In this document: piece by piece, positions 1 through 64,000 of the stretch
Layout of the letters: every line of letters begins with the position of its first letter
Position numbering within the stretch: position 1 is the stretch's first letter
Source of the DNA: Liolophura sinensis
Taxonomy: Eukaryota; Mollusca; Polyplacophora; Chitonida; Chitonidae
Assembly: GCF_032854445.1 (NCBI RefSeq)
Contig: NC_088297.1
Span: forward strand, 5,455,991-5,519,990
Length of the DNA: 64,000 bases
Direction of reading: 5' to 3'
Notes under the pieces: model-generated
Database searches by the model: none
What the model was told of the DNA's origin: nothing
The model's input: only the letters and a program-made list of their open reading frames with translations
Made by a program: the position numbers and the translations under genes

Positions 1-215
1 GTGTCGTGATTATAGCTGGAAAATCTTCTCGTGACGTCAGAGGTCCTCAACTCTGGTCCATAAAGCCCACCTCAGAATTCAAAGCATTAAACAGCTTTAA
101 CTCTCTTCACAAAAATCTAAAAAAAATAAATGAAAGTATAATTATGCATGGTGTTCAGTTGTCTGTATGATGAACCTTACTTTATATTTTAGCTTTGTTT
201 TACTTTAAATGACAA
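1..215 (+). repeat. Dispersed foldback-type repeat, family F1, partial copy
   Basis: The right half, with TTCAGTTGTCTGTATGATGA followed by an ACCTTACTTTATATTTTAGC segment near 150-195, recurs at about 35225-35275 and 36790-36840. A TGACGTCAGAG segment near 33-43 matches the arms of the 36.4-36.85 kb copy. It lies upstream of the MAM exon, probably in an intron. Confidence 0.6.
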
Positions 216-454
216 TAAATTTCACCCATGACCAACTTTCCCATTATGCTGGATTCTGAGAGTTCTATTGAGAAAGATGTTTTGAGGTTTGTTAGGAACA
301 TGGAATGATAAATTGCTGGAAAATTGTTAATATCAGCATGGAAAATAATATTTTGTGACAGTTATTTGCCCCTGAAAATGTACGATTGTGGGTGAATATT
401 TAGGTCATTCAGAGTAATCGACTGTGATCGAGAAATATGTGGGCTTTTATTTCT
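216..454. other. Non-coding, probably intronic
   Basis: AT-rich sequence upstream of a SINE, with no exon-like reading frame or splice pair that I can support. Confidence 0.5.
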
Positions 455-686
455 GGGCCGTAATGACCCAGGAGTCTCTCACGAATACGGTCACTCTGAG
501 TTCAAGTCCAGCTCATGCTGGCTTCCTCTCCGGCCGTATGTGGCAAGGTCTTTCAGCAACCTGCGGATGGTCGTGGGTTACCCCCGGGCTGTGCCCGGCT
601 TCCTCACACCATAATGCTGGCCGTCGTTGTATAAGTGAAATATTCGTGAGTACGGCGTAAAACACCAATCAAATAAATAAATCAAA
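455..686 (+). mobile_element. tRNA-derived SINE, family A (5' truncated)
   Basis: Starts inside the tRNA-like head; a B-box-like GAGTTCAAGTCC sits near 499-510. The body has the conserved AACCTGCGGATGGTCGTGGG, and the 3' tail runs through GAGTACGGCGTAAAACACCA into AAATAAATAA. It ends about 12 bases before the 3' splice site of the MAM exon at 698. Confidence 0.9.
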
Positions 687-697
687 TTCTTTTTCAG

Positions 698-2480
698 GGC
701 ACTATATGTACTCGGAGGCGAGTTTTGGTAACAAAGGGGACATAACTGAGCTGACCTCAACCACGTTCTCCGCAAATCTGAGCGACAACTTAGTGTTTTA
801 TTACCACATGAGAGGTGCTAATATCGGAGAACTTGCTGTCCTGAGTGCTTCGGGTGCGGCAGGGCCACCAAAGCGAATCTGGGACAAATCAGGTGACCAC
901 GGTAACGAGTGGAAGTTCGCATGCGTCCCATTACCGTCAGGAAGTGACATTCAGGTGACCTTCTTGGTAACCCACACAGGTGGTATCTACGGAGATGTTG
1001 CCATTGACGACATAGCAGTCACCAGCACACCTTGTCCAGGTATGTATAAATGTATCCATGGTAACCATTTTAATGAGCTAGTATTTATTTATTTATTTGA
1101 TAAGTGTTTTACGCTGTTCTCAAGAATACTTCACTTATACGACGGAGGCCAGCATTATAGTGGGAGGAAACCGGGCAGAGCCCGGAGGAAACCCACAGCC
1201 ATCTGCAGGTTGCTGTCAGAGCTTCCCGCGTACGGCCGGAGAGGAAGCCAGCCTGAGCTGGACTTGAACTCACAGCGACCACATTGGTGAGAGACTCCTG
1301 GGTCATTACGCTGGGCTAGCGTGCTAACCAACTGAGCCACGGAGGCCCCCAATGAGTTATTATGTGTCTTTGGATTTAGCTGTAACTTTAAGTCAGAAGG
1401 TTTCATTCGTACCAGTACCTGGTGAATTGACCTGGTTTACTGCAGGCGGTCTAGTAAATAGCTTAAATACTCATCAAAAAAATCTATACATAAATAACTC
1501 ACAGGATACCTCAGACTTCTACTGCCCACACCAGGTGTCTTAACCGTTATAAAGAAAACTTTTTGATTTCAGCATTATGTGCTGAAAATGTTGCATGTTC
1601 AGTGTATAGAGATGTTTTATGTCTTAATCCCTGTTATCATTTGCCATCTTTTTTAATAAAAATACAACATGTTTTTGTTTGCAGCAACCCCTGTGACGTC
1701 CACCCCTGGGTTTGCACCCACAGCAAGTAAGTTGAACAAAGTTTTTCTTTTTGATCTCCTTTTGGAGGACATCTGCGTGGTCGTGTTTTCAGTTGTCTGA
1801 TAATCTTTTTGGGTGGTAAAAAAAACAAACCTGTCACGTTTTAGGGAGGGGTGCAGACATGTTTCAGTTCCAAGTTTTTATTGTTCTCATTTTCTCGTAT
1901 GTGGGGATACTGTTTTTGGCAGTCTTTAGTTTTGTGTCTGAAAACTTGGATGAAAATTTCTACCTGGGATACAGATTTATCTGTTAATTTTGTTGTGGGG
2001 ATCTGTAGCGTTTTGAGCGCTTCTTTACCACTGACATATTCGTATTGTCCCTTTGAATACAGAAGGGTTGCCCATGACATCATCATACTCTCAGAACAAC
2101 TGCCAGTCAGCCATGTTGGAGTCCTGTTTACATGGGCAAATACAGCCACAGTACTCCAATATGGATGCCAGAAGGAATGTCTGTATAAGAGGGGTTGCAT
2201 GACCTACTTCTGGCAGCCATATTGGAATACTGTGGTTACACCAGCCCATGTAAAGAAGACTACAGTATGACTGACTGACTGGGTCTCATTCCCTGCTGTT
2301 ATTTGTTGAAGAGCACTAAACTGACGATATTATTTTGTCTGTTTCTCTACAGCGTTTAGCCCCTGTCCTGTGGGCCAAAGACCATGCTCTAATGGCCTGT
2401 GTCTATCAGAAATCATGTTCTGTAACAGCATCCCTGACTGCCCGGACGGCGGCGACGAACTCGACTGTGCCAACCGCTGA
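698..2480 (+). CDS. 3' end of a MAM and LDL-receptor class A domain protein (three terminal exons, partial)
   Basis: Three exons read in one frame: 698-1039, 1685-1726 and 2353-2480, stop TGA at 2478-2480. All introns are GT-AG and phase 1. Exon one encodes about 113 residues of a MAM domain, starting at a GHYMYSEAS motif, with FYYHMRGANIGEL in the middle and GGIYGDVAIDDI near its end. Exon two is a 14-residue Thr/Pro linker. Exon three encodes one LDLa module with all six cysteines and the calcium-site ending CPDGGDELDC, and the stop follows four codons later. There is no membrane anchor in these exons, so if this is the true end the product is secreted. MAM and LDLa modules mediate extracellular adhesion or ligand binding, often in multi-repeat proteins. 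The upstream exons lie outside the window, so the exact family member cannot be named. SINEs lie in the introns on both sides of the MAM exon. Confidence 0.85.
1082..1350 (-). mobile_element. tRNA-derived SINE, family A (near full length)
   Basis: Inverted copy with an intact head (minus strand reads GGGGGCCTCCGTGGCTCAGT from the right end, containing an A-box-like TGGCTCAGTTGG). It lies 42 bases after the donor of the MAM exon, opposite in orientation to the copy at 455-686. Confidence 0.92.
2126..2256. repeat. Foldback element: 50-bp inverted repeat, 31-bp loop
   Basis: The arm at 2126-2175 (GTTTACATGGG to GGATGCCAGAAG) is complementary to 2207-2256 (CTTCTGGCAGCCATATTGG to CCCATGTAAAG), apart from scattered mismatches. 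Probably a non-autonomous transposon relic in the last intron of the MAM/LDLa gene. A similar core, ACCAATATGGCAGCC, occurs near 33902-33916. Confidence 0.7.
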
Positions 2481-5400
2481 GAAAGTGCTCATCAACATGG
2501 AAACCTGCACGTCAAAGGACAAAAACGTCCAAAAACAAAGTCTTGTTTGAATTTTTCTTGCTGACAAACAGCACTAAAAGTCACTCTCTGTGTTGATTGG
2601 TCCCCTAAAATGCTGATATCCTTTCCTTTTAACTTGAGCCATTCCTTTGGGTTTTTATAGCAAGGGGCCTTTGTGTAAGATTACTTGAAATTTTTTGGGA
2701 TGTTGCAGCTGTTGCTGATTTGCACCTGTTCATTTATTCACCACCACGTTTCTGAGGAAGAAAATATGTTAATATATCCGGGATTAGCTCAGTAGGAATA
2801 AGGCCTTGTTATATTTGATGTCATGTTACCATGGTTGCAGGTACTTGATGGGATTCTGAGATACGAGATATTGTTACGCGATTTTGTTTACAACGAGAGT
2901 AATACTTAACCACGTAATGGTTATATTATATGAAGGATGCATGGTTTAATGATGACAGTTTTTTGAATTGTTTTTTTTTTTTTTTTTTAATTTTTTTTGT
3001 ATATCATTAGATACATATGTCTCTGTTCTTGGCACTTCCTTTATAAACTTCATGAAACTTCACAATATTATTTCCACAGAAAAAAAACAGCAAAAGCTTC
3101 TAGAAACTTGATACATAAAGTTTCGTGAAAGTGAAACCAGTATTATGTGGCTTAGTGCTTCTTCTTATTTGGAAACATTGAAACGATTGTTATGGAAACA
3201 TATTTCTAAATGTACATATCTTCTACTTGTAGTTCGGTATTGTATGTCCGTGTGAAGAGACATTAGTGTGTGAATTGGATCATAGTGTCTATAACATGGA
3301 ACTATTTTGCAACGTTATTAGTGTCACGAGAGTTGTATTTTTGAAACGTCCTATACATAAGTCCAGATATATTTTCTGTCTGATGAAGAATCTCATTTAA
3401 TGATATTCTTTGTACATGGGAAGAATTTGTTAAGGAGAAAAATTTTAATATTTTACGAATGAATTGTTCATTTTCTGCATGTACATATTCTTCATTTGAT
3501 GTATAATTATTATATTCAGTTAATTATGAAACAATTAACATTTAATTTATATATTATTTTCTGCCACGCAGTTGCATCTTGTAAAGATGAGCAGCTAACA
3601 AGATGAATACAGCCACAGTACAGTATATTTCTATATATATATATATGTATATATGTTTGTGTATATTTTAGATGATGGTGTGTATGTATTTGAATATTGC
3701 TTTGTGTTCTTTATCCTTTTTTTTTTTACATACGTTATCACTATGTGTTCAGGCACTGTGAAATGAGCGCCATTATTCTGTCCATGTCTTAAGTGTACCT
3801 GTTCTTTTACTGTACACGATCAGTCCGTTAGGTTCATTGTCTACGACTGCTATATTATAAATGCCAGAAGAGTATAAGAGATTCCTTCATGTTCGATTAT
3901 ACACTGTATTAGGTTTATGCGGATATTTTTTAATGGCAGTATAGAATTCCATTCGATCATAAGCGCAGGCTTCTTTTGTGTATGGAGATAATTTTTTTAT
4001 AATCATTTTTTTTATAATCTTGTGTAAAGATAACACTCTGGGAATTACATACCTATTATGTATTTGGATATTTTATTGCGTGTGTAAAAATACATTCGGT
4101 CTGAAGTACATCCCTTAAGTATTTGTACAAAGTAGTATGACGGTATAAAACCCACAATGTGGGAATCACATTCCTGTTGCGCATTTTGTGGTAGTGTAAA
4201 AATTGCATTATGGGTAGGGGGGGAGGTATATTGTTATTAACCCTCTATGTACCTGTAAGTGGGAAAAACACTTAATTGAGATCTGTTAAAGTTTATATTA
4301 TTTCGCTCACCTCTATTTGAATTGTATGGATCAATATTTAATTGTATTCCCGCACCTAAGTTTGACCTTTGTCGGTGTGTGTTGTCTGTGGAGTTGTTCT
4401 TGTTTTTATGTTTTCTTTTGTATGTGACTATGTTTATGTGGTAAGTGGCAAGGCCGTGTACACTGACCACGTGTTGTGAAGGTCATTTCAAGGTCAAATG
4501 CTTGCCAGCTTATATATATATATATATTAACATGCTTTCCTGTGATATTTTTTGGACAGTTATACACGTCTGTTTGTATATGAAACTATTGCCCAACGTT
4601 GATACATATCATTTTAGAATCTCACACCTTTTAAGCTTTTTCTTTAATGTATTTTTGCATTGTTACACGGGACGGTTTTTGTGTTTAAAGGCATCCAAAG
4701 GGATTTGGAAATCAGTCAGATTTGTAAAATTGGAAAAAAAAATATGTTAATGAAAGCAGTTAATAGTCGCTATTGAAACTTATCATTTTAGCAATTTTTA
4801 CCCTGTCTTTTAGTTTTACTTTGACAAATAGCGCAAGTCTGCTTATGTCCCAAAGATTCCGTGTATTTTTGTGAGTGTGCAACAGATTTCATTGTCTGAT
4901 TATCTAGGTAACTTCATGACTTCAAGTTGAAAGAAGAAAACTGTTATTTCTGTGAAAGTCAACCATAGTACACGCAAAAGAAAAAAAAAGAAATAACTAT
5001 TCAGCCTAAGTCCAAACCAGCCTTAAGCAGCATTCTTATTTCAATAGAACTATCAGAATCTGGCAAAATGAGCAATTATGTCGAAATTTTAGTTTTGAAA
5101 TATATTATTTCTCAAACTTTTACCAAGTGCTAATGTTGGACAACGCCAACAGTTGACTTTCGTGCCGCGTGGAAAAATCTACATGTAGAACTATTTTCAT
5201 AGCGTACATACGCCATCCAAACCTGTGGTCAAACCACAACCGTTTTGAGTTTATTGCGACACACAATTTAGTTCCAGGTTGGGACGTGTTAAGGCTGCAC
5301 TGAACCAGGTAATGAGATTTGCTGATTATTCGGGACCGGTAGCTGATGGATGTTAGTTATGTTTGGTGTCAACAAACATTGACGTGTAGTTCGCTCGTGT

Positions 5401-5950
5401 ATTTCACAGACTGTGTTGATGTAGTTTTCGACGATTCATGTACATCGTATTACGCAAATTCAGTCTACATGGGTTCTTATTTAGGGTTGCATCAGATGTG
5501 GAGGTGCAAAAAAGACGAGTTTTTTTTTTTTTCAAAGTTCTTTGCACAAGAAAAACTTATTCATGACATTTTACGTTTGGTGCATTCACTTTTCCAGACG
5601 TTTTTCCAGTCTGTTCTGACATACGGTGTTATAATTGTCTTAGAAATGATCAGTGTTGCAAGCGTCTTAGATATTACCAGTATTTATCTGTGCAAACTTA
5701 AGCAGGAATGTGTGAATAAGCAATTTTATGCAAATATGTAGCAAAGCGATTTTAAATTGATGCGTCCGAGTTGTCTCCCTTGATAAAAGCACTATATGAA
5801 GATCCTTCCGATGTTCTGATTTTAAAATGGTTCTTCAATCTTGGTGGAAAATCTTATACGCATAACTATATAAACTTTTATTTTGTATAACATTTACTAT
5901 TTTTTTACCTTTATACCATTAATTCTATTTAGAATAAACATGCCAGTTTA
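2481..5950 (+). other. Long AT-rich 3' flank / possible long 3' UTR
   Basis: No supportable exon. There are poly-T runs near 2970 and 5520, short (TA)n runs near 3636 and 4512, and a candidate poly(A) signal AATAAA at 5933-5938 that could end a very long 3' UTR of the MAM/LDLa gene. Nearer signals cannot be excluded. Confidence 0.3.
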
Positions 5951-6360
5951 CATTTAATCTCTTGGTTTCCACGTGTTCATTTCTTTGTTGTTGTTCGGTC
6001 TTTTTGAGTCTGAAAGCTGGTCTGAGCAACAGTCTGCCAGTCTGAGATCAGGTCTGGGCATTCCGGCGAAACGGCCATGGGTATCGACCCAAAAGCAGCA
6101 CAGATCGACTGCTGTTCACTTTCTAGACCGGGTCTTAGACCGATAGCCCGTCGCCCAGACCGCGGTATTAGGCCGACCCTAATATTAAATCAGTGATCAG
6201 TGCGAGTAACATCACTACATTTTTTGTTCTGGCCCAATTATAGACCAGTGACGTCTAATAAATTGCATTTAACATCACTGCATATTTTTAATTACTGTAT
6301 TTACTTACTTATTACTGTAAAATAGGTCTACTATTTAAGCATTTACATGAACAGTAACAG
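5951..6360. other. Spacer, low-grade repeats
   Basis: Contains several imperfect copies of a GGTCTGAG/CAGTCTG-type motif at 6010-6150. No gene is seen. Confidence 0.3.
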
Positions 6361-6509
6361 AGTAAAACCCTAACTGAGATAAATTGACGAGGCGGTATTT
6401 CACCATTACCCAACCATCACACTGTCGTTGCTGCGCTGGTTTTTCTCGCCATATTGTACATCTTTTATAAATTGTTGAGAACGACGTTAAACCCCAAGCA
6501 CTCACTCTT
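6361..6509 (+). mobile_element. SINE family B-type 3' tail fragment
   Basis: Ends in TTGTTGAGAACGACGTTAAA followed by CCCCAAGCACTCACTC, the same 3' end as the family B copies near 25.4 and 49.4 kb. The preceding part resembles sequence at 26270-26360 and 50040-50120 (CGGTATTTCACC, then CCATCACACTGTCG). Confidence 0.6.
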
Positions 6510-6669
6510 TTATTATATTTTGATAATCCACTTTGGCGTTCTGGTCCAGCCCGCTTACATTGCTTTGTCTGCCGCTACATCAGGTGGTTTCTTTGAACCA
6601 CGTTGAAAGCACGTGGCGAGCGTCGATCGTGGCTTACTCCGTGCGCTGAAATTCTCTCCACACATAAAA

Positions 6670-6735
6670 CTTACCGCCGTCATATAAGTGAATAATTCTC
6701 GAGCACGACATAACACACTACTTAAATAAATGAAT
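6670..6735 (+). mobile_element. SINE family A 3' fragment (decayed)
   Basis: Only the tail remains: CGCCGTCATATAAGTGAATA, a degenerate GAGCACGACATAACACAC and an AAATAAATGAATAA end. Confidence 0.6.
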
Positions 6736-7711
6736 AAGCAGTCTTTATAAGTTCACTTCATCGTGAAAAAAAAAACACACACTTTTCCATTGTTACATAT
6801 TATTTGTTTCCCGCTTTACACATCAAAGGAGGTTACTTTCGTATGGGAAAAATACGGGTTTCAAACTATAATGTGCATTAATGTAGGAATAAGCCAACAA
6901 AAAGCAGGTTCTTTTATCATTTCTGCTTTATAAAAAGTCAAAATGAAAAAGTCATAAAATTAAACTTCATACATGTCCTAAAGGTACTGCGGAAGTGAAA
7001 CCTGGAATGAGGTCTTCATTGTGTCGGCTACCATCTCAGTCTTTAATAATTTTCATCCCGGCTCGAGCCACTTAACATTAAGTTTAGAATGCGGTATGTT
7101 AACGCCCCCCTCTGTTTAAAAGCAGGGGTATATACGTAGCAATTGTATTTTTCTGTGAGTCGGGGCAGAGGCCTGCGCATATTTCGAAAACTAAATGAAG
7201 AATCAATAAACTCACAGGTTAGGTTGGGTATGTTTGATCCAATTCAGATTCATTTTGAAAGCTCGATCCGCGCAGAAGTTTGACTTATTAATTAATCCCT
7301 CGGTTTTCACTCGTTGATTTCTGTGTTCTATGTCCTTCAAATATTGTCCGATTTTGATCATTTGCATAGAGTAAAAAATTGCGTATGGTTTTATTTTGTG
7401 GACCAACAAATCATGTTTTAAACCAAGCTGTAGGCCTATACACACAAAAGTTCTTCATTTTTATCGTGGGATATTAATTGTGTAAAACTAGCTTGTTATC
7501 ACTCTTACTTTTTAAAGAACGGAATGGGCAGATATATACCGATTGTAGGTATATTTTTGCTGATTTGCTGATTTTTTGAAAACTAATTGGAGTAGAATAA
7601 TTAAAATCGTTGAGTTGAGAGTAAATAGCTACTGATGCAGCAAAAAATCCGGCTTAAAATTCTCGGGTTTCCATAGAACACAGGTTGGCACATGTAACTA
7701 TGAAGATTTGA
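6736..7711. other. Spacer without visible gene
   Basis: AT-rich with short homopolymers. Reading frames here are short, and none carries a recognisable domain or splice context. Confidence 0.4.
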
Positions 7712-7909
7712 CTAGAAAGTTGAGGACATCACTTTGTCATTATAGGCAGTGTTATCATAAATTTTATTACTCAAATAGGATTCAAACCATGTTAACAATT
7801 TTCCGTTGACACTGAATGATTTCAATTTTAACAGTAAGCAGGAGGGCAGAACCTTGTTGAACGCCCTAGAATAATCGTCATAGGCTGTGTGCACTAGTAC
7901 TCCAAACAT
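7712..7909 (-). pseudogene. Fragment of a non-LTR retrotransposon reverse transcriptase
   Basis: A 65-codon open stretch on the minus strand contains YDDYSRAFNKVLPSCLLLKL, then NGKLLTWFESYLSNK. These match the pattern of the fingers/palm region of LINE-type reverse transcriptases: aromatic-SKAFDKV, LL.KL, then LL.WF.SYLS. No other RT or endonuclease segment is recognisable on either side, so this is a short decayed relic. The clade cannot be decided from this piece. Confidence 0.7.
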
Positions 7910-8330
7910 TTATAACAATAAGGCAGGTTTGCTGCAGAAATCGCCAAGAATGTGAACCAGGAACGGTTAATAAAGCTCAGCGAGATCGCACTTGCTGTTC
8001 GATATACTGAGCATACTCCCGTGTCTAGCAGATTTGCCTTTACATGAACCAAGGTATGGGAGGAAGCTGTGAAAAAAAAAAATAATGCGTACGACCAGTA
8101 CGACGCTTGTTTCTTAGTTTACCTATCAGGCGATTTCATGGCGCAAACTATCTAGGCGGCGCTCTGAGAGCTGCGAACCTCCGCCACAGCTAAATGTACA
8201 CATCCCTCCAAGAATTGTTTATAAAATCCCCAGATTCTGAGTTCGATCCAGATTACCACCAACATTTAATGGATTACGTGACCAAGTTCAGAAACTTTCA
8301 TTCAAATACCTGCGCAACATATATCTGGAA
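7910..8330. other. Spacer without visible gene
   Basis: No supportable exon, RNA gene or repeat in this stretch. Confidence 0.35.
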
Positions 8331-8479
8331 CCTGTTGTTCAAAAGTGTATTAAAAGCTAATCCAGACTAAAATCTTAATACCAATCTTGATCTAATACTA
8401 AACCAATGGCTCTTTAGTCCACACTAAAGCTAATATCGGGCTTAACTCCTAATACACCTTCGAACAACTGTTCCCTGTT
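8331..8479. mobile_element. MITE-like element with imperfect terminal inverted repeats
   Basis: The left end CTGTTGTTCAAAAGTGTATT is complementary, with a few mismatches, to the right end AATACACCTTCGAACAACTG. The interior holds repeated TAATCC/TAATAC motifs. A related half-element lies near 12518-12595 in SNRNP40 intron 5 (CAGTTGTTCAAAAGTGAATT). No transposase is present. Confidence 0.65.
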
Positions 8480-8638
8480 CCCTAACTTATCTAAGTCCCA
8501 AGGCCCCAGCATAACTGAACAGTCATGTACAGTGCGTGCATTCTCTGTCATTTCTCAGAAATATCTGCATGGTTCCCAATAATACGTTTCGAACCCAACT
8601 TGAAGGTAAAAATGTAGGCGCCGAAATCTTAAGTCCGG

Positions 8639-8915
8639 AGGGGCCTCCGTGGCCAAGGCAGTTAGCCTGCCAGCGCGTCGCAATAACCTGGGAGTCTCTC
8701 ATCAGGTTAGCTGTCGCTGTGAATTCCAGTCCAGCTCATGCCGACTTCCTATCCGGACCTACCTTGGAAGATCTTTCAACAACCTGCGGATGGTCGTGGG
8801 TTTTCCTCCGTGCTCTGCCCGGTTTTCTTCCACCGTAAAAAGTAACCATGCTGGCCGGCGTCGTATCAGTGAAATACTCTTGAGTGCGGCGTAAAACTCC
8901 AATCAAATAAATATA

Positions 8916-8961
<46 letters not shown>
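8639..8961 (+). mobile_element. tRNA-derived SINE, family A (full length) with expanded AAAT tail
   Basis: Starts GGGGCCTCCGTGGCCAAG; the body is conserved through CTGCGGATGGTCGTGGG and the tail GCGTAAAACTCCAATCAAAT. It ends in about a dozen AAAT units. Confidence 0.9.
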
Positions 8962-8962
<1 letters not shown>

Positions 8963-9439
8963 ACTAAGTCTGGATCCTCAGATAATAAGGGACATCTCTA
9001 AGTAATGAGTCTGAAACTTTAGACAACAATTGGAACATCTAACAATAAGTGTATAGGGCCAGAGATCATGAATGGCGCCTATTGATAATAAATCTGACTG
9101 AGAGAAAATTAGTTGAGTAAAATAAACTAGACCCACGTCCATTTAATCAAAAAAAAAAATAAATAAAAGAAAATGAAAAAAAATTTTTTTTGTCTTATCT
9201 TGTTTAACGAATCTTTTGTCACTTTATCATTGAAATTTTATTTCAACTGTACCACGTTGATTAACGTAGTTCACGTCCGCAGAAATATTTTGTCCTGTCT
9301 CAACCTACGACTTGCTGCTGTGACCGTCTTGAATAAACACATCGGTATGACTGACTGACTTGTGTTGGTATCGGGGGCCCCTTCTAGGACAGGACCCAGA
9401 AGCAGACCACGCGGCTGTAAACCTTAATTTGAGTCACTG
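8962..9439. other. Spacer upstream of SNRNP40
   Basis: Poly-A-rich patches near 9150-9190 and a short AT-rich frame with no recognisable product. Probably the distal promoter region of SNRNP40. Confidence 0.3.
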
Positions 9440-9520
9440 CGCCTGCTCAGGGAAAGAAAACTTCCGGTACATGCCGGCGCGACGCGAGTTTCTTAGATTG
9501 TTAATTAAATCTAAGGCAAT
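9440..9520 (+). promoter_or_regulatory. Probable TATA-less promoter / 5' UTR of SNRNP40
   Basis: The 80 bases before the SNRNP40 start are GC/CpG-richer than the flanks and contain a perfect ETS/GABP-type site, ACTTCCGG at 9460-9467 (CCGGAAGT on the other strand). No TATA box is visible. ETS sites close to the start are typical of housekeeping genes. The transcription start itself cannot be placed from sequence. Confidence 0.45.
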
Positions 9521-12500
9521 ATGGAATATAAGAGGAAAGCTGAGCAAGAAGCTCTTGTGTTGGTTCCATCGAAACGTTCTAAAAATGAACTGGTTTTATC
9601 ACAGAACTCGGACGGCGCTTTGTTAGCGGCGGTAAGTTTAGTTATTGTTGATGTTGGTTGAACAGGCTCACAAAGTGATCAATTTTCGTAACAGTAACTT
9701 ACACTGAGTAAAAACTGTCTGGACTAACACGAAAACTCTGGGTCCAACAAAATTTAATGGCTGAAATATCTCTTGCTTTGTAACTTTATTTCTTGTTTTC
9801 TAATTTGGAATCAGATTTATGATTGTAGTGATAATGGAGAAGAAACATAGTCACTTAGAGACATGGACATTTTGGCTACTGATTGAAGTTTGATGCTAAC
9901 AAGACTGCAGAGTAAATTTAATTATGGCTTTAAAGACGGTGTGATGCTTAATCTCAGGCATGGTGACAACTGAAGGCTTACCATGATAGTCTTCAGTGGA
10001 TTTTGTCTGCCTTTGAATTGACTGTCTTTTTTGATGTCTCACTATGGCATTGGTTGCTTCATCAGTGAGGCAGCGCTGAAGCAGGACTGCACCACCACCA
10101 TCACTTCCACAGTCACTGATGCAAGCAGACAGCATTGGGATATGGTATATCAAAACGTAAATGATACTAGGAACTTATGGAATGCCTGACAAGTGTATTT
10201 ACTTTCAGGCATGGTGACAACAGAAGGCTTACCATGATAGTCTTCAGTGGATTTTGTCTGCCTTTGAATTGACTGTCTTTTTTGATGTCTCACTATGGCA
10301 TTGGTTGCTTCATCAGTGAGGCAGCGCTGAAGCAGGACTGCACCACCACCATCACTTCCACAGTCACTGATGCAAGCAGACAGCATTGGGATATGGTATA
10401 TCAAAACGTAAATGATACTAGGAACTTATGGAATGCCTGACAAGTGTATTTACTTTCACTTTCATTTCCAGGATGGGCCACCCCGTACCTCTAACCTCCA
10501 GGCACCTATCATGCTTCTTCTTGGTCACGAGGGTGACATTTTCTGCGGGAAATTCTCACCTGATGGACAGATTTTGGCAACATCCGGCTTTGACAGACAA
10601 ATCTGTAAGATTTGCTCGTTATATCATATTGTACATGTCCACAAATGTGTTAATATTTCTTACCAAAAGAAATAAGAAAAAAAAGGTTAGGAATAGGATC
10701 TGTTCCAGGTTTGAGTAACAAGGGAGTTTTGACAGGCAGGTGGTTTCTCATGGGGGTTTCCCTTGGTGGATTCCCCTTATGGTTTACCTGTGGGCACTGT
10801 TTGGATAAGTCTTGACAGTCCTTCTGCAAGTGAAATAATTTTGAATACATATCCACTGCAGATTGCCCATGAAATGAATATAATGCTGTCAGATATACTT
10901 GATAGTTACTTTGTTAGTGTGTTGCAATCAGCATTACTGTATTATTTAAACTGATTGAGTATTTTTTGTATTAAATATTAATTGAAAAAATACAAATTGA
11001 AAAACTAAATTCCAGTTGTCCGTTCATGTTTTACAAAGGTTTAAATGAAAAATTGTAATTCGGCTATCATTATTGCCCACAAAACACTACATGAATATTT
11101 TTGAACTGCTAACATATACAGTTCAGTTTGTGCTTTCGGTGTATATACAGTAGATATTACAGTAGATGCAAGGCCATCCTTAAAATTTTTGTGCGTATTA
11201 GAAAAAGTGTAGGGTGGCATTGAATTGTTGGTTTTATTCATTTTAAGAGAAAAAAAAACTAAATCTTCTATCAAAATCCTGAAAAAGCCCTATTCCTGAA
11301 AAAAATGAAGGGCCTTTAATTTTTGAGGTTTGGTTGGGTTACACTGAACAAGTGATAGCCTTGTGCTTTCATTCACTGTAAAAATATGTCTTATGTTCTT
11401 TCTTTCTTTTAGATTTCTGGACAGTGTATGGTGACTGTGAGAATTTTGCGGTTCTCTCTGGTCATACAGGGGCTGTCATGGAACTCCAGTTCTCTACTGA
11501 TGGCAGGTAGGAAGGTGTTGCTTCCCCTTTAAAAAATAGAAAAAAAAAACAAGTTTGTATACCATAAATTTTGTTTGAAGTAAAATCCAAAGCATCAGGT
11601 TGGTAATCCTGATCACAAGAACAAATTTATGGTATTCATAATTTTCTACGCTATATTTGATAATGGATTTATTGTGATCTGATGATAATAATGTTTATAG
11701 TCATATTATTAAAAAGGAAGCAAACAAACAGATGTGAGAAACTAAAGATACAAATTTATGAATCAATAATTTATATATCTAGATTCTTGGTTGTACAACA
11801 GTGCCTGCTGAAGCACAGAGATGTTGCCATTTAGACAATAGCAGAATTTGATTCCTTAAAACTGTTCTGGTGTTATATTTTGTTAAACACATGCCTCTGA
11901 AAGATGACATCTTTTGTTTTGTTCAACAGCACGCTATTTACAGCAGCTACTGACAAAATAGTAGCTGTTTGGGACGTAGAGGTCGGGGCACGGATAAAGA
12001 AGCTGAAAGGTCATCAGAGTTTTGTGAACTCATGTCATCCTGCGAGGCGTGGCCCTCAGCTAGTATGTAGTGGTGGAGATGATGGTACAATCAAGGTGAG
12101 ATAATTCTGTATCATGACCATAACACAGTTAATTCCCTTGATCTGCATACCTATATTTCTATAAACTAATACCCCACTAGAGATTTTTTCCAACCATTAA
12201 TGGTTTTGAAAAGTAAAATAGTTTTGAATGGCATAAACCATAATCAAACTTAAAAAAGTGAAGTTGATAAATCCCAGGATTCCATTCAGACTTTTATTGC
12301 TGTGTATTTATTGTTTTTTTGAATGTATACTTTTCAGCTGTGGGACACAAGAAAGAAGGGCTGCTTACAGACGTTTCAGAACACCTATCAGGTGACAACA
12401 GTATGTTTCAATGACACAGCTGAGCAGATTATCTCGGGAGGAATTGACAATGACATTAAGGTAGAGATCAGTAGACATGCTGTATTACCACCTGCTTATA

Positions 12501-12733
12501 GCCCTCCACGAACCAGTGGGTACAGTTGTTCAAAAGTGAATTAGTACTAAAGCCACTATTAACTTTACCCTGGACTAATATCCCATTAGTGTTGTATGAG
12601 GCAAAGACTGGTGTTAAGCTTTAAGCCTTAACTTAAATACTTTTAAATTTTGAACTTTTAACTTTTAACTTAACTTTAAATACACAACCTAGGCATTGGG
12701 CCTTTATATGTCTACACCATTAAACCCATGAAA

Positions 12734-12764
<31 letters not shown>

Positions 12765-13922
12765 AAGTAAAGCAAACATAGCCCAGTTGCACAGTAAGTA
12801 TTAAGGTAAATATGGACCCCCAATATTGGTCACATTAAGGATGATCTTCTTAAATTATTTTCTTCACTGGCCTTAGTATAAATACTTCAAGTAGCTTTTG
12901 CTTGACAACTCCCCTGACAAGTAGCTATCGCTTGACAACTACTTTGACAAGCAGGTATTTGCTTGACAAGTACCCTGACAAGCAGCTATTGCTTGACAAC
13001 TACTTTGACAAGCAGGTATTTGCTTGACAAGTACCCTGACAAGCAGCTGTTGCTTGACAACTACACTGACAAGCAGCTGTTGCTTGACAACTACCCTGAC
13101 AAGCAGCTATTACTTGACAACTACCCTGACAAGCAGCTATTGCATGACAACTACCCTGACAAGCAGCTATTACTTAACTACCCTGACAAGCAGAGTTTGC
13201 TTGACAACTACCCTGACAAGCAGCTATTGCTTGACAACTACCCTGACAAGCAGCTATTACTTGACAACTACCCTGACAAGCAGCTATTACTTGACAACTA
13301 CCCTGAATGACTTAAAATTTCATTCATGACTAAGTTGCTCAGTATTCTGGTTGTACTGATTTTAGAAAGGTGCTTTGAGAGGTGTTTGGAAGGTATACCA
13401 GGAAAATGTCAACTTTAGCACCAGATGTATTATATCATGACATCTATTTGCCTCCATCAATTCTTTTTAGTGGTCAAATTTTTAGGTTGGTCAGGTTGTA
13501 TCATGACACTCAAAGGACTATGAGGAAAAAAAAAGAATTGTAGAGATAACTGTTGATGATCTCACCGTCCTCCTTTAGAATGTATAATAAACTTTCATTT
13601 GGTTGAAATTGTCTGGGATTATGTGCCTCTACATAGCTGAAGATGTCCTTACATGATGAGAGAAAGACGGAAATCAGCCTAAGGGAGGTAACTGTGTTTG
13701 ATTGTGTTGAGCAGGTCTGGGATTTAAGGAAAAATGATATTCTGTATCGCATGAGAGGACACGCAGACACCGTCACTGGACTGGAACTAAGCCCTGATGG
13801 TTCTTACCTTCTCTCTAATGCCATGGACAACACAGGTGAGTGCTGTCGCACTGTGAAAATTATGCTTTACTAATGTGTTATTACCACTGCCAAGAAACTT
13901 ATGATTTTACTGGCATTTATTG

Positions 13923-13961
<39 letters not shown>

Positions 13962-16702
13962 AGGAACGTTATGGCACAAGTTATTTAGGGATTTGGATGA
14001 AATTGTCTGTACAGGTTGGCCTTTTGCTAAGAACCATTCCATTAATTTCAAAGTTGTTAAGATTCTTCACCATTGGCAGATAGGGCAGAAATGTAGAGTA
14101 ATCTCCCTTGGTCTGTAGTGGGGAAATGTGTGCGATAAGCTATGATGACAGTTTGTCCTTTAGGAGTGTCTTCCAGTTGAACATTAAATTTTGTACAATG
14201 AAGTGTTTTGTGAAAATAATTGGATGGTTTTCTTAGGTAAGGTTTTGGGCTCTGTCATTTCAAAGGTTCCATTTCAGAAATATCATGTTCTTTGATAGTT
14301 TGTTGACTTTGAGTTCCCATGTGCTCTTTGTATGCAGTTCGGATCTGGGATGTGCGACCATTTGCTCCACAAGAGAGGTGTGTCAAGGTTTTACAGGGTC
14401 ATCAGCATACTTTTGAAAAGGTGAGATTTGTCATTTGTCCATCAGTTTTAACCACACTTCTAATGGTCTCAAGAGAGGGGCCTCCGTGGCTGAGTTTGTT
14501 AGCGCGCTAGCACAGCGTAGTGACCCTGGAGTCTCTCACCAATGCGATCGCTGTGAGTTCCTCTACGGTCGTAAGTGTGAAGGTCTGTCACCAACCTGCG
14601 GATGGTTGTGGGTTTCCCCCGGGCTGTGCCCGGTTTCCTCCCACCATAATGCTGGCCGCCGTCATATAAGTGAAATATTCTTGGGTACGACGTAAAACAT
14701 CAATCAAATAAATAAATAAATGGTCTCAACATTGTGAACACAAAAGTTTTGAATATAGAGTACAAACAAGGGTCTTGTGGGGTTATAAACAGACTGAAAA
14801 GAGACAGATTTGTAAAATCTAGGAGAGATTTGTAATACCATGCTACGGCCATCATTAAAAGCAAGTTTGTTCTGTGTATAACGACTAACCCTCCAAACAA
14901 GGGCCTTTGCATCAAAGTTTTTATTGTGATTCTGACGTTTTTTGTTCCAATTTTTCTCTCACTGGTAATTTTCTTTAAGTCCATGTTTTTCAATAACTAG
15001 AAAAGAAAACAGAATTCCCTACCAGTCTACCCATTTTTTTTTTTTTTTTTGATATGATTAGGTTATGCCTAACACATAATTTTTGAGAATGTTTTTTAAG
15101 CCTGTTTCTTTGGAGGGTACACAATCCCTGTCATATAGCTTGCCAGGGTAGAACATAAAAGATTTGTTCTGACATTCTTTCCTAATTCTTAGAGTTGTAA
15201 CTGTCTAATATATGGGGAAGGGGAGTAATATGACAGCATGGTTAAGAATTTCTTCTTTCCAAGGCACTGGTTCAATTCCAGTCTTGGACAATGAAGTTTG
15301 TAGATTCCACAGCCTCCATTGTTCTCTGTCCCTGAGGATTACTTTATTTTCTTCAAGCAATGACTCTCCGGAGGCGGTTTTCGTGCCAGTTCACCCTCAG
15401 TTATCATGAGACACTTTTGGTGCCAGTGATTGGCCAAGTTCATAAAGGCTTCTACAACATGGCTACTCGGAGTGAATTGTCCGTCAGTGCCATATCCCCA
15501 ATATTGACCTTCGTCTTCTGGGCTTTCAAAACTTTATCCAATTTTTTTACATATTTTTCTGTGATAACAGTGTCCTGCATCCTTTTTTCTATGTATATAT
15601 AGTAGCAGACTTCATGTTCACTTCAAACGACGGCCTTAAAAAGCAATCAACCAATCAAGCTTGATAAATGTGCTCTGCAGGACACTGGCATAGCGGTGAC
15701 CTGGTTGCCATATTGATACTTTAATATTTTCTTCAGCATTCTACCTACATGTAGCTTGCTTTGCAGTGGTTTTAATGTTGTATAAATATCCTTGTTGTTG
15801 TAGAACCTGCTACGTTGTGCGTGGTCGCCGGATGGCAGTAAGGTGGCAGCCGGATCTGGCGACCGCTATGTCTACATCTGGGACACGACGTCGCGACGAG
15901 TCCTAACAAGCTTCCCGGACACGCCGGATCCGTCAATGAGGTCGACTTCCATCCGTTTGAGCCCATTGGTACGTACAAGGTGTTTGCTGGTCAAAGTTCA
16001 GTTTTAATTGACGAATGCAAAAATACCGTATTTCACCTGCAATTAAACATTGTCCTACGACACATCTTGCTTGATTCTGATGGATTCATTCACCCCTTCC
16101 TAAAGGGCTGCTTTAGAGTGGTTTTTTTTTGAAGCTTGATCTTACCGGAAAAAATTAAGTGTTGGCATCAAAAGTATCATTTTAATCCCTGTGCTTCTAA
16201 AAATGCATTTTAGGTGAAATGTCTCAAAACCTATTTGAGTTTATTTGATTTGATTGGTGTTTTTTTATGACATACGTAAGAATATTTCACCAGCATTATG
16301 GTTGGAGGAAACCGGGCAGAGCCCGGTGGACCCACGACCATCTGCAGGTTGCTGTCAGACCTTCCCACATACAGCCAAAGAGGAAGCCAGCATGTGCTGG
16401 ACTTGAACTCACAGCGACAGCATTGGTGAGAGGGTCATTACGCTGAGCTAGAGTGCTAACTAACTGAGCCACGGTGGCTCCTCTCTAAACCACATGAAGG
16501 TTAATATTTCTTTGCATCCTTTTAGCTTGTCATTGTGACACGTAAAAGGTGAGAGAAAAAACCTGTTTGGGAGACAAGATGCAAAAGTAGAACTCTTTAA
16601 CTGTAAAGATGAAGGTGTACATTTTTTCATCTGTTTATTTTTCATTTTTCAGTGTCATCAGTGGGAAGTGACAAAAAAGTTTATCTGGGAGAGATTGAAT
16701 GA
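9521..16702 (+). CDS. SNRNP40: U5 small nuclear ribonucleoprotein 40 kDa protein, WD40 repeat (nine exons; one-base frameshift in exon 8)
   Basis: Component of the U5 snRNP and the spliceosome: a seven-bladed WD40 propeller that acts in the nucleus in pre-mRNA splicing. Exons: 9521-9631, 10472-10604, 11413-11506, 11930-12095, 12338-12460, 13715-13835, 14338-14420, 15804-15968, 16653-16702. All introns are GT-AG and junction phases match except through exon 8. The start is the ATG opening MEYKRKAEQEALVLVPSKR, matching the basic N terminus of the family. Hallmarks in order: LQAPIMLLLGHEGD (blade 1), SGHTGAVMELQF (2), AVWDVEVGARIKKLKGH (3), FQNTYQVTTVCF and ISGGIDNDIK (4), MRGHADTVTGL (5), IWDVRPFAPQERCVKV (6), YVYIWDTTSRR (7), end SDKKVYLGEIE. 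Length is about 348 residues if the missing base is restored, against 357 in human. Exon 8 is 165 nt where phase requires 166. Introns carry several tandem repeats and SINEs. Identity is very secure. Confidence 0.95.
9954..10458. repeat. Near-perfect 251-bp tandem duplication in SNRNP40 intron 1
   Basis: Copy one begins at 9954 and copy two at 10205 with the same order of bases: TCAGGCATGGTGACAAC at the start, ATCAAAACGTAAATGATACT near the end. Copy two stops about 12 bases before the exon 2 acceptor. The few differences suggest a recent duplication. Each copy leaves a 65+-codon stretch open on the minus strand, which I take as chance. Confidence 0.93.
12723..12766. repeat. AAAT microsatellite in SNRNP40 intron 5
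   Basis: A run of AAAT units about 40 bases long following a degenerate spacer. Confidence 0.8.
12896..13307. repeat. 30-bp minisatellite in SNRNP40 intron 5
   Basis: About 14 imperfect copies of a 30-bp unit built from CTTGACAACTACCCTGACAA plus GCAGCTATTG. The period is divisible by three, so long open frames (repeats of LDNYPDKQLL) arise on the + strand. These are not part of the gene, which splices from 12460 to 13715. Confidence 0.93.
13925..13963. repeat. TGTC microsatellite in SNRNP40 intron 6
   Basis: Uninterrupted TGTC/CTGT tetranucleotide run of about nine units. Confidence 0.9.
14477..14720 (+). mobile_element. tRNA-derived SINE, family A (full length)
   Basis: Starts GGGGCCTCCGTGGCTGAG; A-box region intact, internal deletion before the CTCTACGGTCGTAAG part, tail CGACGTAAAACATCAATCAA then AAATAAATAAA. 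It lies in SNRNP40 intron 7, upstream of exon 8. Confidence 0.92.
14721..15803. other. Remainder of SNRNP40 intron 7
   Basis: Poly-T run at about 15033-15050, otherwise unremarkable. A short segment near 15620-15660 resembles a decayed SINE tail, but I do not call it. Confidence 0.4.
15804..15968 (+). other. SNRNP40: SNRNP40 exon 8 with a one-base deletion (frameshift)
   Basis: The exon reads NLLRCAWSPDGSKVAAGSGD and on to WDTTSRRVL in the expected frame up to about 15903. From about 15909 the family sequence (LPGHAGSVNEVDFHPFEPI) continues in the next frame. One base is missing between roughly 15899 and 15910, where family alignment expects one more complete codon before KLPGH. The exon's downstream phase also demands 166 nt. 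Read literally, the frame runs on through exon 9 to a TAG at 16767-16769, replacing the last WD blade with an unrelated tail. An assembly or sequencing indel is the simplest explanation; a real allele is possible. Confidence 0.88.
16238..16482 (-). mobile_element. tRNA-derived SINE, family A (near full length)
   Basis: Inverted copy in SNRNP40 intron 8. The tail, GGAAACCGGGCAGAGCCCGG, tRNA-like B-box region and head (complement of GAGCCACGGTGGCTCC) are all visible; part of the tail-proximal region is deleted. With the copy at 14477-14720 it brackets exon 8 in opposite orientation. Confidence 0.9.
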
Positions 16703-17131
16703 AGAAGTCAAGAGTTGCAGTGACAGATCTTCACGCCGCGCAAACAAAATGTTCAAACCGCTCATGTAGAGAGGAGATTAGCATCTGTTCATAAGAGACT
16801 ACTCCTATGGTTAGGAACTGTGATGTTGGGAAAAACATCTATGTGCAAAGAAGGATGTGAGATTCTTTGACAAGCAGCCTAGTTTCTCAGGCAGATCTCC
16901 TTAACCCGTTTGGAGCATTTATCAGGGGAGTAACTCAGTCATAACAACTTGGGCATGCTGTGAATGATTCAGTCTCACGTGGAGTAAAAATTGGGTTGTT
17001 CTGCTGGGTTTTCTGGGCATATGGATATGTATGTGGAGATGAAAGGCTTACAGAAGCCATGAGATGTTTTCTCTAACCTGATTGATACAAATTCAAAGAG
17101 AACTTAAACATCTTATTTCAGTACAAATAAA
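16703..17131 (+). promoter_or_regulatory. SNRNP40: SNRNP40 3' UTR with candidate poly(A) signal
   Basis: The first clear AATAAA after the stop codon is at 17126-17131, giving a 3' UTR of about 430 to 450 bases. No other gene signal is seen here. Confidence 0.45.
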
Positions 17132-18114
17132 AAAGTTTGGGATTGAGTTTTTAAGCTGGGGTTTTGAGGGGGGTGATTTGGCAGGTAAAATTGTCTAAAT
17201 TAATGAAGTTACAGCAGAGAATTTCATAAGGATTCTACATTACATTCAAATGTACTTGCAAAGAGACAGTAAACTACGCTGAAAATTGCGACTACAAGAT
17301 TTGCTGCACCATCAGATGTTTCTGTTAGAAGAGGACTGGTCTGTGGTACGAGGTTTGCGTGTTCAAATCCAGCTCTTGCCAGCTCAGCTGGTGACTTTAG
17401 TCTGGACATTTCTGAACAGACTCCGGCGTGACATGGGACTTAAATGTGTTGCTACTTGCGTATCTATCTGAGGCTCAAATTACGCCTCCAGAAGTTAATC
17501 GTAATGTTACGTCACCAGATCCCTGGTGTCTAATTGATTGGAACACTCATCTTTGTATTATCGATACGTTATTCCATTTCAACATCACTTTCATCATTGA
17601 ACCGAATACATTGTAAATTAACAACATGTGAATATATAGACTGATTTTTGGCTCATATATTTATTTCTTTATTATGTACAAAAATTTATATATCTCACAA
17701 TTTCCAAGACTTCCAAGATTTCCAAGACTTGGTTTGTTACTAGTTACACTCTTGAACTTCTGCAATTTTTTAATGATTTTGCATGATTGTTGTATGTGTA
17801 TTCAAGCATTTTATGAGAACATCTTTGTAGACATAAAATCACGCTTTTTGTCAAGCACTGAAATTGACCAATCCAACCATTGCAGGTTTGTCTCCACAAC
17901 TGATATAAAAGGGTGCAAAAATTGCACTGAAAGTTGCTCTTTGATGTAAAAAAAAGCTTGAGGTGTGGTCCCACCAGAAAGTCCTCAACGAGTCTCAGGT
18001 TGGAAGAACTAAGTGAAATAAATCAACTAAATAAATCCCGGAGTCATGAGGGATAGCCTTTGATGGTGAAGAGAATAAAGGCTTTTGCATGAAGTTTGTT
18101 AACTGTTGACCAAT
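17132..18114. other. Spacer between SNRNP40 and TTC32
   Basis: No supportable gene. Contains a short TTTCCAAGAC-type triple repeat near 17700-17730. Confidence 0.4.
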
Positions 18115-18570
18115 CGGGAAGTTGGTCAGGTAACCCACCGAGCAAGGTGCAGTGATTGGCATCAGGTTTCCTCCACCCATAATCCTGGTTGCTAACCTAA
18201 CTACATGGAAGGTTTGTCAGGTAACCCACCGAGCAAGGTGCAGTGATCAGCATCAGGTTTCCTCCACCCATAATCCTGGTTGCTAACCTAACTAAATGGA
18301 AGGTTTGTCAGGTAACCCACCGAGCAAGGTGCAGTGATCAGCATCAGGTTTCCTCCACCCATAATCCTGGTTGCTAACCTAACTACATGGAAGGTTTGTC
18401 AGGTAATCCACAGAGCAAGATGCAGTGATCAGCATCAGGTTTCCTCCACCCATAATCCTGGTTGCTAACCTAACTACATGGAAGGTTTGTCAGATAACCC
18501 ACCGAGCAAGGTGCAGTGATTGGCATCAGGTTTCCTCCACCCATAATCCTGGTTGCTCACATAACTGCAT
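18115..18570. repeat. 91-bp tandem repeat, about five copies
   Basis: The unit contains GGTTTGTCAGGTAACCCACC, then GAGCAAGGTGCAGTGAT and CCATAATCCTGGTTGCTAAC. Starts are spaced 91 bases apart (18206, 18297 and onward). Copies differ by a few substitutions. Confidence 0.92.
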
Positions 18571-18637
18571 GGGAAAAGTTCTTAAATGCGGCGTACTTGG
18601 CTCTGATGAGATGGTATTCTCAGTTTCTTCAGTATCA

Positions 18638-18838
18638 GCAGGGCCCAGGAGCCCCTCACCAATGCAGTCACTGTAAGTTCAAATCCAGCTTTTTTTTTTT
18701 TCTTCAGGTTGCAGCAACATGCAGGTGGTCATAGGTTTCCCCTGCGCTCTTCCCAGTTTTCATACACCATAATACTGGCTGTTGTTGAACAAGTGAAATA
18801 TTCTAGAGTACGGTGTAAAACACCAATAAAATAAATCC
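18638..18838 (+). mobile_element. SINE family A (5' truncated, diverged)
   Basis: Begins in the head at GGGCCCAGGAGCCCCTCACC, has a poly-T insertion at 18690-18702, and ends in the GTAAAACACCAATAAAATAA tail. It lies just beyond the TTC32 stop, probably in or near its 3' UTR. Confidence 0.8.
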
Positions 18839-19007
18839 ATGTCAGGAAATCCGCAAAATACATACTGGGGCAACCTTCACACAGATAATGTACGATATTG
18901 CACATACAGGACAATGGTATGTTATTTGTGATGTACAAAATATCGTACGACAAATGTGACCCCAGTGGCCCCAGGACTTGTGGAACTTGACACAGGAGCA
19001 CCTGTTG

Positions 19008-21928
19008 CTATCTGGCACTGGTCCTTGTTCTTTTCAGATCTATCAGACTTTGTTCTAAACATTTCTGAGCTGGCTCAAAGTCCGGTTGTAGTTTCAGCGC
19101 TTCTGTTAAGTCTTCCACAGCCTGACTAAAACGTCCTGAAATTGAAAGAAAATGATTTCACTAGTTGACAGGGTTGATGCCTTGTAACAGCCCACTTTCA
19201 ACGAGATTTGAATGTTTCAGATGCCAGATAGAAAAGCCTAACCCAGTATTGTGACTCTAGGTAGACTACAACTTGACCTGGAATGTACATTAATGCTGAT
19301 GTGGATCAACCAGCGATCTGTCGTAAAATGTGAAATGGGTGAAACAGAAAACTGCTGGATTTCTTCTTTTCAGCTTCCATGTTTTAACATGGGTGAGGTG
19401 GGAAGACATAAAATCTGGACACCCAGCTCAAAAATGACTGTGCCATCGTAGAAGTGAAATATTCTTCAGTGGGGCACAAAACACCGATCAAAAAAAAGAA
19501 ACCAAGAAGGGCTGTTACACAGGAGTGTTTGTGAACCACAGTCTATCCTACCTCTTTGTTTTACAAGCACAACTATAAAGAAACTGTGATGTATTACAGA
19601 GAGTGAGTGAGTGAAAGAGTATGTGGAATGGACGACAGTCTTACTCTGTCTGTAGTGTGTCACAATCTCACCTAGTCTGTAGTGTATCACAGTCTCACTC
19701 AGTATGTAGTGTATCACAGTCTCACCCAGTCTGTAGTGTATCACAGTCAGTCCTAGTGAGTAGTGTATCACAGTCTCACCCAGTCTGTAGTGTGTCACAG
19801 TCTCATCTAGTCTGTAGTGTATCACAGTCTCACCCAGTCTGTAGTCTATCATAGTATCACGGTCTCATCTAGTCTGTAGTGTATCACAGTCTCACCTAGT
19901 CTGTAGTGTGTAACAGTCTCACCTAGTCTGTAGTGTATCACCGTCTCACCCAGTCTGTAGTGTGTCACAGTCTCATCCAGTCTGTAGTGTATCAGTCTCA
20001 CCCAGTCTGTAGTGTATCACAGTCTCACCCAGTCTGTAGTGTATCACAGTCTCACCTAGTCTGTAATGTATCACAGTCTCACCCAGTCTGTAGTGTATCA
20101 CAGTCTCACCCAGTCTGTATTGTATCACAGTCTCACCTAGTCTGTAGTGTATCACAGTCTCACCTAGTCCGTAGTGTATTAGTCTCGCCCAGTCTGTAGT
20201 GTATCACAGTCTCACCCTGTCTGTAGTGTATCACAGTCTCACCCAGTCTATAGTGTATCACAGTCTCACCCAGTCTGTAGTGTATCACTGTCTCACCCAG
20301 TCTATAGTGTATCACAGTCTCACCCAGTCTGTAGTGAATCATGCCCCTGTTGTGGAAGCTCATGTACATCGTCCTGTCCTGACCCAGACAGCAGGTGTAA
20401 TCCTCCGAAGCTTCGTCAAAATCCACCTGTAAATATTTCAGGTAACCTCGGTTGTTGTATGCTAGGGCCAGAAGTTTAGAGCTGAAACACACATCATAAT
20501 TCAGTACCACTGTAACACAAAAACTTCATTCTAATATGAAACACACAAAAATTATAACAGAAAAACATGCACCAGTAACACATTACAATTAGGCCACAAA
20601 AAACATGCACCAGTAACACGTTATAATTAGGCAGCAAAAACATACACCAGTAACACGTTATAATTAGGCCGCAAAAACATGCACCAGTAACATGTTATAA
20701 TTAGGCCGCAAAAACATGCACCAGTAACATGTTATAATTAGGCCGCAAAAACATGCACCAGTAACATGTTATAATTAGGCCGCAAAAACATGCACCAGTA
20801 ACACGTTATAATTAGGCCCCAAAAACATGCACCAGTAACACGTTATAATTAGGCTGCAACAACATGCACCAGTAACACGTTATAATTAGGCCGCAAAAAC
20901 ATGCACCAGTAACACGTTATAATTAGGCCACAAAAACATGCACCAGTAACACGTTATAATTAGGCCACAAAAACATGCACCAGTAACACGTTATAATTAG
21001 GCCGCAAAAACATGCACCAGTAACACGTTATAATTAGGCCACAAAAACATGCACCAGTAACACATTATAATTAGGCCACAAAAACATGCACCAGTAACAC
21101 GTTATAATTAGGCAGCAGAAACATGCACCAGTAACACATTATAATTAGGCCGCAAAAGCATGCACCAGTAACACGTTATAATTAGGCCACAAAAACATGC
21201 ACCAGTAACACATTATAATTAGGCCGCAAAAACATGCACCAGTAACACGTTATAATTAGGCCACAAAAACATGCACCAGTAACACAATATAATTAAACAT
21301 AATGTTAACGCAATAGATAACAAAAATACATGTACAATATTGAGTAAGACGGAACACATTACATGTACAGAAGTAGGCCCTACGCCTTAAACGAATGTAG
21401 GAGCCGATGATAAATTTTAAAACATAATAACACCTTTTCAGAGGTAATAATTCTATAACTCAAACACATATCTGCAGCACTGGTAGGTTACACAAAACAT
21501 GCACACTGTCAGTGTACATGTTTAAATCATTAATTTGCTTTATTATAAAATTAAGGCCTTAGATGGTTTCTATAATCTGGTCACATTGTACTATGTAAAG
21601 GTCCTTAGCAAAATCCATGACATACCTATACACTGCTAATATAGACTTATAAATAAAAAAGGTCGAAGACCATCGCAGAAATAATAAAAAAATCGACCGA
21701 AAGTCAATTTGAACTTTTGCCTGGTGACGAAATGTATCTCGACTAGAGATTTAACCCAGCACCGACTTACACATTAGTATTGCTTGAATCTTGTGTGACC
21801 GTGTTTTGTAAATACACCTGACATCCGTCAATCACCGAGGTGTAGCACTCTATCGCTTTGACTACTTGTCCTTCGTCCTCGAATCTCTTTGCTTCTGAGA
21901 GCGTTTCCGACAGTTTAGCTTCCTCCAT
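19008..21928 (-). CDS. TTC32: Tetratricopeptide repeat protein 32 (three exons, complete)
   Basis: Exons on the minus strand: 21928-21771 (MEEAKLSETLSEAKRFEDEG start), 20481-20324 and 19135-19008 (stop TAG at 19010-19008). Introns are GT-AG and every junction is in phase, giving 147 residues against 151 in human TTC32. Three TPR units fill the protein: about residues 8-41, 54-88 (LALAYNNRGYLKYLQVDFDE) and 91-125 (FHNRGMIHYRLG, then across the junction RFSQAVEDLTEALKLQPDF). The tail is basic (LKRTRTSAR). TPR proteins are helical scaffolds for protein-protein contacts; the precise role of TTC32 is poorly known. Intron 1 holds a 37-bp minisatellite. Intron 2 begins with a 27-bp minisatellite built from the exon 2 donor region. 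The gene is convergent with SNRNP40, about 2.3 kb from its stop. Confidence 0.92.
19446..19497 (+). mobile_element. SINE family A tail fragment in TTC32 intron 2
   Basis: GAAGTGAAATATTCTTCAGT followed by CAAAACACCGATCAAAAAAA matches the SINE 3' end; nothing upstream survives. Confidence 0.55.
19625..20340 (-). repeat. 27-bp minisatellite copied from the TTC32 exon 2 / intron 2 junction
   Basis: About 26 imperfect copies of a 27-bp unit. On the minus strand the unit reads ATACACTATAGACTGG followed by GTGAGACTGTG. The first (rightmost) unit overlaps the end of exon 2: the exon's last 16 bases, ATTCACTACAGACTGG, are the same motif, and the real donor GTGAGAC follows at 20323. Every well-preserved unit therefore repeats exon end plus 5' splice site. 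In frame it reads IHYRLGETV repeatedly; the frame stays open for six units past the exon and is then broken near 20177-20185 by a small deletion. Confidence 0.95.
20545..21290. repeat. 37-bp minisatellite in TTC32 intron 1
   Basis: About 20 copies of a 37-bp unit containing AAAACATGCACCAGTAACAC then GTTATAATTAGGCCGCA. Copies are highly similar, with C/A and G/A variants at a few fixed positions. Confidence 0.95.
21291..21764. other. Start-proximal part of TTC32 intron 1
   Basis: AT-rich intron sequence between exon 1 and the 37-bp array; nothing else visible. Confidence 0.4.
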
Positions 21929-22039
21929 CGCATCGGAAACGAAAGATTACTGAGTTATCTCCCCTTGGTTGCATCAAAATGTTTTTGCATTGATTTTTCG
22001 GAAAGGATTGATTAGTTTTCGGAAACATTTTAGATACGG

Positions 22040-22170
22040 TTATGTATTTATTTATTTCATTGGTGTTTTAAGCCATACTCAAGAATATTTCACTTATATG
22101 ACTGCGACCAGCATTGTGATGGAAGGCAGTTGCGCAGAAAGGGGTGGAAAACCCACGACCTTCCGCAGAT
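22040..22170 (-). mobile_element. SINE family A (3' part only)
   Basis: Inverted tail and body part: TATTTATTTATTTCATTGGT, CTCAAGAATATTTCACTTAT, ending near CACGACCTTCCGCAGAT. It lies about 110 bases upstream of the TTC32 start codon. Confidence 0.85.
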
Positions 22171-22557
22171 AGCTATAGTCACGGTTCAAAATGGCATTAA
22201 TAAGTTTATGCCTCACGATATTGATGAAGATAATGCGCAGCTATGTTTTTCTTTTCTTTCATCAACGCATTTGGCTTTAATTTACCGAAGTACTAATATG
22301 TCTGTATACTGGACCTGGGGTGACTTAAAGGTGATGAAGGCCTAGAATTTAGATGCAAATACACCTGTCATTTGATCTTACGTATATTCTAACCTTGCAG
22401 TCTGACCTTGTTTAAATTAATACAATATTGTCACATATATCACCCGTGATAAACAGTTTGGGAGGAATGCAGATTTTATACTGCCATAAAGCTGAATACC
22501 TTGACGTGAGATGACAAACATAGCAGAAGAGATACATGTGTAACAGCTTGTACTATA

Positions 22558-23250
22558 CGTGTAGGGGTGGTGGACCTAGGCCCACGTACATGTAGGGATG
22601 GTAGGCCCAGGCCCACGTACATGTAGGGATGGTAGACCTAGGCCCACGTACATGTAGGGATGGTAGGCCCAGGCCCACGTACATGTAGGGATGGTAGGCC
22701 CAGGCCCACGTACATGTAGGGATGGTAGGCCCAGGCCCACGTACATGTAGGGATGGTAGGCCCAGGCCCACGTACATGCACAGGTGGTAGGCCTAGGCCC
22801 ACGTACATATAGGGATGGTGGACCTAGGCCCACGTACATGTAGGGATGGTAGGCCTAGGACCACGTACATGTAGGGATGGTAGGCCCAGGCCCACGTACA
22901 TGTAGGGATGGTAGGCCTAGGCCCGCGTACATGTAGGGGTGGTAGGCCTAGGACCACGTACATGTAGGGATGGTATGCCTAGGGTCACGTACATATATGG
23001 GTTGTAGGCCTAGCCCCACGTACGTGTAGGGGTGGTGAACCTAGGCCCACGTACATGTAGCTCTGGATGGTAGGCCTAAGCCCGCGTAGATGTAGGGGTG
23101 GAAAGCCTAGGTTCACGTACATGTAGGGGTGGTAGGCCAAGGCCCACGTACATATAGGGGTGGTAAGCCTAGGCCCACGTACATATAGGGATGGTAGGCC
23201 TAGGCCCACGTACATATAGGGATGGTAGGCCTAGGCCCACGTACATATAG
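22558..23250. repeat. 31-bp minisatellite with CACGTAC core
   Basis: About 22 copies of a 31-bp unit, CCCACGTACATGTAGGGATG then GTAGGCCTAGG. It is more diverged towards the right end. Open frames across it are a by-product of the repeat. Confidence 0.94.
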
Positions 23251-23407
23251 GCAAAAAGAATTCTTGTAAGTAGATAAAGATACATGTATCTGAGAAAATA
23301 CAGTAGAGAATACGCAATACCTTTTTGCTCACAAATGCCAAACTATGAAAAACTAAGGAACACCCATATAATTTTTTTCATAGATATATCCTATACATGT
23401 GCGTTAC

Positions 23408-23612
23408 CAGGAGCCTCTTCAAATCCAGCTTATATTGGCTTTCTCTCCGGCGTTACGCGCATGGGAGGGTCTGACAGCAACCTGCGGATAGTGATTTTTC
23501 CCCGGGCTGTGCCCTGTTTCCTCCCACCACAATGCTGGCCGCCGCCGCCGTGAAATATTCTTGAGTATGGCGTGTAACACCCATCAAATAAATGAAATAA
23601 ATAATTTAAATT
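23408..23612 (+). mobile_element. SINE family A (5' truncated)
   Basis: Starts near the B-box (CTTCAAATCCAGC), has the CAGCAACCTGCGGATA body, and ends with ATTCTTGAGTATGGCGTGTA and an AAATAAATGAAATAAATAA tail. Confidence 0.88.
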
Positions 23613-23745
23613 TCAAACTTGTGGTTCGTTGATAGTTACCAGCTCGGATACAACTACAGGTATCTCAGTCGCACTTTGATTGCAAATCAACGTGTGGTTG
23701 CATTAAACATAGGTGCTTATATGGATATTTACTACATTTATGCTG

Positions 23746-23997
23746 AGGGGGCTCCGTGACTCAGTCGGTTAGCGCGCTAGCGCAGCGTAATGACCCAGAA
23801 GCCTCTCACCAATGCGATCGCTGTGAGTTCAAGTTCAGCTCATGCTGGCTTCCTCTCCGGCCGTAAGTGGGAAAATCTGCCAGCAACCTGCGGATGGCTC
23901 TGCAGGGTTTCCTCCCACCATAATGCTGGCCGCCGTCGTATAAGTGAAATATTCCTGAGTACGGCGTAAAACACCACTCAAATAAATAAATAAATAC
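23746..23997 (+). mobile_element. tRNA-derived SINE, family A (full length)
   Basis: Head GGGGGCTCCGTGACTCAGTC, TTAGCGCGCTAGCGCAGCGT, B-box GTGAGTTCAAGTTCAGC, short internal deletion near 23905, tail AAATAAATAAATAAAT. One of the best-preserved heads in the window. Confidence 0.93.
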
Positions 23998-24768
23998 ATT
24001 TATGCTGTTCGTGTTGAATGTTCACACGGTAAATATCACATGTTAACAGTGTGAAATGTGACGTGTTTACTGTGCTAAACACCTTTATCGACTTTTTGTA
24101 AACTACCTACTGAACTACTTCTGTTCACTGAAAATATCCTCCACATTACTAAGTAAACATTTCACATGTTTGCTGGAATGAACATGCCTCTTTAGTTACC
24201 AGTTACTATAGTTTTTGAATGAATATACACCAGGTCACGTTTACAAAATGTAGCAGCAATGTGTTTATAAACGAAATACTTATTTTTAATGTGTAGGGGA
24301 CACTTTACGTCATATTGTTTTTTTAATTCGGTGAATTTATGGACACGAAAGATTAAAAGCTAAAGGGAGGACCCAGACGTGCTTTTCGAACAGCTGACTA
24401 CGATTCACAATAAAAAAAACTCTCAGAAAATTGACCCTGTACTGGTTGCACTGAATACACCCTTCACGTTGTATGTATGAACAGTTGCAATCCAAGCCCA
24501 GTTGAGGTGATATTTTCAATTTTTTAGATACAGATATTTACACGCCCAAATCATTCTTTGCGTCTTTTAGGCATCGTTGAAAAATGTTGATTACGTCATT
24601 ACGCCTTTCCGAATCACCATAGGGCACACGCGGTGCGGTATCAAAACCAGCCTTGTAAAGAATTTATATCACCAGCAGAAGTGCTTTTTGGGCCTTAGTG
24701 ACAATAAAAGGTCGGTGAACGTTTGCACAGTGTTACGTTCGTTGAGAACTATTTCTTTTCCACTAATC
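23998..24768. other. Spacer without visible gene
   Basis: AT-rich; no supportable coding or RNA feature. Confidence 0.35.
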
Positions 24769-24901
24769 TGGCCTCAGTTTCACGAAGCTCTCTTAACGTT
24801 ACGAGCTCGTAACCACCACGAAGACGTAATGTCTACAATACTGGCTGCCGTGGTTGTTAAGTGAACGTAACGTTATGAGTGCTTCGTGAAACCGGGCCCA
24901 G
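24769..24901. mobile_element. MITE-like foldback element
   Basis: The left end TCAGTTTCACGAAGCTCTCT with TAACGTTACGAG is complementary, with mismatches, to the right end CGTAACGTTATGAGTGCTTCGTGAAACCGGG. The whole element is about 130 bases with no coding capacity. Confidence 0.65.
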
Positions 24902-25384
24902 GTGTGCATATCTGTGCGTGACATGTGAAGAAGTTCGTCAGTAACTTGCCACAAGTCCGTGGTTTTCCCCCTTGGATTCCGGTTTCCTGTCATTACAAAT
25001 AACTTTTGACACTCTTTGATCTGTACTTCTCGAATCACATAATTTTCATGTTTTCTCAACTTTCACCAGTTTTCAGTTTTGCCAGACAGCCGAATAATTA
25101 GAAAGTTACCAAAGAGTGTAAGTAATTAACAGTTTTCCTATGGCGCCAGAAGTTTACAAACAATTTAGGAGCAGACTTAATTCACGGGGGTCATTAATAC
25201 GAGAATGTCACTTGAGAGTACATGCAATCGACAGTTTTCAATGACACCGGAAAGTTACCGAGCAATAGAGGTAATTAACAGCTTGTGGTGATACCAAAAT
25301 GTTGCCTTACGATGGGGTCAATCATTAGATTATTTCTTCCTTTCCGGGGCTTTCTTGAGTCACTGAGGGTTACTGATTGTTACC

Positions 25385-25754
25385 GGAGGAGTGAGTGAGT
25401 GAGTGAGTACTTGGGGTTTAACGTCGTACTCAACAATTTTTCAGTCATATGGCGACGAAGGAATCATTAGGGTGCATGTACGTATAATGTGCCTCCTTGT
25501 TGCAGGACGGATTTCCACCGCTCTTTTATTTAGTGCTGCTTCACTGAGACGACTTACCGAAGGCAAGTAAGCCGCCCCGCCCGAGCCATTATACTGATAC
25601 GGGTCAACCAGTCGTTGCACTATCCCCTTCATGCTGAACGCCAAGCGAGGAAGTTACAACTTCCTCTTTTAAAGTCTTAGGTGTGACTCGATCAAGGATT
25701 GATCCTGGATCTACCGGTCCCGAAGCGGACGCTCTACCAACTGTGCTATCCGGG
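25385..25754 (-). mobile_element. tRNA-derived SINE, family B (full length)
   Basis: Read on the minus strand, it starts CCGGCCCGGATAGCACAGTT with an A-box (TAGCACAGTTGG) and a B-box-like AGGATCAATCC. The body contains AGCGAGGAAGTTGTAA-type sequence in complement. It ends TTGAGTACGACGTTAAACCC followed by (CACT)n. A second copy lies at 49443-49787. Confidence 0.85.
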
Positions 25755-25951
25755 CCGGTTACCGGAGGAAACCAGACAGAGCCATGGGGAAACCCAACAC
25801 TTCCGCGGGTTGCTGGAAGACCTTCCCTCGTATGGTTGGAGAGGAAACTAGCATGAGCTGGATTAGAGCTCACAGCGACCGCATTGGTGAGAGGCTCCTG
25901 GGTCATTTCACTCCGCTGGCACCCTTTACCACCTTAGCCACAGAGACCCCC
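25755..25951 (-). mobile_element. SINE family A (tail missing), abutting a family B SINE
   Basis: The inverted head and body are preserved (complement of GTGAGAGGCTCCTGGGTCAT), but the 3' tail is replaced by the head of the neighbouring family B element. This suggests one inserted into the other. Confidence 0.85.
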
Positions 25952-26129
25952 TCTAGATCCCTGACAAAGACTAAGTCTTGGTCGATGATATATACTATAG
26001 TCTTGCATACTGCATGTATTCCCATATAATCCAGGACCCTTTTGGTGAACTAAGCATCCCCAAGACCTGCTCCTTTAGCACTGTTTTAATGTCATTTTAC
26101 ATTTTACAGTGACTTCTACTGTATTGCAA

Positions 26130-26390
26130 TTACTAGCACTGCGTAGGTTTGGACTAAATTCTGCGCATTAAGCCGTGGTGCCAGTCGTGGTGGTTAAGGG
26201 GCGGGGGGGGGGGGGGGGAGGGGGCGTGCAATTTGTCACTATTTATACATTTACATGAACGGTACCATCCTGAAATCCTGAGGTAAATTCACAATACGCC
26301 GGATTTCACCGGTTATGTGTGATCATTTGCCAATTATCACAATGCTGTACCTGCTCTGGTTTTGTACTGTAGTGTTTTATTCAAAGAAAA
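26130..26390. repeat. Poly-G tract and dispersed repeat related to 49.9-50.1 kb
   Basis: A G-run at about 26203-26225 is followed by TACATTTACATGAACGGTAC, then CGGATTTCACCGGTTATGTG and CCAATTATCACAATGCTG. This order recurs at 49990-50110 and, in part, at 6340-6430. Confidence 0.5.
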
Positions 26391-26790
26391 CCAGTGGTGA
26401 TAAAATGAAGCATAGGTGGCCAAAATGAGAAGTTGATCGGTGATAAAAAAAAAAGTTCTAATTTTTGGCAATAAAGAAAAACTAGATCGGTGATAAAAAT
26501 ATAAGCATGGGTGGTAATAAAAATAAAGGTTTATCTGCGATTAAAAGAAAATTGGATCGTCTTTACAAAGAAACCTTAAAGGTTGTTAAACCGGAAATTG
26601 AATCCGTGATAAAAACAATAACCTTGATCGGCGACAAAAATAAAATTAATCCTCCATGAAAAGTAAATTTGATCAGTGACAACAAAAATCGGACCGATAG
26701 TGATAAAAAAAATTAACGGGTGATAAAATTATAAAGTTGACCGGTGAAGAAACATGAGCTTGATGTGCGTTAATAAGAAAATTCGATTGC
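26390..26790. repeat. Degenerate tandem repeat rich in GATCGGTGATAAAAA
   Basis: Many diverged copies of a roughly 25-35 base unit around TTGATCGGTGATAAAAATAA. Spacing is irregular, so this is an old, decaying array. Confidence 0.65.
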
Positions 26791-27228
26791 TAACTGACAT
26801 TGATCCATAAAAAAGAAAAAGAAAAAGTTCCGTGCCGCAGAATATGATAACAAAGATCTTTTAAGTAAAGTTTACTTTTAAAAAAATGATTGCATATGAG
26901 GCTCCACACGGTGCGCGTTTTACCTGTTAAACGGTGAGACTGAACGTAATACTACAGGTATTCCAAAAAAACAATTTATGACTTCTATTATACGAAATGG
27001 AATATGTGAAGACCAGTATTGTACCATTAAACCGTGTTATTCAGATGTTTTATCATCAGGCCACTGCAGCTCTGACAAAAGACAATTCACGAGTTTTTCA
27101 TGACTTTCTCTAGAAGGTTCAGTATTCATTACCTTTTCATTACAATTCGTGATTGCGATATTTATTCATGAGTATTCAGTCTTTCATCAATATGGCGATC
27201 CTGTAGGCGGAGGGGGGGGGGGAATTTT

Positions 27229-27418
27229 AAAAAAAAATCTGTTAAATTTAACAGAAAGTTTGTTGCACACATATTCCATTAATTCAACACACAGATTCTT
27301 TTAGCCTTACAGGGTATTGAGTTAAATGTGACAGAATACTGTATTATAATAACAGAATGCATTCTAGCATTACCTGGGACAACAGACTTTCTGTTAAAAT
27401 TACCCGATTATTTGTTTC
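27229..27418. mobile_element. MITE family T (AATCTGTTAA-type termini), copy 1
   Basis: The left end AAAAATCTGTTAAATTTAAC plus AGAAAG is complementary to the right end CTTTCTGTTAAAATTACCCG with decay. The interior shares ACAGAATGCATTCTAGCAT with the other copies. Confidence 0.65.
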
Positions 27419-28880
27419 AGGTGTACCGCTTTTCGGCTGAAGCTCCTTTGGGTACACCCTACTTGTCGCATTCCGTCACAGCTTCATTGGATGACGTCTA
27501 CTTCGCCAAATGTCATATCTTACCCACGTGTTGTGTTGTTCTCCGAGCTGTGGAGAGTTTTGTGTGGGATAAAGGTAAACAAACATAGGGAGTAGGGGGA
27601 GGGGGTTAACAGGGCTCCAGGTTGAGGGCAAGCCGAGGAAACAAAAAGCTAGACTAAGCTACTGGTGACAGAGGCCCTGGGGACGGTGATCTTAGCAGGA
27701 ATGGAGCGTGGACCGCACAGAGAGCTAGGGGATCCTGCGTGAAAATAGAGAGATAAAGACCTCGGCTGTTTTGAGGGGGAACACCCCGGTGTTTGTCAAA
27801 CACAGGAGATTTGTTTTAAAAATTTCGACCCTTTCGCTAGCACTGTGCGGATTTTGTCTCCGTGGGGACGGTAACGCTCTCGAATGCCCTTGTCTGCCGG
27901 ATGATGACTGTCAGGAGACACAGTGAGGGGTTAGGGGAGGTGAGATATGATTACAGTTTAACCTGAACCAGTCATACATGTTAGGAGATAGTAGACTTTC
28001 AAACGAAAGAGATCTCCATGTTTAACTGTATTGTTGATTCAAGCGAAAAACTGCATGAAAAATCATTAGATTTCTACCTGGATTTTTGTGAAATTCACCT
28101 GAAAAAAAAGTTCCTCGCAGATCTGTACCTGTATTGTTACCTGCAGCTGAAGTCGAGAATTTTGTGATTTACCAAACTTTAAACTGGTTTGCATACTGGA
28201 ATCACAGACGTGCTAGATTCCAGGGAAACATCTATCCAAAAGTGAACTCAGTAAAGTTTCGCTCCAAGATCCCAAGGCTGGGAAAGCTGCTAACCGTTGG
28301 AGGTTTCGCAAAGTCCAGAGACAATTCAAAGTCCAATGATTGGTGAAGGAGAGGATGTGGTGTGTACACGAGGAACGCTAGGCGAGAAAGTACCCGTGTG
28401 TTTTTAATAACTTCTACTTCTATCCATTGCCACTGATTGCAGAAGGAACACGGATAATGCTGGGTATCAGCCAGTAACGTCAAATGACAACGTCGATGCT
28501 TTAACACGTGGTTCTCCTAAGCCCTCTTCTAAAGCATGAGGTAGTGGCGTAAAAGAGTAATGAATATTCATTCTTAATCATGCTAGGTTACGGACTCTTG
28601 ATTTGACCACTGCAAACTGAACGCCAAGAGTTTGTGGCGAAGCATTTGGACTGAGAAACCTCCGCGATTTTGTAAATGACGGACTTAGAATGATCAGTTG
28701 TTGGTGTTCAAATATGCTGTGGAAATATTTCTACAACAACAGCTGTGCGCTGTAATCACAGATCGACGAGATCAAGAGCATTTTTGAATGACACTCGAAG
28801 TGAACTCAAAAACTCCAAATCTTAAAACCATTCTGAGAACATGAATTGAGTGTTATATAGTTTAAGAAGAAGTGCTTTAC
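27419..28880. other. Spacer; somewhat GC-richer patch at 27600-27930
   Basis: No confident gene. An open stretch ending in a GT at 27574 is not supported by any recognisable protein. The 27600-27930 patch is GC-richer than its surroundings. Confidence 0.3.
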
Positions 28881-28884
28881 ACGA

Positions 28885-29155
28885 CATGTAAGTGTTAACA
28901 CGTGTTGCTTGCGTGTTGCTTGCGTGTTGCTTGTGTGGTGCTGATGTTCCACTGGAGTACACGTGATCCGTGTTAACACGTGTTGCTTGCGTATTGCTTG
29001 TGCGGTGCTGATGTTCCACTGGAGTGCACATGAACCGTGTTAACACGTGTTGCTTGCGTGTTGCTTGTGCGGTGCTGATGTTCCACTGGAGTGCACATGA
29101 ACCGTGTTAACACGTGTTGCTTGCGTGTTGCTTGTGCGGTGCTGATGTTCCACAG
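28885..29155. repeat. 67-bp tandem repeat, about four copies
   Basis: The unit holds CACGTGTTGCTTGCGTGTTG, then CGGTGCTGATGTTCCACTGG. Starts are at 28977, 29044 and 29111, plus a partial left copy. CGTGTTGCTTG sub-repeats occur inside the unit. Confidence 0.92.
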
Positions 29156-29400
29156 GAGTACGCCTGGACCATTTCCTATATGCATAAACCGGAGTCGATA
29201 AAATACCGGAACTGTGTGAAAGCGGATCAGTTATATAAGAAAGTTATTTGTAATTTGTACATACAATGATCGAATATGTATATATAAGATATAGAGTTAC
29301 GAAAAGGTTCGTGATAACCAGATATTTTGGCATTAGCTATCAAGTCAAACATCGGGATATTCAATTTACTTCGATTCCTTCCATAAGGAGCAAAAGATTG

Positions 29401-29920
29401 TACGGATAAGTGTTCAAGACTCACACTGAATATACGGATAAGTGTTCAAAATTCACAGGGAGTATACGGATAAGTGTTCAAGACTCACACAGAATATACG
29501 GATAAGTGTTCAAAATTCACAGAGAGTATACGGATAAGTGTTCAAGACTCACACTGAATATACGGATAAGTGTTCAAAATTCACAGGGAGTATACGGATA
29601 AGTGTTCAAGACTCACATTGAATATACGGATAAGTGTTCAAGATTCACAGGGAGTATACGGATAAGTGTTCAAGACTCACACAGAATATACGGATATTTG
29701 TTCAAAAGAAACAAGGAAAATGCGGATATATATTTTTAGAAGACACATGCACTGAATAAATGCATAAGTGTTCAAGATTCACAGGAAATATACGGATAAG
29801 TGTTCCAGATTCACAGGTAATATACGGATAAGTGTTCCAGATTCACAGGTAATATACGGATAAGTGTTCCAGATTCACAGGTAATATACGGATGTTTGTT
29901 CAAAAGACACAAGAAAATAC
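29401..29920. repeat. 32-bp minisatellite, CGGATAAGTGTTCAAGA type
   Basis: About 15 copies of a 32-bp unit beginning TACGGATAAGTGTTCAAGAC, with alternating subtypes (CACACTGAATA and CACAGGGAGTA). Confidence 0.93.
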
Positions 29921-29944
29921 GCGTATGTATGCTGAAAAGAAATC

Positions 29945-30222
29945 ACCAAAAACAAATATATATTCTATAGATACTAGGAATACACGGATGTATGCTCTAT
30001 AGACACTAGGAATACACGGATATATGTTCCATAGACACTAGGAATACACGGATATATGTTCCATAGACACTAGGAATACACGGATATAGGTTCTATAGAC
30101 ACTAGGAATACACGGATATATGTTCTATAGACACTAAGAATGCACGGATATATGTTCCATAGACACTAGGAATGCACGGATATATGTTCCATAGACACTA
30201 GGAATACACGGATATAGGTTCA
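29945..30222. repeat. 32-bp minisatellite, CGGATATATGTTCCATAGAC type
   Basis: About eight copies of a 32-bp unit with CACGGATATATGTTCCATAG and ACACTAGGAATA. Same period and same ACGGATA core as the adjacent array at 29401-29920, so the two share an ancestor. Confidence 0.92.
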
Positions 30223-30409
30223 AAAAAAGAAAAATCATGCATCGTCCAATATTCAGTCATATCGCCTTACAACTATTCATATCGTCCAGAATATTCAGTT
30301 ATAACGACTGACAGCTAAGCGGTGTGCAGATTTCATTTCACTGCCCTCAAATCATTTGGGCTAATTTTAAAATCGTCGTGTTGTTGATGTTATTGACCCA
30401 GTCAGCAAG

Positions 30410-30629
30410 ATGAGTGTTTCCGGTTTGTACAGAAGTGTCCTGCAGGTGAACTTGATGGTCGACACGGTGTCATTAGCACCTGGTCAGGTGTCGCCATGCC
30501 GTCTTGACACCTTACCACAGGTGTTGCTCACAACCTCTCAAAAGGTGAAGGTCAGAGAAACCACAACAACAGCGCCACTGAGAGACGAGTCAGAAACTTT
30601 GGGGACAGCTGTTCCATTTTCGATTTTCG
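30410..30629 (+). CDS. Possible exon of unknown protein (weak)
   Basis: An ATG at 30410 opens a 73-codon frame (MSVSGLYRSVLQVNLMVDTV and so on) that ends at a good donor, TTCG/GTGAGT, at 30629/30630. I recognise no domain. The composition is not repeat-like, but no partner exon can be shown, so chance is quite possible. Confidence 0.18.
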
Positions 30630-31050
30630 GTGAGTTTTTTTTTTATTTACTAAGAGTTTTCATTTAATTTTTATTTGCTACATCTGCTCTCTAGAATGTA
30701 TTTACATGAATATTGTGCAAATTTTATGGCAGGATTACAAACATTCCAAGGTTATAGGACAATTCTAAACTATGTTTTGTAAATTACAATTTTTTTCATC
30801 CATATATCGGCTTAAATATTGTTCATTAATACAGCCGGTACCAAAATGTAAGCAGCAAACTTCTCAAAGTTACCTGCTGTACAGCCCCGTGGAATTTCAA
30901 TTAAGCAACGAAATCAAATTATTTTACACACTTGTGAGCAGTGTAGGATAACTGAAAACAAACTCTTCGTCCATGAAACTACATGTAGAATTCTCTCTGT
31001 CTTTTGATGAATGTTTTCTTGTCAGCACAAAGACAGTGCAGTGGTTTGCA

Positions 31051-31228
31051 ATGATATTTATTTATTTACTTACTTACTTATTTATTTATTTTTATTTATT
31101 TATTTATTTATTTGATTGGTGCTTTACGCCGTACTCAAGAATATTTCACTTATACGACGGCTGCCAGCATTATGGTGGGAGGGAACCGTGTAGAGTCCGG
31201 GGTCGAACCCACGACCACCCACAGGTGC
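31051..31228 (-). mobile_element. SINE family A (3' part)
   Basis: A long TTTA-rich tail, then GATTGGTGCTTTACGCCGTA and CTCAAGAATATTTCACTTAT; broken off near CCACCCACAGGT. Confidence 0.88.
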
Positions 31229-31636
31229 TTACAATGATATATTGATCATGTCTCCAGATAGTCATACATATTGACTGATCTTTTTGCTAGCGAATAAGGA
31301 AAACTCAAGTTAAATACTGGCAATAAAATATGCATGAAGTAAAATATTCAAACAACCACACTTTATCAAAGCGGGGACCTATAACTTGATGACGATGTCG
31401 GTATCTATATCGAAACGTCGTGCTAATAAACCAAGAAGTTCCAATAATGAAGTCGAGGTATCAGTACGTAAATGTAAATGGTTTCAAAAGCTTAAGCAGT
31501 GTATAACCAAGAAGTTGTATATCCACAAGGAAAACCTTGTTGGTGTACTTCCCCATCAGCTTATATATGCCTGCCGAAGGCGGAGCCTATAACATTATTA
31601 CGTGCGTGTTTGTATGATTTCTTTTTTTTTTTTTTC

Positions 31637-31894
31637 TTTTTTTGATTGGTATTTTACGCCGTACTCAAGAATATTTCACTTATACGACGGCGGCCAGCAT
31701 TATGGTGGGTGGAAACCGGGCATAGCCCGGGGGAAACCCACGACCATCCGCACGTTGCTGGAAGACCTTCCCACTTACGGCCGGAGAGAAAGCCAGCATG
31801 AGCTGGACTTGAACTCACAGCGACCGCATTGGTGAGATGCTCCGGGGTCATTACGCTGCGCTAGCGCGCTAACCGACTGAGCCACGGTGGCCCC
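31637..31894 (-). mobile_element. tRNA-derived SINE, family A (full length)
   Basis: Very well preserved inverted copy, tail to head. Ends with the complement of the tRNA-like start (CTAACCGACTGAGCCACGGT). It may be the youngest copy in the window. Confidence 0.93.
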
Positions 31895-31984
31895 TGTATG
31901 ATTTCTCCTTATGAATGTGTTGATGCGTCGGGAAATGGACCATGTATATTTAAAATAAAATAGTTATAGTCACATTCTACTTAT

Positions 31985-32131
31985 ACCCGGCCAGCCAGTC
32001 CTGTTTCCTCGTTGTAACCTCTGAGCGCCAAGGGAGACAGCAACAATTACCATTTTTAAAGTCTTTGGTATGACCCGACCTGGGTTTGATCCCGGGCCTC
32101 CCGACGCTCTATCTATTAAGTCACGGAAGCT
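31985..32131 (-). mobile_element. SINE family B head fragment
   Basis: The segment TAAAGTCTTTGGTATGACCC and GGTTTGATCCCGGGCCTCCC plus ACGCTCTATCTATTAAGTCA matches the tRNA-like half of family B, diverged. The tail part is absent. Confidence 0.55.
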
Positions 32132-32652
32132 TTTCCAATCCATGCAAGGAACCACCCTATGACTACACAGTTTACGGTAAACAGCTACTTTATGTAAACC
32201 ATGTAATGTATTATTACAGTAAGACCAGCGCCATGTTGCGCTGTTCACATTGATAGTCGTCTGGTCGTGCCGTTAAGGGTTTTAATGACGGCCTCATTAT
32301 GTCGCCCTGTCGAATGCCAACGCCGTGGTGACATTCACGTCAGTACACCAATAATAACGGTAATTTGTTTGTTTATTGGGGGGGGGGGGGGTTGTACTAA
32401 CATATATGTACATGTATATGTAGAAGGGTCTCCATCCTCCCTACTCTAGTACAACACAAGTCAAGGCAGGCTGGATGTAGACGCAGGAAAGACCGCTTTG
32501 TTTCCGCAAAAATCCTTGCATTGCTCTCACCTTTCGAAAGAACAAAAGCACAGTTTCGAAATTGTCGTGCTTTTTTTCCCCCTGAGTGAATCGACGTCGT
32601 TGGTGTTTCGTATCTGGGACGTTGTTCTAGATCGACGATTCTTTGTTCCTCA

Positions 32653-32836
32653 ATGATGGATATTACCACTGTTAAACCCGTCGACACTGTGAGAGCAATG
32701 CTTACGGATGTACTCATAGGCTTCCTGCTGGGAGCTCAAGTGGCCACAAACGTTACCTTAGTCCTGGCCATAATGCTTGTGGTGGGATTCGCTATGGCCC
32801 TCGGCCTGATTGGAAATTCGGATAAGCTACAATCTG
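32653..32836 (+). CDS. Possible first coding exon with a membrane segment (weak)
   Basis: An ATG at 32653 opens a 61-codon frame that ends at a consensus donor, CAATCTG/GTAAGT, after 32836. The peptide has a strongly hydrophobic stretch, VTLVLAIMLVVGFAMALGLI, that could be a transmembrane helix, with an N-glycosylation sequon (NVT) just before it. The protein family is not recognised, and no downstream exon can be linked. AT-poor sequence before it could be a 5' UTR. Confidence 0.3.
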
Positions 32837-32879
32837 GTAAGTTTAAGTTTTGGGTCATTGGGCGATACAGGTAAATCAT

Positions 32880-34940
32880 TGGGTAATACTAGCCCTTATA
32901 AACCTTGATACATACTACAGGCTGTAAAGCTGAGATTTGAACATCGTATAAACTGGGGAGGTTTCTTGTTTGAGCCCTGGGGTCATATAGGCGATACGGA
33001 TGTATCTGGAAGAATGAGATTTGGTGGAGGCCGTAAAATAACATTGAAATCAACGCGCATGACAACTAGTTAAGTTTGAATAATTTAGTAATATACGATG
33101 TCTCATGCAGGTGAAATTATACGATGTGACAGTGGTAACATTAAAATTCAAACGTGATGTAACCTGGTTAGATTTTCCATTTCCGAATGATTCAGACTGG
33201 CAGGAGATGTACTCAAATGACGTTACGTTTAAACTTCGAAAGTAGCAGACAGGTAAGAGGGTTGAATTAAAGACGTTGCAGTATGGCAATGATTTGCATT
33301 CAGAAATATGTTTGTCAGGTGAATAAGAATTCATTTAATTATTCGCACAAACTATTGGTTGGTATTGGAGGCAGGTCTCAGAAGAAAACTAAGAATCAGG
33401 GCGGATACAAACTTTCAACTTGTGTGGATAGACTGAATTTCATCAACTGTATTATTATATTAGCTCGTGAAAATGTTTACGGCCATATTGTACATACAAA
33501 CTGAGTTTGTACAACATTTTGGTATCTCCGTTCAACATCAAAACGGGATGAATGAATAGAAATTCGGGTGCCCGTGAGTTTGAGCTGTATCTGCGGACAC
33601 AAGGCAATTTGTTGGAATTGTAGAAGGCTCGAAGTTTTATTTCAGTTATCAAAACACCGATCAATTAAATAAACAAATCATTTATCTATTTACTATGAGT
33701 TGTTTATTGGTTCGAAGTTCCACTGACCAAAGTTTATCGATATAATCTCGATAACAAAACGGATAAAAATAAATTTAGAAAACAGGAGTAAAGATACATA
33801 AACATTCAGTAGGTTTGAATTTGACGCCGGCATCCAAGAAGAACAAAGGATTGTTCGCCATTATGGAGCCGTATTAACACATGCTGATATAGCAGTATTA
33901 CACCAATATGGCAGCCAAACATGAGGTAATTTAAACCATCAGTCCGTTAACACATGAACAGAAATGCTGTGGAAATACTGTACATAAAAGTAGATGATTA
34001 CTTGTATAGCAACATACTCTTGGGCAACCTGCGGATGGTCGTAGGTTCCCCCTGCATTGAGAGAAAAGTTTGGGTCAACTGGCTCAAATATCTGAATAAT
34101 TCAATGGGGCTAAGTAGACTCAGAAACCTGAGTCAAATTACCTGATCAGCCGAGTCAAGAGACCCATCTAGTTATATTTTGACTCATTAGGTTAGTAGGA
34201 AAACTCACAGGAGTCGTCCATGACTCAACTTTTCTGAGTTTATAGAATTATAAACGTTACCAGATGGTTTCTAGTTTAACAATGAGGTGTCGTTGAACGG
34301 ATTCTCGTACGTTGCTAAAGATGACCTCGACGAACAACAAAGCAAGCCGGGTCAGATTTCGGGGCCATATCAAGCAAGTATTGGCATTGGTTATCTTTCA
34401 TTGGTTTAGTTAAGGCATTTTGTTATCGGGTGTGGTCACTTTGGGCAAACAGATCACATTCGTACCTCTTATGAAGTCCCTTTTTGTATGTTTCTTCAAA
34501 TGAAACTCATATCTATACTATATTCAAAAAGGTGTTAAAGTATGTGTAGTACAGCAATTATCAAACATCTTCTGCTGATATTTGACTGTTTTCAAATTTT
34601 CAAAGGCTGATGGTAGAGAAATATCGATATAAGCTGCCTATCTACCTACCTATATAGCTCTGTACTATGTTATATTCCTCCCATCTCTACACACGCTGAG
34701 TCACCGGTATAATCACTATATCGTGTATGATCGCACGGCGTGGGATAATTGGCCCCCAGAGGGCCTTCAGCTGTACACATGTATCCAGCAGAGGAACCAC
34801 TCCGATGTAATTGTCCGAGTTAATTTTGGTAATTGTCAACGGCAGTGTTTTTGTGTCAACTTGATCATGAGGATGTACTTAAATGGGTACGAATCGTCAC
34901 CGATTGGCTGTTGTGAGAGATGCCCAAGGCCTAACCTGAA
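32880..34940. other. Spacer without confident gene
   Basis: AT-rich. A small relic of SINE A body (GCAACCTGCGGATGGTCGTA at 34025-34044) and an AATATGGCAGCC segment near 33905 shared with the 2.1-kb foldback are the only recognisable pieces. Confidence 0.35.
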
Positions 34941-34944
34941 TTTT

Positions 34945-35290
34945 AATAAAAAGACCTCTAAATATCGAACTAGGCATCACTAAATAGACCACTAAAAACT
35001 ATTCATAAATATACTTTCATTTATTCATTATTTTTTTTTTTGGTTGTGGCGAAATGAGTTAAAGGAGCTCAAATATTTGACTTCTGGTTTGTATGTGAAG
35101 GCTTTATTGATCATACTATCAGATATTAGGAATTCTGACGTCACGGGAAGTTTATCTAACTCTAATCACGACATGTTGGAATGACTCTTTTTACCCATGA
35201 CTCACTGATTACTGAAATAATGTTTTCAGTTGTCTTTGTGATGAACCTTACTTCATATTTTAGCTTTCTTTTACTCTAAGTACGATACTA
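34945..35290 (+). repeat. Dispersed foldback-type repeat, family F1, copy 2
   Basis: Shares with the copy at 36345-36850 the order GGCATCACTAAATAGACCAC, ATTCATAAATATACTTTCAT, GAGTTAAAGGAGCTCAAATA, GGAATTCTGACGTCACGGGA and TTGTCTTTGTGATGAACCTT. Confidence 0.75.
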
Positions 35291-35371
35291 GATTTGTTCA
35301 AGCGTGACAAAGACTGGGGGCTTTAACCCACAAAATCTCCACTGTCAACCAATCAGCGTCGATTCTTTATA

Positions 35372-35522
35372 TCATGCTGTCTTCCTCTCCGGCTGTATGT
35401 TTTAAGGTCTGTCATCAACCTGCGGATGGTCGTGGATTTCCCCTGCCATAACGCCGGCCACCATTGTATAAATGAACTATTCTTGAGTACGGCGTAAAAC
35501 AGCAATCAAATAAATAAATAAA
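35372..35522 (+). mobile_element. SINE family A (5' truncated)
   Basis: From CATGCTGTCTTCCTCTCCGG through CAACCTGCGGATGGTCGTGG to the AAATAAATAAATAA tail. Confidence 0.88.
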
Positions 35523-36344
35523 CGCCAGACTGGCCCCTCTGCTGACTTGATACTCCACCTGACCAAGCCGTGGGGCACTGAATACGACAGTGCCGTATTT
35601 GGCTGAATTCTGGATGGATTCATTTGTCAGCTCAGTACTGAATCATGCTGTATGACCTGGTTTAGTCGAGATAGATACCGTCTTTGACCTGTATGTTTAG
35701 AATAACGGCCATTGCTACCGTTACCTTTTCATTCCATAGCTGTCTTGAAAAGTAGAAAAACACATTCATAGATTTACTTAAAGAAAGGCGAATAGATGAT
35801 CTCGGTAATTTACTTTCGTTTTTTTTCCCTTCTTTTTACAGGTAATTTCATTGTTAATATATCAATATATAGCACTGGGTCGAATTTAGCTTGTAAATAA
35901 CCCTATTTATATAGGCACAGTGTATTGTCGCTTGTTTATTGATGGGAAGGCGATGTATAGTGCTATCCGCCACAGACGAGGATCTGTAAAGGAGGCACTG
36001 TGCATTTGTGTGCTGGCATATATCGGTATCTTTTTACCCTCCACAAAGGCAAATACATAATTGGTATTTTTTCAAAACGCGTGTTTGCCCTTAATCTCTG
36101 GGCTTAGAAAAGGTCCTTCAGGGGTGGTCAGTTTACGTGAGGTCACGCAGGTAAAATGACCAAGGACGTGCGTTAGACCGAAGTCAGAGCAAGTCCACAG
36201 AAGCTCCACAAAGGAAATTGGGACAAACAGTGATTCTGCAGTCGTATGCATGTATGGCAGACTCATGGCGCCTCGTTTGCCGTAATATATTCATTCGTAG
36301 TATTTGTTTAATGATTTTCCCTTTCGAGCAAATATGCCTAGACT

Positions 36345-36850
36345 TAAAGGAAAGATCTCTAAAAATCGAAGTAAGCATCACTAAGTAGACCATTTAAAAC
36401 TATGCATAAATATAATTTCATTTATTTTTTTAGACTTTTGTGAAAAGAGTTAAAGGCGCTTAAACATTTGACTCCTAAGGTGGGCTTTATGGACCATACT
36501 GTCAGTGTTCAGGAACTCTGACGTCACATGAAGTTTGTCCAACTCTAATCACGAAACGGAATGCTGGAATAGCTCTTTTTACTCATGGGTTAAAGATTAC
36601 TGAAATAATGGTCCCAAACATTTCTTCCTTCTGGTGAACATCAGGAAAAAAAAAGGTGATGTGACATCAGAGTTCCTAGATACCGTCAGTATGGCTCCTA
36701 ATGCCCACCATAGTATTCAAATATTTGAATGCCTTTCAGCACTCTGAAAAAGTCAAAAAAAAAATTAAATGAAAATATTTTTACGGATAGTTTTAGTTGT
36801 CTTTATGATGAACCTTACTTCATATTTTAGCTTTTATTTACTTTAAATAA
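36345..36850 (+). repeat. Dispersed foldback-type repeat, family F1, copy 3 (most complete)
   Basis: About 90-base imperfect inverted arms: AGGAACTCTGACGTCACATG near 36511-36530 pairs with GATGTGACATCAGAGTTCCT near 36658-36677, and outward ATTTGACTCCTAAGGTGGGC pairs with GCCCACCATAGTATTCAAAT. The outer part is shared with copies at 1-215 and 34945-35290. No coding capacity. Confidence 0.75.
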
Positions 36851-37558
36851 CGTCACCATATTCACAACATGATGTTGAGTTCAACAGGAAGTTGTTACAT
36901 ATTGGGTATACCTAATTTTCTGCGTGGCCGACCTAAAGTAAAGGTAGTTTTGAAAGTGAAGTTGATGACAGGACAATATTTTCCTTTTTTGGGGGGGGGG
37001 GAGGGGGGGGTGAAGAATGCAATGAGAAGCTTTGTGAAGCTCTTGAATTTTTGTTTCGCTACAAAACGAAATTCACTTGGAAAGAATTTAAAATCGCTTG
37101 AATTATCCCCAAGAATTTCTTTTGACATATTTTGTTTGATGCGCGACATTTATTCATACAAAGTCATAGTTAACAAATACTAGTGGTCTGTGCGATATAT
37201 CTTCTGAGGCATGTACTTTCCTGAAATCTCGGTTGTCATGGTAACAAAAGATTATCATTAATATTTTTTGCCGTGTCTAATACATTTTAAAGTATACTAA
37301 CAGAGCACAAAAATATGATGTTTTTGACATTTTTCTTAATATTTGTGGTTTATATCCCTTTGTGGCTGTGTCATATATCAGCTGTCGCGAGAAACGTGAT
37401 CTCTCGTGAACCAGGTAACCATGGCGGCACGTGTTTCAAGTCTTATCAGCATCGCGTTGTTATCAAGGAAAGTGTGATACTATGTGAGTTGGCGAGGATT
37501 TGGTTTATCTTGGGTTCTCACCTGCTCAGCCTTTGTAGAACACCCTGTCTTAACACCT

Positions 37559-38755
<1,197 letters not shown>

Positions 38756-38971
38756 CGTGCCTGAATATTGTGACGGAGAATGTTACATGGGAAGGTACAC
38801 GGATAGGTCATTCGTATGTTTACTGCACAATGCCGGTGTATAACGAACCCAGAAAATATCCACGCGACATAACGGGGATGGGAGTTTATAGAGAATACTT
38901 CTCAGTTCTTGAAAAAATTCGCCATAACCAAAGTTTAATTCCAGATTTGCGTACATGGCCTCTTGTAAAAG
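38756..38971 (+). CDS. Possible internal exon of unknown protein (weak)
   Basis: Bounded by an acceptor-like CCGATTTTACAG at 38744-38755 and a donor AAAAG/GTAGGT after 38971. It is open in one frame encoding YCTMPVYNEPRKYPRDITGM and later HNQSLIPDLRTWPLVK. Charged, proline-containing composition looks protein-like, but I recognise no family and find no partner exons. Confidence 0.28.
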
Positions 38972-39907
38972 GTAGGTTTTATTTTTGTAATCTTTGTTTT
39001 CGTTTCCAAAGCACTATGGAAAATTTTCAAATATGGTTTCCGTGTTTTGAATATCGGTTGCTCAATCCATCCGTAATTTGTCTATTTTTTTATTTATTTG
39101 TTTATTTTTTTCATTTCATTTTATTTCATTTTTGTTAAACGCCAATTTAAAAAAGTTTTCATTGACACGATGACGGTCAATTTCATAAGTGGACGAAATT
39201 GGGTAGCCAGTGGAATAAACCACTGACGTCTGGCAAGATACTGATGAACTTTCTTACGTGTGACATCATTTGAAGACGAATGGCCTTCAGTGAGCGCCTG
39301 ACGACATTCTCAAATGACCACGCGCAAACGTCGTCAACCGGTTATTGGCAGTAAGTCCCAATGCCCCACGAGCGACAGCGGGGATCGAAATCTAGAAATT
39401 TCTTGTTGAAAACAGGGACTTAAATCTTACCCAAATCGATGTCTTCAAAATATTCTCTATGATATAAATATACTATGTAATTATATGTTGGATACTAAAC
39501 ATTAAATTTTTCGAGAGCGGGACATTTTCTGAAATGAAACGAATCGCAATTTCTGCTACAAATATATAACTTTACTAACTTTCAGACTTGTATCGTTATA
39601 GTGCTTAGAAGTGACAAGATTTGAAATTGACACGTTTTACAAAATCCAAGTTATTAGCACACCTCAGTTTCTTAAACCGGATGTTTCTGCTGATCATGCG
39701 CATTGGAATATATAATGCTGTATCGTGATTTGATGAACACGAATTATTTAACGTCCATATGAGCCTTGCAAATTGAATAATATAGGATTTACATTGTATA
39801 CACATTAGTTAGAATCATCAAATAATATTGTGCATTCATACATGAAAATTCAAAACACCTGCTTAAGTTCTTTTTGTTCTTCTTAAGTGCATTTTGTTGG
39901 TGGTTAA

Positions 39908-39987
39908 TATGCCGTCGTATAAGTGAAATATTCTTGAGTATGGCGTAAAACACTAATGGCATAAATACATAAATAAATAAATAAATA
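39908..39987 (+). mobile_element. SINE family A tail fragment
   Basis: GCCGTCGTATAAGTGAAATA, TTCTTGAGTATGGCGTAAAA, then AAATAAATAAATAAATA. Confidence 0.85.
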
Positions 39988-40767
39988 GGCCATCGTTCGT
40001 GAACAGATGTGTATTACAATGTTTCTACAGAGTCGAATTTACAGGTTAAGATACACATATTATATACAATGTCCAAATAACGGTTAACACTGGGATAATT
40101 AAACGTGGATAACAGAAACTTTTGTAAACATTATGACTGGCTTTTTAGCTAAAATCGAGAACACATTTGGGAAGCCGTATGTGCCATGTCGCATTTATTC
40201 ATTATTTGCACTCAACGGATTCAGAAACATTTAAAACATATTCCTGACTTGTTCGAGTAAAGGAATTATCGGAAGATATTTGACTTATATATTAGTGCTC
40301 TTTATTCAATCACGTAATCCACTCCCTATATAGGCTTTGGGAATACACACACATAGATAAGAAATAAGGAAAATACATTTATAAATCACTATTGATTTGT
40401 TTTGTTTAAAACTATTTTGTAGCCAGTTAGGTTTCTATTTATTGTGGTTTGGCGAATCAGCAATCTTTAGTCATTTTAGAGTCTCAAAGGGAGACAACTC
40501 CTGTAAGGCTGTGTTTGAGTGACGGCGTAGTGGCGACTCACAACACATTAGGCAAACGCACGGGTTTTATGCTAAACCAAAGTTTAAGAAAAGAAAACAA
40601 AAACAAAACGCATAGCCTGCACAAAAGCATTTCAAAATGCCGCTATATTCGTGTATTGACTGTTTATATTCCACCTTGAATTGGCTCAGTGCACGAATTC
40701 ATTTTGAATTGATCCTTCTGTTCGCTTTTTTTTAAAGAAATTGTGGCGCTTTGTTAATTACAATAGT
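39988..40767. other. Spacer without visible gene
   Basis: AT-rich; nothing supportable. Confidence 0.35.
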
Positions 40768-42075
40768 TGAGGGAGACATAGAGCATTCGACACCTTTAAT
40801 ATTCGCACAAGCAGCAAAGGGATGTTTTAGGAAATGTATATATTATTGTCACGTGGTCTTACGTGTAAATGGTAAATCTATACGTCAAAACAGACGTTCG
40901 TATACCAGCCGTCAGTCAAAATAGACATCAGTATACCAGCCGTCAGTCAAAACAGACATCCGTATACCAGCCGTCAGTCTAAACAGACATCCGTATACCA
41001 GCCGTCGGTCAAAACAGACATCAGTATACCAGCCGTCGGTCAAAACAGACATCAGTATACCAGCCGTCGGTCAAAACAGACGTTTGTATACCAGCCGTCG
41101 GTCAAAACAGACATCCATATACCAGCCGTCAGTCAAAACAGACATCCATATACCAGCCATCAGTCAAAACAGACATCCGTATACCAGCCGTCAGTCAAAA
41201 CAGACATCCGAATACCAGCCGCCAGTCAAAACAGACATCAGTATGCCAGCTGTCAGTCAAAACAGACATCCATTTACCAGCCATCAGTCAAAACAGACAT
41301 CAGTATACCAGCCGTCGGTCAAAACAGACATCAGTATACCAGCCATCAGTCAAAACAGACATCAGTATACCAGCCGTCAGTCAAAACAGACATCCATATA
41401 CCAGCCATCAGTCAAAACAGACATCAGTATACCAGCCGTCGGTCAAAACAGACAACGGTATACCAGCCGTCGGTCAAAACAAACATCAGTATACCAGCCG
41501 TCAGTCTTGAGGGAGACATAGAGCATTCGACACCTTTAATATTCGCACAAGCGACAAAGAAAAGGGATGTTTTAGGAAATGTATATATTATTGTCACGTG
41601 GTCTTACGTGTAAATGGTAAATCTATGCGTCAAAACAGACGTTCGTATACCAGCCGTCAGTCAAAACAGACATCAGTATACCAGCCGTCAGTCAAAACAG
41701 ACACCCGTATAACAGCCGTCAGTCAAAACAGACATCAGTGTACCAGCCGTCGGTCAAAACAGACGTTCGGATACCAGCCGTCGGTCAAAACAGACGTTCG
41801 TATACCAGCCGTCAGTCAAAACAGACGTTCGTATATCAGCCGTCGGTCAAAACAGACATCAGTATACCAGCCGTCAGTCAAAACAGACATCCGTATACCA
41901 GGCGTCAGTCTAAACAGACATCCGCATACCAGCCGTCAGTCAAAACAGACAACAGTATACCAGCCGTCGGTCAAAACAGACGTTCATATACCAGCCATCA
42001 GTCAAAACAGACGTTTGTATACCAGCCGTCGGTCAAAATAGACGTTCGTATACCAGCCGTCAATCAAAATGGACG
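40768..42075. repeat. Two 31-bp minisatellite arrays inside a larger tandem duplication
   Basis: Array one (about 40889-41508) and array two (about 41625-42075) share a 31-bp unit, CAGCCGTCAGTCAAAACAGA plus CATCCGTATAC. Each is preceded by the same roughly 120-base non-repeat leader, starting TTGAGGGAGACATAGAGCAT at 40768 and again at 41507. A leader plus array segment of about 740 bp was duplicated. Long open frames across the array are a by-product of the repeat. Confidence 0.94.
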
Positions 42076-42700
42076 TTCCGTGTCAACAATGGCAAGGGCA
42101 ATTGACAGCAACCATTTTTAAATTTATAAAGTCAAAATGACCACGTCTTTAATATTTTTCATCGAACAATTTTTTCGTAAACAGGATTATGTTCACAACA
42201 GGACAGCCCTTTAAGTGCTCTCAGCGAAATCTTTTAACGTGTCTGCGCTTAGGAATCTGGGCTTTAATAAAAATTCAGAAATCCCCTAAGCGAGAGGTTG
42301 ATTGGAAACCTGGGTTTTTACCTCTCCCAAAAGAAATTTTAACAACCGCACTTGAGCATTTTAATCTGATAACCAACTTGATCTTTTCTCGGTGGGTTTG
42401 GAGGGTAGAATTGAATTTGGGGTTTCAAGAGGACACATAGCCATCTGCAGACAAATAGGCGTTCAATGGTGTTCAGGAAAAGCTTTTTACGTTCCCCAAC
42501 AGAAGACCAACATTTGCTTTTAAATTACAACGGATGACTAAAACCCTGTGCTCTTAACTGAAATTTGCCTGAGTCTTTCATTCCCATCAAGGGGCCTGTG
42601 AGTAGCTATATGGAGAGAAAACGACAGTGCTTTTGAAAGGTGCAGGGCCACACATAACGTCATCGAGTCATTTGTTCTGGTCCCGTCTTCAATGAATCTC
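42076..42700. other. Spacer without visible gene
   Basis: No supportable exon. Confidence 0.35.
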
Positions 42701-43170
42701 TCCCTCAAATGACCTGCGATCCAACGCAGCAGGGTCTGTCCTTGGCAGTCAGTCTGACCAAACCCTAATGCCTTCACCATCGCATTCCGGGAAATACACG
42801 AGTAATTAGGCTTCTGGGAGCCCTTTGGACTCGGTCTCTTTTGGGCTTGTCTTCATTATGCCAGCGCTGTTCTGTGGATGAGTCATCGGGGGGATTTTCT
42901 AACCGTTAGCGGTGTCATTCAAGCAGCGCTGAGCGAACCTCCCCTCCATTCTCTTAAGGAATTCAGCTGGAATGCGCTGTCCCGGATCGATAGCTCACAT
43001 TGGCACCTCGTTTTTATGTCTCTTGGTTGGTGTGTGTGTGTGGGGGGGGGGGGGGGGCAACCCTTCCACACTGCAGGCTGCAGTCCAATTTCTTTTCAGT
43101 TTGCAGAATGGAAATTTTGTCCTCCTGAACGCATACGCCTCTTTGTGACAGGGTGGTCGTTTTTATGAAT
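42701..43170. promoter_or_regulatory. Candidate cis-regulatory island (GC-richer, speculative)
   Basis: GC-richer than its AT-rich surroundings and non-repetitive apart from a G-run near 43042-43058. Contains a homeodomain-type TAATTA at 42803-42808 and several balanced motifs. It is called only on composition; conservation cannot be tested here. Confidence 0.22.
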
Positions 43171-45480
43171 GGCGCCACTATGACCGTCACATTATTAGGC
43201 ATGTTACTGCATAGAACACAACTGTAATTTTAAACCTGCTGAAAACGCTCGCGGGCATTGTTGAAATAAGACACAAGAAATCTTATCGATTTTCCCCACT
43301 AGCAACCGAATACCAGTAAAAGAAATTAAGATTTTAATGGACAAAGGAGAAAAAAAGCAGCAATAAGAGATTTTCGGTTCATTTAACGCTTTTTGTGTGA
43401 CACAATGTAAGGTTTCGTGGAAAGATTTAACAATTGCTTCACTCCTGTCTCGTGATGGTTTGCTAATATTTAGCGGTGTGTGATTTCATCGGTGAATTTC
43501 CAGTTCGGAACCGAGACCAAAGAGGGCTGTGGTAGTAAACAGAGCAACACGTACACGTCCGTTTTATTTTTCTTTTTTTGTTTTTTTTTTCTTTTCTTTT
43601 CTTTCGCTAATATGTACCCACAACATCGATCTTCTGTCTTGTGAATAATTGCAGGTAGAATAATTCCTGACCAGTGAGGTGTAATGAATTGCGGTTAACA
43701 CCAGTGCGTTTGTTTTACCTAAATTTGCTTTGGCCTTACATGTTGTTATAGGTGGCCTGTAATTTGCTACGGTAACATTCGCATGAACGTTTGGAGTCAA
43801 GTTCCATCTATTATTAAACTCGCGTTCTGCGCATAAATTACCTTAAAACCAGTCCTACCCAAGCCTCGATATGAGAGAGTGTAAAGAATTTCAAGACTTT
43901 TAAAGACGTAGAAGAGCTTTGTAAAATGAAGATGTTGTATGGGTATGCATATATGGGTCATTAGAATGAGGGTAATGTTAGCATTGACATCCAGAAGAAC
44001 TTCTATGCATTAAGCCAACGACTTCTTGTTATAATGATCTATCGGGTATACAGATGACGATTGAAAGGATAAAAAAATAATATCGATATAAACCCTTATT
44101 GGTTGAAAGATTTAACCCCAAGATTTAATCCAAGCCATTTGCATAAATTACTTGAGTCTGCATCAAAGTCGATCTGATGTGGATTCATTTAAGGGGCTGT
44201 GTTCGCCTTATCAAGCTCATTTTCTCGGCGGAGGAAATCTAAACAGTTATGTCGTTCACAGTGTTTATGCCTCCACAAATCGCTACAGTGTCATGTATCT
44301 TCGTTTTCGTTTGGGAATCAGATGCAGCACGAAACCTGAAAATTATGAGACTGAACTTTCGTTACCTTTTGGGTGCGAGAGTCCAGGTCACGTCAGCCAC
44401 GCCCCCTACTTCCTATCTCGTGACCACCGTCGCGCGACATAGATCAAAGGCGACAGTCATCACCAAGCCGTAGTAATTGGATTTTTTCTTCTTCACTGGA
44501 AATGAATGAATATTTAACGAACAAATACACTGAGTGATGACTGGAAATTGTTACAGTGATTAGTGCCACTCTCTGATCGTTTAACAGCATGGCTCTTCCC
44601 TGGTGGTCAGTAAATGCCACGACCGGTCAAATATAACAGCGGGTTATGACCTGCTGGTCAAACAAAAGCAGCTGCTCGGCTGAGGTCATCGTTTGACAAG
44701 TGACCGTTACCTTCCGGTAATTCACCTACATGAAAAATTGTCTTCATTAGCAGGGTAATACTGTTGGTATGTAGCGATAACCTGTGATATTCAAAATGCC
44801 ATAAAAATGCCTATACGCTCAGTATATCAAGTTTTAATATCTGTTTGATTGTTTAATTTCGTTTTGTTGTCTTAATGATGGCTGATTATGGTCAGAATAA
44901 ATACCATATTGGTGAGAGTATACGCGATCTCCCCGTTGTTTAATGTCATACGATGACGAGCAGTTTTATGGATACAGGAAACCAGAGTGCCCGAGATAAA
45001 CTATCAACTTTTATTAAGTCACTGTGTAACGAACATTCACATTTCTGACGTGCACAACATATCGGTGGAGACAAGTGGTTTTGAAGGAACGATAGACTGC
45101 GCAAACGGCTATACCACCATCGTCAATCGCGTAATTTTACCTAAAGCCCACAAATAGCCACTGGAAGGAAAGCTACAAATTCCTGCTCACTGCCGGGGTT
45201 GAACCCTCACCTCGTGTGTTCCGGTTTTTGGGGAATTGGCCTTGCGATTATTGACCTGGAACGGCCTTATTGGTTGACCGCTGTTTTACTATTGTCTGTT
45301 TCGACGCATAGATTCCTGATGATTTAAAGCCACGCACTTCAACCGTGCACTCGGCCATGGTCCGGCCCTGAGAGTATGTACAAAGCAGATTTTATCTTGA
45401 TACATTAAATGCTCACTTTGTTATAGTACAGAATGTCAAGTGCATGCATCCACGAGTCGATGATAAAGCCGAACGGCCTA
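43171..45480. other. Spacer; non-repetitive, no confident gene
   Basis: Mixed composition, with a somewhat GC-richer stretch at 44150-44470. Frames there are short and without a recognisable domain. Confidence 0.3.
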
Positions 45481-45790
45481 ATTTGATCTGGTTCTGAAAC
45501 CCTCTCTTCATCATTTGTGTAGCATATGGCTATCAAGTGGCCGGTTCGGCATCGTTTTCGTTTCGTTCACTCTCGATCCAGGCATATCACTATCGTGAAG
45601 TGTCCCATTACGTTGTATGACAAAGCTGGGAGATTCTGCTCGACAGCGGTCCTCATTGGATGTATTGTTCGGGGGCGATGACGCTGAAGCCCGGGAAATA
45701 CGGGATCATTTCGCCTCCAAAGTGGAACATTGTTCCCCGGATAACGCACTCTAATGCGGGAGGGTAGAGTCGCTACCGGGTTTTTGAGAG
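45481..45790. promoter_or_regulatory. Candidate cis-regulatory island (speculative)
   Basis: CpG-containing, non-repetitive stretch in AT-rich DNA. Contains TCAAGTGG at 45533-45540, the core bound by NK2-type homeodomain proteins. There is no coding signal. Confidence 0.22.
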
Positions 45791-48540
45791 ATCTGCAAAA
45801 GAGTTTTGTGTTTAGCAATTAATTTTGAGCTTCAAAAGGAGCAGGCCAAAATAATCAAAGATTCATTGGAGTCTGCGAAGTGTTCAGCTAGCGGAAGTAC
45901 AGGAAACAGCTTTTGAATAATGCCGCAAATATAAAACTGTTATAGAGCCCCCCCCCCCCCCCCTCCCCCTCTTCCCCCTCCTCCCATTTTCACTTCCAAG
46001 TTCCTCTTGTAATAATAATAATAGTAACCCATGCTTTGCAAACACCACACTGTATCCTGTCATAATCGCCGGCGCCCGAGACATTCCATCAAAATATCAT
46101 TTATTTAATACTAATGGAAAACCACAAAAGTGAAAGTACACAATTTAGAAAATAAATATTTTTTTTTCACGGAAGCAAATTTATATAAGCTCTTTAATTC
46201 AGTTGCATTATTCTTTGCTCCATCAGCTATTAAAGAGACTTTGGTTTTGCGAGATTGTCTGATATTTTAATCACATATTGTTGTGTGCTAACACGTATTT
46301 TCCATGACTTTCAAACTTGAGTTCTATTTTTGTATGGATGGTCATACGTAATGGAGGTGCATATATTATCTGTTTTTTGACTGTAGTGTTCACTTCATAA
46401 ATACCTGGTTATGACACCGGCTGTTCAGCTCAGCTTGGGCTAATAGATGGCAATATTTAATGCAAAACTAACTCAACAGAAGGAACAAGTTCAATTCCCA
46501 TCATTGCTGTGGCGTGAATCATTTTTACAGGTGAACTGTAAAGGCCTTTGTTAGTAAAAATCAACACCATCATCATAGTCATCATATCAGCTGCTTTTGA
46601 GATTTACATATTTTTTATTGATTTACATATCTTGTAGGCAAATATGAACAGACCGTTCAGGATCTCTGACTTTCTGTGTCATTGTTGTATCTAATTTCTA
46701 TTGACCTCAGACTAGGGGGCTATATAAACATCATTGTTCATAATTACCTCAACATAATGCTCTTATGAACAGTTGCAATCAAAGCGCGACAGAGATGAAC
46801 AGTTGCAATCAAACCGCGACAAAGATACCCATATATTGTTCATCCATCTTGGAAAGTATTTACTGACTATGAGTTTGAAATTTGAATTTGGTGTCATGCA
46901 TAAAATATCGACTTCCCTGTATCACCGAAAACCAATGATAGCTTCTCTCTTACATGCTATCTGCTTTATTTACCATTTATATATTATTTCTTATATATTA
47001 CTTTGGGAACTGGTCTTTACTGTAGTTTTGGAATTGTGTCTTGCGATCATCGATTTGGAACACCTCTATATGGTTTAAAAATGGTCTACGCATGTCGGAC
47101 TTAGATATCGGACTTAGTTATCGGACTTAGTTGTCGGACTTGGTGCTTAGATTCATTGCAGTTCTCCAGAAATTTTCACATGGACAAAGGAAAATGCTTT
47201 GTTGTCAGCACATTTAAGGTACAAGACGAGATCGATATTTCTGAGTTGTCGCATTGGTACAGACTGGATTCAGCTAATGAATGGGACGTTCCACAGACAT
47301 CCACTCTGAATGTTTCGAAAATGGTTGTTTTCTCGCATTTCTTTCATCTTGTTGAGTCATAGGTTGATCTCGTTGCAGTGGCTCGATGGTATGATGGTAA
47401 AAAATTCCAGTTGGAAGCGTCACGGTCTGTTGGAGGCCTTCACCCGTTCCTCAGGGCGGCTAGGCCCAGTGATCACCAGTCTGGGTAGCACGAATGTCTG
47501 GTCCACATCCTCCGTTGAGGGTTCAAACGCACTGATCGCCCCCGGCAGCTTTTCTCTATTTTTTCTGTGTTTGACCCGCCTGCTGTTTGAGATATTCCTT
47601 AGTTCAGAAACGACTGTGCCCTCACACATTCAAAGTAATTTCTATAAATACTAGTAGTTGTATAACAAAAATGATATTGTAACTTGCGATTTGGACCATT
47701 ATTTTGTAACATAACTGGTCTCAAGTCATACGTACTAGAGGGGATGACAAAAAGTTATTCAAGTAAGATGATATCAGTTGTTTCCATTGAAATCAGAATT
47801 TCGTTCGAGTCAGTTAAGAAGATTTCGATATATACGTTTCCTGCCTGCAGGTGTGTAACATTACATTACCTCTAGCATGGCAAGAAACTCCCATAAACTA
47901 AGGAAGACAGTTAAAATACTTGCCAGAAAGTCAGGAACAAAAGATCTGAACAATCATGCTTTCAGACATTTTTTTTTACGTAAATCCGTTCACTGGTACG
48001 TGTATTGTCACTATAGGTTAGTTGGCTTTAAGTACGTTTCGTGCTTCCAGATATATTACATGGTGGTTTCAGAGGAACCATGGTAACGTGCATTTAATGG
48101 ATTTCTGAAGGACTTGATCTGAATCTTCTTAGGTCTTCCCATTATCGTTGAAAACTAATGCTATGAACTGCTTTTGTTGGCATGAATTCGTCCTAATTTC
48201 CTATTTTATATACTTTCTTATAGTTCTTTGGTGGATTGTGTTAAACATCGTCTTGCGATCATTGACCCAGAACGTCTATTTTGGTTGGCGGTTGGTATAC
48301 GAATGTCTGATTTGACGGCCAGATCCAATATTTGTGACACTCCGTTTTGTTTTTTAGAAGCAAATATATAATATCAAAAAAGAATCGTATGCTGTGCCGA
48401 AATGGTACTCAAAGACTACAAAAGTTGGCGGGAATTTGTGGATTTTTATTGCAAGTAAATGAATAATTGTTGTCTGGTAGTCAAATGTTTTGGCACATTC
48501 TGGTCATGAGAGCCTGAATCTGTCAAAATACCTTCCAACG
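45791..48540. other. Spacer without confident gene
   Basis: A poly-C tract at about 45949-45962, AT-rich stretches and a short GC-richer patch at 47390-47560. Open frames are short and unrecognised. Confidence 0.3.
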
Positions 48541-48920
48541 ACAACTAAAAGTGTCATTTGTTGTACGACAGAGGACGAGTCGATTCATGGCTCGTAAATC
48601 ATCGGTGACACTCGGCACTTTCCGAGAGGCGACACACAGGAAATTAAAATGGCGCCTGAATGGTGGCTACGAAGGGTTTGGTCATACTTCCTGGGCTGAC
48701 AAATGGCAGCTTTAATGGCGGTTCAAATGGGAACTGATCGATAACGAGCCCGGGAGACCAGACGTCACGTCAGTTTCACGGCCAGAGATATTCCCGATGC
48801 TCGATAGTGCTAGGTGAAATGACAAATGTGGATCGTGACAGAAATATGTGTCAGAATTATGCGCGATAACTATTTGTCTGCAGACGTTTCTTGGATTTAA
48901 GAGACCAAAATTAAATCTAA
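48541..48920. promoter_or_regulatory. Candidate cis-regulatory island (speculative)
   Basis: Non-repetitive and GC-richer, with TTAATGGCGGTTCAAATG near 48713-48730, GATCGATAACGAG and GACGTCACGTCA. It does not look coding in any frame. Confidence 0.22.
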
Positions 48921-49442
48921 GGCTTTAAGAAGCCATAAATCATTGTGGCACGCGAAATATTTTTCGTTGAAAATCGTCCTTATCGTCAAAATACTGATAG
49001 ATTGGACAAACTGATTGATGACTACTTGTTAGGAAAGGTGTGTGTTCAGAATTACGATTGCATTCTGGTCTCATGTAGTCTGGATTTGTGTTTTTGTTTT
49101 TCGTGTCACTAGGGGATACCATTAATTACAGGCTGGATAACGTAACGTTTCAGTCAGTTTAGAATTGAATTAAATATTTTTGATATAGTGTCAGGTTTTG
49201 CTTTCAGGGTACTCAAGTCTGATCGTTAATAAAATTTGTAAAGTATTAAATTATAATGATGGCGTCATCGTGTGAGCATGTTCTAATGCATTATTTTATT
49301 TAAAGTGGCATTTGATTTAAAGAGTTGACTGCGACACACAAGATTGCTTAATAATGCAAATTGCGAAATGTCATTAACTTTTTTCTGTCGAAATACTTTC
49401 TTCTATTTAAAGTATACTACCTTACCTGGTTCCTACTCTCAT
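48921..49442. other. Spacer without visible gene
   Basis: AT-rich; nothing supportable. Confidence 0.35.
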
Positions 49443-49787
49443 GGAGTGAGTGAGTACCTGGGGTTTAACGTCGTACTTAACAATTTTTCAGTCATATGAC
49501 GACGAAGGAATCCTTAGGGTGCATGTACGTGTAATGTGCCTCCTTGTAGCAGGACGGATTTCCACCGCTCTTTTATTTAGTGCTGCTTCACTGAGACGCC
49601 TTACCGAAGGTGAGTAAGCAGCCCCGCCAGAGCCATTATACAGATACGGGTCAACCAGTCGTTGCACTATTCCCTTCATGCTGAACGCCAAGCGAGGAAG
49701 TTACAGCTTCTTCTTTTAAGATCTTAGGTGTGACTCGACCCAGGATTGACCCTGGATCTACCGCTCTACCAACTGTGCTATCGGGGC
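49443..49787 (-). mobile_element. tRNA-derived SINE, family B (near full length)
   Basis: Highly similar to the copy at 25385-25754, from the (GAGT)n tail end GGGGTTTAACGTCGTACTTA to the tRNA-like head. The head here lacks about 15 bases present in the other copy (after CTGGATCTACCG). Confidence 0.88.
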
Positions 49788-49899
49788 CGTGCTGCTCTCT
49801 AGGAAAAGCAAATTGTTAGTACAGTCAAGCATCATCTACTACAGCGTTTCCTCAAATGGCTTTCCACATAATGTGTTCCTTGTACTTGTGATAAATTCT

Positions 49900-50110
49900 A
49901 GACCACTGACGTCTAATATCTCACAGTTAGCATCACTGCATATTTTTTCTACTTGAGCCATGATGATTGAGGTCGGGTAGTTTGCCATTATTTAATCCTT
50001 TACATGAACATTTAGAACAAAGGTCATAGATGCAAACTACCAAGAGGCCGTATTTCAACGGATACGCGTGACCATTTGCCATCTATCACACTGTCGTCGA
50101 TGCTCTGGTA
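49900..50110. repeat. Dispersed repeat related to 26.2 and 6.4 kb
   Basis: AACATTTAGAACAAAGGTC, CGTATTTCAACGGATACGCG and CCATCTATCACACTGTCGTC follow the same order as at 26250-26360 and 6340-6430. Probably a SINE body, truncated here. Confidence 0.5.
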
Positions 50111-52000
50111 TTGCTTTCTCAGGGATAGTCTTCTATGTCTGTTTGAAATTCTGAGCAATACCACTGACATTTTACAGGCATTTAGGTGTGCGTGCGACCC
50201 GAAGTGTCTGGATGGAAGGCACAACAGTAGCACCAAGAAGAAACAGGTATAGAGTCTTATTAAACCAGTAATGGATTGAATCAATGCTCTGGTGCATGTC
50301 ATCGGAATCCTAAATTCGATCTGACGTCCCCCCCCCCCCCCTGTGTGACAGACCGCCATGCTGTGTAGAGCTGCTCGGCTGTTCTGGAGGACGTGGAATA
50401 ATGTGGTGTATGGTAATGCACCTTGACGCGTGCAGATGTGCAGGTGTAAGAAGCTATAAAGACCTGTTTGTCAGACGATACGTCGGTCAAGGTATTTTGG
50501 CCCTGTCAATAATGAACCCTGATTAGCCCCAATGTTAGACGTTTCTTCCACCAATGTAGTATGCTTCGTTAATAACTTTTTTGGTGATCCAAGTCCTGTT
50601 TCCATAACCCATAAAACTGACCGCTACAATACCAAAGCGAAAAACAAAAGCAAAGTGGTCATTCCTTTTTTTCTGAATGTGTATATGGACATTCCTGATA
50701 ATATCACCATCTTTCTCCTTTTTTTAAAGAAGCTTGTCCATCTCTCGTTTGCTCAGTTTATAGTTTTGTGTCTTGACGTGGTCACACGCATCATTCTGTA
50801 TCGAACTATCTTTCATCTTGGCCAGCTTGCACAAAGAGATTGCAAGATTGTAGATCCTACAGTTGAGTTTACAACTGATGGCAAAAATACGGTTCGCCGC
50901 TTGCAGGAAGGAATTGTAAGACGATTGTAAATTTTCAAAGTTGCAATCGCGATCACTGGTGATCGTTGACTCGTACGTAAAGGTGGCCTGTGTAAATGGA
51001 CAATGTATCGGTCAATAACTTTTCTTGCCTTCATTTTCAGAAGAATTCTACATGATAATGGTCCAGCAGCAAAGAACTACAACATGTGAAATAATGATCC
51101 TAACAATTTTTTGAGACGATTACATTGCACATCTTTGCAAACCTATAGTCGAAAAGTACTACCTAACCTATGGCAAGAATTTGTACTTAACGTTAATTTT
51201 GGGGTGATTGTAAATATTTAAAACAGGGTCGACCCGATTGTAATTTCTGACTAAGTTACAACTATCGTAGTTTAAAATCCCTTCGTGCAAGAGGGTGTCG
51301 GTTGTGAGTCAAAGATACGATCAAGATATTAGTGATTTACAATTTACAATTTACTTACGAAGGCTTACCATCACTTTGTGCACGTTGCCCCAGGAATGAA
51401 AAGTTAATCATACATCAGATTTATCACTTTGTAAATGTCACAAAGAATTCCTCTCCAAAGACATTTCTGTCGCTTAGTATTAAGCGTAGGCTACAAATCA
51501 GAATATTTGATTAACATTTCGTGCCGAGAATATATACTATACTTTTGTCTAACCAGACTGTAAATTGTTGGCTGCTGCCTTCTCACTGTAACTCGCGTTG
51601 CGGTTTTGGGTTTAGCTCACAGTAAGTCTGTGGTTGGTTTGGTAATGTTTGTTTGTGTTGTTGATGTAAAATGTCTTTTTTGAACTGACGCACATGACGG
51701 AAGTGCCGCAAAGATGCATTCTTTTTTTCACGGAATGGCTTGGGTTTTGGCAAAATCGGTGTCATCTCGCGTTACCACGCGTCAAGTAAATTGTTCCCGC
51801 ACCGTATAACTAAAGAGGCAAAACGCTCTGGGTACACTAACAACGTGTGCCGACACATTAGGCCTATACCTCTCAACAGACGAGTTTAGTGTACGAAATA
51901 AAACGTGTATAGTGACAATGTTTGTGGAGGAAATCGACACGGCAGGTATAGACGAATAGTCTGCCGTTGTGCGAGTGAAATAGTCTTGAGTAGGCTGTAC
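50111..52000. other. Spacer without confident gene
   Basis: Includes a poly-C run at 50328-50341. A 132-codon frame at 50532-50930 has no recognisable domain and low-complexity hydrophobic stretches; I do not call it. Confidence 0.3.
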
Positions 52001-52107
52001 ATTTATTTATTTGATTTATTCGATTGGTGTTATACCCCGTACTCAAGAATATTTCACTTATAGAGTAGCGGTGTAAAATACCAATCAAATAAATAAATGA
52101 ACAAAAA
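52001..52107. mobile_element. Head-to-head pair of SINE A tail fragments (hairpin)
   Basis: An inverted tail (GATTGGTGTTATACCCCGTA, CTCAAGAATATTTCACTTAT) is directly followed by a direct tail (GGTGTAAAATACCAATCAAA, TAAATAAATG). A short palindrome results. Confidence 0.75.
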
Positions 52108-52189
52108 TGGATGAAGAATTCGTACATTCTTTCCCCCGTCGCCTGAATTAGGATGTAACACTGGCAATTATCCACAGCAGAGCGAATGT

Positions 52190-52400
52190 GGGAGTGAGGA
52201 TGCTGCGGTCTGCCATCCTCCCATTAGTTCGTTATCCTTGCAGCTGAACCCCCAGCCCCGGGCCCTCTTGGTCGACCCATCTTGTTCGCTTTAAATATTC
52301 ATAAAACTCTCAGAGAGCTACGGTAAATATTTGATGCACCGGAACATATAAAGCTCAGCGGTCATACGAGGTGAATCCGACATGCAGAGGAATTATTGTC
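52190..52400. promoter_or_regulatory. Candidate cis-regulatory island (speculative)
   Basis: GC-richer, non-repetitive stretch containing CCATTAGTTCGTTATCC, GCCCCGGGCCC and CTTTAAATATTCATAA. No exon signal. Composition is the only basis. Confidence 0.2.
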
Positions 52401-52771
52401 TTTTCCTGGGTCGTTGGCAATATAAATTGTATCTTTAAGTTAGCTAATATTCTCCAATGACAATTTGCTCAGTTTTGTTTTTAAGCTACTCAGCACTTTT
52501 TCATGTAACAGCCCTTGCGTTATTGTGCAAGATGCACGATGGCATTTTCATTAGTCAGCCGAAGGACCTGAATTTACTCGACCTACCATCAGAGAATTGT
52601 GTGAATTCTGTATTTTGTTACCGTAAGCTTGTCTTGATAAGATGACGCGTGTCGACAGCATATAACCATTGCCACGAGAATATAGCAGGCTGACAGCGGA
52701 CAATATGTCCCAGGCTAAGAATGAACAAACAGCCATACGGTTACGCAACTGAATTCTGTCTCATCAATTAA

Positions 52772-52990
52772 CCCCAAAATGAATCTGTTAATTTCAAAAG
52801 AAAATCTTTTGTCTGAGTGACGTTAGATTGTATTTTGTTATTGTAACATAATACTCTGTTATCTTAATGTTATAATAGAATGTGTGTGTTATATTTAACA
52901 GAATAATCTGCTGTAACAACAGAATTCATTGTAGCATCACTCAGACTACAGACTTTCTGTTAAGTTTAACAGATTATTTCTTTGAGAGTA
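52772..52990. mobile_element. MITE family T, copy 2
   Basis: The left terminus AAAATGAATCTGTTAATTTC and right terminus CTGTTAAGTTTAACAGATTA plus TTTCTTTGAGAGTA are inverted. The interior shares CTGAGTGACGTTAGATTGTA and TAGCATCACTCAGAC. Confidence 0.75.
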
Positions 52991-53940
52991 ATGAGAGTAG
53001 CTGTGGGGCTGTTATTTTAACGTGTCCTTTTGATCGATACGGACTAATATAATCCCTTGTCTATTTTATTGCGGATTGTTTGGTTTGCAAAACATTTCCG
53101 TGTCAAGATCTCTGTTGGACCGACAAATTATATGTTTATAAGATAATTAAGGGTGAAATATAAAGGAGAAAAAAATAACAACTGAAACTCAGTGCTGCTC
53201 ATCCATTTCTGTTAGAATCGTAAAAACGAATTCCCATAAGGAATATCGCTTTTATAACATGGATTTGGCATTTTACCAGTCGGTTTTATTAGTTTTTGCA
53301 CATTGCCGTCTGATTTAGCATCCTTTTTTGTGCGAAGTTTTCGGAGTCTTGCGTGGTGAAATATTGTCCCGCCAGATCTGGGTTGGTTTTATTGTTGTTT
53401 CCTGGCGGACTACTAACAATAACTATAGTAACAAACTTACACATAGAGCTCTCTATTTCAATTTTGTGTCTGTTTGTTTAGGCCATTATTTGGACAGATA
53501 CACTCGTAACGATTGACTGCCAGGGGGAAGGAAGTGCGTGGAATATGAAATGAATTATTATTAGACAACACGAAGAGACAAAGAGAGTGTATTCTGTGTG
53601 GGTTTGTGTGTGGGGGTGGGGATGGAGGAGACACAAATATGGGGCTTTGGAGGCAAAAATAAGCAGGTGGCACCAAAATGTGTGCCCACCATAAATTAAC
53701 TAATGTCCAATTTATAAATACCTTTAATCATAGAAATAAAATGCAGCGAGCAAATGGGAAAACACAGTTTCCCCAAGCGACTATTTGTGTTCGACTCAAT
53801 TAATGAAATCATAAATCACAAACCGATATCCATGCTATAAAAATGCAGTGGGCAGTTTTAAATCGTGCCTGGAAGCCATACTCGATATGACAGACGTAAA
53901 TGTACATATTATATATGATAAATGATCGGTTTTCTTGTCT
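52991..53940. other. Spacer without visible gene
   Basis: AT-rich; nothing supportable. Confidence 0.35.
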
Positions 53941-53941
53941 A

Positions 53942-54030
<89 letters not shown>
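53941..54030. repeat. (AT)n microsatellite, about 88 bp
   Basis: Uninterrupted AT run. Confidence 0.97.
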
Positions 54031-54031
<1 letters not shown>

Positions 54032-54701
54032 TGTGAATTTCAGACTTGAATTTTCAGATTTGATATTTTATCGTGATATAAATGATCGATTTTCTTGTCG
54101 AATATGTATATCGTGATATTATGTATTTAAGTCGTGAACGTCATTCCGAGGCTCTGTAAAAAAAAAAATACATGCCCGTGTTTTTAAGTTCCTCTTTTTT
54201 TTTCACTTTTCATTTTATTTGATCTTTCATCAAAGGTAAATTTTGCTTCTGTACATTTCCTGTTATGACACTGCCTAACAACTAATCAGTTATCTCTGGT
54301 CAGTGGTATCAGGTTTTGATTTTATCAAATGGATCGCTCGTATAACGCAGTCAGTTTGTTCATCTTTTATGCATAACAGCCCTTTGTTATCAATGTAATC
54401 AATTACTATATGGCGGGAGGTTGTTATAGTGCAGTTGTTATACAGGGATAGCCTTGTCTGGCTCGCTGTAATCGGAAACCCTCCTCAGTCACATGGCTCA
54501 AGGTGGATTTCACGTAGCAAGGAAGGCTTCCGATATAAAACGTTATAAAAAAAAAAAAAAACCCAGTACAGTTATATCTTTACCGTCTGCAATGTGTTGC
54601 ATGGAGTGGACAGTGCTATCACGTGTGCATCACGTGATCGTGACGTGCATACATGTATATGTCTTCTACACTAAATCCTTATTTCGCAGTGAAGTAATTC
54701 T
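54031..54701. other. Spacer without visible gene
   Basis: An AAATGATCGATTTTCTTGTC segment flanking the (AT)n tract on both sides (near 53920 and 54080) suggests a local duplication. Otherwise nothing. Confidence 0.4.
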
Positions 54702-54902
54702 GAAGTCCAGCTAATCCTGGCATACTCTCTGGCCGTACGTGGGAAGGTCTGACAGCAACCTGCGGATGGTCATGAGTTGCCCCGCCCCCCGGCTCTGCCC
54801 GGTTACCTCTTTCCATAAGTCTTGCCGCCCACCCAAAAGTGGAATATTCTTGAGAATGGCGTAAAACTCCAATCAAATAAATAAATAAATAAATAAATAA
54901 AT
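54702..54902 (+). mobile_element. SINE family A (5' truncated)
   Basis: From GAAGTCCAGCTAATCCTGGC through GACAGCAACCTGCGGATGGT to GGCGTAAAACTCCAATCAAA and (AAAT)n. Confidence 0.9.
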
Positions 54903-55209
54903 ACAATATACAAGGTTTCCAGCAGGCTCACTTGGTTCTGGTGATATTGTCACTGGACTGTAACACAGCGTTCTGTCCTAATGTTGTTACAGCACACTTT
55001 TACTGATTAATTAACCGGCAACCTACTTTAAAGGTGTTAATTAATTACCTGTAAGCATATGTCATGTACAACCTGGAAAATACGTCAAACTATAGCTCAG
55101 GTTTTGCTTCTGGCGACTGTCTATAGGTTGCACCCGAGGCTGATTAGCTGCTGGCCGCTAATGCCATGTTTATATCAATAGATGCGTAAAGCAAAATATG
55201 ATAAAAGAC

Positions 55210-55470
55210 TACAGCATAGAGAGTAAACCTTGAGCAGCGACAATAGTGTAACAGTTAGCAAATGGTCGCACGTAACCGGTGAAATACGGCCTCTTGTCAG
55301 TGTCCTGACGTAAAGCCAGAGTAGAGAAGACAGTGTGTTAGTTGACAAATGGTCCCACGTAACCGGTGAAATACGGCCCCCTGTCAGTTTCCTGATGTAA
55401 ATCCAGAGTAGAGCAGACAGTGTTGTAGTTGGCAAATGGTCACACGTAACCGGTGAAATACACGGAGGTC
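55210..55470. repeat. 87-bp tandem repeat, about three copies
   Basis: The unit contains CACGTAACCGGTGAAATACG and CAGAGTAGAG. Starts of GTAACCGG are at 55272, 55359 and 55446. Its GTAACCGGTGAAATACGGCC core is the complement of the ACCGGTTA-type motif in the dispersed repeat near 26.3 kb. Confidence 0.88.
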
Positions 55471-55685
55471 CCTCCAAGTATGTGGCATTAAACCAGGTTT
55501 AAACATTAGAAAAGGCATCTACCTTCCGACACTTTAGAGTGGGTCAAGTGAGAAAACGAGGTAGATCCGATATGGGATGACCTTGTACAAACTGTGACCT
55601 TCATCTGGATGGGATTACACACGGACAGGCTAGCATATGTAGTGCTTAATTACCACTGCAGCTCTCTATGTGCTGTAGTTTACAA

Positions 55686-55838
55686 AGGACTCATATTCTT
55701 GAGTGTGGCATAAACAGCATTTATTTCTTTGATTGGTGTTTTACGCCATACTCAAGAATATTTCACTTATACGACGGCGGTCAGCAATATGGTAGGAGGA
55801 ATAAACACCATTCAAATAAAAAATAAATAAATAAACAA
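55686..55838. mobile_element. Inverted SINE A fragment inside a direct SINE A tail
   Basis: ATTCTTGAGTGTGGCATAAA, then an inverted GATTGGTGTTTTACGCCATA ... CTTATACGACGGCGG piece, then CACCATTCAAATAAAAAATA. Confidence 0.75.
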
Positions 55839-56580
55839 AGGACCCCAGTATATTCCAAGGTCCGGAAAATCACGAAATTTAGGTTTTGTATATTGTTGTA
55901 TACCGTACTTGTGCATACTGCGTGTGTTATACGTCCCATCTACAGGCGTTTATATCTCTTCTTTGCGATTTACAATGTGGACGATATCGATTATCGCTAA
56001 TTTTCTTATTTCTGCCTTGTGATTTATGCAAACTGTGTGGAGTTTCGTATATCATGTATGTTTCATGTTCGCGATTTATCAGCGCAGTAATATAAAGCTG
56101 GTAATTTCATGTTCCCACTCTTCGACTTAAACCAGTTACTCTAGAATTTCCCTGATATAATTTTTTGCTGACATGTTTGTGTAGGAATATTTCGCAGATA
56201 ATTCCTAAATCAAAATATATTCACCAATGCTCATTTTAAAAAACTATAAGCCTTATAAAAAGCACTGAAATCAGTAAGTAAATCAATCAACCGGTTTGTG
56301 AAGTTGCTGGAGTTCTTAGTTCAAACCCGATTCTGGTTAAATTGTCTGCTTCCTTATTTTGCTGCATGATGGAGTTGATTATTTTACCAGTAATCTTATC
56401 GTTATACGAAAATATCCCAATTTAACAATAAGGCATGTCTCTGCATTTGTGTAGTTATTTCTCGTCCAAAAATGCAAAGGTGCAAACAAAAAAAAGACCT
56501 GTAATTTTTTTTATTTTAATATCTATGTCCCCAATTAGCCAGCTTGTCCTGATTTATTTGGTACAGTACACTGAAAAGAG
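55839..56580. other. Spacer without visible gene
   Basis: AT-rich; nothing supportable. Confidence 0.35.
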
Positions 56581-57136
56581 TGTAAACGGAGCGGAAGAAT
56601 AACACCGTGGTCTAGTGACCAGACATAATACGGCGGCGTTCTGCTGGACCGTATTTCCGATGTAATCCGCGATTAGCGGGAACGTGGAACCCCAAGATGA
56701 AGCTTCAGCAAGAGCGGGCAATTGGCTTTGTGCATACCTGCATCGATCCCCGAATGGTACTAGCTTGTGGACAGGTAATTAAAATTGTCAGTGAAACATC
56801 CAGTCTACAGCGTCAGTTTAGTGATACCCGCCATTACAACCACACTTGGACACGCTCACCTCCGCTCCATCGATTCCCCAGCCAGCCGGCACTTTGAAGC
56901 CGCGCGAGCTTGTTGCCAAGCGACTGGAACGTCCGCACGCGATGTATGTGTCGTGCGCTCCTATTGGCCACCGGTGACATCATCGGTATAGCGGATGCTG
57001 CACTGAGTCTCTGTACACTTATGTTCATAAGGTAGTAGCAGTTTTGTTCCAACTATATACATGAATTCCTGCGACACTTTCGTCATTATGTAGATTGGAA
57101 GCGGATTGAGCTTGGATGGGTGGATATTGGGTCCAG
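56581..57136 (+). promoter_or_regulatory. CpG-richer island, possible promoter and untranslated first exon (weak)
   Basis: The stretch 56630-57000 is markedly richer in CpG than its surroundings. It contains GCTCCTATTGGCCACCGGTG (a CCAAT-box-type ATTGG) and GTTGCCAAGCGAC, reminiscent of an RFX X-box half. Downstream, CAG/GTGAGT at 57136/57137 is a perfect 5' splice site. This would suit a non-coding first exon of a + strand gene lying to the right. No protein or partner exon supports it. Confidence 0.25.
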
Positions 57137-58088
57137 GTGAGTTAAAGGTTAATTGCTTTCTTCACACCTCTATCAGACTATCACGGCTGTATACGACATT
57201 TTGCTTACTTGGCGAATATTGACGATTTACTGGGATAATTCCAGCGTTGCATGTCGATATATAGATGCATAATAACTGCTGTCTCATGTATTTTGTTACT
57301 ATGCTTTCTTCCATATTAATGCATTTTCTATTTGCGATTTTCTGTTTTTGTAATTTGCTATAGAATTACTAGTGTAATAACCATAGCTATATTGACCATA
57401 AGCTGCAGGCCGATCTATTCAAACATGAATACCACAGTCTCAAATACTGACTTCTTTTTCTTTCGTGTTTACGATCTGTACATTTACTGTACGCCTTTCT
57501 TATTGTCATAGCTATAAGGTAGCACTGTATACTGGTGGCTATAGAACAAAGCTCTGCAGCCTCTCCTAGCTGTTCGCTTTAGTATATTAACGCTACAGGC
57601 CTACTTAATGGCTGTAAGCCTTCACTAGCCACAGATTACCTTTAGATCAATATGAAGACAGTTGCGGCTATGGCATAGTAACAGCCAAGGCCTTGTCACG
57701 TGACTATTCTATGTCTTGTTTAATTAATATTGTAAGAAATCTGCACCGGGTTGTGTGACCTACGCCACGCAGAAGTAACGTAACATGATTGCGTATGTCG
57801 TATTAAGTATTGTCAGGTGTGGACTATTCAATTAGCAAAATGATACCTGTATTACATACATGTATACGTGCGAATCACGGCAACGTAAGAGTTCGGATTC
57901 AGTATTCGATCTGCTTCATGGACCTATAGCTGCAATTATCCGGTGTCATTCGAATAGAAAGAAATGCTATAAATGGATGTGTATCAGGGCAGTGAAAGGT
58001 CGTTGCGCCTGTATAGACTCGGTATACATATATAACGGTTAATTAATATTGCAAGAGACTGCGTCTGGTCCAGAAAAAATCAGGAAGT
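57137..58088. other. Spacer without visible gene
   Basis: AT-rich; nothing supportable. Confidence 0.35.
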
Positions 58089-58436
58089 ACACTCCAAAAA
58101 TTAATCTGTTCATTTTATCAGAAAGTATGTTGTTTGAGTGAAGCTTTAGAATGCATTCTGTTGTTTTCAGATAATACTGTGTAATAGTCAGCATAACAGT
58201 GAGCTGCAATATTTGTGCTTAAGTAATAGAATATAGTAATAATGTGTGCTGTATTTAAGGGAATAGTCTGCTGCAATTACAGAAGTATCTACTGCAATAA
58301 CAGAATTATCTGCTGCAATAACAGAATTGTCTGCTGTAATAACAGAATTATCAGCTGCAGTAACAGAATTCATTCTAGCATCGCTCAGACACTTGAGGAG
58401 TTTCTGATAAATTTAACAGATTATTTTTAGAGAGTA
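58089..58436. mobile_element. MITE family T, copy 3, with internal 21-bp tandem expansion
   Basis: The left end TACACTCCAAAAATTAATCT and right end AGATTATTTTTAGAGAGTA are inverted and flanked by TA. The interior at about 58262-58370 has about five copies of CTGCTGTAATAACAGAATTAT-type units absent from the other copies. Confidence 0.78.
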
Positions 58437-58711
58437 GGCCATTTGTATTGTGGTATACTCTCTGATTTCGCCACTGCAGCCACCTTGCCAATCGTCAGGT
58501 CTTGAAAGAAATCCTTGTCGTGTGAGCGCTAGATAAAGATTAGTTTTAGTCTTGAGAGGCTTTAAATCAAGACTAATGGTAAAAATCCCGTATTTGACGT
58601 ACAGATTAGTGGATATTAAGAGGGCAAATTAATGGGCAGGTACCCAGTGTGAAACGAAAGCTCCTTCACTAAAAAGTCTTAAAACCACGCGATGCAATTC
58701 CGAGGAGTGAT

Positions 58712-58880
58712 TGCACTAAAAAATCAATCTGTTAATTTTGACAGAAATAATTTTACACAATATTCTGTTATATATGTGTTATATTTAACAGAACAGTCTG
58801 CTGTAATAACAGAATATATTCTAGCATCGCTCAGACAACAATATTTCTCTTAAAATTGAGAGATTAAGTTTTTGAGTGTA
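58712..58880. mobile_element. MITE family T, copy 4
   Basis: The left end CACTAAAAAATCAATCTGTT and right end AGATTAAGTTTTTGAGTGTA are inverted. The interior shares GTCTGCTGTAATAACAGAAT and TCTAGCATCGCTCAGACAAC. Confidence 0.78.
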
Positions 58881-59104
58881 ACGGACAGGTAACCAGTCTT
58901 AAAACTCTGTGATACAATCCCGCATACTAATTAAGGTTACTAGTAAACCTAGCGGGGTATATTTTTTAATATCAGTTATAGATGTACTTTCTTGTTTTTA
59001 GGTGTATACTAGTTCTTTAGTCTTACAAGCAATCAATGAACTGATTAATTTGGCTGTTTTTTTTTTGCCATAAGTTGAAAAATCTTGCTGAAGTCTTCAG
59101 ATAA

Positions 59105-59440
59105 CCTTATATTACATGTAGGTCAATCATCAGAGAATCCAATATTACATGTAGGTCAATCATCAGAGAATCCTACGCTACATGTAGGTCAATCATCAGA
59201 GAATCCTATATTACATGTAGGTCAATCAGCATAGAATCCTATATTATATATAGGTCAATCATCAGAGAATCCAATATTACATGTAGGTCAATCAGCATAG
59301 AATCCTATATTGCATGTAGGTCAATCATCAGAGAATCCTATATTGCATGTAGGTCAATCATCAGAGAATCCTATATTATATGTAGGTCAATCAGCGGAGA
59401 ATCTAATATTACGTCGAGATTCATCTGCGAATCCTATTTT
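59105..59440. repeat. 33-bp minisatellite
   Basis: About ten copies of a 33-bp unit, TTACATGTAGGTCAATCATC then AGAGAATCCTATA, decaying at the right end. Confidence 0.93.
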
Positions 59441-59680
59441 TTGTCGGTATCATCAGAGAATCCAATGTATTAGGTCAGTATAGATCAGCCATAATCTCGT
59501 GGTACACAGATCACATAAATTTCTTGTGTACAGAGTTGCAATCTTCGGTCACGGTCGACTGAACTGATTAACCGGATGGCATGTAGCATAAACGACTGAT
59601 TCCAGTGATATATAGCGGTATCCGCCAACACGCGAGCAGCGCAGATGAGGTCACTGCTGTAGGTTCGAACATTCAGTTTT

Positions 59681-59924
59681 GTACTCTCAAAAAATAATCT
59701 GTTAAATTTATCAGAAAGTGTGTTATCTGAGTGATGCTAGGATGTATTCTGTTATTGCAGCAGATTATTCTGTTAAATATAACACACATGTTCTATTAAT
59801 TCAACAATTTGGATTGGACTTACAGGATACTAGTACTGTGTTGAATGTTACACAATATTGTGTTATTATAACGGAATGCATTCTAGCATTCTGTTAAAAT
59901 TAACAGATTAATTTTTTGAGTGTA
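59681..59924. mobile_element. MITE family T, copy 5
   Basis: The left end GTACTCTCAAAAAATAATCT and right end AACAGATTAATTTTTTGAGTGTA are nearly perfect inverted repeats. It shares GAGTGATGCTAGGATGTATT and ACGGAATGCATTCTAGCATT with the family and, with copy 1, ATTCAACAnTTTGGATTGG/ACACAGATTC-type interior. Confidence 0.78.
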
Positions 59925-60734
59925 TTATATGTCACTAATTTTTCGTGAGGCATTTAGGAGCAACGTTGTCGCATAAGGAGCAGGAGTATTACGTATGGAC
60001 ACGTTCATGGTCGTTATTTCAATTATGATATTTGATAAACATCAACGAATAGTACTGGTAATGTCTTCTTATCTCCTTCCACCTTAATGGATGTCAATAT
60101 CGTATAATTCATCATAGATAGCCTTGAAACATTATCGCCTACATCAACATTAACTGCAGACTCTGTATAGGCAAACACGCACTGTGCAAGTGACATGGTT
60201 CAGGAGCGAACTGCGCACGCCATGGGATTCGATCCCTTCTTAAACATTCACCGCACTTTTATTGTAATGATTCATCTCATTGTGGACTATAAAAATGATA
60301 GCAGGAGGCTGATTGCGTGGTTATCCGATCAGACTCTCTGTAATTCGTCAAATTTTTCTGTCATTGAGCCTAACAAGTTTATCGTGCGTTAAGCCCGCTG
60401 CTATCCGCGAACAGCATTGGGGGTTTCGTCATCTGTAAAGGTCAAAGGTGAATCGAGAGGCCAGCCAAAAGGGGTTCAGGATGATTCAACAATATCTCCT
60501 CTTGTGACTTTTAGACAAGATTCTTACTTTTTGATGCAATGAATATCTGATGACCTCAGAGGTTCAAATCAAAAAATTAGTCTTTGCCACCAATTTTATT
60601 TCAGAGAATCCAAAAATAAGCTTTTTAGTAACAATTTAAAATTTTAACTAAAAAAAAAAAATTCTGGATTTGTGAAATTTGTTCGAGATTCTCCAAAACT
60701 GGCTTAGAGATTGTCGTGAAAAGATACTTTGCAT
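59925..60734. other. Spacer without visible gene
   Basis: No supportable feature. Confidence 0.35.
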
Positions 60735-63055
60735 ACTTTGCATAACGCTACGGCCTTTTCCACATGTTGACTAAAACACACTTAGCGTGTACGTAACGCT
60801 ATTGCCTTTTCCACATGTTCACTAAAACACACTTAACGTATACATAACACTATTGCCTTTTCCACATGTTCACTAAAACACACTTACCGTGTACATAACG
60901 CTATTGCCTTTTCCACATGTTCATTAAAACACACTTACCGTATACATAACGCTATTGCCTTTTCCACATGTTCACTAAAACACACTTACCGTGTACATAA
61001 CGCTATTGCCTTTTCCACATGTTCATTAAAACACACTTACCGTGTACGTAACGCTAGGGGCTTTTCCACATATTCACTAAAACACACTTACCGTGTACGT
61101 AACGCTATTGCCTTTTCCACATGTTCACTAAAACACACTTACCGTATACATAACGCTATTGCCTTTTCGACATGTTCACTAAAACACACTTACCGTATAC
61201 ATAACGCTATTGCCTTTTCCACATGTTCACTAAAACACACTTGCCGTTTACGTAACGCTAGGGCCTTTCCACATGTTCACTAAAACACACTTACCGTATA
61301 CGTAACGCTATTGCCTTTTCCACATGTTCACTAAAACACACTTACCGTATACATAACGCTATTGCCTTTTCCACATGTTCACTAAAACACACTTACCGTA
61401 TACATAACGCTATTGCCTTTTCCACATGTTCACTAAAACACACTTACCGTGTACATAACGCTATTGCCTTATCCACATGTTCACTAAAACACACTTACCG
61501 TGTACGTAACGCTAGGGCCTTTCCACATGTTCACTAAAACACACTTACCGTGTACGTAACGCTAGGGCCTTTTCCACATGTTCATTAAAACACACTTACC
61601 GTTTACATAACGCTAGGGCCTTTTCCACATGTTCACTAAAACACACTTACCGTATACATAACGCTATTGCCTTTTCCACATGTTCACTAAAACACACTTA
61701 CCGTGTACATAACGCTAGGGCCTTTTCCACATGTTCACTAAAACACACTTACCGTGTACATAACGCTATTGCCTTTTCCACATGTTCACTAAAACACACT
61801 TACCGTGTACGTAACGCTATTGCCTTTTCCACATGTTCACTAAAACACACTTACCGTATACATAACGCTATTGCCTTTTCGACATGTTCACTAAAACACA
61901 CTTACCGTATACATAACGCTATTGCCTTTTCCACATGTTCACTAAAACACACTTGCCGTTTACGTAACGCTAGGGCCTTTCCACATGTTCACTAAAACAC
62001 ACTTACCGTATACATAACGCTATTGCCTTTTCCACATGTTCACTAAAACACACTTACCGTATACATAACGCTATTGCCTTTTCCACATGTTCACTAAAAC
62101 ACACTTACCGTATACATAACGCTATTGCCTTTTCCACATGTTCACTAAAACACACTTACCGTGTACATAACGCTATTGCCTTTTCCACATGTTCACTAAA
62201 ACACACTTACCGTTTACGTAACGCTAGGGCCTTTCCACATGTTCACTAAAACACACTTACCGTATACATAACGCTATTGCCTTTTCGACATGTTCACTAA
62301 AACACACTTACCGTATACATAACGCTATTGCCTTATCCACATGTTCACTAAAACACACTTACCGTGTACGTAACGCTAGGGCTTTTCCACATGTTCACTA
62401 AAACACACTTACCGTGTACATAACGCTAGGGCCTTTTCCACATGTTCACTAAAACACACTTACCGTGTACGTAACGCTAGGGCCTTTTCCACATGTTCAC
62501 TAAAACACACTTACCGTGTACGTAACGCTAGGGGCTTTTCCACATGTTCACTAAAACACACTTACCGTATACATAACGCTATTGCCTTTTCCACATGTTC
62601 ACTAAAACACACTTACCGTGTACATAATGCTAGGGCCTTTCCACATGTTCATTAAAACACACTTGCCGTGTACATAACGCTAGGGCCTTTCCACATGTTC
62701 ACTAAAACACACTTACCGTGTACATAACGCTAAGGCCTTTTCCACATGTTCACTAAAACACACTTACCGTGTACATAACGCTAGGGCCTTTTCCACATAT
62801 TCACTAAAACACACTTACCGTATACATAACGCTATTGCCTTATCCACATGTTCACTAAAACACACTTACCGTGTACGTAACGCTAGGGGCTTTTCCACAT
62901 GTTCACTAAAACACACTTACCGTATACATAACACTAAGGCCTTTTCGACATGTTCACTAAAACACACTTACCGTATACATAACGCTATTGCCTTTTCCAC
63001 ATGTTCACTAAAACACACTTACCGTGTACATAACGCTAAGGCCTTTTCCACATGT
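60735..63055. repeat. 2.3-kb satellite-like array of a 51-bp unit
   Basis: About 45 head-to-tail copies of a 51-bp unit with TTGCCTTTTCCACATGTTCA, CTAAAACACACTTACCGTGT and ACATAACGCTA. Two subtypes differ by ATTGCC versus AGGGCC after CGCT; some units are 50 bp. Rare variants (TTTTCGACATG, CTTGCCGTTTACG) recur in the same order in different parts of the array, showing block-wise amplification. Confidence 0.96.
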
Positions 63056-63225
63056 TCGCTTTGACTATAGTCAAACCGAACATTATTTGCTGACCATAAG
63101 TGTTGCAATTGGGTACAGTAAAAAAATAATGCGTTGATTTTAGCCGAAAGTCTGTCGTGAACGTGAAAGAATCGAAACCTCGCGAATGGATAAACATATG
63201 CATCCTTGTTTTTGGGAGTCTTCTT

Positions 63226-63334
<109 letters not shown>

Positions 63335-63479
63335 TTTAGATTTGTGGAGCAGTTCGATCAAATCGAACCGAGCAATCGGTCATTCAGTCGATCAGGGAAT
63401 CGATCAGTCAAATAATCATCCTAATTCACTCAATCAGAAAATAAGTCAATCAGTCAGTTAAGAATACAGGTAAAGAATA

Positions 63480-64000
63480 CAGTTATGATCAGGCGTTTCA
63501 TTTACTTTGAGATCAAAGCTATATACAGGCCGCCGCGCCGCATATTGAACCTATTGCATAAATTAGCAGGACTAATGTATCGAATTCTCTGTATTAGACA
63601 CTTGTTACCGCGTGTAACTCGCTCCCCATTCATGTGGCCCGGACGTCGCCCCCACAGGGGTATTGCTCCAGGGTTTACCCTTGTTTTTACTCCAATTCCG
63701 CTACACACTGCCACTGCGCCCTGCGCTCTTGTGGATGCGTAACCATGCGAAATATGCATGCAATCCTGGGCCCACGGGCTAGCTTAAAGCAGAGCTCCCT
63801 GGCTCATGAATAAGGCCTTCTGTGGAGGCTTCGATCGATACCCTCTCCCTCTTCCTCTCACCCCATCTCCGCGACATGCCAGCATCCTCTTAGCCTCTCT
63901 CCGATCGGGAGTTTTCGGGTGACCTTCTATCCTATAGAGGTATGTGGCAAGTCGTCGCTGCTGCTAACCGCCGAGGGTCTCCCGTTGCCGTCATCGAGCG
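63480..64000. other. GC-richer, non-repetitive right edge
   Basis: Composition changes from the AT-rich satellite region to a CpG-containing unique sequence up to the window edge. It holds an octamer-like ATGCGAAATATGCATGCAAT at 63745-63764. There is no recognisable exon. It could be a conserved non-coding element or the 5' region of a gene beyond the window. Confidence 0.25.

Follow-up and report, generated by a model that had tools for sequence, protein, structure and literature searches.

A minisatellite spanning the exon 2/intron 2 junction of a TTC32-like gene in the chiton Liolophura sinensis, and similar arrays on other genes

The window (the whole 64,000-nucleotide stretch of Liolophura sinensis DNA analysed here) contains a TTC32-like gene and, tail to tail with it, SNRNP40 (Table 1). 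The TTC32-like gene lies on the minus strand and has three coding exons, with both introns GT-AG and a product of 147 aa; it is probably TTC32, as the first-pass annotation named it. Splicing of the phase-1 donor of exon 2 to the acceptor before 19135 (ttcag/GACG) restores the glycine in LG/RF. A Pfam search of the 147-aa product returned TPR repeats, with TPR_1 at 63.7 bits, and the best stretch crosses the exon 2/exon 3 junction (residues 95-125, profile positions 4-34). Reading frame, splice signals and homology to TPR repeats all support the predicted exon 2. A protein search of the whole genome with this product gave three matches (from 7 candidates), which are its own three exons; no retrocopy was found by this search, leaving one TTC32-like locus.

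Table 1. Features of the window and of junction arrays found elsewhere in the genome. Plain numbers are window positions.
Feature	Location	Strand	Details
SNRNP40 (U5-40K, spliceosome protein)	9521..16699	+	tail-to-tail neighbour of the TTC32-like gene
251-bp tandem pair	9954..10458	+	intron before SNRNP40 exon 2
Apparent frame change	~15900..15910	+	next-to-last located exon of SNRNP40; homology continues in a different frame
TTC32-like coding exon 3 with stop	19008..19135	-	acceptor TTTCAATTTCAG/GACG; spliced frame, own-genome protein search
27-bp minisatellite, 26 units	19635..20341	-	exon 2/intron 2 junction forms the first unit
Extra donors 6-25	19643..20164	-	16/20 keep GT; all predicted to give a premature stop; six out-score the authentic donor
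2-bp deletion in sixth unit	20180..20182	-	longer exon 2 or retained intron would stop at 159-161 aa
Extra donor 5	20187..20189	-	GC (20188-20187) replaces GT; in frame, +45 residues
Extra donors 1-4	20214..20297	-	last exon-like bases 20297, 20270, 20243, 20216; GT; in frame, +9, +18, +27, +36 residues
Authentic exon 2 donor G/GT	20322..20324	-	last exon base 20324, GT 20323-20322; matrix score 7.17
TTC32-like coding exon 2	20324..20481	-	end CACTACAGACTGG/GTGAGA; spliced frame, own-genome protein search, TPR match
37-bp minisatellite, 19.8 copies	20561..21295	-	TTC32-like intron 1
TTC32-like coding exon 1	21771..21928	-	ATG to donor ATGT/GTAAGT; spliced frame, own-genome protein search
51-bp array, 45 copies	60741..63057	-	40 donor-like sites
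Annexin exon end (L034)	C1		unit 33 bp; PDB match 1.9e-19 to residue 37/38
Ankyrin-repeat exon end (L037)	C1		unit 31 bp; Pfam 2.8e-11 to residue 116/118
RRP7A exon end (L038)	C1		unit 26 bp; match 1.2e-10 to last residue
MTH1-like NUDIX exon end (L042)	C1		unit 47 bp; match 3e-20 to last residue
Likely exon end (L040)			127-aa open frame; best Pfam hit 0.024, not significant; none in PDB
Likely exon end (L043)			short exon after good acceptor; no Pfam match
RanBP zinc-finger exon end (L025)	L025:7458-8709 (G000:C6:17007458-17008709)		92-bp unit, 13.7 copies; Pfam 9.3e-7 to residue 57 of last 60

The first-pass annotation had described the end of exon 2 and the start of intron 2 as the unit of a 27-bp tandem array, and this description holds. 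Tandem Repeats Finder (TRF) reports a period of 27 with 26.0 copies and a score of 1034, against at most 84 in 200 dinucleotide shuffles of 19300-20700. The unit consists of the last 16-18 bases of exon 2 plus the start of intron 2, so that the array spans the predicted exon-intron boundary, and each unit joins exonic to intronic sequence with a splice signal that is retained in many, not all, copies. A single silent base separates the exon's own copy from the consensus of the array. It had also been claimed that each good copy carries a donor identical to the true one; extra donors 1-3 share all nine donor bases with it, but not all copies are good, the donor GT being kept in 20 of the 25 extra copies. 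When 13 TRF rows were set against 12 exon stretches in the window (9 of SNRNP40, 3 of the TTC32-like gene), the sole overlap was this array. The assembly is a single one with a reported HiFi coverage of 14x (PMC11068029), and an assembly artefact might be suspected; the units, however, differ among themselves by substitutions and indels, which would not be expected from stutter, and similar arrays occur elsewhere in the genome, making such an artefact scarcely credible.

The sequence of the exon 2 end probably passed from exon to intron, as previously proposed. The direction is likely because the end of exon 2 sits in an uninterrupted TPR motif, because the unit was found at one locus only, bar one weak match of 70%, and because arrays built in this way also adjoin other exons, the ends of which match known proteins up to their last residues. 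A genome search with a 163-base piece of the array, which skips very common words, gave five matches within the array itself and the weak match, on contig C14. The latter could be read as a trace of an older or foreign array, a dispersed satellite from which the exon end was captured. A closer inspection showed it to be a 27-bp array of a different unit at a different place, which disfavours a dispersed-satellite origin; moreover, the exon end belongs to the TPR motif, and the other arrays each carry the end of their own host exon. Capture from a foreign array is therefore most improbable. A search of the literature for SINE words found none.

The extra donors differ in their predicted coding outcome. 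Use of the true donor gives 147 aa, and extra donors 1-5 would give 156, 165, 174, 183 and 192 aa. Six extra donors had been thought to keep the frame; translation of the product of each donor reduces these to five, of which the fifth is GC. The small deletion said to break the frame near 20177-20185 was confirmed as a loss of 2 bp near 20181, at the end of the sixth copy. Beyond it, donors 6-25 would yield products that end at 159-161 aa, and a retained intron would end the product at 159 aa. The insertion had been placed inside the third TPR helix; it falls instead at residue 106 of 147, in the middle of the TPR_1 profile, which in the geometry of TPRs would be the turn that links helix A to helix B. 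Minor isoforms longer by multiples of nine residues are possible.

These outcomes bear on a functional reading in which the first copies are used as a ladder of alternative donors, giving +9, +18, +27 and +36 residue isoforms and a VNTR-length protein polymorphism. In human IFI6 the downstream units keep the frame, and here too the first downstream units (extra donors 1-4) carry GT and are frame-keeping, with no stop codon inside the unit of these in-frame copies. Two downstream repeat units of IFI6 are reported to serve as donors (PMC4526556). The identity of donors 1-3 to the true donor fits the same reading, as do the TPR_1 scores with one and four extra copies (58.8 and 60.0 bits), which stay near the original. 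However, the insertion falls within the TPR motif: with the extra copies the best stretch loses its first six profile positions, and an uninterrupted TPR comes from the first donor only. Moreover, the in-frame run stops after five copies, at the deletion.

The decay of the copies was compared along and within the units. Positions of exonic origin have changed about as often per base (25/400) as those of intronic origin (14/275), gaps not being subtracted. The donor GT of the copies is changed in 5 of 50 cells, against 39 of ~670, and so has no protection above the rest of the unit; these counts omit gaps and the 8-base insert of one copy. Divergence rises distally, from 1.0 changes per unit near exon 2 to 2.1 in the far units. 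Among unique changes, the six open-frame units show 4 silent to 1 replacement, compared with 6:13 in the distal units, a difference that is not significant (Fisher, p = 0.12). The 4:1 count drops one change that lies behind the 2-bp deletion, and with this change included the ratio becomes 5:1 (p = 0.056). Counting all changes gives 6:1 against 14:19 (p = 0.09), and removing the exon's own change gives 3:1 (p = 0.26). Against a neutral expectation of 0.27, the 4:1 silent excess has a binomial P of 0.02. There is thus a weak hint of coding constraint in the open-frame units, which counts towards the alternative-donor ladder, but the signal falls short of significance. Five of the eight junction arrays in the genome (see below) have periods that are not multiples of three, a further point against it. 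We consider such a ladder unlikely, and the length polymorphism, one of two possibilities raised in the first-pass annotation, is not supported as the leading idea, given 3/8 periods divisible by three, donor GTs that are not protected and a silent excess with Fisher p = 0.12.

Donor strength was scored with a matrix of the Shapiro-Senapathy type, which serves as a rough guide only. By this matrix, 18 extra donors score as high as the true donor or higher, 7 of them higher. In terms of U1 pairing energy, six copies slightly surpass the true donor (-9.6 vs -9.3), and one of the matrix's seven falls slightly short of it (-9.0). A scan from start to stop codon found two sites outside the array that reach 7.1; the real exon 1 donor falls below this value, and the matrix is for this reason a weak judge. 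The true donor is not marked out by local sequence, so that its position or the exon context would need to do so. Seven extra donors out-score it (six by U1 pairing), a point against the reading favoured below, in which position would need to override strength. The strong distal donors might alternatively form a regulatory splice switch, in which downstream donors yield stop-containing mRNA and tune the level of TTC32 via nonsense-mediated decay. All of donors 6-25 would indeed lead to premature stops; yet these donors are not conserved, GT being lost in 4 of 20, and the distal growth in divergence (1.0 to 2.1) runs the same way, so that a switch of this kind appears highly improbable.

We favour, with a probability of roughly three in four, a mostly neutral minisatellite seeded at the junction, of the 'mirage' kind, with the first donor normally used. 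An ordinary minisatellite, of a sort that fills about 10% of the 200 kb sampled (see below), would have chanced to begin at the exon 2/intron 2 junction. In the pre-mRNA, near-copies of the true donor follow it at intervals of 27 bases. The spliceosome would normally take the first, exon-adjacent donor, favoured by the exon length (158 nt) and the exon's own signals; because of this, the array could persist and its copies would be close to neutral. If the next donors were used now and then, minor isoforms would arise in which 9-36 additional residues separate the two helices of the last TPR, and donors past the fifth would produce stop-containing mRNAs. Low use of extra donors 1-4 is quite possible, since two downstream units are reportedly used in IFI6, though amphioxus mirages are reported to leave splicing undisturbed. 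A share above 5% of junctions for any extra donor, in at least one tissue, is conceivable but doubtful.

Junction-spanning minisatellites are a kind already known. In amphioxus, 'mirages' (Adh3, the globins BflGb6 and BflGb9, TnC, PGBD5) are described as minisatellite-like tandem copies across an exon-intron boundary, with units of 10-160 bp and splice signals retained in many, not all, copies (PMC3087553, PMC3902484). Mirages are also reported to be unstable in length. Regular splicing is reportedly undisturbed in the Adh, globin and TnC cases (PMC3087553, PMC3902484), and the authors of the globin study suggested that copies could serve as cryptic sites (PMC3087553). The array described here has in common with these the junction-spanning tandem copies and the partly kept splice signals; it differs in being molluscan, in having more copies than the globin cases and in recurring on several genes in small samples, and undisturbed splicing, reported for amphioxus, is a prediction for this array. 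Human IFI6 (G1P3, 6-16) likewise has a minisatellite with donor-bearing units after exon 2, two downstream units reportedly being used and giving three mRNA species (PMC4526556), whereas for the TTC32-like gene such use is a possibility. In human duplicated genes, minisatellites of ~30 bp at exon-intron boundaries are described as able to alter splicing (PMC2812944); there the copy number differs between paralogs in segmental duplications, whereas one TTC32-like locus was found in the chiton. The Rogers model of intron gain by tandem duplication of AG/GT sites, which has been extended to mirages (PMC3087553), starts from the same raw material, but no new intron is seen here. No report of mirages in molluscs was found in the literature, judged by title or the start of the abstract and by passages of one molluscan paper (PMC3862624). 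As far as these searches show, what is new is the presence of such arrays in a mollusc and their recurrence in small samples of one genome.

Recurrence was assessed in the window plus 20 blind 10-kb picks (200 kb), with a minisatellite defined as a unit of at least 10 bp in at least 3 copies. The blind picks hold 42 such arrays, which make up 10.3% of their length; in the window, 14 arrays make up 12.6%. Repeated donors were found on 12 array-strands among these 56 arrays. One of the ten that are neither the TTC32 array nor the 51-bp array of the window was examined further, and it joins a RanBP zinc-finger exon end, its unit comprising 75 exonic and 17 intronic bases with the donor GTAAGT (Table 1). 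In the whole genome, three AGGTRAG words 10-40 bases apart occur at 5598 places and the reversed pattern at 2233 (ratio 2.51); TGGTRAG triples occur at 5224 places against 3768, a raw ratio of 1.39. These counts are of places, not arrays. Single AGGTRAG words outside arrays also exceed their reversed control (70 vs 40 in 230 kb, 1.75), so that random seeding at real donors would account for much of the triple excess. The remaining excess is mild; since the triples exceed their control more than single words do (2.51 vs 1.75), seeding may not be wholly random.

The first 100 places listed, on C1 (0.16-2.94 Mb), form 15 donor-array clusters, all of which were examined. Four join exon ends supported by homology (L034, L037, L038, L042) and two join likely ones (L040, L043); in the other nine (L032, L033, L035, L036, L039, L041, L044-L046) no exon was seen on inspection of the upstream open frames. 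The annexin case has a weak point in that its exon stops 40 bp before the array as drawn by TRF, with the first good copy 88 bp on, and in the MTH1-like case the exonic share is ~6 bases and the first good copy lies 376 bp on. With the TTC32 and zinc-finger arrays, the eight junction arrays have periods of 27, 33, 31, 26, 47 and 92, plus 46 and 45 for the two likely ones. Because only three of these eight (two being only likely) are multiples of three, the nine-codon period at TTC32 looks like chance. Scaling 100 places in 15 clusters to 5598 places suggests ~800 clusters genome-wide, and 4-6 junction arrays in 15 clusters suggest a few hundred for AGGTRAG and this spacing alone, with wide error, the density of places at the listed end of C1 being ~3.7 times that of the genome as a whole; the single junction array met in the 200 kb of blind picks would point to a higher number, again with wide error.

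Since several other genes of the chiton bear arrays of this sort, the TTC32 array looks like one of a recurrent kind of repeat in this genome. A phenomenon known in amphioxus and one human gene is thereby extended to a mollusc, with a hint of being common there. A wider reading, which we hold tentatively and think rather less than an even chance, is that minisatellites of this type lie at the splice junctions of hundreds to thousands of chiton exons and are tolerated as the spliceosome, or exon definition generally, takes the first of many near-identical donors almost without error, with a minority, such as the frame-keeping TTC32 array, leaking into length-variable proteins. The choice of the spliceosome among identical donors is usually studied with few engineered sites. 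If the many-exon reading is true, the arrays would constitute a natural, genome-wide competition among identical 5′ splice sites. Known exons followed by ~10 to 60 similar donors occur here in several genes of a single animal, for which RNA-seq has been published (PMC11068029). Junction reads per copy would show how donor choice depends on distance alone.

Two other repeats of the window were considered as further mirages and rejected. The 51-bp array carries ACG/GTAAGT in most copies, and the open frame upstream of it is without a Pfam match. The 251-bp pair ends 12 bp before the acceptor junction of SNRNP40 exon 2. The 37-bp minisatellite in intron 1 of the TTC32-like gene lies ~80 bp upstream of exon 2 and does not overlap it. 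Elsewhere, several different minisatellites lie within 3 kb between apparent exons of one gene (L010:7-3123, on C14). For SNRNP40, nine exon peptides were located, and the one tested against PDB matches U5-40K over 55/56 residues; the apparent frame change in its next-to-last located exon may be a sequencing error or real.
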